In this document: in pieces, positions 1-64,000 of the stretch | Position numbering within the stretch: position 1 is the stretch's first letter | How the letters are laid out: every line of letters begins with the position of its first letter | Assembly (NCBI GenBank): GCA_029891345.1 | Contig: CM056995.1 | Location: forward strand, 80,105,895-80,169,894 | From: Dryococelus australis | Taxonomy: Eukaryota > Arthropoda > Insecta > Phasmatodea > Phasmatidae | Reading direction: 5' to 3' | Length of the DNA: 64,000 bases | Made by a program: the position numbers and the translations under genes | Notes under the pieces: generated by a model | Told to the model about the DNA's origin: nothing | The model's input: only the letters and a program-made list of their open reading frames with translations | Database searches by the model: none

Positions 1-1267
1 AGTGATGTTTTTCCGGAGTACTCCCGTTTTATCTTCCCTTTCCTGCATTCCACCCTCGCTGTATTCCTAGCAACGACAGGCTGGACTTCGAGTAAGGCAG
101 CCAGCTCCGCATTCTCTTATTCAGATTGAGTTTGCTACATGTGGAGAATACGCGCAGACTGTACCTTTCAGCTCCTTGTGTACAGTTTTCCGCGGCTTTC
201 TTTTTTTGTATTCGTGCGCCATGCAAACAGCACGAAATCTAATTATATGTAAATATACCAACTGTACCGATTATACTTTTTCTGAAAAAATATGTGTTTC
301 AAAATTTGAAAAATAATGATAATAAACTTAAGTAACAACCCCTTTTTAAAACATTTATCAGACAAAATAAATTCATGGGTCTTCGACAATCACAAGTGAA
401 AAATTTGGTAAAAGTATCTAACTCATAGTTGTTTGCGGCTAAGAAAACTATCTTATCGCTAAGGATGTGCGAAGCTGCCTTATTTAAGCACATTTTTTTG
501 CGTCAATGAAAGGCGAAAGGATAAAAAACAAATTGTGGTCGTTTACTTCAGAAAGGATTACTTACAGATGATGATCGTTAACTCCAGAAATTATGACGTG
601 TAAACAGCTGTCGTTTCTTTCAGGCTGTTTTCACGACACGACACCGTAAAGACAGGAAGCTCTAGTGACGTAATCACAATGTGACGCATGCGCATGACGT
701 GACATCCTATCAGGTACACGCCGTAAAAAAAAAGTTCCTCCAATACAGCCACTTGTACATGAGGCGGACACAACCGTTAACTCAACGAATACAGTGAACA
801 CACGAGCGACAGAATCTTCGTACTGGCGTATTATACTTCAATTTATTTAGGAGCATACCATAAACTAAGGTTGCCATAACTCCGGTTTTTCCCAGGCATG
901 TCCTCCGTTTAGGGCTAAGATTTTACCTGTGAGGAATTAAAAAATTTGACGAAATGTCCGAGTTTTCTGGACGGACACTATTAATAAGCTATGATAAAGC
1001 GATAATGTTTTCGAATTTTGATTTTTTTTTTTGCCAGTGGCAACACATCTTGAGTCTATCAAGCGTCTTCTGTATCCAAACTAACCATTTGTAGCACGTG
1101 TTGTGTTTGTGTGTTAATGATATGCCGAAAAGTAAATTCAAATATTATGTCGGGTTACAAAAGAAGTATTCTTGTTTTAGAATATGTTAAGATGTTTTAT
1201 AAGGTGAAAGCATGATATGTAAACCAAATACATTCGTCTCTGTGGCAAATAAAGGATGTCTCAACCT
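1..1267. other. No recognisable gene
   Basis: AT-rich sequence with T and A runs. I see no coding exon, RNA gene or terminal inverted repeat I can support. The short open frames here have no recognisable protein motif. Confidence 0.5.
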
Positions 1268-2335
1268 TCAAGGCTTCCGTCTGCCTTGCGCTGGAACTGC
1301 GTCGCACAGTTTTGAAATACACGTTTTTCTACGAAACTTTTAAACGTGCGTCCAATCTACGAAAAAAAACACAAACTTTAGACGAGCGCTATACTTTCAA
1401 GACGTCATGCTCGATTTACAATGCCACGACGAGCTCGTCCCGACAGCCCGACACGACTTTTCAGTCCAACCATTCCCGCCACCAAAATTAGTTCAGTGTT
1501 TACAATACCTCGACAGTTTCCACCTGACCTAGTGTTGCGTGGCTTTCGGAAAATCCTAGAATGGCCAGTAACTAGCTATGGAATACAAAGAAATCACAAA
1601 TCATTGTACACGATTTTGTTTTGATAAAATTTGTAAACGAAGCGTTTTTGGATTTTGGAGCAGTTATTATTCACAAATATTTATGTTCGTAAGTTTAGCA
1701 GCTATCCGTTACAAGATAACCAGAATGTACACATAAGTAAAATATTTCTAGTGTGGCATTTGCCACAGTAGTGAAATTCTAACGAAATTTTGCGTTGTAA
1801 GTTAACGTTAATGTTTTTTTTTCTGCTGCCAAGCGAGTCCGACCAGTCCGACGTCCCAAGAAAGTAGAAATAGAATCTACATTTGTCGGGCTGTCGGGGC
1901 TGCGATTTTGTTGGGGCGACCTTGCTCCTGATTGGCTAATGAAAAATTCTCGTCGGTGTCGGTGCTGCTGTGTCAGACTGTTGGGTTATTTTTAATCCAG
2001 CTTCACGCACATTAGAAACACCATTCAAAGCACTCCGGCATAGCTAAAAACGGCTTTTCCGAAGCGCTGTATCACAAAATATACGCGTCAGACACGTACA
2101 AAAGCACTCAAGTGTCTGTAACTGAACCCTGCCACAGATGTTTCGCCAGTAAAATGTTAGTGTCACTGTTGAAAGTCCCTTGGGTACCAGCAGCACAAGA
2201 ACACTGTGCGCCAATTCAGAGCCTTTTGCTTTGTGGCGATGGCGCACTTGAAGCGCGAAGCAAAGTAACCCTTATCTCTCTCGCGCTTCAAGGCCTCAAA
2301 AACCGAAATGAGCTCCAGAACTCGGCGACACTGTA
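1268..2335 (+). repeat. Dispersed repeat family E, copy E1 (split)
   Basis: This is one of four copies in the window of an unnamed repeat; the others are near 19.7-20.6, 28.3-29.2 and 36.2-36.6 kb. Shared landmarks, in order, are a GTTTGAAATA-type block, a run of the type ACGAAAAGAACA, a TTTCAAGACGTCACGCACATTAG-type block, a GCGCGTCAGATACAT-type block and a GTGGCGATGGCGCACTT block near the far end. In E1 the homology stops at 1407 and resumes at 2003, because a 595-bp element lies between. No protein-coding capacity is visible. The family class is unknown; it could be a degraded transposon or a longer SINE-like or LTR-like unit. The far end after about 2335 is not resolved. Confidence 0.6.
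1408..2002. mobile_element. MITE-like insertion H inside repeat E1, TCA target duplication
   Basis: The other E copies read straight through GACGTCACGCAC, while E1 is interrupted here. The interrupting DNA is flanked by TCA at 1405-1407 and 2003-2005, which is a 3-bp target duplication. Its ends are weakly inverted (GCTCGATTT against GCTGGATTA), and a 15-bp inverted repeat CCCGACAGCCCGACA lies inside at about 1439 and 1884. Three-base duplications are typical of PIF/Harbinger elements, but the usual core is TWA, so the superfamily is only a guess. No transposase is encoded. A 67-codon frame inside has no recognisable motif. Confidence 0.65.
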
Positions 2336-2522
2336 GCAAGCATTATTGGGATGGACAATGGGCAGGCAAATCAGCAGGGACGACGTCGTCTTCTGTATTT
2401 GCCGCAACCCACATAGCAGAGGTTCGTGATGGATTGCATGTTCCGTAGGCGCCTTCTGGCCACCTTCACGCTCAAGGCTCTTCTGGCGTACTGTCTCTCT
2501 CTTGTTGATTTGCCTCATAGGA

Positions 2523-3723
2523 TTTGCAGAGGTGATCCTATCACTTTATGATGTAAAAACATAGACAGATGTGTGCTGCATGTCCTTGTGGTAATGTAAA
2601 ATAACCAGTACTGTAAGTTTCATTCCTACAAATAATTATGAAATACTCGTACTATACCTTTTGATCTTAAAAAAATACACTTAAGATACTGAAATAGAAA
2701 GCGGAAACTATTCTTCAACCATGTATTTCTCTTCAATGCTATTCGTAAGGAGACACCGCTGAAAAAAATTAAATTACGCCTATACGACTAAACATCTGCT
2801 GCTCAGCTTCGGCTATCCGGGCGGGAGGAGGTGGTTTGTTTGTTATACTATCTTAAAATTACATCTTAAAATGGCTTCGTAATTTCTTACCCAGAGTTTG
2901 AATCCGAAGCCTTGCGCTGTTTACACTTTCGATGATTCCGTTGCATCAGTCTTGGAATGCGTACAGACCTACATATCCCATAAATGTTGATGGTATTGCT
3001 TATCAATAATATACACATTGTAGTTATGCTTCAGTCCAGCAGCAATGCTGAAATCACCGCAGATACTCGGCAACAGGCGTATCCTGTAAGTAAGATATGA
3101 CGTCAGACGAGTTTCCTAGGTTTTAATTCACACCACCCTTTTGTGACCAAATTTTCTGGGACTTTAGTTGCCTTCGTCCCGTGCTAAAGTTTCGGATAAA
3201 CACATACCATCATCCCAGCCCCGCCCCTTCGGTCTTTGGTTAACTCAATGCGATAAAAGCGAGAGCGCTATTAAAATTCAGCTAGGTTTTGAGAAATAAC
3301 TAGTTCTATACAAGAGCACTGCATTAAGTTGAAAACCTAAGCATCATTAATATTGACAATTTGTTTATACTGAAGAGAGAAGCGCCAATTACAGCGGCTT
3401 TTCAATTACCTCAGCGACTTGATTTATTTGCACCAAACCAGTAACTGGGTCCTCTTTAGGCATTTCTGTGTATAGCCTAAACGCGAGTTCTAAACTTTCA
3501 TAAAAGCATTTCAGACTGCTCTGATAGTATATATTTCGTAACCCAGTAAAAGAAAGATGATATTTTAATAGCGTTGTGCTTTGGTTTGCTGCCAATTATA
3601 CCGGTGGAGAGAGAGCGCGCGCTAATGGCTTAGTACTCTAGCTCATTCTGGTTGAACAGCTGATGCGACACGTAATGACTACGGGAAGCTAGTCAGAGCT
3701 AACGCGCTGGTGGCTGTCGGCAC
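2523..3723. other. No recognisable gene
   Basis: Unique-looking sequence with no supported exon, tRNA-like box pair or inverted-repeat element. Confidence 0.45.
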
Positions 3724-3725
3724 TA

Positions 3726-4339
3726 AAGCGGTATTCACAACAGAGCGACGCGATGCGTCGTGTCGAGCATCAGCCAATCAGAGCTATCGTCGAGCGTCGA
3801 GGACTTGCACGAGCGACGAACATTGGTTTTGACGCTCGTCGCTAGCGTCGGGTAATAAGAAGAATAACATTTCTGTACTTCGTATTAAATAAACTGGCGC
3901 GAAGTTGAGATAGAGAACAATGAAAATATACGTAACAAACGGTTTGCAGAAATACTAATTGGAGTGTAAATTTATAACAATTTTAACTACCTTTAAAAAC
4001 AAAAGTAAGGAATTTTTTATATTTTGCGATGCTTGGAGAGTTGTTCTTGTTCTACAAAATTACAAATTTTAATATAATACTTGTATTAAAGAAAAGTGTC
4101 TATGACTACAAAATAACAATTTTACTAACTAAACGGCAAACAAATCCACTGAAATTCGTTCGCTTTTAGCATTTCATTGCAAGCTTCCTTGCAGGATAAC
4201 AGATGGCAGCACTGTCTGTGTCACCAGCGGCTGGTGTCAGAACAACGCTCTATCGTGAAGACGCGAATAACGCTCGTCGCTGGCGGCCAGCGTCGGACGC
4301 GACGCGCCGCATCGCGCCGCTCTATTGTGAATACCGCTT
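3726..4339. mobile_element. CG-rich MITE G with about 33-bp terminal inverted repeats
   Basis: The left end AAGCGGTATTCACAACAGAG and the right end (read in reverse) AAGCGGTATTCACAATAGAG match, and similarity runs on for more than 30 bases. Both subterminal regions are packed with GACGC, CGACG and GCGTCG motifs (about 3745-3850 and 4255-4320), which also makes the ends internally palindromic. The centre is AT-rich. It has no coding capacity; the 88-codon frame beginning at 4203 is an artefact of the CG-rich right end. A target duplication could not be fixed with confidence. It is most likely a non-autonomous DNA transposon of undetermined superfamily. Confidence 0.75.
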
Positions 4340-4522
4340 AGGATGTGGTTTCCCCGACAGACAGTTGCGACGGCAACCACACTGCCGGTGCACGGAGAAG
4401 TCGCGAAGCGGGTCAGTGCGCCATCAGCAGGTCGTTGATGAATCTTCGAGCAGAGTCGCCAACACGTAGAGAGAGAATTCCTCTAGGCCACAAGTGAAAA
4501 TGCACTAGGGTCCACTAGATTT

Positions 4523-4863
4523 CAGGAGCGCCGGAACCAACTTCGTTTAAGGGGAGGAAAAGTCCATGGGGAGAATTCGGAGCCCCCGGTGCTGAAAAAT
4601 GCCCCTGTCCAAAAAATTTTGCTTTCAAATCAGTTATGGATGAATTTGCACTTATATAGTGCTTACTATTTACGTATTTTGACACCACAACAAATATTAT
4701 TATTGACCATAATTCTTTAGTAGTTATACGTGAAGCATAAATTTTAATCTTCATTTTTATCTCGTTGCACCCCTTCATGAAGACTTTGGCGCCCCGTAGT
4801 GAGACTGGAAAAAGGGGAGGGGGAGATAAATCCTCCCTTGCCCTCCGTTTTTCCGACGCCCTG
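4523..4863. mobile_element. hAT-like MITE K (degenerate)
   Basis: The ends read CAGGAGCGCCGGAA on the left and, in reverse, CAGGGCGTCGGAAAA on the right, followed by C/G-rich subterminal tracts such as AAGGGGAGG. This matches the general form of hAT termini. Its interior resembles element L at 30330-30778 over a stretch of the type AAATTTTGCTTTCAAATCA. No 8-bp target duplication is visible, so the copy is probably old or its ends are eroded. Confidence 0.55.
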
Positions 4864-5971
4864 TTAAGGTATACAAAATCATTCTTTGAATGATGAAACA
4901 ATAAACATGTTTTCAGTTCACCTCCAGGTAACAGTTTAACACAATTTTTTCAAAGCATATTTTTCTGTAACTCTATCCAATTTATATAACTGCACATCTT
5001 AAATAATTGTAGATGTGACAAAGCTAACAAGAAACAAAAAACATGATTGAAAAAATAAGCAAAATGATGCAATGCCATCAATTCATGAATATCAGTTATA
5101 GAAGTATGCTATAAATGTTTATAATTTCACCATATACATATTAAAATTAAAATTGGACACACTATATACTTTCCACAATGTTCATAAAAGTGTCCAAGGC
5201 ATTTAACCAAAAATTAAAAAAAAAAAAAGACAAAGCTTACGCATCGACTAGTAGGTAACATTTTTTCACAATAGGTATGAATAAAAACCTAGCATATCTC
5301 GTGGAAAATCCACTAAGTTGGCAACACTGGCCCCGTACGCCCCTACCTCGACGAGGCAGCCAGGTTGTTGAGCTAGAAGAGACGTGGTAGGGATTGCAGT
5401 TGCCTCAATGCAGCAGCTAAGTGGGAAGGTTTACAACTCAGCCGCAAGGAGGAACCAGTTACGCTTGTTCACGATCAGATTCGTTTACGTACGATACGTC
5501 TGCATATAACGTGTGCATACAAAGTGTGGCTGATAGTGAATGTACTCCTCATGTTCAAAGAATTACACACGACTAGAAATAAACGTGACTTTGCCACAAC
5601 AAAGATTTATAAAGTAAGTAACATAGTTTAGACTAGTTTTTATTTGCGTAAAAAATTCAAACAAAATTTTTTCTTGTCTGAAATTTTTAAATAAGTCACT
5701 TAATTTTACATACTTAATTTCTCCTGCAACCGTTTTGGCTGGAGGCCTGATACAACACGATATACAATATATAATGTCAATTTCATACCGGTCTGCACGT
5801 TGAGGATGCTTCCTACATGACATCACTACACGACGACTACAGATACGGAAATTTTGCGGGTTAATCTGACGGCCAGGCTAAACTCGACAGTTATCTGTAC
5901 ATCTCAGGCACTGCCATTTCTTTGTTGGCCCGTGTCTTCTTGCTGAGCGCTACATCCCGCGTACTACGTCG
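4864..5971. other. No recognisable gene
   Basis: AT-rich DNA. The frames on either strand show no recognisable protein family. Confidence 0.45.
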
Positions 5972-6401
5972 TATAGCCTATTCTCTGTTTCTTCGGACGT
6001 TTGAACTTAAACCTTTGAAAAATCACCCCATGTATTACGTATTTAGTTATTTCTTAAATATGCCACGTATCAAGCGTTTTTATACCTCTGTAAACACAGA
6101 GTATCTTACTTTTCGCAAAACTGAAGATTTACCTATATTTTATTTATAAATTATTATATTTAATTTATAATAAACACGAATAAAAACATCGAGAAAAAAT
6201 CTGTGTTGGTAGCGCCTAGTAATAAATAGTTCTCATGCAAAATAATATTACAACTGAGTGCGCAGGAAAGCGGTGCATCGTCCCTCTGGTGGAATTTTCT
6301 AGACTTAGTTAAGCTTAGCTTGCACGAGGCGGAGGGATATCCTGGAAATAGAACTTTAGCAGAGCTTCAGAAAAGTGCGAAGTAACCGTGAATGGATTAT
6401 A
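5972..6401 (+). mobile_element. MITE family B, copy B1
   Basis: Bounded by TATAGCCTATTC at the left and GAATGGATTATA at the right, inverted copies of the B terminus (consensus TAGTCCATTCACGGTTACTTC). A subterminal block AAATCACCCCATGTATTACG is shared with other B copies. TA lies at both ends, as expected for Tc1/mariner-type insertion. It encodes nothing. Confidence 0.75.
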
Positions 6402-6699
6402 CGAAATTCGTTCGATCTCTTTCTGCATGTGTATCACTGGTTCGCTGTCATGCAGGGCGCTGTCAGAAGACGAGTGGTCCATTCACGAATGAAACAAGTA
6501 AGTAGAGTTGTTTAAAGCCTATCCCAGGACCTCTCGAACTCGCGAAATTCCCGACTGTGAATCGTGACGTAACGAATAACTATTTTCATTTTAACATCCA
6601 TATGTTCATTACGCACACACGTTTAATAAAAATCGTCCTCAGGTTTGTGTTTTAAACAGTCTAGCTCTTGCGATTGGTAACTTTAGAGTGACATGTAGC

Positions 6700-6974
6700 G
6701 ATAGGAAAATTTCGCGAATTAATTTCGTGACAAGACAGACGTTAAACACACATACAGCGAAGTCATCTTTGAAATTGGATCACAGTTCATTAGACACGCT
6801 CAAGACGCCTTTGAGCCAATAGCAAACTTGCAAGGAAACAAGTAGCGAATCTCATACTGCCAGGTGTCAGGTAACACTGGGACAGCAGCCAATGAGCAAA
6901 CAGCTGAGGCTCTAGTGTACATAGGAATGTGGAGTCTAGCCTACAGTTCATTGAACTCGCGAAATTTTCCTATC
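6700..6974. mobile_element. Small inverted-repeat element Q
   Basis: GATAGGAAAATTTCGCGA at 6700 is matched in inverse by TCGCGAAATTTTCCTATC ending at 6974, about 21 bp with one mismatch. A third, degenerate copy of the motif (AACTCGCGAAATTCCC) lies upstream near 6538. Probably a short MITE; the target duplication is not resolved. Confidence 0.5.
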
Positions 6975-7508
6975 CCAAGTAATAAGTAACAGATCTTCGG
7001 CAGAATTTAGATATATAGTTTACAGGGTACAATAAGCAAAGCGAGTGGTAGTTTGCAACTAGAACCGATTCGACAGAATACAAAGAGTACGAGCTTTCAT
7101 TTTTTAAGTAAGTGTATTTATAAGAGTAATATTATTTTATATTTATGCAAAAAATTCAATTTATGTTTTAAAATCCAAGGATAAAATATTGCAGGCTAGT
7201 AGGCCTACGAATAGTGCTTCCAATGACGCACGGCAAATTTTAAACGAAAAGAAACCAAGAATTTTCTTGGTATTCACACCACAGAAGAAATCGTACCTAA
7301 ACATACAAAAATACCACAGCTAGCGTAATACGCCAGGACTTGTGGTTTCTATTAAACCTACAACTTGCGCTTATTTGTGAACGACCGTTACGAAAGAATT
7401 ACACAATCCTTTTGCTGTTATTACCCAGGCATTTCGTGGCTTGGTTCAGCTCAGCGGTAGAGTGGCTTAAAACGCCTAGGTGCTAAACGGGTAACGTTGA
7501 GACGATTA

Positions 7509-7914
7509 CAAGCTGTTCATGATAAAGTGACCACTTTTGAAATCAACCTTAGAGAAAAGTCACTATTCCTGCCTGCATATATTTTAACGGGCGCACTGAG
7601 TGATATGCGCTCAGTAAAGTTGGTAACGATGGAGGGGAAAGTAGTTCCACATGCTAACGTCAAATTAAAAGTGTTAGGTAACCATTTGTGATGACTTAAA
7701 TAATCTTTTTAATGCACCGAAGTGTAAAAATTGGAAAATTTTTAAAATACGTACTTTTCTAAACATTTTACAGTTTCACTTGACCGACGCATGAAGAAAG
7801 CGATGAGGCTCATTGCAATGATAATTTTACATAAGGCGGAAGAACACACAACGTCCATACAAATGGATACTAAGCAAGGCTTTCAAAAGTGCTCATTTGA
7901 TCATGAACAACCTA
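7509..7914 (+). mobile_element. MITE family A, copy A1
   Basis: Full-length copy of the commonest repeat in the window. Left terminus AGCTGTTCATGATAAAGTGA and right terminus, in reverse, GTTCATGATCAAATGAGCAC form the characteristic inverted repeat (consensus AGGCTGTTCACGGTAAAGTG). Internal landmarks include TTTCACTTGACCGACGCATG and ATAAGGCGGAAGAACA. TA lies at both borders. It is non-coding and about 405 bp long. Confidence 0.85.
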
Positions 7915-8316
7915 TACCCGCTGAGGTGCAGGTTTTCAGAAGTACTTACTTAATTTTATTAAACTTGAATAATATACTTACACACCTTGATAGACCTAAA
8001 GGGAATGGTGCACTAAGATCTTAAAGTGTCAACTTGTCGTTGCAACATGTTTCTCAGAGAGCGTATCAAAATGTTTGGCATTCTAAGTTCTAAACAGTAG
8101 CCTCCTAAGCCTTTTTAGGTTGTTACATATTCTCTGGTTTTATTATTCTTAGACTAATTACGAAAGATGATAAATAATATATTCTTTATTATTTTCTGTC
8201 AGTAGTCAGAGATTAATAAATTTGTATTGGAAAGGGCTTATTAACGTCATCCGGTGTTATACCTAAAGGCTTATCAGGAGACAGATTACAAACTAACTTA
8301 TTCTGACCTAACTTAA

Positions 8317-8402
8317 ACTTACACCCATGCCTTACCTAGGATTCTAACCCAGAACCTTCCGCACCGCAGACCGGCGGCGCACCAGCCGACTGCGGAAGGT
8401 CG
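8317..8402 (-). repeat. tRNA-like SINE head or tRNA pseudogene
   Basis: On the minus strand, GGCTGGTGCGCC (A-box position) is followed by GGGTTAGAATCC, a B box close to the GGTTCGAATCC consensus. The spacing suits a tRNA-derived SINE head. No clear body or tail was identified. Confidence 0.45.
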
Positions 8403-8629
8403 GCCCACAGATTGATAAACGAAGTAACAATGTAAAAAGGAGCAAAACACCATTATGTAAACCTTAACGCGCGGAAAATTTCGATACGCACTTTGGCAAA
8501 CTACCTGCAATTACAAGTTGATAAATATAAAACGTTAGGCCATCATTACACTTAAGTATTTACAGTGTACAGGAGACACCGCAGAAAATAATCAGAGACG
8601 CGGAAATTTTGCTGCAAGTTCATTTGGTA

Positions 8630-9056
8630 AAGGCTGTTCACGGTAAACGAAACTCTTTTTAAGCTCTGCTTAAGATCTACTTGAATGTGCATTGCATATC
8701 CTTCCACCATATATAAAATTAACATTGTCATGGGTCTGAACATTTTATCTATGCGTCGGTCAAGTGAAACATTGGAAATTGTTGTAAAAATAAATATTTA
8801 ACAAACTTGCTAATTCTTGCACTTATATGCATTTAAAACATAGCAAACAAAATAATTCATTTTAGTATTAAAAACTGTTTACCTTAAGTCTTTAAATTCA
8901 ACGTTACGATGTGTAACTCCTTTCTATCCGTAGCTAGCAACTCTACATACTGGACACACGCCACTCAGTGTGTCCGTTGAAATGCATGCAGGTATAGGGG
9001 CAGAGAAATCTCTCAAAGGGTGATTACAAAAGTGCTCACTTTATCGTGAACAGCTT
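8630..9056 (-). mobile_element. MITE family A, copy A2
   Basis: Opposite orientation to A1, 715 bp away. It begins AAGGCTGTTCACGGTAAACG and ends CTCACTTTATCGTGAACAGC. The diagnostic ATGCGTCGGTCAAGTGAAAC block is at about 8751. Non-coding. Confidence 0.85.
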
Positions 9057-9081
9057 TTCAGCATGTTAGACTAAGGCAGGG

Positions 9082-9696
9082 TTAACAATAGCTCGTCGCG
9101 TCCGTCCGTCTTACATTTGTCCGTCTCCCAGCCGAGTGATTTACAACCAAACTTCGTATGTCCTTCGTAAGTTCATTGCTGCAAACTAATAAAAACAAAA
9201 TTGTTTACAAATAGAAAAAAATTCTCCATGAAAAGTGAAATTTTTGGTGGTATTGTTTTTCTAAGTAACCAAAACGCACATACGCATATGTAACGGAAAT
9301 TAATAGATGTAAAATAATTTTTAATAGCATATAAAAGCATGATTTTATTACTTTTACTGTTGCACAAAAGGAGCTCGTTTTTCCAAACGTATTTATCAAT
9401 TAATCTTAAGGAAAATCTAACTTAATTTCATTTTACAGTTACACAAACCAATATATGAAAACAAAAGACAGCCAAACCAAGACATTGCACACACTACACA
9501 GCCATGTAAAGAACTCGGGATGAACAAGTAACAAAACGTGCAAGTATAGAAGGTTGTAATTTCATCCGTTCGTCCGTCAAAAGTTAAAGCTTGCCAAGGT
9601 TTTGACGGACGGACGGATGGAATTAATTGCCACCTCTGATTGGCTGTTGATTGCGTGATTGACGAATGAATGACGGACGGATGCGATGGGTTGTAA
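9082..9696. mobile_element. Inverted-repeat element M with CCGTCCGTC termini
   Basis: The left end CGTCGCGTCCGTCCGTC at about 9094 pairs with the reverse of GACGGACGGATGCGATG near the right end. A second, internal hairpin has arms at 9563-9582 and 9600-9619 built from the same CCGT units. TTA and TAA occur at the outer edges, which would suit a Harbinger-type target, but a small indel makes the exact ends uncertain. Confidence 0.55.
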
Positions 9697-9699
9697 ATC

Positions 9700-10490
9700 T
9701 TGCCTTACAACACCTGTATTTCTTCGTAACGTTTGTGATTGTACCAAAGTAATTCTAACTTGTAAGACTTGAGCAAGTGCAGTCTTGAGAAGAAAGGAAA
9801 AAGTGTACCATTAGGCAGCAGCAAGTGAACAATTGGCAACAGCTGGAGAGTGCAGAGAAACGCAACTTTTTATGGTTAAACGATTTCGTGAGCAGTTTGT
9901 GATAGAGGAGAGGAGGTGAGTGGACAAAGAAAACACTCGATGACTCGGAAACAATGACGCTTCCAGTTGGGCCACAGACTTTCTGGATGTCTTACTTTCA
10001 CGTTGACGATTACAATGTGCTAAGAGAAGCTGATAATTTCGCAACGCTTAATTGCAGTGACACGATTATTGAACAATGTTTTATTACTAAATTTTTCCGA
10101 CTTCCTTAAAAGTCAGTGCATTTGCCCACAGCAAGCGAAAGTTGTGAAACAAAAGTGTAATCTTTAAAATTAGTTCTTCGTCTCAAGAAGAATGTGAACA
10201 GTGATATTACGACAAAGCAAATAATTTGGTATTACATAAATGAATATCATCCGTGTAATTGCTGTTCACTTTACTTGATGAAGATGACTGCGTTATTGTT
10301 GTTGAGAAACGCTTTTATTTTAATATGTACTATTACTGTGAATTTTAGAGCACACAATACTTTATCATAAAATATATGCAGTTTAGTAAAATATTTAAAC
10401 AGATTTTATTTTGAACAACATACAATGCAAGTACGTCCTACTGTATGAATATTGTATTTAAATTATTACATATTTTTATTTTTTTTTTCA
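9700..10490. other. No recognisable gene
   Basis: AT-rich sequence without a supported exon or repeat boundary. Confidence 0.4.
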
Positions 10491-10494
10491 GCTC

Positions 10495-10720
10495 ACATTC
10501 GAATCAGGTTTTAGTGACTAGTCCCTTACCCCTTCCTGTTCGAGTTCAGGCTCTGGCGAATGGAGATTATTACGTGGATAGTGTGACCACAGCAGGGATG
10601 CAGGCGTTTTCTCGGGTTTCTCCTGTTTTACTCCCCTGTGTACGACTGCTCCAGTCCCGTGCTACCCATTCCTCATATTGGAGGATAACTGGAGGGCAGC
10701 TGTCTTAACTTAACGTCATC
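10495..10720 (+). repeat. Possible SINE, degenerate
   Basis: A B-box-like CTGTTCGAGTTCAGG at about 10538 is followed by a body containing CTCGGGTTTCTCCTG, reminiscent of the TTTCCTCGGG core of the SINEs at 16.7 and 23.9 kb. The A box is not clear. The 87-codon frame here runs over the repeat and has no protein motif. Confidence 0.35.
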
Positions 10721-11168
10721 AAGGTTGATACTCCTTCAGGGAGCAGAATTTGTTTCAATTAATTTTTTACCAGTAGCTATAATCAATTGCAATTTTTAGC
10801 CTACTTGTATGTGATCTTAATATTATTATTAATTGTATTAAAGGTTTTATTGTTTATATGGTTTCGTTATTTGTGGAAATGTAGACTGATACCCATAGTA
10901 TTATTTCTGCTTGCTGTTAATGAAAGGGACAACAATACTTGGTGATTGGCCTACGTAAAACATTTTAAGGCGTATTATAAACACAATTATTTCAGTAAGA
11001 ATATTCTGTGTGTAAACTGGGCTCCGGCCGGAATCTAGTTCGTGGTACCTTGGCAAAGAAAGCGCCGAACTCAGTTCACTGCCGTCGACCTCTTAGCTTA
11101 AATGCCCGCCAAGCGCCCCATAGCGTTTTAAGTTCCTTAATTATTGCTCTGAAAGAATAGTTTACTGT

Positions 11169-11587
11169 ATGGGCTATTCACGGTAAAATGAGCACTTTTG
11201 ATAGCCCTGCTTAAAATCTACTTGTATAAATCTTGTGTATTATTCCGCCTTATGTAAAGATAACATTGCCATGGACCTCATCATTTTATTCATGCGTCGG
11301 TCAAGTGAAACTGTGAAACTATTAGAAAGAAATATTTTACAAATCTCCACATTTTTACACTTCGATGCATTAAAAAAATAGAAAGCAAAATAAATAATTT
11401 ATGTTATCACAAATGGTTACTTAACACTTTTTATTCGACGCTAAGATATGGAACTACTTCCCATCCATCGTTACCAACTTTACTGTGCACATGTCACTCA
11501 ACGTGTCCGTTGAAAAATATACAGGTTGGAGCAGTGAAATTTTTTAAGGTTGATTTCAAAAGTTCTCACTTTATCCGAACAGCCTTT
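11169..11587 (-). mobile_element. MITE family A, copy A3
   Basis: It begins GGGCTATTCACGGTAAAATG and ends with a degenerate TTCTCACTTTATCCGAACAG. The internal ATGCGTCGGTCAAGTGAAAC lies at about 11293. Confidence 0.8.
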
Positions 11588-11637
11588 ATCAAAATTTTGA
11601 TCTTATAGGCTGTCAAGTGTTGAGCGTTACCAACATA

Positions 11638-12236
11638 CAAGGGGGGTTTGAAAAGCATGCCGGTATTCAAACCACAGCATCTATGGGCTAATATAAACAA
11701 GAAATCCTAGTAACAAAAATATTGGAAACGCCACCTAGTAATTTGAAATTTTTATTGAAGTTAGCAAAACAACGCTGGGAGTTTGCAAATCCACGTACCT
11801 GCGTGTACAACAAGTTACATATGACGAAGGCAAAAGGAACTGGCGCGCCACGTGGTGACCGCCTGTAGATAGGACACCATGAATATATGTGAAAAGAGCC
11901 TGACGTCGCCAATACTGCTGCTTGTGTATTGTTGGAAATAAAGTGCAATCACTTCTGGTAGCCTTTAATACCAAATTGCTAATCCCCCACTTATGGTGTT
12001 TATGGGCAGGTGCTCTCCGCATGGCGTGCCAGTTCCGTTCGCCTTCGTGATATGTAATCTGTTCTACACGCAGGTATGTAGAGTAGCGGACTCCCGGCGC
12101 TGTTATGCCTAACTTCAATTAAAATTAAAAAATACTATATAACCTTCCAAAATCTTTGTTACTAGGATTTATGGTTTCTATTAGCCCACATTAGCTATGG
12201 TTTGAATTTCGACATGTTATTCAAAAACACCTTCTG
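11638..12236. mobile_element. Foldback element C (long inverted arms, TA target)
   Basis: Nearly the whole 599 bp is one inverted repeat. The left arm, about 11638-11865, is the diverged reverse of the right arm, about 11995-12236: for example TTCAAACCACAGCATCTATG and AAATCCTAGTAACAAAAAT on the left recur in reverse on the right. A loop of roughly 130 bp separates the arms. The tips CAAGGGGGG and CAGAAGGTG (reverse) are each bordered by TA, fitting Tc1/mariner-type insertion. Long antisense frames (86 and 127 codons) merely reflect the arms. Transcription across it would give a long hairpin RNA. Confidence 0.8.
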
Positions 12237-12446
12237 TATGCTCCCATACGCACTTCCAGTTAAGTTGACAGCGAATTAAATAAAATAGTTCTTAGTTTCT
12301 ACGTTGTATTGCGAAGGTAGTGTTTAACTTTATGGCAAATAACGTTCGTGGCTTTTCCTTTACATGCATTTGAGTACAAATTTGCACATTAGCTATGCAT
12401 TAATTTTCTTCACAATTACCTATTTTGTTTAAATGATGCATAAATA

Positions 12447-12878
12447 TATAGTCTATTCTTGGTTCCTTCGCCCTTTTTTAATCAAATCTTTGAAAATTTT
12501 CCCCCTGTATGATGTGTTTAGTTATTTCCAACATATGCCATATATCACAAGCGTTTTATACTGGTGTTCATAAAAGTTACTTTTTTTTTTCTGTAAAAAT
12601 GAAATGTTATTCATATTTTATCTATAAACTATTATGCTTCACTTATAAATAATTTGAATAAAAACAGTGAGAAAACATGTGTGTTGGTAACGCCTAGTGA
12701 GAAATAGTTCTTATACAAAATACTGTCATACTGAGTGCGCACGAATTTGCGGCGTTCCACCTCTGGTGTAATTCCCTAGACTTAGTTAAGCTTAGTTTAC
12801 ACGAGGCGGAGAAATATCCTGGAAGTAAAACTTAAACAGGGCTTCAGAAAAATCTGAAGTAACCGTGAATGGATTATA
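12447..12878 (+). mobile_element. MITE family B, copy B2
   Basis: TATAGTCTATTC at the left and GAATGGATTATA at the right bracket a body closely similar to B1 (shared TGTGTTGGTAACGCCTAGT and CTTAGTTAAGCTTAG). TA at both borders. Confidence 0.8.
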
Positions 12879-13464
12879 GCCATTAGGTCAATTACAATGT
12901 ACATTTTACATATTGCGGAGTGATACAAAATAAGAAAAGAAAAATTTCAAGCAGGGCTTGCTTAACCAACAGCAAAGCCTACAAACATCGTCATTCAACG
13001 AGTAAGATGGGGAGTAATTCAAGTCAAATGTCGAGTAGGAAGGAATATACAGTATAGTTTATAATTGCCATACATGAAATGCGGCACGCCTCCGGCAAGC
13101 TATCGAACTGGTTGCAGGCATTGAGTATAAAGACGCTCGTTCCTCGGCATCACAAAAGGGAGTCTTGTTATGACATGCTTGTGCTCGGACGCTGTTGTAC
13201 GGGAATATATATATATATATCGCGAGATACCGCCTTTTATATAAGAAGGGAAAACGTTCCCTCCCCGCTGTTACACTCCAGGGGATTATATATTTCGTTT
13301 CTGTTACAAAGAGAACGAGAGACGTTTAGTGAGAATTATTTGTGTTGCTGCACAACGGCGCCACGAACACACGAAGGTGTGTTAACAGAGCTACATTGTA
13401 TTAGCCACGGCAACTATAGCCAAAAAAAATAAAATAATGTGAAGGTTTTCACTCCTACTTTAGC

Positions 13465-13951
13465 ATAGACTTTAGCAGTTAATTGGGACTTTTAAAAGTC
13501 CTGCTTAAGACCTAGTCATCTCTCATAATTTCGTATCCTTCTGCCATATGTGAAACTTCCATAGTTATGACATTAAGAACTTTATTCATGCGTCGACCAG
13601 GTGAAGACGTGAAACTTATGAGAACTTAATGAAATAATATTTTCTAATATGCCAATTCGTATTTAAACATGTATAATGCGAAAACACCCCAGTTTGAGTT
13701 GCCATAATTTTAAATATAACACTCGCAATTCAACGCAAAAAACTTCAAATTTATTTGCTTAATTTCCTGTCAAATTGACTGGGAGCCTGCATAACAGTGC
13801 ATTCGGTAGTATATGTCTTATATGCAGTAAACGTACCGTGCTTATTTTTCAAAGGTTGGTAGTATATGTCTTATATGAAGTAAACGCACAGTGTTTTTTT
13901 TTTTTTAAGGTTGATTTTAAAACTGTTTACTTTACCCTGAACATAACTATA
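13465..13951 (-). mobile_element. MITE family A, copy A4 (degraded, with internal tandem duplication)
   Basis: Recognised by AAAGTCCTGCTTAAGACCTA near the left, the ATGCGTCGACCAGGTGAA block, and GGTTGATTTTAAAACTG plus a degenerate GTTTACTTTACCCTGAACA end. Just before that end, GGTAGTATATGTCTTATATG occurs twice, at 13805 and 13858, a 53-bp tandem duplication that lengthens the copy. Confidence 0.65.
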
Positions 13952-13994
13952 AGTGAATCTTTCGTGTAGATTTCTTTTAAGGCTAAACACCTAA

Positions 13995-14200
13995 TCGAAA
14001 GCATGGTCATTAGAGACGGGACGAGTGACGGAATCGTCAGTGGCATGAATTAAAGGAACCCTCCCGGCATTCATCTGGGGTGACGTCGGAAAATAGCGGA
14101 AAGCCGAAGTCGGGATGGGTGAAGCGGGGAATCGAACACGGGTCTTCCCGAATGCGGGTCCAGCGTGTTTCCCTCGGCGGGGCCGATGCTCGGTGAAGAC
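13995..14200 (-). repeat. tRNA-derived SINE, second family
   Basis: On the minus strand GACCCGTGTTCGATTCCCCG carries a clear B box (plus-strand positions 14128-14141). It is preceded by an anticodon-arm-like CGCATTCGGGAA, and followed by a body CTTCGGCTTTCCGC and CCAGATGAATGCCGGGAGG. The A box is eroded near 14165-14190. The sequence is much richer in G+C than its surroundings. The several overlapping minus-strand frames are by-products. Confidence 0.7.
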
Positions 14201-14360
14201 CAAAGACTGGCGAAGACCGTGCGCGAGCCACGTCTGGCTCCAGGGGTGTACAAACTTAGTTGCCAGGCGGCCGCGCACGAACCTCGGAGCGTGACAAACG
14301 AGCTGCGGGAGGAGCAGCTTGGTCGTGACGCCTGCCGCCAGCAGTAGGTCTGAGCGAACT

Positions 14361-14760
14361 TAGTACATTCACGGTTACTTACAACTTTTCTGGAGCCCTG
14401 CTTAAGTTCTACTTCCAGGATATTCCTCCACCTAATGTAAACAAAGGTTAACTGGATATATAAAATCACACCAAATGGATAACGCACCTCATTCGTACGC
14501 ACTATCTCTTACTAGGCATTACCAACACATCAATTTTACCACTGTTTTATTCATATTAATTATAAATTGATTAATGTAATTTATAAATAAAATTTTACTT
14601 TAATAAGAAAAAAGACAAAATTATGTTATTTTATGTTAACGAAAGTCTAAAACGCTTGTAATACATAACATAATAAAGAAACAACTAAACATGTCATACA
14701 TGGGGTGATTTTTCAAAGGTTTGATTTAAAAAGTGTGAAGGAACCGCGAATAGACTATAT
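14361..14760 (-). mobile_element. MITE family B, copy B3
   Basis: It starts TAGTACATTCACGGTTACTT and ends CCGCGAATAGACTATA. The subterminal GGGGTGATTTTTCAAAGGTT is shared with B5. Its right border abuts A5 directly, the two sharing the TATA at 14757-14761. Confidence 0.8.
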
Positions 14761-15165
14761 AGGGTGGTCATGGTAAAGGGAATACCTTTGAAATCAACCT
14801 TTGGAAAATGTCACTGCCTCTCATACCTGCACGTGTTTCGACGGGCGCGCTGGCTGGCATAAGCCCAGTTAAGCTGGTAACAACGGAGGGGATTAAGTTT
14901 CATGTCTTAATCTCGAATTAAAAGTGCGAGGTAATTATTTGTGAATACTGAAACCGATTTATTTCGCTTTCTGGGTTTTTAATGCACATTAATGTAAAAA
15001 TTAAAATATTTACTTTTCTTACAATTTCTCGCACGAATAAAGTGGTAAGACCCACGGCAATGTTAATTTTACATATGTTACAATAATAAACAATGTGCAT
15101 ACAAGTAATTCTTGATCAGGGCAAATCAGGGCATTCAAAAGTGCTCCGTCTACCGTAAGTATCTA
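14760..15165 (+). mobile_element. MITE family A, copy A5
   Basis: It starts GGGTGGTCATGGTAAAGGGA and ends ACCGTAAGTATCTACA, both diverged A termini. The internal GAAATCAACCTTTGGAAAA and TTTTACATATGTTACAATA blocks fit the family. It is immediately adjacent to B3. Confidence 0.7.
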
Positions 15166-16663
15166 CAGAATTAATTCAATTCCCGGAAAAACGTTATAAG
15201 TATATTTGAAAACATCTCACAACCAGGCATACGTCCGTGTAAGTCTTTAAACATGAATTTTTTTTAAACATAGTTAAATACTTGAAGAAACAAAGTACTT
15301 CATAGCGCGTTCTTTGGAATTAAATCTGTAATTGGTGTGATACCAACCCCCTACATTAAGGAAATAAGGGGTGACATATTATTACCGAACAACTCTTTGG
15401 AACCTTGAACTGAGAATACATATTTTTATTATGCATGTGAGCTGCAACGTTCAAATCAGAAACAAAGGTTACTTTGGAGTAAACATATCAGGCGAACGAA
15501 TTTCGAGAAAATGGCTACAAATTCGAGTCTGTATGGTGTTTTACGTGCTAGCTATATACCATATCATGCAACGTATGAGATTTCCGATTTTAATTAAATT
15601 AATCTATGTTCTTTCAGTGATTATTTTTCGTCAACAGTATTTTATAATCATTTTGAAACGAAATCATTTGAAAATATGATAATTTAAGGCGTAAATACAT
15701 TAATACAAATTGTATGTCGTAAGTTTTATTATGTTTTCTGTGTAAGGTATCATATCACAGTATTTATAAATGGAGTTCAGAATAGCTTTGTAGCTATACT
15801 GTACCTGACACGAACTTACATGACAGAAATGTTGTCCATAATATGTTATCTGAAGTAGTAAGATGATGCTAAGATAGTGTAAGTGCCTGGGCAACACTCC
15901 TTAAATAGTTTAGTTCTTTAAATTTAATTTCAAATAAATTATTTAAGGGGCTAGTATCCATTCCATCTTCGATTATTCTTCCAAATCTTCGTATTGAAAA
16001 TGTATGACTAGACGTAAAAAATTTAAAGCTAGACATGACATAAATGACTACTTAAAGAACATTTTGAAATCTGTACGGTTTCCATTAACCTGTATTTTCC
16101 CATGTTGAGTTGGTAATATTAAATAATTAGGCAATATTTGATTACGGTTACATATGTAAAACTAATTATGTAAGAAAAATAAGTTGAATTTCGGAATACC
16201 TGTAAAGATGTTTTATATGCCTTGACTAGCCTGGTTTTTAAATACTGACTCCGAAAATGTAGTAATGAAGGAAAATACGTAAATTCAAGATGACAAGGAT
16301 ACTGCCACCTTGAGCGGTTTTGGGTCATTTCACTTTCCGATGTCACGACAAATAGCATACTACTACTTGTGTAATTGCAAACTTTATTATTTTTAACCCA
16401 AAAATAAAAATACGTTTAATAATTAAAACCCAATACTTTGCTCAAAAAATGACTTTATAGTTATGCTTTTAGCAATGCAGATAACTATATTAACAAATGA
16501 ACAAAAATAACTCAACAAATATTGTGTATCCGACATGATGACTTTCAGCTCTAAGGATGTAGAATTTAGGTTGTATTAAATATACGATGGCTATTTGCAA
16601 TGTCCGTTTAAATGCGTCCATTGGGTTAGATATAACTTCCGCTCTTTTCCCAAACTAATTCTA
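15166..16663. other. No recognisable gene
   Basis: AT-rich. A 102-codon plus-strand frame at 15371-15679 is the longest, but its translation is low-complexity and hydrophobic without a recognisable motif. I read it as chance. Confidence 0.45.
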
Positions 16664-16957
16664 GGGGGCGCGGTGGTCTAGTGGTCAGACTACTCTCCTC
16701 CCACTTGGCCGAACCGGGCTCGATTCCCGGAGGCGCCGCTCCCGGATTTTCGCGTGTGGGAACCGTGCCGGACGATTCCACTAGTCGGCGGGTTTCCTCG
16801 GGGATATCCCGCTTCCTCCACCCTTGCATTCCGGTGCCTCTCCATACACACCTCGCTTCACCCTCGCCGGCCCTCAAAATATCGATTCTAAGAGCAGCCC
16901 AAATCTCTCCACTCCAATCCAAATAAATACGCAGAATTGACGTGGCAAAAAAAAAAA
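16664..16957 (+). repeat. tRNA-derived SINE S1, full copy (S1a)
   Basis: The head carries an A box in GGTGGTCTAGTGG (about 16673-16685) and a B box GGCTCGATTCC (16717-16727), the internal RNA polymerase III promoter of a tRNA-derived SINE. The body contains CGGGTTTCCTCGGGGATATC and the tail region ends in an A run at about 16946-16957. This is the best-preserved plus-strand copy of a family with further members at 17.6, 18.2, 18.5, 23.2 and 23.9 kb. The 81- and 98-codon frames on its two strands are by-products of its GC-rich sequence. Confidence 0.85.
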
Positions 16958-17574
16958 TCTACTTTTCCCACGGTTATCGCACGTGATGTTTAAATAATTC
17001 AAAGTAAAATTTTGATTTTTAAAATAACTTCAAATTTTAATTCGTGTAGTCATTTTATAACCCACTGTGAGCACACGTGTTCATAAATTATATTGACTGG
17101 TAGCTGTTTTAACTAAATCCTTTCACTATACTTAATTAAACACAAAAAAAACTCAATCTCCTTGTATTTCTCCATCGCGTAACTTACGCAGAAATGCTAT
17201 TATTTGCAAAAGAAAAGCAGACATTGCTGCGTTTTGACCATAAACATATTAGTCTTCTACAGTCATAACAACTTATTTGAGAGACAGGAGGAATTCTTCA
17301 CATATCACAATTTGGGGCTACCTTAAATTTCATTAACAAATCTACCAAATGACCGTTATTTGAAAGTCTCTTCGTAATCATATCTTGCATTGTCTTTCTT
17401 TAAAATGCAAATGCCTTCATTTCACACGCCCTACACACACGAACGCCATTACACGCACATCTGAAGCTCGTTAATACCTCATTCACTTAGTGTAAAAGAA
17501 CAATCCGTAAATGCAACAGACGACCTATCACGAGCGTGAAGTTGATCTTAGCCAACAGCCCTGCAAGGTGAGTA

Positions 17575-17830
17575 GTATGTGAAGAGATTTGGGCGGCTCT
17601 TAACATCGAGGTCTTGAGAGCCGATGAGGGTGAAGCGAGGTGAGTATGGAACAGCGCCGGTATGCAAAGGCGGGGGAAATCTGATAGCCCCGAGAAAACC
17701 CACCGACCAGCGGCGTCGTTGGGCACGATTCCCACATGCGAAAATCCTGGGGCGACCCCGTCGGGAATTGAACCCGGTTTGCCTTGGTGGGAGGCGAGTA
17801 GGCTAACCACTGCACCGCCGTGGTCCTCCC
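17575..17830 (-). repeat. SINE S1, copy S1b
   Basis: Reverse orientation. The B box is seen in reverse as GGGAATTGAACCCGG (about 17762), the A-box region as CTAACCACTGCACC (about 17802), and the body motif as CCCCGAGAAAACCCACCGAC (about 17689). It is essentially full length, with its 5' end at about 17830. Confidence 0.85.
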
Positions 17831-17835
17831 TACAC

Positions 17836-17910
17836 GGTGGTAGTGCGAGCTGCGTAATGACAGCAGCTTGAAGGCGTGGGTCCGAGTCCTAGCTGGGGTT
17901 GAAATTTTCC
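17836..17910 (+). repeat. Possible tRNA-like sequence next to S1b
   Basis: GGTGGTAGTGCGAG followed about 30 nt later by GGGTCCGAGTCCTAG resembles an A/B-box pair of another tRNA-type head, arranged head to head with S1b. The B box departs from consensus, so this is tentative. Confidence 0.35.
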
Positions 17911-18068
17911 GTTTCTTTCCAAACAAAGACTGTATGGTGCCACCTCCAATGAGTTCATCGTGCTTCTCATGCACGGAAGTATACCCTTAGCACATTTCAT
18001 TATATTATAATTAATAGTTTTATATTTATAAGCGAACATCAGCGACCGAGAGAGAGAGAGTGAAAAAA

Positions 18069-18082
18069 GGGGGGGGGGGGGG
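18069..18082 (+). repeat. G homopolymer next to GA repeat
   Basis: A run of 14 G, preceded by a short GAGAGA tract and A run at about 18050. Such tracts are prone to assembly error. Confidence 0.85.
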
Positions 18083-18211
18083 AAGAAAGATTTCCTGTAT
18101 AATAGTAGTTTGTAGCCACAATATATGACATTACCTTGAGAGAGATATTGATATTCGAAGAATGCTTAAAATGGGAGGTATTTAGCACCAGTTCGGGTGA
18201 TGCGTGATTGA

Positions 18212-18463
18212 GTTGTTGAGTTGAGAGATTTGTGCGGCTCTACGAGTCTTGAGAGACGACGAGGGTGAAATGAGTTGAGAATGGAGCAGAGCCGGAATGC
18301 AAGGGAGGAGGAAATGGGGAGATCCCCGAGAAAACCTGCCAACCAGTGTCATCGTCCAGCACGATTACCACTTGCGAAAATCCGGGAGTGACTCGGCCAT
18401 TGATTGAACCGGGTTCGTTTCGGTGGGAGGCGGCAGGCTAACCACTCAGCCACCGTGGCCCCG
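18212..18463 (-). repeat. SINE S1, copy S1c
   Basis: Reverse orientation and fairly diverged. The body motif appears as GATCCCCGAGAAAACCTGCC (about 18320), the B-box region as GATTGAACCGGGTTCG (about 18401), and the A-box region as CTAACCACTCAGCCACCGTG (about 18438). Confidence 0.8.
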
Positions 18464-18625
18464 TGAAGAATGATAAACGAGCGACAGAATGCAAGGGGAT
18501 AAAAGGGAGGGAGTACCCCGAGAAAAGCTACCAATTGACGCCAACTTCCGCAACGTTTCCCAAACATGAAACTCAAGTGTGACCTCACCAGGAGTATAAT
18601 CCGGATCACCTCAATGCGAAGCCGG
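18464..18625 (-). repeat. SINE S1-like fragment (S1d), diverged
   Basis: Starts where S1c ends. It contains GAATGCAAGGGGATAAAAGG and GTACCCCGAGAAAAGCTACC, matching the S1 body in the same orientation, and then a poorly preserved head region around GATCACCTCAATGCG. This looks like a second, older copy lying tandemly behind S1c. Confidence 0.55.
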
Positions 18626-19708
18626 TGCGGTACACTCGCAAAGCTGTCCCAGTTTCCAAAATGAATTTATTTTTATACAGTGTTCATATTTGTGTGGTAT
18701 GGTACAAAGTGCTGATCCTGTTGAAATGAATAGGAAATGCAAAGAAACAGAATTGCAAGAATTTCAATTTTATATTTAGTGTAAAATTTAAAAGTTATAA
18801 ACAAGTAACATATTTGGCTAGTGCTCAAAAAAAGTTTTATTGTCACCAAAATTACACAAAACACTTATTTTTATTCATGGAGTCATTCGTTCATAATTAC
18901 ATTTCATGGTTTATGTAAGATTTTTAATTTAAGAAAACTATAATTTTAATCCTAATTACAGGGAACCCAAAAGTCACACTTCTAAGAAGTAGTATATAAG
19001 TGGCAATCTTACGATCCCAAAAATCTTTTCAACCAAGTTAGGCAATAAGTGTGTTTCAGTAAATTTTTAAGATTTATTTGAAGCCAAAATATTTATAACT
19101 ATGTAAGGAAATGTTACATCAATTATGTTTAAATTGTTTTGGTATTTTAATCAAACTGCTGATGATGGCATGTTTAAAAATATCAAAATTTCCAAAGAAA
19201 CTAGAGAGAATTTTTGGCACTTGAATGTTTTTAAAGTTCTTTGGAATTACGTTGCAGTATGATTAACATCTACGATTTTTATACGAAACTACTGAATATA
19301 TTCCCATTTTGTGCCCCTGCGGGAAGAACACACTTCAACCGACTTAAGAATAGTAATTTTAAGACACCACGCATTTCAGAAAACTATTTTGGAGCCCTCA
19401 TATGTAGCTAGAAATGACCTTTTCAGGCCGCGACATCTGAAAACTTATTGGCCTGCTACATGCGGAAGTAAATTAGATGACTGCATTGACTTTTTGCTAC
19501 AGACTTTCCACCAATAACATGACAATGCAGCTTCTTCAAGTCCAATAGTTTCACGCTGCTAAACGAAAAGAGAGCACTGGCTTGCGCGTGGAGGCGAAAC
19601 CATATTAGATGTGTCAATCAGAGTTGCCCTTAACGTTGTCTGTGTAAGCATACAAGCTTTTAAGTCGTTAACCGTACAGTATCACCCTTGGCGTATGTCT
19701 ATTATCTT
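18626..19708. other. No recognisable gene
   Basis: AT-rich. A 68-codon frame at 19311-19517 has no recognised motif. Near 19502 a short ACTTTCCACCAATAACATGA resembles part of repeat E. Confidence 0.4.
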
Positions 19709-20590
19709 TAAGGCGCCAGCCTACCTGGAAAGCCAACTGGGACGGTTTGTCTGAAACAAACATTTCTGAAAGAAACTACTGGACATGTTTGCTAAAAGCA
19801 GTTCACGATAAAGTGAGCACTTTGAAATCAATCTTATAAAAAGTCATTGCCACTAGCTGCATATATTTTTACGAGCGTACTGAGTAACATGCACCCAGTA
19901 AAGTTGTTAACATGGATGGAAAGTAGTTCCATATTTTAAAGTCACATAAAAAGTGCTAGGTAACCGTTTTTTATCAATTAAATCATTCCTTCCGCTGTCT
20001 GTTCTTTAACGCATCTAAGCATAAAAAACGAGAGCAGTTTTATAAAATATTTATTTTTCTAACAATTTGAAAGTTTCACTTGATCGACGCATGAATAACA
20101 TGATGTAGCTCATAGCAATGTAATTTTACATAAGGTGGAATAATATACAATGTGCTTACAAGTATATCCTAAGCAGGGCTTTCAAAAGTGCTAATTTTAT
20201 CATGAACAGCCTATATATGTTTTCATACGAAAGAAATGTGAAAGTACAAACTAGACTGGAATACAACTTACAAAGCATTTCGCGTGCTGTGAAACATTGC
20301 GAAACCCTTAAATTCAGCCTCAAGCATCAATCATTCTCAAAAGTATTTGTATCTGTGCGAAACTAGTACTGGTAGCCCTGCGCCGCACCACTTTTCCAAA
20401 TATTTCCATCAATAAACTGATGGGGTCACGGCTTAAAGTCCCGTATTTACAAGCAGTACAGTTAAAAGACTGCACATCAGTTCAGAGCTTTGTGTGTAGT
20501 GGAGGTTGAGCACGTCATGTGAATGCTATCATCGCCCTTAACGCTCCCTTTCCTCTGTGCTTCAAGCGCGGAAGTAACTCCAGGTGGGCG
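19709..20590 (+). repeat. Repeat family E, copy E4 (split by A6)
   Basis: The left part, 19709-19792, carries the diverged E start (CCAGCCTACCTGG, then TGAAACAAACATTTCTGAAAG). The right part, about 20215-20590, carries ACGAAAGAAATG and, further on, TAAAGTCCCGTATTTACA and CAGTTCAGAGCTTTGTGTG. MITE A6 lies between the two parts. The 84- and 91-codon antisense frames near 20.5-20.8 kb overlap the GC-rich end of this repeat and are not genes. Confidence 0.55.
19793..20214 (+). mobile_element. MITE family A, copy A6
   Basis: Begins AAAGCAGTTCACGATAAAGT and ends TTATCATGAACAGCCTATA. The internal TTTCACTTGATCGACGCATG is at about 20074. Inserted into repeat E4. Confidence 0.85.
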
Positions 20591-21221
20591 AGCGCCTCGA
20601 AGCGTGACAACGTGACAAGACGGCAGGCTCGCGTGTGTGGCGTATTGCATACCAGGACAGGCACCATGCAACGTGCAACTGGAAATGCAAATTTTTCTCT
20701 CGGCTGAGGAAGAGTTACGATGACCAGACAAGAGTCCGGAAATAATGTCGGTATCCCAGAACGTTGCAATAAGGGCGTGGTGCAGCTCAAGTCGCTAACT
20801 TATCTCGCGTGTATCTCTGATCGTTGCAACGCGAGCCAGTGCCATACTTGGAAACTTCCTACGCTGTTGTAAAATACACGCCCCAGTCATTTCCAGACGA
20901 GAAAGAACGGAGAGGAATCACAAAGAATTACAGGAGAATCACAAGCAGAAAATACCGTCGCCATATGGCTTGGAATCGAACAGGAGACCTATGACTGGAA
21001 GACTAGCGTCTGAACACAAGTGCAAACATGATACATGAGTCTTTAACATGTTATAGTAAGCATGGGCCGTTAGGGCAGAAAAATTTCGAGAATTCGTTCG
21101 AGATCAAGCTAAACTTGAAATACTTGTACATTTGTAGGTCGCGGTTTACCAGATTCGTCCTCGAGATCTCCGAATAAGTAATAAACGTTAGAGAAAAAGC
21201 GGGGGTTGGCTCTCGTGAAGT
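20591..21221. other. No recognisable gene
   Basis: Mixed-composition sequence, GC-richer near 20.6 kb. No supported exon or element boundary. Confidence 0.4.
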
Positions 21222-21504
21222 ATGCTGTTCACGTTAACGTAATACGTTTTGAAACAAACCTCTGTTCATTATACACTGGCTGTTGTTATTTATCGTTTCA
21301 TACACATTAGTATACTAGTTCGCATATTGCTAATAAATTTACATTCCTAACAGTTCCAAGGTTTTACCTGGATGGCGCATGAATAATCTGATCATGCCCA
21401 CGGCAATGTTAATTTTACGTATGATGGAAGTATACAAAATAATAAGTAAAAATAGATTCTAAATATAGTTTTCAAACGTGTTCGATTAGCTGCGAACAGC
21501 ATAT
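21222..21504 (+). mobile_element. MITE family A, copy A7 (internally deleted)
   Basis: Begins TATGCTGTTCACGTTAACGT and ends GCTGCGAACAGCATATA. The right-hand part keeps GGCGCATGAATAATCTGATC and ACGGCAATGTTAATTTTACG. About 140 bp of the family interior is missing or unrecognisable. Only 23 bp separate it from A8. Confidence 0.7.
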
Positions 21505-21527
21505 ACCTACTCTGGAGTAAGAATTAT

Positions 21528-21956
21528 TATAGACTGTTTACGGTAAAATGAGCACTTGTGAAAGCCCTGCTTACGTTATGCTTGTATAAACGTTTGTGTA
21601 TTCTTCCGCATGATGTAATATTAACATTGCCATGGGCCTCGCCACTTTATTCATGCGTCGGTCAAGTGAAACTGTGATATTATTAGAAAACTAAATATTG
21701 TTCAAATCTGCTCGTTTTTACACTTCAATGCCTTAAAAAAAAAAAACAGAAAGCGAGAGAAATATTTCCAGTTATCACAAATCGTTACCTAACACTTTTT
21801 ATTCGACGTTAATATGTGGAACTACTTTCCCCTCCATCATTACCAACTTTACTGGGCACATGTCACTCATTGCTCGCGTTGAAATATGTGCAGGATGGGG
21901 CAGTGACTTTTTCTACGGTTGATTTCAAAAGTGATCACTTATTGTGAACAGCCTTT
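21528..21956 (-). mobile_element. MITE family A, copy A8
   Basis: Begins TATAGACTGTTTACGGTAAA and ends GTGATCACTTATTGTGAACA. It contains ATGCGTCGGTCAAGTGAAAC at about 21652. It forms the left side of an inverted A pair around the GC-rich segment 21957-22500. Confidence 0.85.
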
Positions 21957-22500
21957 ACTCACGGGGCAGATAGTTGAGACTCGAGTACACACTCGACTGT
22001 GGAGTCTAGCCTCCGAGTCGAAATACTCGCGAGAATGTGATTATCGCCTAGTTTCCAAATCCAGTGAAGAGCGGGACGAACCTCGAAGGCACGCGGAGAG
22101 TGCTGTAGCAGGTGCACCTACCTGCAGTGCTGGGATACGGCGGTGCTGCAGGAGGCGGCGGTGCTGCAGGAGGCGACGGTGCTGCACTCTGGCTGGTAGC
22201 GGCGGTGCCGGCTGGAGCGGATCTGCAGCCTCGCGCCCCGCCCGCCACTCCTTATATAGCGGGCGGCGCCCCCCGGGCCAGGCTAGCCGCCGAGGTGCTT
22301 GACTGCCGCTGTCATGGTCGCATGCCGTGTGTCGTCGTGTCGCGCCAACCCTTCCCCACACACCCTTCTTCCGCACACATTCCCCGGGCTACTGCACTGC
22401 CCCGCTGCCGCTACGGAAAACTGGGTTCGATTACCTTCGAGGTCAACCCGGATTTCCGCAAATAGGATAAGCATAATTGGAGTTACCCAGGGGGTAATCT
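21957..22500. other. GC-rich island with short tandem repeats
   Basis: A strongly G+C-rich block in an AT-rich window. It contains two to three tandem units of about 21 bp (CGGCGGTGCTGCAGGAGG type, 22139-22190) and overlapping open frames on both strands. The frames are rich in Pro, Ala, Gly and Arg, which is what high G+C gives by chance, and none shows a known domain. It could be a promoter or first exon, or a piece carried by a repeat. Confidence 0.4.
22252..22258 (+). promoter_or_regulatory. Candidate TATA box
   Basis: TTATATAG sits in the GC-rich island, and GC-rich sequence continues for about 60 bp before an ATG at 22314 opens a frame that runs into MITE A9. There is no transcript evidence, and a TATA-like word could occur by chance. 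Confidence 0.3.
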
Positions 22501-22925
22501 TAAAGGCTGTTCACGTTAAAGTGAGCACTTTTGAATTCAACCTTAGAAAAAAGTCACTGCCTCTACCTGCATATGTTTTAATGGGCACAATGAGTGACAC
22601 GAGTCCATTAAAGTTGATAACGATGGAAGGGAAAGTAGTTCCATATATTAACGTCGAACAAAAGTGTTAGGTAACCATTTGTGATAACTTAAATTATTTA
22701 TCTCCCTTTCTGTATTTTTTAATTCATTGACGTGTAAAAATGAGCAGATTTATACGATATTTACTTTTATAGTAATTTCACAGTTTCACTTGACCGACGC
22801 ATGGATAAAGGGATGAGGCCCATGGCAATGTTAATTTTATATAAGGCGGAAGAACATACAACGTGTATACAAGTAGATTTTAAGCAGGGCTTTCAAAAGT
22901 GCTCATTTTACCGTGAACAGCCATT
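22501..22925 (+). mobile_element. MITE family A, copy A9
   Basis: Near-consensus copy. It begins AAAGGCTGTTCACGTTAAAG and ends TCATTTTACCGTGAACAGCC. The internal TTTCACTTGACCGACGCATG is at about 22783. Good reference sequence for the family. Confidence 0.9.
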
Positions 22926-23169
22926 ACCTATGGTTACGTATGCAGGAATGTTGGAGCCGGTTTTTGTGTACATCGCCATGTTGTGACATCCAAAACATTG
23001 AAATTCTATCGGTCGTGTTAACAATATACCAATTATCTTTAGAACATGTAAATGTTGACTTACAGTATAACTGTAGCTGTAAAAGTTATTTATTGACTTA
23101 AAAACTGGCACAAATAACATGATTTTGATATATAAATAAGCAATTTTCTGCGTGACAAAATGGGAATGG

Positions 23170-23370
23170 TCCACAACAGTAACTTCAGCAATGTCACGGC
23201 AAACCATCTCCCGACTGTCCTTAAGTCCATGGGGTTTATCGTTGGTTTTCCCCACCCTACTTCCTCTATCATTGCATTCCGTTGATGCTCATTTTACATC
23301 TCACTTCACCACCATCGGCACTGAACATCTTAGCTGTTAGGAGCCACCCGGGTCTCTCACTAACAACCCA
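23170..23370 (+). repeat. SINE S1-like fragment (S1f), old
   Basis: CCACCCTACTTCCTCTATCA, CATTGCATTCCGTTGATGCT and CATCTCACTTCACCACCATC follow the order of the S1 3' body (compare 16810-16900), but the tRNA-like head is not recognisable. Confidence 0.5.
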
Positions 23371-23885
23371 CTGCACTGGACATGTCAGCTCAGAAAAGAC
23401 AACAGACAGAACAGTTTTGTAATATGGCTTCAGGATAGCAAAAACCAAATTTCTGTATACTATCATCCTACTATTAATTTGTTTCGTTATAAATGTTTGT
23501 TGCGAGAGTAATCCATACATTGATGAGGTTCTCATTAAAGAACTATCTGCGTTGGGGAAGGAGGTGACACATTTATTTAGATGTATGGATAGTCACATAC
23601 AGGACCTCAACAAACACTTCTGTTGGTATTACTGATTAGATTATCAATTTTTAGATGATACCGACAACCCTCTGATTACTGCCCCTATGTAAACAGTGTA
23701 GACACTTTATGTGTACATAAATTTGGCTCTTACTGTGTGCAAATAGAAAAAATTGAATTTTTATACTATTATGCACTCCAATCTCGAGTGAGTGATATCA
23801 TGCGAGTTACTGAAGTCACTGAATAAGCTGCCCCTAAGTATACGTACAATCACTCAAACAAATCCACTGGGAATCAGTGGGTTAG

Positions 23886-24144
23886 AGTGAAGTGAAGTGA
23901 AGATATTTGGACGGCTCTTAACATCTAAGTCTCGAGAGCCGATGAGGGTGATTGAGGTGAGTACAGAGCAGCGCCGGAATGAAAGAACAGGGGAAACGGG
24001 AGATCCCCGAGAAAACCCGCTGACCAACGGCATCGTCCAGCACGATTCCCACATGCGAAAGCCCTGAGTGACCCGACCGGAGATTGAACCCGGATCGCCT
24101 TGGTGGGAGGCGAGCAGGCTAAACGCTCAGCCATCGTGGCCTCC
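23886..24144 (-). repeat. SINE S1, copy S1e, with target-site duplication
   Basis: Full-length reverse copy. The body motif appears as GATCCCCGAGAAAACCCGCT, the B box as GATTGAACCCGG and the A-box side as AAACGCTCAGCCATCGTGG. It is flanked by CAGTGGGTTAG (23875-23885) and CAGTGAGTTAG (24145-24155), an 11-bp duplication with one mismatch. That is direct evidence of LINE-type retrotransposition of this family. Confidence 0.9.
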
Positions 24145-24949
24145 CAGTGAGTTAGGGATTTGTGATTCACTACAATTAATCAGAAATCGCTGTTAAATCA
24201 GCGAGATTCACACACATTAATAATAATTAAGTTTCAAATGATTTCCGGTGGAGCATTTATAATTTGGTTTTGTTCCCTTCAAGACTTTTTCCTTTTTTTC
24301 TGCATGTTGACGGTGTGTCAGATGACGGTAGTGTACGGGTGGGTGATTACGTAGATGGCTGAAGTATATCAGAATATGTGAATTGTCCAGAATGTGGTCA
24401 GTTGAATAGTGGTGTATACGGCGGTGTATTTGGTAGCAGAGCGAGTAACTACGTTTATTTGGTTTTATCATGTGTATGCGGGCTGTTCTCTCGTGGTTGC
24501 CAGTGAAGGAGACTTAAGTTGCTGTCCAAGGTGTGCGGATACATCTATCGTGCATGATTATTAGGATTTTCCAGTGTCAATTTAAAACACAACCTACAGT
24601 TTGTATTATATGGAACACAGCTGTATGCAGGAAGGCTAAAGACGGCAGGACCTCCGTCATTACAGTCGGTTCCGCAGCACTTCATACCCAACATTGGTAT
24701 TGTAAATGTAATTGTTCTGAGGACTAAGTGCGAACCATTAAAGGTCTCATCTCATCTCGTGAGCTTGAAGCTTTAGCGTACACGTCCACTGAGGGAGTCG
24801 TTGGGAATTAGAAAGCTGTATACGAAGTATCTGGTGTTGATAATTATACCAGTGGATTGAACTATCGCCTCACAAAATGAACCCTTACTGTCCTTCAAAC
24901 GCAGCTGTGATATAAATCACGGGCTTCTATCGTCAATGAGATAACGCAT

Positions 24950-25745
24950 CGTACACAGGTGATTCCTTAAGTTCACTGTTGTTTAATTTAATACTTAATG
25001 AAATTATAAAAGACATTAGAACTAAAGATGGATACAGAATGGGAGATAAAGATCTTAATATTATATATTATGCTGATGATGATGTTTTGATGGCGGATTC
25101 CGAAGATGATTTGCAAAGTTTATTATATAGATTCTATCTTGGTTGCCAAAAGTACAATATGAAAATATCTTTAACAAAAACCAAGTCAATGACTATACTT
25201 AAATTCCCCTTAAGATATAAGTTATAACTAGAGAGATAAATGATTGAATAGGCGATGACAATAAAATACTTAGGTGTTGAGATAACAAGTTGGGGATCAC
25301 TGCAGAACGAAGTGCACACCAGGCCAATAAAGCAGCGAGAATAGCGAGCTGCATGAACGACATCATATGGAATAATAAGTACTAAATAAGGGCATTAAGA
25401 CAAGAATCTATAAAGCAGTAATACGCCCAATATCGATTTACGCTGCTGAGACAAGGGCGGATGCCTCAAAAACTAAACTAATCTTAGAGACAAATAGAAT
25501 GAATATTTTGAGGAAAATTGCAGATAAATCCAGGAGAGGTAAGATCAGAAGTGAAGCTATTAGAAGACAGTTGAATATCCAAGCAATAAGGGATTGGGTA
25601 GAAAGACGAAGAATGGAATGGAATCAACCCCACCTATCCCACATGGCATTGGATAAAATTGTGCGCGTGGCAAGAGATAACTTACCAGTGGATGGAAAGA
25701 GATCGCCTGGAAGACCGAAAAAGAGATGGAAGGACTCTTAATTTC
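24950..25745 (+). pseudogene. LINE (non-LTR retrotransposon) reverse transcriptase remnant
   Basis: The first frame (from about 24960) reads GDSLSSLLFNLILNE, then YYADDDVLMA (the YADD catalytic box) and MKISLTKTKSM, all standard reverse-transcriptase palm motifs. After a broken stretch, a second piece reads IKYLGVEITSWGSLQNE and the part from 25499 reads like the usual C-terminal tail, with SPGRPKKRW near its end. Stop codons near 25225-25250 and 25385 and frame changes disable it. The endonuclease domain and the start of the reverse transcriptase are absent, as expected for a 5'-truncated LINE. I do not assign a clade. Confidence 0.85.
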
Positions 25746-26009
25746 TGGATGGAACAGGCTGCAAGCCTACTATGAAGAGAAGTAGCAGAAGAAGACACAG
25801 GTGTTTCCAGCGCAAGCGACATATCTCGTGATCCTGTAAAACCGGCCTCAATCCCGCGTAATTGTATTGCTGCGATTCGGAGCACGGATGTTTCATAATG
25901 ACAGGCATTTTCCCAGTGCGGGATTTGCCGGCCCATGTGAGCGGTGACACATCCCCTACCTTCTCCCGCCGACCCGTCCTTATCTTGGAGATTCAATCTG
26001 GATTACCAC

Positions 26010-26440
26010 TACAGTCTATTCACCGTAACTTAAAACTTTAAAAATCAAACCTTTAAAAAATCACCCTATGAATGACGTGCCTGGTTGTTCCCTAAATATG
26101 TCATTTATTACGAAAGTTTTATGTGCCTGTTAACATAAAAATAACTAAACTTCTACTTATATTGTATCTATGAATAATAATATTCCACTTGTAATCCATA
26201 TAAAAATACCAGAGAGAAAATAAGTGCGTCCTAAGTGCGTTCGTAATGTTTACTAAGAAATAGTTATCATGCAAAATATTACTGTATACCACTTAGTGCC
26301 CCTGAATGCGGGGCGTTGTACCTCTAGTATAATTTTCTAGACTTAATTAAGCTTCGTTTGCATGAGGCGGAGGAGTATCATGATATTAGAACTTAAGCAG
26401 AGATTCAGAAAAGCTGGAAGTAACCATGAATGGACTATAC
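26010..26440 (+). mobile_element. MITE family B, copy B4
   Basis: Begins ACAGTCTATTCACCGTAACT and ends AACCATGAATGGACTATACA. The subterminal TTTAAAAAATCACCCTATGA and internal CTAGACTTAATTAAGCTTCG fit the family. Confidence 0.8.
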
Positions 26441-26661
26441 AGGTGGATCCGTAGTTATTCTCAGGACGTTGGGCCAACCAACTTCCATTCCACCATCAGC
26501 CGGAACAAACGGAAGGGAAGCGGCTGTTATCGAGCCTGCTAGAACCACAAAGGCGGACGAACACATATGGACAAGTAAAAGTTAACAGTTATAGTTTCTT
26601 GAGGTTAAAATCATTTACAATTATTACTATTCAAACAGATACTATAACAATAATTTTAAAA

Positions 26662-27560
26662 AATTGGGGCTTGGCTGTGTTGGGGACACGGCCGTCGGTT
26701 TTACGTGAATTAGTCTGCGTTAGGGGGTAATATATTATTCGAGATATGGGAACGAACTGAAAGTAACGGAAAGGATACTTGAATTTGAGAGCTCAAGTCG
26801 ACAGAGCTAGACGAAATATTTCTTTTAAATCAGCGCGCTAGCGCATTGAAGTCTCGAGATATACTGCCCGGAAATTTTCGCCCACGCCCAAAATTGTCGC
26901 TAGTCGCCGCGGGACACCCCCCACCCCCACCCCTCCATCATGTTTCGCACTGCGCATGCGCAGTACTAACTCAAGGTCACACTCACACAGTAGTCGTGAA
27001 AACGATCGAACGAGATGGCATTTATTTTAATCGTGTTATTATTGACGAAGTTATAGTGGTCGGAATAGAATGGATCACGCTGCGAACGTCACATCACCGT
27101 TTCCGCACTGGTAAAGTCTGTTCATGATAAAGTGAACACTTTTGAAATCAGCCTCTGAAAAATGTCACTGCTTCTACCTGCATATGTTTTAACGGACACA
27201 TTTAGTGGCATGCGCCAGTGAGGTTGGTAACGAAGGAGGAGTAGTTCCATGTATTAACGTCGAATGAAAACTGTCAGGTAAACATGTGTGAATACCGAAA
27301 TTATTTTTTTTCGTTTTCTTTTCTTTTAACGGATAAAAATGTAATGATAAGCAAATCTGTAAAATATTTACTTTTATAATTATTTCACAGGTTTACTCGA
27401 TCGACGTATGGATAAAGTGATGAGGCCCATGAAAATGTTAATTCTACATAAGGTGGAAAAATACACAACATACCTACAAGTAAATCTTAAGCAGGACTCT
27501 AAAAGTGCTCTGTTTATCGTGCATTACTTTTACCCCATGTGTTGGTCTGATTTTAAGATG
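26662..27560 (+). repeat. Dispersed repeat O, copy O1 (split by A10)
   Basis: Shares an ordered series of blocks with 36828-37270: GGGACACGGCCG, a GAGATATACTGCCCGGAAAT-type block, GCCCACGCCC, GATCGAACGAGA, ATTTTAATCGTGTTA and CACCGTTTCC. Homology stops at the left border of A10 (27112) and resumes after it with CCCATGTGTTGGTCTGATT, which matches CCACATGTGTCCGCCTGATT in the other copy. No protein is recognisable. Confidence 0.65.
27112..27526 (+). mobile_element. MITE family A, copy A10
   Basis: Begins TAAAGTCTGTTCATGATAAA and ends AAAGTGCTCTGTTTATCGTG. It lies inside repeat O1; the copy of O at 36.8 kb shows the uninterrupted site. Confidence 0.8.
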
Positions 27561-27888
27561 TATTAACATCACAAACTTCTTTAGATATGTTGTGTTTGCT
27601 GAACGCTACTACACTCAAAGGGATTGTTTTTTTTTTTAATTAATCCAATAATGGTGGAGCTGAATATCTGTGTGGTTGAGTTTGTTAAGAAACTTTGTAA
27701 CTGGTTCGAGCTCCACGCTGCAGCGACGCGACGTCTAGCCAAGGAAGACGTTCACGCGCATGCGCAACCACGACAGTGTAGCGGTGCTCGGCCACGCTGC
27801 AGAGAGGATGGGCGACACCGCGACGTGTATACGCCGCACAGTGGTGTGACGCGAGCACCTGGCTGCGTGGTCTAAGCTTCGTCGTTAA

Positions 27889-28249
27889 GAGGAATGGTGC
27901 ATGGAACCATTATATTTACCCGATTTTCATATAAGTCGTTTTCCGAAGGGTTTGTCAAAATTTTTGTCTCGACAAGACGCAAATAATAATTTTCAACGCC
28001 TTTTTACGTTGTTAAATATTTACTGCTGTCATTATTCTCGGAGCGCTGAGGGAAGAAAAGGAAGAATTCTTGTTTTCTTATCTTCAATCAGCGCTCCGAG
28101 AAAAACGAACACAGTGAATTTGTAACAATGTAAGAAGGTGCTCAAAATTGTTATTTATGCCTTTTCGAGCCAACATTTTTGAAAAATCCTCTGTAAAACA
28201 AGTTATAAAAAAATTTAAATAAATATACGGTTTGCGTGCACCATTCCCC
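27889..28249. mobile_element. MITE P with TTAA target duplication and internal hairpin
   Basis: Termini GAGGAATGGTGCA and, in reverse, GGGGAATGGTGCA are each bordered by TTAA (27885-27888 and 28250-28253), the target signature of piggyBac-type elements. A perfect 15-bp inverted repeat TTCTCGGAGCGCTGA lies at 28035-28049 and 28088-28102. It is 361 bp and non-coding. Confidence 0.75.
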
Positions 28250-28251
28250 TT

Positions 28252-29160
28252 AAGGCGCTTGCCTACGTGACACTTGAACTGTTGCGTTGTAGTGTGTTTG
28301 AAATATACGTTTTACAGCGAAACTATTAACATTAACTGTGCATCCTAAGTGCCGATTTACGAAAGAACACACAATTCAGACGAGGCCTGTCGAGTGCTTT
28401 CAAGACGTCACGCACATTAGTAACGCCATTTAAGATGATTCCGGCGTATCTAAAACAGCCCTTTAAGAGTGCCTTACCTCAAAACATGCGCGTCAGATAC
28501 ATACGACATTTCTCAAAGGCCCTGCCTTGAACCTTTTTATAGGATGTTCACGGTAAAATGAGCACTTTTGAAAGCACTGCTTAAGATCTACTTCTATGGA
28601 CATTGCGTATCCTTCCGCCTTATCTAAAATGAACATTGCCACGGGCCTCATCACCTTATTTATACGTCGGTCGAGTGAAACTGTGAAATTATTAGAAAAG
28701 TAAACATTTTACAAATCTGCTCATTTTTACACTTCTATGCATTAAACTAAACAGTAAGCAAAGAAAATAACTTAAGTTATCACAAATGGTTACCTAACAC
28801 TTTTAAATCGACATTAAGATATGGAACTACTTTTCATCCATTGTACAAACATTACTGGGTGTAAGACAATCATTGCGACCGTTAAAATAATATGCAGGTA
28901 CGAGCAGTGACTTTTTTTCAAAGGTTGAGTTTATAAGTGCTCCATTTATCGTGAACAGCCTTTACAAACTTTCCACCAACATAATTATGGGGTTGCAGTT
29001 TAAAATCCCGTACGTACACACAGCACGACGAGGGCACTACACGCCAGCTCAGAGACTTGGCTTAGTGGCGATGGCGCACTTGATACTCCTAATAGTGTAG
29101 CCCTAATCTCTCCCGCGCTTCTCTGCCTCAAACCCAGACAATTACTCCAAGTAAGCAGGG
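28252..29160 (+). repeat. Repeat family E, copy E2 (split by A11)
   Basis: The left part (28252-28537) carries TGTTTGAAATATACG, AGACGAGGCCTGTCGAGTGC and TTTCAAGACGTCACGCAC. The right part (28965 onwards) carries TTAAAATCCCGTACGTACAC and GTGGCGATGGCGCACTTGAT. MITE A11 occupies the gap. The copy starts next to the TTAA of element P. Confidence 0.65.
28538..28964 (-). mobile_element. MITE family A, copy A11
   Basis: Begins TATAGGATGTTCACGGTAAA and ends TCCATTTATCGTGAACAGCC, then TTTA. It is inserted into repeat E2 at a TTTATA site; E3 preserves the uninterrupted sequence (AACATTTATAGAG in reverse). Confidence 0.85.
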
Positions 29161-29345
29161 CCCCTCATACAACCACATCGTTAACGAAGCGAGCGTCTCG
29201 TAGCCGAAGGAAATAGTCTTTTAACATAAAACCGGTATTTAAAGGTGCTTGTTGTTTGTTAGGCAGACTCATTCAGGTATCCTCGACTGTAACGACTTCT
29301 TTAAGCCCCGAGCGCTGTTTCCCTCTGTTCACATTCAACAACCTG

Positions 29346-30329
29346 CAAGCAGAACATCACTAGAATCATTATAATTGAAATTGCACGGGTTTGTTGTAAA
29401 ACTGCATTCATAGCAATATTACTTATTGTTTTAAAGCTCAAGTAAAATAAAATAACACATGATTTCAAAAATTCGTTTTTATGATCTCAGATGATGAGAG
29501 CGAGGGATTGTCTGGTTGGTGGCCATGTTCAGAATACGTGAGATATTGTTAACATGTTGTGGCTTGTTTCATTTGTTTTGTTCGCTATTTGTGTTTTTGG
29601 AAAAGAAAATATTTCGTCTTCACTCCACTCTACAGTCTTCGTATAAAGCTACTCTGGTTTGTAAATAGACAAATGCAGGCCTACACAGCTTGATGGGTTT
29701 AATGTTCTTGACCTTTGTTAGCTTGTGTTCGTGTAGCACTGGCTCTTTTGAAAGGCCTCCCCAGCACTTCCGGGGCACAATGCAACCCGCAATAATACTG
29801 TTTACTTAAAGGGTTATTTAGTAATGGTTTAAGCAACAAACGTGGCATGTTATTATAAATTATGTTTTGTTTTAATAGAAATGTAGTCGCATCTGTTTGA
29901 AATAAGTACTCCAAAATCAGCCCTAAGTGTTGGTTCTGTCACAAACTTGAGAAATAAAGGCAATTATAAAGATTACGATGAAATCATTCGTTATGCCTGA
30001 TTTCTGAGAACGCATTTCAAACAACAACAATACGGCTTCAATACGCGTAATACAAAAGTAAGTTCTACTTGTTGTGTTGATAGAACCGTAATGAAGTTAG
30101 CCTTGAAGTAAATGGGGGTAACGCGGGTGGCGTAGTGCACCTGCAACACTGGAATGGTCTCTTCTTTGCACAAACTAAGCATATTTGAGCAGGTTTTAGT
30201 TTGTTTGTGTAGCTAATTTTCGTTCCAAATTAAGTTTTTACAAATCTTAAATTTAAAGAATTTAGTAATTTCTTTTTTCTGATATTCCAGGGTTGCTAGT
30301 CCTTGACAGAATATATTCGTTACATAGAA
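29346..30329. other. No recognisable gene
   Basis: AT-rich sequence with no supported feature. Confidence 0.4.
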
Positions 30330-30778
30330 CAGTGTCGGCGGAAAAGGGGGAAGGGGCAGGGAGCCAATGTCCCTCCCCTATAATAGTGGGGAGGGACAAT
30401 ATAGGCATTTGTTCCCACCCTAAGTTTGACACATACAGTCAATAATAAAGTAGTAAATTTGCTCTCAAACCACCTTATGCATGGCTTCAGAATCATACCA
30501 AAATGCATGATTCTAAGACGGCAAAAATATATTATCATAACAGAAATTTACAAGAAATAAAATTGCGAAATCGCAACAGATATACCAAACATTGTTTGTT
30601 TTATAGTCAGAAGTTTCATTCAGTTGATTAAAACAATGAAAACCATAACTGGGCAAGACAGAAATACTGGTGTGTCCCGTGTGCCATAACGCACATTGTA
30701 AAAAACAAAGTTATGAATAAGTACAAGGCAGCTAATAAAGTTGTCCTCCCCTTGCGTGAAAACCTTCCGCCACCCCTG
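30330..30778. mobile_element. hAT-type MITE L with perfect 8-bp target duplication
   Basis: The ends read CAGTGTCGGCGGAA and, in reverse, CAGGGGTGGCGGAA, followed by G-rich subterminal tracts. They are flanked by ACATAGAA at both sides (30322-30329 and 30779-30786), an exact 8-bp duplication, the hallmark of hAT insertion. The 449-bp interior is non-coding. Confidence 0.9.
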
Positions 30779-31429
30779 ACATAGAATCGTTTCAGTTATA
30801 GTAAAATTTGCGATAGCACAATGCTTATTTTTGTTTGCAATTTGGAATTTTTTGATCCGATGCCGAAACATTCCAAATTGAAGGTTCTTAAGGGAAAGAT
30901 ACAAATGCGTGCAGTTTATGCTATACTACCAGATCTATTGATATTCTCAACACTGGTGTACCTATTTATTTATAAAATGACAGACGCTGCACTTCCAAAT
31001 GACTTCGTTACTGTAGACCAACGCTAAATTTATTCTACTTATTTATATTTTCCGTCAGAGATTTTACCTCAAAACGAATGTCACTGAAGTCAGCTGTCCG
31101 CCATCCTACCTTTTCGGTCATTTGTATGCATTTGTTAGGTACCGCAAATAAAATTTAGCTCAAGGATGTCTAAAGAGACAACAGCCTATCGAAGAAATAT
31201 TTTATGTGGATGCAGTAATACAATTACAGGCTTTTAATAACACTCCACATGTATTATATTCATAGTAGTGCAGTGTAGAACTCTTAAGGACAGACGCAAG
31301 CGTAAGTGCGGTGCATCTGAATAATAAAAACAGCCACCACGCGTTTCACTCTATCGGTTATGTGAGCACATATGAAAGCAAATCACAACTCAGTACGACA
31401 TTTATTTAATTTATCCTACAAATATATTA

Positions 31430-32330
31430 AAGTTCTGATAGTTTTAGTTACATTAAATCGTTAATTACTTTTCTCTTGTTTGCTAGTTTGTCTTCTTTGT
31501 TTTATAATCAATTTGTTAATCATTTTATTTTGCTTCATTTATTACAGGAAAAAATTGATGTTTCTATAAAATAATTTTTATTTTACCATTTTAAATTTTT
31601 TTTTCTTTCTAATTTGATTTAATAACTTAATTTTTTCCAATTATTTTTGGATTTAGCATTATAACCTTTTTTTTTCAGTTTTATTATTGGACACAATCTG
31701 AAGACAGCTTCAGCTGTAGTGCTCTTTACTTTAATTTGTTAATTTTATTTGAAATATGAGTAATGAATATATTTTCTACAATCACAATATTCTGTTTCTT
31801 GAGTTTTTGTTTATCACAATAATATTCTTTTGTATAAATATTAGCACATATTTTACATATATTGAGATGTTTATCTTTTGCAAAAGTATGTAAAGAAAAT
31901 GAATTTATATATTTTTCTTCATAATACTTTATTTTTATATTTTTTTGTTTTAGTGCTTTTCATTCATTATTAAGATATTTTGATTAATTTTTTGTAAATA
32001 ATTAGTTTTAATCTATAGTTTTTACAATTGTTTATTCACTGTCAAATTTTATAATATTCTATTAACTTATTTATAATTCTATTTGTTTTTAGTTTTTAGA
32101 TGTTCTTTTTTCTATTTACTTTAAAATTTGAAAATAAAATTTGTAAATCTTTGGAAATTTGAGCATTTTTGTCATTTTAATCTTTTTATTTTTGAGGTTT
32201 TTATTTTTTAACATATTCTCAGGTTGTAACTATTTATAGAACATTTTCAAACAGTATTTGGCTTCTTGAGATTTGGAGAAAATATCAAAAAATCAATACT
32301 GTACTCGCTTTCTCATAATATATACTACTA
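31430..32330. repeat. Very AT-rich block
   Basis: About 900 bp dominated by T and A runs with almost no GC-containing words, clearly richer in AT than the surrounding DNA. I see no coding potential and no clear tandem period. It could be a low-complexity intergenic tract. Confidence 0.6.
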
Positions 32331-33093
32331 ATAGAATTCGTGCCATGTTCGTTGGGATAGCCTATTTACTTGTTCTAAACGTATTGATATTCATCTGGCT
32401 GAGATAGGATACGCTCTGAAGTAGTGAATACGGAGTAAAATTAGTAAAAACCAGTGTGAATGATTCCAATGGTAATAAGTCCTATGTAACTCACTAACAT
32501 TATGGCTGAATTTTACTAATATATATGTTATTCCCACTGTATGTTGAGAGTTCCACCACCGTAAGTCAGATTTTCCCAATTTATTTGCTCGATACGCCAT
32601 TCGGTAGTAGCTTGTCAACTGACTTTCAGTGAATGTTATTCCCACTGACTGATGTCAATGAGTCAGACTTGAACTGTACTCAAGTGAAGTCGCCACATGC
32701 CGCAGGATTGTGGACAAGGAAGCCGCTGGCTCTCTTCGTGTATGTCTGACAATCAAATTGTCTTCCCTCGTGATGGTCCATCGAAGTCGTCCAGAACCGA
32801 TACTGCCACGTGTCCATTACTGCCAATACAATCTGACTGAAGTCTAAATGACCCAGATGACAAGTAATTTGATCACCGTTCATGTTTCCTCTTGCGGCCT
32901 TATTATCTGGTCACACTAACTCCGTTAACTGTTACGGCTGTACTGCACATATTTTCGGCATACCTACAACTCTTTTATCACCTCTGTGTCGCATGGGTGT
33001 TGCATCACAGCATCGCTTGCGCTGTTGTGAAGATTGTTTATATACGCCACCTGAAGAGCGATGGCAGCACCCTTGTACGGTGCATGTGCATAC
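32331..33093. other. No recognisable gene
   Basis: Ordinary composition. A 106-codon frame at 32882-33202 overlaps element R and has no recognised motif. Confidence 0.4.
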
Positions 33094-33101
33094 GTTATCA
33101 C

Positions 33102-33395
33102 TAGGGACCTGCAAAATTCGCGTTATTATTTGGCATCAGGCTAAACTTCACACTACTGTATATACTCGAGCCGGCGTCGTTTCTCTACCGGCTGCTGCTT
33201 AGATGTGAAGCCATGCCCCTTATGACTTAACTGCACGTGATTTGGGCACACCATTATGAAGTGTTCATTTATTAGCGCACAGGTACCCAATGTGGGTCAC
33301 ATAAATTACGGTCCAATGACAAACGTATTGCAAAGGTACATGTGTTTGAAGTTTAACGTGTGCCCAAATAATAATGCGAATTTTGCAGGTCTCTA
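33102..33395. mobile_element. hAT-type MITE R with long terminal inverted repeats
   Basis: The left end TAGGGACCTGCAAAATTCGC and the right end in reverse TAGAGACCTGCAAAATTCGC match, with similarity continuing through TTATTATTTGG for about 45-50 bp. Flanks GTTATCAC (33094-33101) and GATATCCC (33396-33403) agree at 6 of 8 positions, consistent with an aged hAT target duplication. Confidence 0.8.
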
Positions 33396-34344
33396 GATAT
33401 CCCATGAAACTTTGATCATCTGCATGTGTTATCCATCGTTGAGATTGTTTACCAACTCTCACTATATCAAATAATTGTTACAGGGATCGAAAATTTTCAT
33501 GCCAATGAGCGTAACTTAAGTTTATCTACGGGCTCTTTATTTATTTGAAGAACATTTTTTTTAATAAACAGAGTTCTCCAACATCTGCAACGATGTCGGT
33601 TAGAACACTAACTGTCAATGTCTTCGTATTCCAGACATGTATAGTCTGTTTGGACTAAGGTTAGAATTTGTTTAGTTTGCAAGAGCTTCTCCTACTTTAA
33701 GCCTATCAGCATAAAGAGTCTGTATTAAAGCAATTAAAAGTCATGAATGAGGTACCATATGTTGCTCCTGTTCTTAATCCATAATTTTACTTTTAAAAAA
33801 TAACACTTCACGAAATAAAAGTAAACAAGTCTCTACATGCTACAGCAGCAGGAACTTTACCGTAACAGGAATTAAGTATTCCGTTCCCATAGGTATACTC
33901 GCTAAAAAAAGGTGTGAAAATGCCCGTCCTGGGAAAAATGTTTGCGTTTCTGCAGCTCACAAAATTTTCCGGTCCCACTCAGACTATTTTCCGGATGTTA
34001 CCCTAAGTGTTGCACATTGGTGGGTTTCATGCTGCTCGCATTGTTCTCTAGAATTTCTAGCCGTTGTCAAGAGGTATTATAATTTCTCAGTTCTTAAATT
34101 TGTCAGTTATACATAGATTCGTCATTACGATCCAAGCAAGAAAAATACCAACAATGTATTACCGCGAACTAGTAGACCTTATTTTCCCATAAATAGCAAA
34201 CGCTTTTGGTCTGTGTAGTTTCCAAGTTCTGTAGTCGGTCTATGAATTATAATTGTAATAATTTGGCTCGGAAAAATAATTTTCTGATACCGAGACTGTT
34301 GGACCCGCATAAATAATAATCTATCCTCATACTGGAAGTCGCAA

Positions 34345-34411
34345 TAATATGAAAATAATAAGTCAAAGTAGGAAGTCACAAGAATATGGGAACAACAAGT
34401 CAAAGTAGGAA
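34345..34411 (+). repeat. Short tandem duplication
   Basis: ACAAGTCAAAGTAGGAA-type units occur twice about 39 bp apart. Confidence 0.6.
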
Positions 34412-34487
34412 ATTTTTTTCACCTAAAAAAAAAGTGAATAAGGTAATACATTCCAACAGGGAATGATAGACGTTAGTTAAAAAACAT

Positions 34488-34924
34488 TACAGATTGAAAA
34501 AACTGGTAATCTCAAAGCGAGCAGTTTTGAAATCATACTTAGAAAAATGTCACTGCCCCTGCATGCATATATTTTAACAAGCACACTGAGTGACATATGC
34601 CCAGTAAAGTTGCTAATGAAGGAATGAAATGTTCCGTATATTAACGTCGAATAAAAAGTGTTACGTGTCCATTTGTGGTAACTTAAATTATTTCTTTCAC
34701 TTTCTGGGGCTTTTTTTTTTACGCATCGAAGTGTAAAAATTACCAGATTTGTAGAGTATTTACTTTTCTAATGATTTCACTGTTTCACTTGACCAAGACA
34801 TGAATAAAGTGATGAGGCCCATGGCAATGTTAATTTCACATAAGGCGGAAGAATACATAACGTGCATACAAGTAGATACTAAGCAGGGCTTTCAAAAGTG
34901 ATCATTTTACCGTAAACAGCCTAT
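34488..34924 (+). mobile_element. MITE family A, copy A12
   Basis: The left terminus is eroded (GGTAATCTCAAAGCGAGCAG), while the right is intact (TCATTTTACCGTAAACAGCC then TATA). The internal TTTCACTTGACCAAGACATG is at about 34783. Confidence 0.8.
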
Positions 34925-36194
34925 ACAGACTCACTACTACATAAGCTAACAAAGCCCCATTTACAAGCTATCAGGTAATTCGCGGATACGGTTCGCATCA
35001 CACAAATCTGTGATTAAAACTAAGTAGAAAATACTCTTTGGTGAACATCCACGAGACCCTTCGTTTACGAGAAAAAAGGACATGGAAGGTCCAAAAAAAA
35101 CATTGTAGCAAACATGTGGTATTCCAAATAGGTAAAGGTGAGATTTGGGATGCCACACTGATAGATTAAAATATGCCTCGTTCCGGAGCTGAACAAACGT
35201 TTAACGTCAAACCAGTAAGAAAGCGTTTCACATTCAATAGACAACTGCCGTCAAAAAGGCTATATTTACTTACAAATAACTCGACATCGCCATTTGTGCA
35301 GTAAACGTAGTGTTTTTATTTTCATGTGACTATCAAGAAGCGTCCCAGCACATTTAAATAATATTTATCAAAGTAGTATGTTGCCAGTTACACGGATCGT
35401 AAATTCCTAGCTAATATACACACACCTCAAAAAGACTCTTCTAAGCACCGGGATTGTTTAGTCACTTGGCTGCTGACGGTATAGGGGAAAGTACGGGACG
35501 AAAACCAGACTTGAATTCTTTCTATAATGAGCCTACTGTCGAAGTAAACATCCTTCACGCGCAGTCAGTTACAGGAGACGTACACTTCTCTCTTTTGGAA
35601 TTTTCAAATAAAATACTCAGGTTGAAATCCGCGACTTTAAGCATATGAAAAACTCACGCTACCTAAGCCAATACGCCAAAAATCGGGCACGCAGCGATTA
35701 ATAATTACACACTTTATTCGAAAATTACTGAAACATTGAAAGGAGTCTGGCTACAAAAAGTGCTTGAAAAAGTTTACGTACCTATATGTAAATGCTTAAC
35801 TGTTTTCTGAACCTTTCGTTTTAGAGTAAAAATGGTTGAATATATGTTTTTAGAACAATATTTAGGTATGAAAATTCCAGTACAGCCACTTTTCAGCAGT
35901 AAATAGGTTTGGGACATGTTACTGAAAAAAAAAAATCTTCCATTAAGATTATACCGCGATGAAAGTATTTTGCGTATTAGAGGCCTAAAAACGCAGGCAC
36001 GATAAGGATGACCCAGACATAAGCATCAGCTATCTCATGGCCTCTGCGTGCAAGTTATCAAAATGGCGTGCAATATTTCCGTCAGCAAAGTGCCCGTGTG
36101 GGACGCCAACTGCTACTTGATATGGTAATGATAACGACGAAGGTGTGCTGCACGTCCTACACACTTTTGAAGAAACTGTACCTAAGGTTCCCGT
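34925..36194. other. No recognisable gene
   Basis: No supported exon, RNA gene or element boundary in this stretch. Confidence 0.4.
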
Positions 36195-36645
36195 CTACCT
36201 GGAACTTCTTACCACGTTTGACGCTGAGAAGGGCGGGAGCGAAAAGGTAGAGATTGCTACGCGCGTAAAGTGCGCCATCGCCACTATGCGCAAGGCTCTG
36301 CACTGACGTGTAGTGTTCTCGTCGTATACCTATGGGACTTTCTGCGGTGATCCTATTATTTTACTAGGGTAATCTCTCTATAAATGTTCAGCGCAGGGCC
36401 TTGAGTAGTTTTATATGTATCTGATACGTATGTTTTGAGCTACGGCGCTTTGAATAAACAGTTTTGGAGCACTCTGAAATTGTGTTACTAACGTGCGTGA
36501 AATAGTGTAAGCACTCAACAACCCTCGTCTGAAGCGCATGTTCTTTTCGTAAAACAGCACGTTGGACGGACGTTTACTAGTTCGTGGAAAACATGTATTT
36601 CAAACACACCTCAACGTAGTTCAAGCACCAGGAGGCGGGAGCCTT
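36195..36645 (-). repeat. Repeat family E, copy E3 (uninterrupted)
   Basis: Continuous reverse copy carrying, in order on the minus strand, GTGTGTTTGAAATACATG, TTCACGCACGTTAGTAACAC, ATACGTATCAGATACATAT and GTGGCGATGGCGCACTTTAC. It contains none of the insertions that split the other copies and so serves as the empty-site reference. Confidence 0.7.
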
Positions 36646-36827
36646 AAAAATCATTGCAAAAACCGCCATTCTCTCTCTAAAAAAAAAAAAAAATACAGCT
36701 TAGAATAAAATCGAGAACTGAAACTTCTGTACACTAGTGTAAAAACGTCACTTTTCTTGAATGCTACTCATAAGCAGACATAATTTGAATACTAAGAATG
36801 CTAATGCTATTTTTGAAAGAATATCTG

Positions 36828-37270
36828 GGTGTGGTTGTGTCGGGGACATGGCCGTAAGTGTTACTTAGATACAGCCATATTTGCAATTTTTTTTTCTTTT
36901 TTTGCTATGGAAACAACATGAAAGTAACACGAAATATATACTTAGCTTTTATGACTTAAATCGACAATTCTAGATGAGATCTTTCTTTTGGCTCATCGGA
37001 ATTGCGAGATGTACTGACCGGAAATTTGCGCCCACGCCCGAGATAGTCACCCAGTCGTCGCGGGCCCCCACCCGCGCCTCCCGCACAAGCGGCGGCGCCA
37101 ACTCAAGATCACTCTCACAAGGAGGTCACGTACCCGATCGAACGAGACCACGTTTATTTCAATCGTGTTATCTGTCACGGAGTTACAGTGTCGGAATGGT
37201 TCATACTGCAAACATTTCGCCGTTTCCATCCTGTGCCCACATGTGTCCGCCTGATTGTAGAAACTTCCGT
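36828..37270 (+). repeat. Dispersed repeat O, copy O2 (uninterrupted)
   Basis: Counterpart of O1 with GGGGACATGGCCG, GAGATGTACTGACCGGAAAT, GCCCACGCCC, GATCGAACGAGAC and CGCCGTTTCC. It continues without a break across the point where A10 sits in O1. The 100-codon frame at 36974-37276 runs over it and has no protein motif. Confidence 0.65.
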
Positions 37271-37867
37271 ACATAGAATAAAACAAAGTCGCCCCGCCGC
37301 GTTAGTCTATGGATTCGGCTACGGCTTCTAAACTACTTGATGGAATTTTATGTGGTTTTTACCATTATTTAGAGAATTTCTTGAGGTAGGTTTAGGTATA
37401 TAATATATTAATATTTAATGTAAGGATAGTAATGACTGTCGACGTTTTCTAATCAAGTCGGAAAAAGTCGCTTTTCGGGCGCTTACTTGGCTTACGCTGA
37501 CTAAACCATAAGAGACGCACCAACTTAATTTACAACAGAATCGTAGAGCTCAAAAAGGTCTACAGAAAAGTCCGCGAACGCATTTGTTTTTCTTTTAAGG
37601 TTGACCCACAGTAACCATTTTTGTCTTTTTTAAAATAGGGGTTCACTTACGACGACATTTTGAACATGGTATTAATCCTATCTTAGTTACCTTAAGCATT
37701 TAGTGTATATACTTGATGAACACCTAGACCCAAGTAGCAAACAACAAGCAGATAACAGTTGGTCAACTGTTGGCACATGTGGTACATGTAAGTGTTTTCT
37801 TATGTGGTACACAATAAGACCACGTGAACAATAGTGACTGTATTTGCTTGGGAAGTATTTTTGATGT

Positions 37868-38450
37868 GGGCCATTAAACACAAAATGATTGACAGGATTT
37901 AATGTATGGCCCACAGCAAACATCAGTGAATCACCCACTGGCATCTTAGAACACGTGGAAAACATGTAGCTGATGTATGCTAAAGAGTATGAAAATAATA
38001 TCATTTTTCCATATAAAACCCTCATGTGGTAGATAGGTTCAATTCTGATAGTTGGGCCTCATCATGTGGCCAATTACGGGCCGTTTATCAGAAAATGACT
38101 GACAGAATTTCATATGTGGCCCACAAGCAAGCATCAGTGAAATACCCACAGGCATCTTAGAGTATGAAAATAACGTGTGGCTGATGTATGCCAAAGAGTA
38201 TGATTATAAAATCATGTTTGCGCATAAAGTCCTCGCGTGGTAGAATGGTTCATTTCTAATAGTTGGGCATTATCTTGTGGGAAATTGTGGGCCATTTAAC
38301 ACAAACCGATTGACGGAATTTCATATATGGCGCACAAGCAAATGTCTGTGAATCACCCACAGGCATTTTATAGTATGTAGAGAATGTGTGGGTGATGTTT
38401 ACCAAAGAGTACATGCCGCCTTTTGTGGTATGCCAACTGTTCCTTATTAC
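37868..38450 (+). repeat. Tandem array, unit about 211 bp, nearly three units
   Basis: Units start at GGGCC in 37868, 38078 and 38289 (steps of 210 and 211). Each has a GACAGAATTTCATATGTGGC-type block, ATCAGTGAATCACCCAC-type and CTGATGTATGCCAAAGAGTA-type blocks. The last unit is incomplete. Confidence 0.8.
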
Positions 38451-39136
38451 TGAGGAAACATGATCATTAAGCTTATGTTCCATTTATGGCATACCGACTA
38501 TATGTTGTTGTGCAGTAGCAAATAGCATTTGCGTATTCAATTGATTTTTTTTTATTTCATGTACATATGAAATAAAAATTATCATGTGGTATTGCTAGTA
38601 ATAGTAAAACATCGTTTTTAGACCAGAAACCTGCAAAGCACAGCACGCAAAAAAAAATTCATTATTTTGCATTTTAAATTCTACCCGAAAGTAGTCCGAA
38701 ATTAAAATACTAGTCTTGTAAACAAAACAAATAAAGCCCAGTATTGATTCGTGATACTAATATTGTCTATATAGCAAAGCTAATAATACATTATGTATGT
38801 GAAGTCAGTATCTAGATTTACTTAAAAGGTCGTAAATGATTACATAGTAGAGTAGTTGATAGCAGACTTGACTGTAAATGAAAGGGTTTTGAGTTCGTTT
38901 CTAGGTTTCTCCAAGGAAATTTACTAATTGTGAAATAAAGCTGAAGATAACATATATGTATATGTCATACATTAATTTTATTTGGGTTAGACACAATTAA
39001 TTTTTGGTTTTGAAAATGCATGGCAAGCTGTGTCTATGTGGGCCACAAGTGGCCAATAGCTGGGCCACAAGTGGCTTACCAACAGTTGACTAACGACATG
39101 TGGTTTACTTACCGCAGGCCAGAAGCAGAAAGCCGG

Positions 39137-39346
39137 AAGTGGCCCGCTTGTGGTTGACATATGGGCAATTCTTGTTTTGCCAGACATCAGCTGACAGTTC
39201 ATCAAGAAGTTGCCTGCTTGTGGTTGACTTATGGGCAACTCTTGGTTTGCCAGACTTCAGCCGACAATACATCCAGAAGTGGCCCGCTTGTGGTTTACTT
39301 ACGGGGAACTCTGGTTTTGTCAAACATTTGCTGACAGTTAAATATC
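39137..39346 (+). repeat. Tandem array, unit 70 bp, three units
   Basis: Units start at 39137, 39207 and 39277 with AAGTGGCCCGCTTGTGG or close variants and contain a TGCCAGACTTCAGC-type block. A period of 70 is not a multiple of three, so the apparent proteins change frame between units. Confidence 0.85.
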
Positions 39347-39617
39347 CGTATGCATCTGCGGGTGCATTCCGCTTCTTGAATACCTGTGACTGCAGCATGT
39401 GGGCTGCTTGTTCACAATAAGATCTGCATATGTGGGCCAACTATATTTTGCTACTTGGGAACAACGCCATATTTGTAAATCGCACCCGGGCGAGGGTGCT
39501 GAAGCTCTGCATACCGTTTGGTGACCTTTGTTCGCAAGTCAACCCCGCGCAACGCCCCATCACATTCAAGCGTGGCACGAGATCAGCCAGTCACATGGCT
39601 GTGCTGTGACAACACGC

Positions 39618-40035
39618 TAAAGGCTGTTCATGGTAAAATGAGCACTTTTGAAAGCCCTGCTTGAGATCTGCATGTATATACGTTGTTTATTATTCCGCCT
39701 TATGTAAAATTAACATATCCGCGGACCTCATCACTTTATTCATGCGTCGGTCAAGTGAAACTGTGAAATTATTAGAAAAGTAAAATTTTACAAATCTGGA
39801 TATTTTTACACTTCCAATGCATTAAAAAAAAAAAACAGAAAGTGAAAGAAATAATTTAAGTTATCACAAATGTTTACCTAACACTTTTTATTCGAAGTTA
39901 AATATGGAACTACTTTCCATCCAGCGTTACTAACTTTATAGTGCGTATGTCACCTAGTGAACCCGTTGAAATATTCGCAGGCGGGGGCAGTTACATTTTT
40001 CTGAGGTTGATTTCAGAAGGGCTCACTTTAACGCG
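39618..40035 (-). mobile_element. MITE family A, copy A13
   Basis: Begins AAGGCTGTTCATGGTAAAAT and ends TCACTTTAACGCGAACGG. The diagnostic ATGCGTCGGTCAAGTGAAAC block is at about 39742. CACGCTA flanks both sides, which may be chance or an imprecise right border. Confidence 0.85.
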
Positions 40036-41012
40036 AACGGCACGCTACCTGTCACTACTTGTTCGTTGCCGTGCGCCGAGTGCAGAGTGACGTGACGGAG
40101 CGCTGCACATGGGCGGAACAAACCGACTTGCACTTGGTTTGCGGTGCGTGCAAGCGGTTACTGCGCGAGCTGCGGATCTTTCTTACACGGAGAGGCGCTG
40201 TGAGTGGCACGTACCAAAAATCCTTGCACATTTGTTGCAATTGATCGTCAACTATGAGAAACCGGCGGGTCTGCCAAAGCGTTGAGTATGGGTGATTTAA
40301 AAAAATACACAGTGCAGGATTTGTGACTGGACAATAACGTAATGAAAAACGAATAGCACTCACTGAGCTTCAAACGTCCAAGGAGTCGCATGTGGTAGGC
40401 ATGAGTCTGGGTGCGTTGCATTACCGAATGATCATGGCATGTAATGTGTTGTGCAGCATCAAGGGTCACACTAGTAAATATGTGATAATGTACTGTGGTT
40501 GCAAAATAAAGACAAGGCAGTTAATGCTGTAACAAATTAGTGAATTTGAACATTACAAACTCCGACATTTGCAAAATTATGTGCGCTAGTTACACTTTTA
40601 CAGGAACTGTTTGAAGGTCCTCCAACGGGCTTCAATACAAACTATTTATGTTGTGTGTTGCCTACCTTTCAGGTCACTCACCTACAGTTTTTAAATTTCC
40701 GCGTGGGTTTTTCGAAAACGGTTCACCTGAGAGTGTTCTGACAAGATAACTTTTTCTGTTAACGTACACGTGCTGATTCATAATTTGTCGTAACAAACCG
40801 TTTACAGCTTAATGTTAAAAATGTCCATGCAAAAATATGGCGTAAACCCTATTTACGTAATGAAGGGTGATGATATTACCAACCGCATTATCACAGGTAC
40901 AATATCTATGTTATGCAAATCAATATTCACCGATTTACTACTTAATTGCAAATATTGTCTTAAATTCTAAATTATAAGCATTTAAAAACTCAATTTTTTA
41001 CGGGAAAAGTGA

Positions 41013-41252
41013 TATAGGCTGTTCACGCTAAAGTGAGCACTTTTTTAGGCCCTGCTAATTTTTACTATGAGTATATTTATCTATTTTTACAATTTATTAA
41101 TATAAACACTGCCACGTTACTAATAAACACAACCTACACATTTCACCAAACCCAAAATTCAGTGTCTGAAGCAGAACAAAATATATTTATTAGTGGTTAA
41201 AGCCATTTGAAAGAGCCGTAAAAAGTGCTCACTTTACCGTGAACAGCCTATA
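41013..41252. mobile_element. MITE family D, copy D1
   Basis: 240 bp. Left TATAGGCTGTTCACGCTAAA and right TCACTTTACCGTGAACAGCC then TATA. The termini are those of family A, but the interior is unrelated and short. Confidence 0.85.
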
Positions 41253-41745
41253 CACACGTTTTCGTCTTAAATTTTCGAAAGGGATATTCTGTAAGAATTT
41301 GTTGGTGTTATTCAACAACATCCTGTATAGTATGTATACGCAAACAATTATTATTTTTCTGTGCGAAATATAATGCCAGGCGAACTGTCCATGTATACAG
41401 AAAAAAATACAATGTTGTGACAACAGAAATAGTGTTACTACAAACGTTTTTTTTTTTTGTTATCTGTGAACTATCAGTAACTAATGATGCTGTTAAAGTA
41501 ATATACCGCTAAGCTATTAATGTTAATTTAACATTAAGTACTTTTGTAACAACATTGCCTTCTTACTGTTCTGTCAACATTAAGGCGGTGTTTATGTCGT
41601 GACAAATTACATTTTGTTCTGAATTGATGTTAACATTTGTGTTAAAAATTTTCTTGTTTTTTTTATTTGCGTTAAAAATTTTTCCGATGTAATATAAATT
41701 AAGTACAATATTGTTACAAAATTAAGTATTACCAAAAAATATTCC

Positions 41746-41820
41746 AGCTGGGGGTAGGGGGCAGGGGAATCGCACCCACTCTTTGAGTGCTTGACGCCCT
41801 ACCAGCTGCTCTATCTTAAC
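41746..41820 (-). repeat. tRNA-like sequence (SINE head or tRNA pseudogene)
   Basis: On the minus strand AGAGCAGCTGGTAGGGC resembles a D-arm/A box, and GGGTGCGATTCCCC resembles a T-arm/B box about 30 nt later. The acceptor stem does not pair convincingly, so a functional tRNA is unlikely. Confidence 0.45.
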
Positions 41821-41912
41821 ATTTATGATCGTGTTTCATACTGTGGCTATTTAGTACAACATAACCACAAACTGAAGTTCTCTTTCGTTACGTGTAAATA
41901 TTTTATGCTCTA

Positions 41913-43510
41913 CTAGCGACCCGCCCTGGCTTCGCACGGGTGCAGTTAAGATAAAAAAAAACTGCTTAATCCGGCGTTAATTAGGTTGGGTAAACTCTCC
42001 TAAAGCATTAAAAAACGAAAATTATAATTTAATAATTAATTAAATAATTTATAATATAAAGTTTTTTTGCTATTTTGTTTGATATTTTTTTACGTTTTTA
42101 TAATTTTTCATATTAATATACATTATATTACAATGCAATTTATCTGGGATAGAAGTATTTAATATGTTATTGGCTAAGACATTCTCTGTAGACAATGTTT
42201 GACGTCCTGTTATTGTTTGGTAGCAAAATGTACTGTTTCTCGGGACTTCCAACTCGTGATAAACCAACATATAGTTGGCCATGGGAAAAACACTCTTTTC
42301 GTAGGTCGATTCCAACCAAAGAGAAAGTTTGACCCTGAGACTTATTAATAGTAATCGCGAACGATGTTTTTACGGGAAATTGCAACCGTTTGAAAGATAT
42401 TGGCAAATCCGTGGGAATCATGGGAATCCTCGGGATGTTTGCCAGCTGGCCGGCTGCTGGACCGGTGAGGATGGTCGCGACAATCGAATTTTCTTTCAAG
42501 TCTTTAATGAGCAATCTTGTGCCATTACACATGTTAGGAGGGCTTATATTCCTTAAAAGCATGATAGGAGTACCGACTTTTAATGATAGTTCGTGAGATG
42601 GCAAGCCAGAAGGAGTAAGCGAATTTAGAAAATCTTGAGGAAAGTGGACGACATCGTCAACATTGGTGACTGTGTCAATCGACTTATAGGTTTTGACTTG
42701 GCCGGGAACTCTTTGTATAATGAGATTGTTGATTTCATTGACAGTGTCGTTCCTAGGCGATACTATTGCCCTGGAACACAACCAGTGAAAGTCTCTTTCT
42801 AGTAAATTTTCGAGGCCCGGATACACTGCTTCTATAAGATGCTGCAGATTGTGGACTATCTGACCTAATGTCTCATTTAAAATGATTTCAGCAGATTTAG
42901 TGCCCAAATTTAGGGAAGGAAAAACTCATTCTCCAAGTCTGAGCAATTGTTGTGGGAAATCTTTATGCGTGTCTCCACCAAGATAGGCTCTCATATTCGT
43001 TCGCAAATTTAGGTGTTGAATATAACTCCATAAGGGAGATGATTTAAGACATGCTTTGATGATATCTGCACGCGTCCCTTTTGTAACTACAGGGAGTGTC
43101 TGCCGAAAATCCCCAGCAAACACAAAAGTAACTCCCCCCCATAATGGAAGTAGAGCTTCTAAGGTTGGGGCCGTACGCAGCACACAGCACGTTTTATTTT
43201 CCGAAACTGTCCGTCCTGCAAAGCCGTAGTACATTATTTTGTTCTATCATCAATAGTTTTCGCAGCGCACGCAATGTAAGGAATTTTATAGGTCATTTAT
43301 TTACACTTTGGGTTACGTTATTGGAGTTTTAGTAGGGATCCCTATTGATTTTTAAAATAAAATATAGCCTATGACACTCAGTGATAACGTAGCATTCTAC
43401 TGGTGAAAGAATTTTTAAAATCGGATTAGTAGTTTCGAAGATTACCTCCTACATCCAAACACACAAACACACAAAGTTACAAACACTACCTCTTTATATA
43501 TTAGTATAGA
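41913..43510 (-). mobile_element. Non-autonomous Helitron, complete ends
   Basis: Read on the minus strand, it starts TCTATACTAATATATAAAGA at 43510 and ends GGGTCGCTAG at 41913, the 5' TC and 3' CTAG (CTRR) of Helitrons. A short hairpin (ACCCG against CGGGT) lies just before the 3' end. The flanking bases are A before and T after, the standard AT insertion site without target duplication. It is only 1598 bp long and carries the C-terminal part of a Pif1-type helicase but no Rep (HUH) domain, so it is an internally deleted derivative. Confidence 0.9.
42167..43240 (-). pseudogene. Helitron Pif1-like helicase remnant (C-terminal part)
   Basis: Two minus-strand frames of 102 and 246 codons belong to one Pif1-family helicase, the C-terminal half of a Helitron Rep-helicase. 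The first contains VFAGDFRQTLPVV, the motif around helicase motif III. The second contains KVGTPIMLLRNI, then AITINKSQGQTF and GQLYVGLSRV, the last two being late helicase motifs. A stop codon around 42915 separates the two frames. The Walker A part and the entire Rep nuclease are missing, and the first frame meets the element's own 5' terminal non-coding DNA at about 43240, which marks an internal deletion. Not expected to be functional. Confidence 0.9.
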
Positions 43511-44102
43511 TAAATATGTGCATAATTGGCACACTTAAACTGCTTTGCAAGGCTTGAAAGTTGGTCTTAGCTACTTTCAGTCCTTATAGTATGCTTTAAA
43601 TTTTGAATACAGTAGTTTCATTTGACGAGGTTGTCCTGTTCACTACTATCCGCCATTTTAAAACGCCAAGTCAGTGTAAACTTGTGTATGTTGGGCATTA
43701 CTTTAACTTCGCAGTAACACGAAATATTTTGTTCTTCCTGTTATTTTTAGCGTAACACAACTTATAATTGCGGCAACATTACATAGTGGCTTAATTAATA
43801 TTAACACTTCAACAGTACATTTGAATTATAGTAATATATGACTTTGTAAATGGTCAACATTATCCACTTTGTCAGAACATTATTCATTTTACTACAACAT
43901 AAACGTATAAAGAAATAACTCAATAGCATTTTTTTTTTGTTGCAAGAACATTAGGCTTTTTTGCTGTGTACGGTGCTCTAACCTTCTTTAATATGTATTA
44001 TATAACGTTTGAGAGTGCGAGCCCAGTATTATTATGTTAAAATTTATTTCTACTGTCCGCATGACCTAGTATATCGAAATGGGAGTAACTTACAACTAGA
44101 TA
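43511..44102. other. No recognisable gene
   Basis: AT-rich spacer between the Helitron and the Tc1 element. Confidence 0.4.
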
Positions 44103-44439
44103 CAGTAGCTTAAAAAAAGTATTCGTCTGGATAGTCACATTACATTATTGCAAAATGCATACTATATGCAAAACAAATAACCAAATGCCAATAAGGGGTT
44201 GCTCAAAGGCCGTTTTATAGGTTTTTATTCTAAAATAATATTAGCATTTACTAATATGTTCTGTTTTTTACAATCAGAGCACGAACATTATAAGGCATGT
44301 CGACTTTGACGTCAAAAAGTAATCGTCTGGCCAACATAGTGCCATGATTCACTCTAAGCAGATTCCTTTTATGTGGTGTTCCAAGGAAGAGGGCAGCTTG
44401 TTTTCATCAGTGAAACATTTTGTGGTAGTCTTGACCTGA

Positions 44440-44963
44440 AATAGTACCAAAAATTAGGGAAGCAATTGAAAAACGAAGGGACATTCGAATAAGGAGATTA
44501 CAAAAGCAAAAATCCTTCAAAGATATAGCGGGAATTATAAACACACTCATCAGTACAGTTAAGGGCATCATCTACAGGTTTCATGAAAGTGGAAAGTATC
44601 ACAACAAAGCAAGAAGTGGGCTCCTGTCTAGTCTAACGTAAAGAGAACAGCGCAACATAGTGAGGAAAGTTAAAGTACACCCAATACTGAGTGCTCCGAA
44701 GATTACAGCTGATGTTGAACGGGAATTAGCAAAGCATGCCACAGCACAAACGATACGAAATGTGCTTCATGAAGTTGGCTATAGTGAACGAATAAAAAGA
44801 GATAGCAGCCAGACGAACAGGCAAAAATGACTTTCCCATGCTAGGGAACAGAAAAACCATAGTTATGAATACTGCATGAAGGTCGTATTTTCCGATCAAA
44901 TTAAATTCAACCTTTTCAAGTCAGATTAGCGAGTAATAGTTTGGTTGGGAACAAACTGTGAAC
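44440..44963 (+). pseudogene. Tc1-like transposase, N-terminal part
   Basis: The translated pieces carry the paired helix-turn-helix DNA-binding region (RRDIRIRRLQKQKSFKDIAG, then STVKGIIYRFHESGKY), a second one (APKITADVERELAK, then TIRNVLHEVGY) and the start of the DDE domain, VVFSDQIKFNLF, which holds the first catalytic Asp. In-frame stops occur near 44639, 44828 and 44927. The reading stops at the hAT insertion point at 44963 and continues beyond 47921. Confidence 0.85.
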
Positions 44964-46349
44964 GAGGGGCGTATTTAAGGGAAAGACCCAGGGGGTACGT
45001 GCCTTCCACCCCCATCCCCCCACTTTTAACCATCCCGACCAAAACGCACTCAACTGGCGAATGCATTGAAGTTTGAAATTCTTGCAAATTCCACACCGAT
45101 GCTAAGCGTTTTAAGCCTATGTAGAATTCTTCTGGAATTCGCACATTAAAATTTTGGGCCATTTCCTTCTTGAGCAGTTTAAAAATAAGCTGTTTTTCAC
45201 TTTAATTCTACTAGATGTTTAATAATTTGGATCATATAATGCTAGTTATTGTGTCCTCTGGACCAGTGGTGAGTCCCAGGCATGTCGACAGGCACACAAT
45301 CATACAAGATACGGGAATTGCTACCGAGTTGACAATGACGTGTAGAGGCAAGGACTTTTAAGAAAACTGTAATGTTATTCAAACAGCATTTTTTTAAAAT
45401 TCTTCTTCGAAGCTATTGACAACATACGTGTAACTGAGGATATTTTCTGAAGTTGTAACTTGCAACATTAGTTTTTACTATTATTTAAGCAAGGGAATAT
45501 ATTTTAAGACATCAAGACTTTTCTCAAATCAGCTGGAAATTCAAAGCCTAAAGGCAGTCTTAAAATAATATTTTTCATATTTAAAAGTGAAATCCTCCCT
45601 CAGGAGGTCAGTAAAATTAACTCCCGTCTATAGTTTTCCACGTGCGGCAGGCAGGGCTTACAGGTGCTATTAGAAGAGGCCCACGTTAAGTAGGAGGCGG
45701 CTGTCGTGCCCAAGGAACACTTCTGTCGCTCGTGGACATTCTGAAGAAAGAGCGGGTTGAAATAAGGATAAACAACTGCGGAATGCATGTGGCGGAAACG
45801 AGAGTAACATACTGTTATGAATATGACTTATGGTCATTTTCACACAAGATAGGGGTTAGGGGCGTAGTTGAAATGACAAGATGATATGGTAGAGCATAAC
45901 TGTAACTGAGGGGGTTTAATTAGATATGAGACACAGACAATACAAGACACTGTAAAATTAAATGTTCGGGGGAGCTACTATAACGGAATTATATTATATT
46001 ACATTATTTTAAGTCACTCTATTTTACTTATATTATGGACCCTCCCCACCTTAAACTTAATACCGGAGGCTGTTTCTAGTAGAGTGGCTAGCAACGATCG
46101 GACACACCCATTATGTGATCCCTGGCTGCAGGTCGGACGTGGAAAGATGATGCGCCACGCCTCGTGTCGGCCTATATCGGCGCGTTATTTGGTAAGCTGT
46201 CCCCGTTTACTAGCTGGTGGTATTGTAGTCGGCCCTTTTCGCAATAGTTGATGCAATCCATGGTGTCCTGATTTACTCTGAATGTGTGTAGCCGGCATAC
46301 GGGGATGTTACCCTAAGGTCCACTCATACAATCGTAATAATACGTTGCG

Positions 46350-46440
46350 TTTCCAGTGTGAATAAGTCCGGAATGACTCGAACCGGAAAAGAAACCGGAT
46401 CTCCAAACAAGGAGGTTAGCACCTTAGTGGTTCTTCCAAT
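46350..46440 (-). repeat. tRNA-like SINE head, tentative
   Basis: On the minus strand CCGGTTCGAGTCATTCCGG has a B-box core, preceded by GCTAACCTCCTTGTTTGGAG, which looks like an anticodon-arm region. It lies within the hAT element, so it would be a further nested insertion. The A box is uncertain. Confidence 0.4.
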
Positions 46441-46721
46441 TCTACCTCAGATACATACATTGTATTAGCTTAAGTTTATTATTAAAGGAATTTTCCTTTC
46501 GTCCATTTAAAAAATGTAAACTCTGTCGGTAAAGTATGCGACATGAATGTCACCTTTAAAGGCCTCAGATGTTAACAACCACTCAAACATCTTCAGCAAC
46601 GTAATTTTTAATAACTGTTGGGAGGATGCTAATACAAATGTAGTAAGTGAATTTAATTAAACTGTAATGTAACAGTGATGTGGTTTTTGCTCTTGAAAAT
46701 CCTATTTAAATCAATAATTCT

Positions 46722-47358
46722 TTGCAACTTTCGAACCACATACTCATTTGTAACAAAAAAAATCATCTTCGCAATGCTGTCACGGTTTTGAAATGTGCAC
46801 TGCCTCTGTCAAAACAACTGCAGGCAGTAAATTTTGACATTGGACTAGCAGACGGCATGGCATCGGCCTCACTGGCTGCTCTTGAAAAAGATACAAAGAT
46901 ACGAGTAATGAAGGCTTCAGTGAAGCTTAAAAAAAAAAAAGTCTAAATTTGCAACATTTCTTAACATTGATATCATGATTCCCAAACTCAATAAAAAACA
47001 AACAGGCAGAGTAAATTGGCCAATTACATCATACCCAGAATCATACCTCAGGGTCTCAGTTTTTTATCGATGTCTTGACCACCTGATTAGAGAAATGGAA
47101 AAAAAATTCCGAGAAGAATAGTTTTTGGAAAACTTGAAATAGTTGATTTAAAGTTTCAGTGAATAGTTTAACAGTTCAAAAATTATATATATATATCCTT
47201 AAAGCGAATGAAATCCTGTTTTCACTCCACCATGACAAATCACATACTAAATGGTTTGGCATTACTTAAAATTCATCTAGTAATTAATGTAAAGCCAGAA
47301 GACGCCGTAGAAAAATTTGCTGTAAAACATCCAAGAAGGATTCAAATATTTTTGTAGA
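46722..47358 (+). pseudogene. hAT transposase remnant, C-terminal half
   Basis: The frame pieces resemble the C-terminal half of a hAT transposase of the type carried by many insect elements. One piece reads YLRVSVFYRCLDHLIREMEK at about 47047. Then the dimerisation-region motif FHSTMTNHILNGLALLKIH appears at about 47218, ending in a stop near 47356. Stops and frame changes separate the pieces. The zinc-finger and catalytic N-terminal part was not recognised, so the copy is dead. Confidence 0.75.
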
Positions 47359-47949
47359 AATATACCATGTTAATATAATTGCTAATAATTTAAGAAAAAT
47401 GAAGGATAGGAATGCATGAATGTGTAGGATAAGTGGTAAGAATGCAAGAAATATGTAGGATAATTACATAACATTTTCAAGATGTGTCTTGAAATCTCAG
47501 AATCAATACCACATTTTTGATAAGAATATTATTGAAGCCAGTTGTGGAGTTTCATAAACACAAATGAAATAAACACACGATGTATTCCATACCTAGATAT
47601 CCTAACGAACAGATTTGTTGCTCGAAGCTACTGTAAATCCTACAATTATCCTTGCAACACCTAAAACCACGTACCAATTTAATTTCGCTTTAAATAGCTT
47701 TCATTTTTTCATCGATGTGAAAACATACGAACGTAATAAAGGTCCACGTTAAAATTGAAAACTAAAATTGAGAAATATAGAAGCATTTAGATCAATAATT
47801 CAGAAAGGTTTAAACTTCTACTTTCGTAAATACATTCTGAAAAACTAAGCTTATATTAAAACGCATATAAAAATGTTTTGCCTCCTGCTGAACGAGTTTT
47901 AAATACGCCACTGCTGTGAACTAGACACAAAAGTTCTCACAGATACAAC

Positions 47950-48397
47950 GAAATATGATTTGGTTCCATATTTGTTCAGGGGTGTATGAGTGCTAGTGGT
48001 ATAGGCGAGTTGTGTTTCATCGATGGAACCATGAACCACAAACTCTAGATTAACATTCTGAACTCTCACCGTCCCAAGTGTGTCAACGATATGGGCGTTA
48101 CTGGGGACTACGTCTTCATCCAGACAACGCTCCTACACTTAACGCCCTAAACACAAAACTGTGGTTACTATACAACATGCCACACTTGATGGAAACGCCT
48201 GCACAGTCGACAGGCATAAAGCCCATTGAGAATTTGTGGCATATACTAGAAGAAAGAATAAGAATGCATATCATGTCGAATAATAATGATATCAAGAGGG
48301 CATTATTAGAAGGTTGGAAGAATATACCAGCAGAAACGACAGAAAACTCAGTCAAATCAATCCCACGTTATTTTCGAATTTGCAGGACATCATAAAG
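47950..48397 (+). pseudogene. Tc1-like transposase, C-terminal part (DD34E)
   Basis: Continues the Tc1 gene after the hAT. GCMSASGIGELCFIDGTMNH reads into an in-frame stop near 48047. The following frame contains the second catalytic Asp in HPDNAP and the Glu in KPIENLWH, with exactly 34 residues between them, the DD34E spacing of Tc1 transposases. The segment between (KLWLLYNMPHLMETP) is also typical. The C-terminus is near 48394. Confidence 0.9.
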
Positions 48398-48890
48398 AAG
48401 AAAGGAGAGCTCAACAGCTATTAAGGTTTGAAAAAGACGACCCTAAGGCATGTCTTTGTGTATTGCCGACTAATAGTTGTTTGGAGTTAAATTATGTGTG
48501 TACTTTATTTCTGTTTATGCATTACTGTTCGTACAGGAAAAAATATGTCGTTATGTTACGTATGTTTTGTATCCATGTCAGAGTAAATAATGTAGTGCTA
48601 ATGTGCCCCATACAATATGCCATTTTCTGTCAAATATATACCCTTAAACATGACGTCTGTGGAAAGACGAATACTTTTTGAGTCACTGTGTATCACACAG
48701 TGTGATGGCTTCCCGTTCGGCAAGCAGATGAGCTGGTTCCTACACCGTTTAATACTCTTAACCTCCTCGTTCAGCAACTGTTATAAAGAAGCTGCACTTT
48801 GAATTATTTAATATCATAACACTGCATGTTTGGGAGACAAAGAAAGACGGTTATCACCTGGTACAATATAAATAAATGAGAGAAAGTGTC

Positions 48891-49172
48891 AAAAGTAAGT
48901 TCTGCGCGAGAGAAAGACAGGAACGGGTGTGGTCGTATCGGCCAGGCTGCGGCTCAGTGCCCGCTCCCGGGTACCGTCCCGCCACTGCTCGGCACGGTGG
49001 CTTCTAGCTGCTGGGTTTCCCCGCTGGCTCGGTGCGCCCCTCCTTGGCCAGCCTGGTCACCATGTTGATGTTGAGCTTAGTGTGGACATCCAGTCAACAT
49101 GGGAGGTTGAACTACAGGGCTCCCGATCTTCAGTCGCTGGATTACAGGAATGCGCCACAACTCCCAGCCGAC
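48891..49172 (-). ncRNA. 7SL (SRP) RNA copy lacking helix 6, probable pseudogene
   Basis: 7SL RNA is the scaffold of the signal recognition particle. On the minus strand this copy has the Alu-domain start GTCGGCTGGGAGTTGTGGCG, GATGTCCACACTAAGCTCAA in the helix 5 region, the helix 8 motif GGGGAAACCCAGCAGCTAG (SRP54 side) and CAGCCTGGCCGATACGACCA near the 3' end. Compared with the plus-strand copy it lacks 21 nt between ACATGG and TGACCAGG, exactly where helix 6 with its GGAG loop should be, which SRP19 binds. TATAT lies 28 bp upstream (49196-49200). A T run ends the likely transcript at 48891-48894. Probably non-functional, though its flanks are as well kept as its partner's. Confidence 0.75.
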
Positions 49173-50307
49173 AGTTGCTTCTTCCATACCGCGTCATATA
49201 ACTCTCGTGGTTCGCGGCTCCGCAATTATGAATTTTTTTACATGTCTTGTAAGTTGTTACAATAACTCATGATGCTCCTTTTCAAATGAAATAAAAGTAA
49301 ATGTGCAGTGTCAAACCAAAGTAACAATTGCCTGATAAATCTTTATTTTTGTTCGAAATGATATGTATCACAATTTAATCTCGGAAATCAGTCACTAATT
49401 TAAGTAATATTATTATGTCAATCTGCCGCCACACATTACATTTTACTTGTGTTGAATGTATTTACTGACGATTAGTACTTCCATAACCCATATTTCTAAA
49501 AAATTGGATATTACAAATTCTATGTAACGCACCACTTGGTTTTTAATTCCCAAATAAAAAATTTGCTGTCACGTTGAGCTATAGTTGCCAGTGATGTTGA
49601 ACCGCATTTGGTGATTCAGCGAGGGAAATTTTTGAGTAAAATGTATTGTTCGAACTACGAGAAAGAATGAAATTATATCTGAAATAATGATTTACCTCAC
49701 AAAGTAACTTTCGATCGCACGAAAATGTTTACTTGTGATTATTTACGTCTGTCTTAGGCATTAAAATAATTATACTTTTGCTTTATTTTTAAAGTGTTAG
49801 TAATAATTAATCTACATAAATTTGCGCGGTGGTTTATGAATTTCACAGGAATAGTACTTATTGAAAATAAAATATAACACGTTTTTATTTTAAAACATAA
49901 AATTCAGTGAAACTGGGTACTTTTTTTTCTGGATGGATTGCTGGATGCCACATATTATAGTGACCCAAATATTTCTAGAGAAAAAAAAACAGTTAAGTAA
50001 TTATTGCTTCTATAATCACTAAAAATATAAAGTGGCATGATTGTCATGGAAACAATTCCTTTATATGTGAAAAAATAATAAAATGTATTCTTATTGTGAG
50101 TTGAAATACGGAACATTGCAATTCTTAATTGTATATAGTGGGATGATCAATGTATCCCACGAGATTGACAAAAAAGGTTACGTAATAATTTTCTTGAACT
50201 TACACATCATCTGTCGTTTCAATTAAAAAGGAGTATCATGAGTTATTTTAACAATTTATAAGACATGTAAAGAAATTCGTCATTGCGGAGCAGCGAACCA
50301 CGAGAGC

Positions 50308-50312
50308 TATAT
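50308..50312 (+). promoter_or_regulatory. Candidate TATA element of the 7SL gene
   Basis: TATAT begins 28 bp before the inferred 5' end of the 7SL RNA and is conserved at the same distance in the inverted copy. This fits an RNA polymerase III promoter with an upstream TATA. Confidence 0.5.
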
Positions 50313-50335
50313 GACGCGGTATGGAAAAAGCAACT

Positions 50336-50639
50336 GTCGGCTGGGAGTTGTGGCGCACTCCTGCAATCCAGCGACTGGAGACCGGGCGTCCTGCAATTCA
50401 GCCACACATGTTGACTGGATGTCCACGCTACGCTCAATATCAACGTGGGGGCCCTGGGGGAGCGCGGGGTGACCAGGCTGGCCAAAGAGGGGCGCACCGA
50501 GCCAGCTGGGGAAACCCAGCAGCTAGAAGCTCCCGTGCCGAGCAGCGGCGGGACGGCATACGGGAGTGGGCACTGAGCCGCAGCCTGGCCGATACGACCA
50601 CACCTGTTCCTGCCTTTCTCTCCCGCCGAACTCACTTTT
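50336..50639 (+). ncRNA. 7SL (signal recognition particle) RNA gene
   Basis: Full-length copy of about 300 nt. Recognisable parts in order: the Alu-domain 5' end GTCGGCTGGGAGTTGTGGCG (50336); GATGTCCACGCTACGCTCAA (50419); the helix 6 hairpin with a GGAG loop (about 50447-50470); GTGACCAGGCTGGCC; the helix 8 signature GGGGAAACCCAGCAGC, then CTCCCGTGCCGAGCAGC (50508-50546); and the 3' CAGCCTGGCCGATACGACCA. Helix 8 and its symmetric loop bind SRP54 and helix 6 binds SRP19; both are intact here. TATAT sits 28 bp upstream and TTTT at 50636-50639 is a possible RNA polymerase III terminator. A TTT at 50615 could end a shorter form. The resemblance to primate Alu sequence is explained by Alu's descent from 7SL. 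The open frames here are not proteins. Confidence 0.85.
50636..50639 (+). terminator. Possible RNA polymerase III terminator of 7SL
   Basis: A run of four T after the conserved 7SL 3' region. The inverted copy has the matching run at 48891-48894. Confidence 0.45.
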
Positions 50640-50732
50640 GACACCTTCGCTCATTTATTTATATTGTACCAGGTGATAACCGTCTTTCTTTGTCTCCCAA
50701 ACATGCAGTGTTATGCTATTAGATAATTTCGG

Positions 50733-51190
50733 CTACAGCTGTCTTTAACAGTTAGCTGCCAGCATTTCTAAAATTGCTTAACAAGGAGGCTAGAGTACTA
50801 AATTATGATGGACTCAGCGTGTCTGCTTGCTGAACAGGACATCACTTTGTGTGATATATTTAGTTATAAGGTACTATTATCTCGATCTGCCAGGTCATGC
50901 TGACAGCAGAAAGAAATGTTAATGTAATAATGTGGTGGCCGCAACCTCAAATATCATTTAAATATGGAAGCAGGTTTGAGCATCATATACTTATACACTT
51001 CACCTGACATTATGTTCAACATAGAAAATTGAGAAGTTTTAAACGTTTTCGGTAACCGGATTCAGGGCTGACACTAGTGGACTCCGAACTAAAGCTTCAT
51101 ATATCAGCTCTCAGCATGAACGTAAAGCCGTATTCGGATCCCTGAGAAGACTTACTGGCTCGAAATATTTTTTTTTACATTGGCACATTC
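50733..51190. other. No recognisable gene
   Basis: No supported feature. Confidence 0.4.
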
Positions 51191-51191
51191 A

Positions 51192-51266
51192 CGAGGTCTC
51201 TGGGAGACTTAACCCGTGGTTTATATATTGTAAAGCAAATGTGATTACCACTACACCACTGAAACG
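51192..51266 (-). pseudogene. tRNA-Val-like pseudogene or SINE head
   Basis: On the minus strand GTTTCAGTGGTGTAGTGGTA then ATCACATTTGCTTTACAATA follows the 5' half of a eukaryotic tRNA-Val, with TAC at the anticodon position. The T-arm reads CCACGGGTTAAGTCTCCCA, with B-box mismatches and unpaired stems, so it should not be a working tRNA. No SINE body was found downstream. Confidence 0.6.
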
Positions 51267-54200
51267 CCAAACTAATGTGTTTAATTTTCGAAAATAATTA
51301 AGTTAATATTTTGGGGTGAAATGAGTCACTAACATACAAGGTTGAGCAATACTAGACACTATAAAGATTTGATATTTCAGTGAGCGATATACTTGGCACA
51401 TTTACCTTATGATAAAAATGCTTTCCTGATGTATCATTAAAATTTTACAATGAACTCCTTAGGTTTATTTCTTCACACCTCACTATGATTTGTTTGTATA
51501 TCTCAGTGTTGTTGCATCGCTCCACTCACACGAACAAGTACTGCGTGGTGTGAGCACATACATTGAAATCTGACGTCATGACGTGTTTAATGGAGTATGT
51601 AAAATAGATGGTTAATCAACAAAAGTTTGTTATATTCTATTATATTAACCCTTAAATTTGAGTATTGAGTAATGTTACACCAGGTATATCAAAATACTGT
51701 TTTACAGAGACATATCTATAAGGACCCCGAAAGGACGCCATTCTTACAGGAAAATACAGCAAAAACGATCTCTATTCATTTTGGCACACACTAATCTGCA
51801 TATCGTTTTAAAGGATGGGTGTTTGCGAAGACACATGCATACTGAAGCACTGTATAAACTCATTCGCTCTACAGAGAAATTAATCAAGGGGTATATGCAC
51901 GAGAATTTCTTGCAATGTTCATCGACAATAGTTTTAATCCTTTATGAACAGGTTACTATTAAAAGGGGAAAAAGCGTAGCGTCTCATATAAGTGTAGCTA
52001 ACGTTAACTTCAGTAAACGAATCAACCTTTTGTAAGTGTTCAATTCCAGCATTTTAATCAGTAAATGGTCACATGTCTAAAACTACCAAGTGTCTAACCA
52101 TGTGTTTTTTTACCCTTATTCCCGGGTAGATTTCAAACCTCCAAGAAATTGATTACTACTATTTCTTTAATCACAAATCCCACTAGGTGGTACCTGGCCA
52201 CTAATCGGTAATCCTCGAAAAGAATTATTATTGTTTTTAACTATAGCCAAAGAGTCAGTATGCCATTCTCCTTAAATTCCTGTAGAAATAATTTTATAAT
52301 AATAAGATAAGGTCAATTAAAATACGACAGAGATTCGTATCGCCAAGATTTACTAACCAAACAATAGAAGTAAGTATCAACAATTTTCACCCTGTTTATT
52401 GGTATTTGTTCAGCCTCTGTGACTAGTTACAACACGTAAGGAACTGAGAAACTATACCGGAACTTATTTTTTGTTTTTACCGCATCATATATCATGGAGG
52501 TCATGTTCTGATATGGTGGCAATTCTGTTTAATTTCTAACCCACTTGGAGTGATATCATCAGTCTCCATAGCAGTAGTCATACAATTCGGTATTTACAAA
52601 GTTTCGCTGGAATATAAAATTTGTTCGGAGAAATGGCCCAACTATTTCTTGTGGCGCCTTTCACTTATGTTCCAACGACGTCTAGTGTTTATTAATAAAC
52701 ATAAGCCAATTTCAGAGGCTTCCAGTTTCCAATACTGCACTTTTTTTTCTTACAGTCTACATTAGAATTGACATGACAGTAACAATTTGCATTAAACTAT
52801 GCATAATTACTATCGGTGTATGTCACATGAACCAGCGAATAGCAAAAACCAGGGAGATACTGTAAATCAACTACAATAGCTGGTTCTGAATGTTAATGAA
52901 TCAAATAAACCTTTAAAAAATTCTCATTATTCGGCATTACTCAGTACATGACTTCTGAATTAATTAATAAGGGATACAGAGTCCAACATCATCATTGAGC
53001 TCCTATCGTTTTAGTCCTTGTGAGCTTAACCGCGCAACGTAAAACCTAAACTGCATCAGCTCATCAGCAGTTGCCTTCAAAGATCACAAAGTAATAGATT
53101 AACCAAATACCTTTAAAAATAAATGCTGAAAAGCTTATCAATTTCTGCAAGATAGCCTGGCGATGTTTTCATCTTCAACCAACAGATGACAGCACTTCTG
53201 TTCACTAATGTATTTAATCTAACAGTTATGATGTTAGTACATCGGACTCGGCATGGAGTCTGAAATAGGAAATTGTTTGCTGTGACGTAAAAGACCATCG
53301 CCATTTTATGATACCCAAAACCTCTACAAAACAGTTGCTCGTTTATATATTTAAACATTTTAATGGTGGCAGTTTTTTAATGAATGAAGGTCTGATACAC
53401 ATTAACATCTAATTTCTCTAAAGTAGTAGACACATCAATTCTTGATAGGTAGTATTTCAATATTTTGGGCCTCGCAATATTGCGATGATGACAAGACTGG
53501 AGGCATCATTTGTCCATGTACACCCGTAGGGTAGGACACTCTCTGCGACTCGAAGACATTTTTTTCTTCTTTCTCTGTGAAGAACTTAGGCGAAGTTCAA
53601 GGATAATATACGAAACATATGTATGTATAACACAGAACCAATTGTCTATACATACGCAAATAAGCAAATTTCATCATCTGACAATAATGTATGACATAGA
53701 GATGGCATAAAACCACGGTTACTTGAGAAATTAAGTTACGCGTAATATAATTGAAATCAGCAGAGGTAAATTTATCTTTTTATTTTTCAAAAAAAAATTT
53801 TTTATTCTCAGTTAACCAGTTTTCTGAATTTGATCATTTTAATAATTACCCCTTTTAACCTCCATCTATTAATGTAGTCTAGGGCAGCCTGTCTGGCATA
53901 ACGAAGCTCTAAATAATTTAAATATTGATAAGTTAATTAAATGTTTTGCAGTTTTGTAAAACCCATAACAAGTTAAATATATTGAGTTGATTTCTCATTT
54001 TCATTACGTTTTGACACATGATAAAACGCCTTTTAAAAACAATTATTGCGATATTACCTGTTGCATTTTTTAAATTTTTTGTAGTGCTCTGTTTTGCATT
54101 GGTATTTACCAAAAAGGAATATTTGTTGGATTATAGTAAACAGTAGCATAGGGAATCACTAGTTTACACAAATATCAAGCCCCAAAAGCATATTCCATGT

Positions 54201-55544
54201 GACTATTAATTTTTGTTTGCTGATTTTAACATATATTTCACTTTTCATGGCATATTTAGAGGATTTAATTTTTTGATACATTTCTGTTTTTAGAGTTGTA
54301 TAGAATAAACCACGTATACGATCTGAATAAGTAAGAAATTTTCGAGTTTTTAAAGTAAAATTATTATTTTGCGAGTTTACAAAAAATAAAGTAGCGGTTT
54401 GAAACGTACAGCTTTTGACGTGTTAGATTTTCTAAAATTAATAATAAAAAAAAAAAAAATAACATAAAAATTTGCTTGTATTTTCATCATATCTTAATCA
54501 ATTATCGAAATGTTCCGACATTTTGCTGACAATGTCAAAACAGAAAAATAACACGAGCATTGGCAGAAACCGCGAAGATATACATCAAAGGAAAGATGCT
54601 AAATATAATAAATTTTGAAATTATTAATTTTTCATTTTTAGAGAAATTGTAATTTGTTCTTGATATAGTTGCGTCATACGCATGAAAATAATAAATGGCT
54701 AACGGCTGCAACCAATGAAGAGTATATCGATAACTGTGTACAACAAAGTGTATAATCTAGAGGAATAACGCGTTTAAATTTGTGTTACATTTTTTCTGCT
54801 GACTCCTGTTCATACAGACGAATTTCTTTCGTCAACAGTTTCTTTTTTATTATTTAAATAGTTCTAATATACCCCGGAAATATTCGAGAAAATGAAAAAA
54901 AAAAAAAAAAAAAATGCTTGTAGTGATGCTATTAAAAAGGAAAGTATTAATGTTGTAGAAAGTAAGTACTGTACCAATTTAGTTGCGGTAGCTGCGTAGA
55001 AAACTTGGTCGAAATTGTTGCATCTTGTCAACAGTTTTTACAAGGATAGTCCCTGAAGAGGGTAAGGGTGGAATGAATGGGTAATACCAACGTGCGCGCC
55101 CAACCGGAAGCACATACGTGAATGCATCCAAACAGAACAATAGAACCCGCATACAGCTAACTTGCAATGCCTTTCCAGTATGTGTACGTTCCCTTTCCCC
55201 TTACTGCCCAACCCCACCCAAGGAAACGAAAAGAAAAAGAAGTTATGTTCTTTAAGGAAAAATAAGTCACCAAATAATACATATGCCTACTTTCGAGCTT
55301 TAGACGCATACCATTCAGCGTTTAATTGTCATATTTAATACGGCGGTTTTTGTGGTAAACTGTAATAACAACAATAATAATAACTCCATGAATGTGTAAT
55401 GGCTAATCGATATCAGGACCTTAATCTAACGATACAGGAATCGAGAAGATTCGTAGTGAGAAACTTCACCGGTATTTACCAGAAGTTCGGATGGAAGATC
55501 GCTTGGGTATATAGAGAGGGGGAAGAGAAACACTACAGTGCAGT
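51267..55544. other. Long AT-rich stretch without recognisable genes
   Basis: About 4.3 kb with A/T runs (for example near 54449 and 54897). The frames of 60-85 codons have no recognisable motif. I see no inverted-repeat element or tRNA-like boxes. Confidence 0.45.
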
Positions 55545-55615
55545 CAGCCGGGATCAAACACATAATATACCGAATGTGAGTCATAGATACGCTATCTCAC
55601 TACCAAACACGCTAG
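55545..55615 (-). repeat. tRNA-like SINE head
   Basis: On the minus strand GTGTTTGGTAGTGAGATAGC (A-box region) and GTGTTTGATCCCGGCTG (B-box region) lie at tRNA-like spacing. The 81-codon plus-strand frame across it has no known motif. Confidence 0.45.
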
Positions 55616-55821
55616 ATTTGTGGGAAACTGACACAATTCACTGATAAACTGATACAGTTAAAAGGAATTACATTTTCTTTTCAATTTTCAATAGGTTTTG
55701 GAAGTGTCTGCCATGTAAGTTGGCACAATTTTACGCGCTGGTACAAAGTCTACGAAAATTTGCTCAACGGAGTGGAAACTGCGTAATATTCCGCACCAGA
55801 TAATCCAACGTACTTGACGTG

Positions 55822-56064
55822 TACAGGCTGTTCACGACAAAGTGAGCACTTTTTAATGCCCTCCCAACAGCCATTAACGACTAATAAATATGTTTTATTC
55901 CTATCTCAGACATTAACTTTTGAAAGTGGTGAAAGTATACACCGTATTTATTAGCTGCATGACAATACTGATATTAAAAAGTAGCTTAGACATAAAAAAA
56001 ATAACTTAAAAGAAAAATTTGGAAGGGCCTTAAAAAGTGCTCACTTTACCGTGAATGGCCTATA
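55822..56064. mobile_element. MITE family D, copy D2
   Basis: Begins TACAGGCTGTTCACGACAAA and ends TCACTTTACCGTGAATGGCC then TATA. 243 bp. The interior matches D1 in the opposite orientation. Confidence 0.85.
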
Positions 56065-56474
56065 TATATGTTTTTCGCTGAAATGCTAAATAAAATAAAA
56101 TGGGCGCTATGTTCGTGAGACGTAGCGTATTAGAATGTTAGACAGGAGACTTCCTCAGGGAATTACCCTTGTTATACTAGCGGCGCGGTGTTATCCTGCT
56201 AAAGCCAACACTTGTATGTATTTTGTTTTTTCCTGGCAGTCTTAACAAAGGCGTGGAAAATTATTTCACTAAAGACCAGAGCACTCACGAACCGTTCGAA
56301 ACACAAGGATTATACGAATTCCCCACTGCTTACTTTAATAATAAATTTATGTTTGCATTCGTACATTTTTTCACGGCAATTAGGGCGAAATTTTCAGTGT
56401 ATTTTGAAGATAACTAACATATACCAATTTTTTTTAAATAAAAAATTGAGTAACTTCGAATGGTAAACATTGTG

Positions 56475-56904
56475 TAGGCCATTCCCGGTTACTTCCAACT
56501 TTTTCGAAGCCCTGCTTAAGTTCTGCTTCCAAGATATTCCTACGCCTCGTGCAAAGAAAGCTTAACCGACTCTATAAAATCACACCAAAGGGACAGCGCA
56601 CCACATTCTTGCGCACTCAGTGTAATTATATTTTGTATAAGAACTGTTTCTTACCGTGTATTGCTAACGCACCTATTTTCTCCCTGTTTTATTCATATTA
56701 ATTACAAATGAAACATTGCAATTTATAAATAAATTATAATTAGATGTTCTATTTAATAAAAAAAGAGGTATTTTTATGTCAACAGAAGTATAAATATCTT
56801 GTGACATATGACATGTTTAAAATACAACCAAACACGTTATACATGGGGTGATTTTTCAAAGGTTTGATTCAAAAAGTGCGAAGAACCCACGAATGTACCC
56901 GTAT
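56475..56904 (-). mobile_element. MITE family B, copy B5
   Basis: Begins TAGGCCATTCCCGGTTACTT and ends near CCACGAATGTACCCGTATA. It contains GAAGCCCTGCTTAAGTTCTG and ATGGGGTGATTTTTCAAAGG. Confidence 0.8.
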
Positions 56905-57307
56905 AGTAAAGGCATAAACAAACAACAAGTGCGTACTTTTTATTCATCGTTACCATTTATATTAAGGTAGCATAAGATTGCCGCTGTGGCCGCGTACATA
57001 GATACTGCGTTACCGGCGGATCATTGTGTATATTTTCGTTCTCAGCAAAATAAAATAAGCAGAGAAGAAAAAATGTTCAACTGATCGAGTGATACGGCCT
57101 CTGCGAAGAACGTCAGAACCAGAATGCGGTATAAGTTTTTCGTCGGACGTTTATACAGAGATAGGCGAAACACAGTGAGATCTCTATGATCATAGTGGGC
57201 TTCGATCCAGTAGACTACGGTATGGTGTGTTCCAGTTCCTTGTATAGCACATCTAATAGCACATGATCTAATATTGTAAGTTTTCTGTGCTTCAGGTTGC
57301 ATACAAG

Positions 57308-57547
57308 TATAGTCTGTTCACGGTAAAGTGAGCACATTTGAGGCCCTAATTACTTTTCCCCTTCAACCATTTTTGACCCACTAACAACGTTTTTAAATAA
57401 GTATTGCCATGTAAGTAATAAATACAGTGTGAATATTCCACCGCACTCGGAAGTTAACGTATAAGACTACAATAAAATATATTTATTGACTATTATTCCA
57501 AATGAGAGGACTTTCAAAAGTGCTCACTTTACCGTGAACAGCATATA
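57308..57547. mobile_element. MITE family D, copy D3
   Basis: TATAGTCTGTTCACGGTAAA at the left and TCACTTTACCGTGAACAGCA then TATA at the right. 240 bp, with TA at both sides. Confidence 0.85.
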
Positions 57548-58255
57548 GTAGGGTTATGGCGAGTCTGGCGCAATGTATTTTAAAAGGGAGCTTAAAAGGG
57601 AGCTGTGCAGCTGGACCGCTAGCGGTCTTCGGCTCGACTTGGACGAGCTCGGCAATCTTCGGCTCGACTCAAGGGGTGCTTGGAAGCCGTCGACTCGGGT
57701 TTGTCGAACATACCGGAAGGCACGCGGCAGTTATACTCACTAATTCTTCAAGCATATGTTTGTTTCTGGTAGCCATATTGGTTTCAAAGGCATATGTTAT
57801 GTCAAATCGTAAATCTGTATTTATTATCCGATTTAAAAAAATTTATTTTTTATTTTTTATATTGTACCGATATTATACATGGATTATTGTGGAAACATGC
57901 AGAAGTCTTATCATTCAATTACTACATTTCCAGTCCCATATTTTAAATACTGATTAATACACGATGCCAGAATCTACTAATTGTTTACTATCTCGACTGT
58001 TTTGTAGGTATAAGTATGCTACTCAGATTTTTTTTGTGCACATGAATAAACTAAGCCTCTTCATACTGATAGTGACCACATGCACGAGTATGTTATAATC
58101 ATGATATGGATCAGCATCTACCAACACTTTAGTCTTAATTGGCGTTAATTTAAATACCAATACTGCCAGGGCCTAGAGACTTGGAATGTACAAGAGTGAT
58201 AAACAGTCTTAACTTTCGTGCTCTTCTTTACCACCAGTCCGTCAATCATCCAATA
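57548..58255. other. No recognisable gene
   Basis: A short GC-rich start (57590-57720) holds a repeated CTTCGGCTCGACT at 57627 and 57657. The rest is AT-rich. The 133-codon frame at 57556 runs over both and has no recognised motif. Confidence 0.4.
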
Positions 58256-58530
58256 ATTCCATAGATATTTGGATCAATTCATTAATCTTCCATTCTTTCC
58301 ATCAATATTTCGCAATCTTTCCATCAATCTTTCAATCTTTTCATCCTTTGTTCGCAACCTTTCCATCGGTCTTTAACAATATTTCCATCAATCTTTCGCA
58401 ATCTTTCCATCAGTCTTTCGTAATCTTTCCATTAATCTTTCACAATATTTTCGTAAATCTTTCGCACTTTCTTCATCAATTTTTCACAATCTTTCCATCA
58501 ATCTTTCGCAATCTTTCCATCAATCATCAA
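58256..58530 (+). repeat. Tandem repeat of CTTTCCATCAAT units
   Basis: About a dozen imperfect units of roughly 22 bp of the form CTTTCCATCAATCTTTCGCA. The 99-codon frame starting at 58348, rich in Phe, Ile and Asn, is the translation of this repeat. Confidence 0.85.
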
Positions 58531-58689
58531 TCCATATTCAATACATGGGTTTATCGTCTGTCTCTATCCATACATATAAAAAAAAGATTCACCGACTATC
58601 TCCAAGGTTTGTACATGTCGACAGAATTAATGTTTTGTATGCAGTGAACTATTTATTCGTTTTTTGTAAGTAAAGTCGAGTGTCCTTAG

Positions 58690-59100
58690 CACCACTTTAA
58701 AATTGTGAGGGATAAAAGATAATTCTCACAAAAAATAAAGAAATAAAGCTGTCTGGTCCTCATGACGGGACAGCTTGGTGCGATAAAGGCCGCGCAGACC
58801 CTCCAGAGCTGTTGTTGCCACGTCCTCAACTGGACATCCCTGGCGAAATCAGGTGCGAACAACCTTTGGCCCCCACCTCGTAGCCTATCTTGAGCGGGAA
58901 CCGGTGCTTGGAAATAGGCGTATACCGGTTCCTGCACAGCGAGCGACCTTGCGCGATGCTGGAGTATCGTAGCGTTTGCATTGCCGGGACGCCAGACGCC
59001 TCTGATAACGTTTGTTTATGAGCGTGTGTCCGGCAACGCCCTTGCCTTGAACGAGCTGGAAACTTATACTTGACTGATGCACCGTGCACTCTCTACATCA
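58690..59100. other. GC-rich island of unknown nature
   Basis: Clearly richer in G+C than its neighbours, with overlapping minus-strand frames of 83, 87 and 65 codons. I recognise no protein, rRNA or tRNA signature. It could be a repeat fragment or a short exon. Confidence 0.35.
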
Positions 59101-59245
59101 AGAATATTTACTAATGCACCACATCATCTGTATGTAGTCATATCGTTCCTCCGAGAGGTTTCTTTAATTTATCATATGTAACTACTCAAACATATCGCCA
59201 CGGGATCTAGGAACATATCTGAAACATCGCCAAGTCACCCTCATA

Positions 59246-59812
59246 CCCGGTTGCACCAACATCTTCCCCGATCCGAGATCGAATGATCCTAGTTCCGAAC
59301 CAGGATACAGTGTGATCTTGGTTCCAATGTAAAAGTGTTGCACCAACGAAATTTCATGACTCTGGATCTCCGATTCGTCAATCTTGGTTCCAATGTGAGA
59401 GATCGAGGTTAATTATGAGACAAATTTTGCTATTGGTTCGTAATATATGACGTCATGGAAGTACGCGTATTTTTCACTATAGATAGAACTAGATGTGCGA
59501 TGTTTTATCTGTTTTAAGTGAATTATTGTTGTACGAATTTTACTGAATAATGTTCATGTGCGTATAATGTTGCTTTAATTCCCCAAGAAAACAGTCGAAC
59601 GTAGTTCTATCTGTTAGCGTATTTTCAAACTGAATTTCTCGACGATGGCTGCTGATCTCGGATCGAGATTTCAAACCGCCAATTTTGGCGGGTCGAAATG
59701 AACTTCATCTCGATCTTCAGTCCAGCTCATTACTCGAATGGTGCAACAGTTTTCTGTGTCGATCTTAGATACGATCCCGGATCGAGTTTCGAACCGCGAT
59801 GGTGCAACCAGG
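59246..59812 (+). mobile_element. MITE family I, copy I1
   Basis: CCCGGTTGCACCAAC at the left and GATGGTGCAACCAGG at the right form the terminal inverted repeat. Subterminal GATC-rich blocks (GATCCGAGATCGAATGATC type) occur at both ends. It is 567 bp, non-coding, with its twin I2 3 kb away in reverse. The target duplication is not resolved. Confidence 0.8.
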
Positions 59813-60168
59813 CATCGGAGAGCCTACATTTGACAAACATTTCTTATGCATGGCAAGTGCCTAGTTTTGCTTCAAGAAATGTACCAACGGACTAGCTCGC
59901 ATGAAGAGTATTGGCGGGTTATAACTTAGGATATGTCAGTATCTATGCCAAATTGGTGTAGAGATTCAGTAAACCAATTTATTTCAAACTGCTTTACATC
60001 TGCGAGAGGTATCTGCTCTATCGCGGATATCAACATTTAGTATCGTTCATACGGCGTAAGATGAACGAAAAATAAGTACACGATCAACCAACTTGCTTCT
60101 GATTTCGTACCAGAATCTTTGGTGCAAGGCAACTCTCGAGCAAAACTAGGATTATATATGTATTTATA

Positions 60169-60205
60169 GTTATTTATTTATTTATTTATTTATTTATATT
60201 AGGCA
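60169..60205 (+). repeat. TTTA microsatellite
   Basis: TTATTTATTTATTTATTTAT-type run of about nine units. Confidence 0.9.
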
Positions 60206-62171
60206 ATGGAAGTTGCATGGAACAGTACATTCGATAGGAGCTTCTGCAATATTGCGGAATATTTTCCTAGATTAATATCGTCTCCTTTTGTAGCACCTTA
60301 TCTGGATGATGATGAAGTTACACTTATTAATCATTACATGGTACAAGGAAACCTGGTATGACTTTCAGATTTCAGCACTGTTATGATTAAATGGGTATTC
60401 TCGTATTTTTATGTTTTTCAACAACGATCGCTGATCCCGCAGTAGCTGGCCGACTTACTGTGTAAATACAACTTGACATTCCTGATTCGATAATACAAGA
60501 AGCTAGCCACGAAAAGCACATTATTTAACCTGTAAATATCATAGGTCAATACAAATTAACTTGCAGAATTATTTGACTTATTAAAGATAATATTGATTAA
60601 AACATTGTATTTTTTTAAATTTATAACATAGCTAAGGCATGCAGTAAAACTTGTGAATCCATAATGTCGGAACTTCTCATCTTGTTGGAGATATTTCTAA
60701 AATAGATGCCAGGAAAATTTCAAGTATATTATGAACAGATTTGTGACAGTTTCTCATTACAAATAGTGGACATTAATTCTGCTGGGTTACCGCATCAGTA
60801 ATATGGCGCGTCACATAGATTGATTGCCCAACGCTGTTTTGAATTACTGTATTGATACCATGTCATCAGCCCAAGAGTACGAACAAAATATGTTTATCCA
60901 AAATAAATTCCAGGTTATGGATTTAGAAATCAAAAAAGTTATTTTATATCGAAATATGTTATAATTTACCCTTTATTTGTTTTATGCTTCTGTTTAAATT
61001 GTACACAGAACGCGCATACGTATGTTCAACTTCCATTGTCCCTGATTTATTTACATCAATAGGCGACCATCTCAGCACCGTAGAGCGAATACGGGGCAGC
61101 GCGTCTGCTGACTGCAACTCTGTGTCCCATGACTGCCTCCTTTTCTGCCAACACGACTTGCATGAGAAACGGCGGGGATTGGATTCGAAGTTAGAGCACA
61201 GTTTGGTAAATAAGTGCTTTGAGATGTTTTTATACTTCCTCTAACCAATTTGTAACACAGTTTGATTAAATTTAAATAGATAAAAATATTTTTTTATTGA
61301 TATAAAAATGCTTGTCATTTCAAAATGAAGTTAGGTATATAAACTAACAAGTTCATCGCTGTTGGCCATGCGACTTTGACAGTTGTGTTGCTTTGGTGTA
61401 CGTCAGTGTGGGTACACGCGCAGGAAACGAATAAGCAGTCTACCTAATCTTTAGTCTATGCTCGGAACGCAACTATTCACTGGTATAGCGTCGTAACGTG
61501 TTATGGCACACGTACTGTATTACGTGAAAGTAAACACAGGCTAAAAATATTTTGGACCAATTAAATACCTAACCTTTAAAATTGAAATTAAGTTCACACT
61601 ATCATCAAGAACAAGGCATTAGTGTAACGCCTGAACGTGGTTTCGTCAGAGAAGTAGCTATTGCCGGTATTTTCTCACAGCCAGCGTGCAGATGCGAGCA
61701 GGCAGACGCAGAACACAAGCAGGAAGCCTGGATGGCAGGCACTGTGTGGTAATGTGGGAATAACCTGGTGCAGTTCAACTTCTCCAGGTCGGTACAGTTA
61801 GCTCGGCAGAAAAATTTACCGTCATTACCAACTGTTACATCCTCCCGCCCGCCTAACAATGCGTGCTTCCACAGCCCGCCAAGGACCGAGCGAACGGTAC
61901 GTCTCGCCCGCCGCCCGTGTCCTTCCTGCCGTAGAAGGGGGAAAAAAAAAAGTCTCCCGGGTGCTGTCAGAGCTGCTGCACGACATGGGACAATCGTGGC
62001 CGTGATTTTCTCCTTGTCCCCCTCTTATATCCCGTTTGCGTGTATTATCAGCATGTTTGGGTGTATATTTGAACATTTTTGTCTCCGGGACGTCTTTCAT
62101 TCAGATGTGAACTAAAAAGAGACACTGAAAACATTCGACGAGACCATAGCGAAACAACTTCTCCAAAATAG
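60206..62171. other. No recognisable gene
   Basis: Ordinary AT-rich DNA with a GC-richer part at 61.8-62.0 kb. The 115- and 91-codon frames there overlap on opposite strands and have no motif. Confidence 0.4.
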
Positions 62172-62296
62172 GAGGGAGCATGCATAGGGCCCCCTTCCCT
62201 TAGGCTGGGGGGAGCATGTCTAGGGCCTTCTTCCTTTAGGCTGGAGGGAGCATGCCTAGGGCCCCCTTCCCTTAGGCTGGGGGAGGGGGGGAGCAT
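62172..62296 (+). repeat. 36-bp minisatellite, about 3.4 units
   Basis: GGGAGCATGCATAGGGCC-type units repeat at a 36-bp step (GGAGCA at 62175, 62211 and 62247, with a final partial unit near 62290). Confidence 0.85.
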
Positions 62297-62773
62297 TTAG
62301 GCGCCTCTCTTGCGTAAGTGGATAGTATCCCTTCCACCTTGGACTCTTTTATTTTTACAAATGTCCGTAATCAAATTGAATGACTGGTTATTAAAAATCC
62401 AAGCTTGACACGACACAGACAACTTAACACAATTTTCTTAGCTTTTAATGTTTTAGATATACAGCCAGTTTCAGTAAAGGCGTGCAAAAATGAAACGGGG
62501 GAATAGGGGCCGCATTACGGAACGTTTTGAGATCAGGAACGTGCGGTCCAGTAGGCCAGCGAAAGTATATCTAAGCGTGCATAAACGTGTAGGCGACCCA
62601 TGCAGTATGTGAGGTTCACCTATCGTCCGCAAGGGGGCTCTATTGTCCATACATTATCACAGCGCGTGCGTGTGTCATCGACGGACGCAAAACCCATGAG
62701 ATATTTAAACGTATGTGACAGAATCTCGCAAGCCGTCGTCGTGCTTGTGTTGAGATCGGTGGCCGTCACTAAT

Positions 62774-63344
62774 GCCCGGTTGCACCATCGTGGTTCGAAA
62801 CTCGATCCAAGATCGGATCTAAGATTGACACAGAAAACTGTTGCACCATTTGAGTTCGGAACTGAACTGGAGATCGAGATGAAGTTCATTTCGTACCACC
62901 GAAATTGGCGGTTTGAAATCTCGATCCGAGATCAGCAGTCATCGTCGACAAATGTATGCAGTTTGAAAATACGCCAACAGATAGAACTACGTTCGATTGT
63001 TTTATTGGGAAATTAAAACAACATTATACGCACTTGAATATTATGCATTAAAATTCGTACAACAATAATTCACTTAAAACAGATAAAACATCGCACATCT
63101 AGTTCTATATAGTGAAAAATACGCCTACTTCAATGACGCCATATATTACGAACCAATAACAAAATTTGTCTCATAATTAATCTCGACCTCTCACTTTGGA
63201 ATCAAGATCGACGAATCGGAGATCCAGAATCATAAAATTTCGTTGGTGCAACACTTTTACATTGGAACCAATATAAAACTGTATCCTGATTCGGAACTAG
63301 AATCATTCGATCTCGGATCGGGGAAGATGTTGGTGCAACCGGGC
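62774..63344 (-). mobile_element. MITE family I, copy I2
   Basis: GCCCGGTTGCACCATC at the left and GTTGGTGCAACCGGGC at the right, a better-preserved terminal repeat than in I1. The inside matches I1 in reverse (for example TAGAACTACGTTCGATTG). 571 bp, non-coding. Confidence 0.85.
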
Positions 63345-64000
63345 CTTTGAGCAACTCTCGTGAGTCACACACTGATACGTTAGCGCACCGGTCCGTCAAA
63401 GTAGTGGTTCAGTAGAGTATTACCTGTCAACAGTGCACGCACACAATGTCAATAATCCACGTAACAAACACTGACACCAGTATTCGTGTTGGACACGATT
63501 GCGCCCATATTTTCTTTCACTGGCTTCACGGACCACCAATCTCAGAAAGTTCCGTGGTGTGGCCCTTATTCCTAGTTTCACTTTTTGCACGCTTTTACTG
63601 AAAGAGCCTGTACGTTGGACAATAATAAAATAGCAAGGGAACATTCGATTACATTTACAGATGTGAAATGAATCACGTGAGAAAAATATTTTGGATTTCG
63701 AAAAAACATTTTTAGATGTTTTCTGTGCCTTGGTAAGCTTTTTTTTTCGAATACTGAGCCGGGAAGTTAAGACATGCAGAAAAACATACGTAAATACAAG
63801 CTGGCGAAGATACCACCCCCCCCCCCTTCCCTTTAAAACATTAATTCTTCTTTTACAAATTCCATTTCGGATCGCTCAAAACATAAATTTCTTGTTGCGT
63901 AAAATATGGAGGAAATTCTCTAATCTAAAGGCGGAGGTATATAAATTATTATAATTAAATTATAATAATTCATTAAAGACGGTTTAGCTAAAATTAATCA
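63345..64000. other. No recognisable gene
   Basis: Contains a run of 10 C at about 63818. No supported feature. Confidence 0.4.

Follow-up and report, generated by a model that had tools for sequence, protein, structure and literature searches.

The two 7SL copies of the window (the whole 64-kb stretch of DNA analysed here) most likely go back to a 7SL gene that was already damaged when, long ago, it was duplicated in inverted orientation, and would now be two pseudogenes. On the sequence comparisons described below, we give a probability of roughly 0.78 to the reading that the pair represents a dead side branch of the 7SL genes of this insect genome, having its promoter region in common with the array of 7SL copies referred to as C10. 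Both sequences belong by descent to the metazoan SRP RNA, since the Metazoa_SRP model (Rfam RF00017) matched on both strands of the window with 122.8 bits each, over a gathering score of 70 bits. The match on the plus strand (50340-50608) and that on the minus strand (48932-49168) point away from each other, so that the family assignment and the divergent orientation are as stated in the original prediction of an inverted pair of 7SL RNA genes. No other Rfam family reached its own threshold in the window and ARAGORN found no tRNA in it. The features of the locus are the following.

48691 to 49291, minus strand: left arm of the inverted duplication, gapped extent (alignment versus 50217-50856)
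48891 to 48894, minus strand: first four-T run downstream of the left copy, displaced (motif distance comparison)
48932 to 49168, minus strand: left 7SL copy (RF00017 match), 237 nt, degraded, without 24 nt of helix 5 and 21 nt including the helix-6 tip
49061 to 49062, minus strand: junction of the 21-nt loss taking the helix-6 tip, left copy only (alignment)
49124 to 49125, minus strand: junction of the shared 24-nt loss, left copy (alignment to C10 53877925; place ambiguous by a few bases)
49196 to 49200, minus strand: TATAT of the left copy, beginning at -32
49317 to 50193, no strand: inter-arm spacer, 877 nt, G+C 0.288
50217 to 50856, plus strand: right arm of the inverted duplication, gapped extent (alignment versus 48691-49291)
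50308 to 50312, plus strand: TATAT of the right copy, beginning at -32
50340 to 50608, plus strand: right 7SL copy (RF00017 match), 269 nt, degraded, a helix 6 and helix 8 being retained but 24 nt of helix 5 missing
50383 to 50384, plus strand: junction of the shared 24-nt loss, right copy (alignment to C10 53877925; place ambiguous by a few bases)
50636 to 50639, plus strand: first four-T run downstream of the right copy, displaced (motif distance comparison)

The inverted duplication itself is clear. The gapped alignment of the left and right arms runs over 644 columns at 81.8% identity (arms of about 0.6 kb, identity range 82-86%), its ungapped pieces pairing 48802-49314 with 50194-50728, and the local alignment score of the arm stretches was 778, as compared with a maximum of 329 and a mean of 29 for 194 pairs of 800-base segments drawn at random from this window. 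The TATAT motifs also lie at an equal distance in the two copies, as predicted, thereby providing both with the TATA-like box near -31/-24 that is expected of a functional gene; this upstream region is important for 7SL genes in mammals according to parts of one study (PMC7279448). A transposon as carrier of the arms was considered. Arm matches elsewhere in the genome were confined to the 7SL part and the promoter (33 matches, 17 candidates), and the sole genome match of the spacer part 49320-50190 was itself, the counts from these searches, in which very common words were skipped, being lower bounds. As for the statement that the pair comprises the only host-like genes of the window, it was set against ten of the 22 stop-to-stop frames of at least 120 aa; nine of these ten had no Pfam match at E 0.01. 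The other one, a 251-aa open frame at 42167-42922 on the minus strand, contains a Pif1 helicase 2B domain (Pfam E 4.7e-17) and may belong to a Helitron or to another Pif1-type element.

Functional 7SL genes have a complete helix 5 and an S domain with helix 6 and its tip, the latter being the SRP19-binding part. Neither window copy has this complete set. To call them near-complete, as was done originally, is generous: helix 8 is kept, but alignment to the C10 copy 53877925 revealed that 24 nt of the 5' strand of helix 5 are absent at the same place in both copies, and the left one has lost a further 21 nt. In covariance-model and MAFFT alignments the shared gap was spread over helix 4 and helix 5, the single 24-nt gap of the pairwise alignment to the C10 copy being preferred. 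The predicted downstream T run is present in both copies, but displaced, the first stretch of at least four Ts beginning 45 nt past an ATACG-like motif versus 19-24 nt in 11 out of 11 other copies compared, and at the 3' end of neither RNA is there a Pol III terminator (at least four Ts). When the Rfam structure was projected onto a C8 copy (120 pairs, counting as kept those that remain standard pairs), the right window copy kept 73 of 97 with 23 lost to gaps, and the left copy 63 of 85 with 35 lost to gaps; helices 8/7 retain 19 of 26 pairs in each window copy versus 20 in C8a. In single-strand folding the window copies did no better than shuffles (z -0.03 for the right and +0.72 for the left), the only other copies folded, one from C8 and one from C10, giving z values of -2.34 and -1.33.

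The differences accumulated between the two arms point in the same direction. Identity is 220/244 in the gene, 111/123 in the upstream flank and 197/224 in the downstream flank, and the gene is not significantly more conserved than all flanks (Fisher p 0.68) or than the upstream flank plus the near downstream 120 (p 0.43). Identity in 40-column windows is uneven along the arms, dropping to 0.78 in helix 5 and rising to 0.97 in the helix-8 stretch 50478-50518 and 0.95 in two windows around the gene start, with likewise 0.95-0.97 in downstream-flank windows. Left and right differ at 25 of 249 positions, and these changes ignore base pairing: 58 of 63 pairs were kept against a null of 58.0±1.6 (a value reached by 1230 of 2000 shuffles) and, in the opposite direction, 58 of 64 against 57.5 (1018 of 2000), although weak selection may persist given that the comparison is limited to these 249 positions. 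The purifying selection on the RNA since duplication that a functional gene should reveal is thus not seen in the pair. Changes which disregard base pairs and are alike in gene and flanks suggest drift without selection for SRP function since the duplication.

Two control sets help to read these figures. The C8 copies are 0.973 identical in the gene, while their flanks, forced to align, reach 0.72 and 0.79 with 42 and 68 gap columns; the 4-kb loci of these two copies have only 313 bp in common by BLAST. For the C10 copies, 20 of 21 pairs have a higher identity in the gene than in the downstream flank, the lone exception being the palindrome pair, whose downstream flanks are identical; compared with the upstream flank, the gene is not consistently higher, and this control is therefore mixed. 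Taken together, the shared deletion, the displaced terminator, the loss of the left helix-6 tip, the lack of gene-centred conservation, the changes indifferent to pairing and the poor folds argue against the central claim of the original prediction, namely that the two sequences are 7SL genes.

There remains the right copy taken alone, which might be a working divergent SRP RNA gene or the source of a shortened variant RNA, the left copy being its dead mirror image. It keeps a helix 6 (13 of 20 pairs) together with its TATA at -32, and in the comparison from C8a it retains pairs above the null (70 of 83, null 62.1, 3 of 2000 shuffles), in comparison with 61 of 72 for the left copy (null 56.6, 116 of 2000); from one C10 copy the values are 71 of 84 (48 of 2000 shuffles) for the right and 61 of 74 (165 of 2000) for the left. 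This excess of kept pairs between C8 and the right copy would nonetheless reflect constraint on the ancestor before the pair died, and we see in it signs that this ancestor was under constraint prior to duplication. Since then the right copy has changed as much as the left one (12 versus 11 of the differences, 2 being undecided). Among 202 positions invariant in nine other copies, the right copy departs at 18 and is without 18, the left departs at 15 and is without 27, and 7 departures are common to both. Together with the missing 24 nt of helix 5, the displaced terminator and the fold z of -0.03, these observations make a working right copy unlikely.

We therefore return to the reading of two pseudogenes, for which the following course of events can be proposed. 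A 7SL gene with a C10-like promoter would have become separate from the other lineages and reached the present locus. This founding copy would then have lost its T run and, by a deletion between short GGGA repeats, the 24 nt of helix 5, and the damaged copy would subsequently have been duplicated in inverted orientation, as DNA, because the duplication took in the flanks and the TATA box. The two copies may then have decayed evenly without selection for SRP function, the loss of the helix-6 tip, which affects the left copy only, probably coming later. This order is deduced from which damage is common to both copies and could have been blurred by gene conversion between the arms.

The kinship of the pair within the genome is better read from the promoter than from the gene. 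In the tree the window copies group together with support of 100/99 (98/96 with the Rfam consensus added), and under midpoint rooting C8, C10 and the window pair meet at one point without resolved order within the gene. A placement of the pair with C10 by the gene tree was dropped, as neither the midpoint root nor the Rfam-consensus tree gives a resolved place. At 25 fixed differences between C8 and C10 the right copy is C10-like at 14 and C8-like at 5, the left copy at 10 and 6, respectively; the Rfam consensus is also C10-like at 15 of the 25, and the C10-like states of the pair may therefore be old. The apparent kinship between the window pair and C10 rests on the promoter region. Over the 48 upstream bases each window copy is identical to each of seven C10 copies at 28-32 positions (0 of 2000 shuffles), versus 21 and 14 (right) or 20 and 15 (left) for the two C8 copies, the C8a identities with the window copies being equalled in 15 and 23 of 2000 shuffles. 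Upstream of the window copies, the similarity to C10 can be aligned for only some 20-50 bases.

These comparisons also bear on two further explanations. A transcript across both arms could form a long hairpin feeding small-RNA silencing, for which arms of about 0.6 kb with 82-86% complementarity and the 877-nt spacer would be suitable; however, the arms are imperfect, both TATA boxes face outward and the right 7SL part, only 72-74% like the C10 copies, would be a poor source of matching small RNAs, all of which renders a hairpin RNA locus very improbable. Least credible of all is a founding copy that arose as a retrotransposed 7SL RNA (processed pseudogene) and was duplicated in inverted orientation afterwards, for although 7SL retrocopy expansions are mentioned for marsupials and guinea pig in parts of one paper (PMC7245038), both window copies have kept, outside the RNA, the upstream likeness to C10 that a retrocopy is not expected to have, and no A tail was seen by eye.

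The pair is better understood against the other 7SL copies of the same 3.4-Gb genome, whose 79 matches to Pfam 7tm_6, a family of odorant receptors not known from outside the insects, mark it as that of an insect. An RF00017 search in which 26 of 27,237 first-look candidates were scored, its counts being lower bounds, retrieved at least 22 matches at E <= 0.001 and at least 13 over the family cut-off. The 13 listed over this cut-off comprise two copies on contig C8 (263.9 and 252.7 bits), eight on contig C10, one on contig C2 and the window pair, with the lowest scores of all. The C10 array spans 53853218-53967283 and contains its eight copies in mixed orientation (+ - + - - + + +; L011-L017), seven with 180-231 bits and one, without its 5' part, with 124.9. 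The C8 copies keep 98 and 97 of 120 standard pairs, six C10 copies 95-100 of 116-120, the C10 copy 53966986 92 of 120, the 5'-less C10 copy 80 of 106 and the C2 copy 83 of 114. This C2 copy (L018, C2:282657394-282657707) is a decayed full-length 7SL of 125.5 bits which has small insertions and groups with the C8 genes. Another locus (L019, C5:10615050-10615214) holds a C8-like 7SL fragment, with the S domain and 3' part, located directly behind a long TA repeat as judged by eye.

The seven longer C10 copies are diverged from the C8 genes by about 18-20% and yet seem to have preserved the structure. From C8 to these copies 85-93 of 95-98 pairs were kept, against a null of 75-80, a result matched by 0 of 2000 shuffles for six of them and, for the seventh, by 1 of 2000; each copy has 3-5 pairs in which both partners have changed. 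The 5'-less copy behaves similarly (72 of 86 pairs, null 61.4, 1 of 2000 shuffles) and the C2 copy exhibits no clear excess (79 of 92, null 74.5, 137 of 2000). This says that the C10 lineage has apparently been long held to the SRP fold, although the C10 copies are kin and the pairing excess represents one history, not eight; in four pairs tested within C10 no such excess was found. The C10 array is thus possibly a second class of SRP RNA genes, and the SRP RNA of the insect is probably supplied by the C8 genes and perhaps by the C10 genes too. Our literature search on diverged 7SL classes found nothing on the subject. The suggestion in the original prediction of a family expanding by inverted duplication fits this array better than the window, as the array includes a palindrome of 2,015 bp with 98.9% identity and two tail-to-tail 7SL copies (L013), whereas the window pair is older (Kimura distance between the arms 0.116 over 591 columns).

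Several weak genome matches turned out to be repeats that start at 7SL position 1 and continue for about 75 nt of 7SL before passing into other sequence. A DNA search gave at least 47 matches in 34 scored candidates, among which are both C8 genes and a tandem array (C3:1000853-1002537) whose period is 126 bp, and a 27-base head pattern allowing up to 3 mismatches had 20 occurrences in the genome as opposed to 0 for its reversed control. Of 30 loci from this search, 22 proved to be dispersed copies that carry the head in whole or in part; the dispersed 7SL-headed repeats (L040-L059, L062, L063) thus number about 20. The heads carry common changes absent from the aligned 7SL copies (two C8, one C10) and would therefore have spread from a common element rather than each from a 7SL gene; at least one repeat body is common to several copies, other bodies being unrelated. 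No convincing target-site duplications were found among exact matches of 9-20 bases at 30 loci, a set with three loci from one tandem array, two C8 copies and three without head (L064-L066); matches of 9-11 bases at five loci (L040, L048, L050, L052, L053) come without a chance control. At L050, the same place as L027, the 7SL head appears by eye to run into a stretch encoding an AGDFNA-like motif, which we take to be a LINE endonuclease motif. If these repeats are a SINE1-like family it would be one of low copy number, and it is put forward here as a candidate only. On the basis of HMM hits, Alu-type elements are reported for 48 arthropod genomes in parts of Petersen et al. 2019 (PMC6327564), and parts of the work on nine German cockroach SINEs (PMC9191728) name 7SL only as a general kind of head; our literature search for an insect 7SL SINE, covering part of the matches and mostly judged by title, found no title on it.

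It is tempting to join all these elements into a single scheme in which C8 and C10 are two long-separated, structure-keeping SRP RNA classes (about 18% apart), the window pair represents a third branch, with a right copy from which a shortened variant RNA is still made, and the 7SL head founded a SINE1-like family, the first well-described in an invertebrate. As a whole we consider this scheme rather improbable. The dead side branch remains our preferred reading of the pair, which consists of real 7SL copies, ordinary in kind, and is of use in drawing attention to the C10 class as well as to the 7SL-headed repeats. One large insect genome would thus display SRP RNA copies as canonical genes, a diverged structure-keeping array class, dead copies and 7SL-headed repeats. 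Were the C10 class expressed, it could be asked whether an insect uses distinct SRP RNAs, and should the 7SL-headed repeats prove to be SINEs, the origin of 7SL-derived SINEs would not be confined to vertebrates.

Compared with the metazoan 7SL genes described by RF00017, the window copies are alike in their match to model positions 1-299, their GCUGGG start, helix 8 with its GAAA loop and the TATA-like box near -30, and differ in a helix-5 strand 24 nt shorter, the displaced terminator and, in the left copy, the missing helix-6 tip; they score about half the bits of the C8 copies. With the C10 array they have the upstream region in common, as well as the occurrence of inverted copies, including the 2-kb palindrome, but the seven longer C10 copies have a full helix 5 and all eight have a terminator, and the 98.9% identical palindrome is arranged tail-to-tail whereas the window pair is head-to-head and older. 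The pair also resembles 7SL pseudogenes made by DNA duplication, a known kind: a decayed gene copied with promoter and flanks, with conservation not above that of the flanks. The window pair is set apart from these by its inverted, back-to-back arrangement and by shared damage that is probably older than the duplication.
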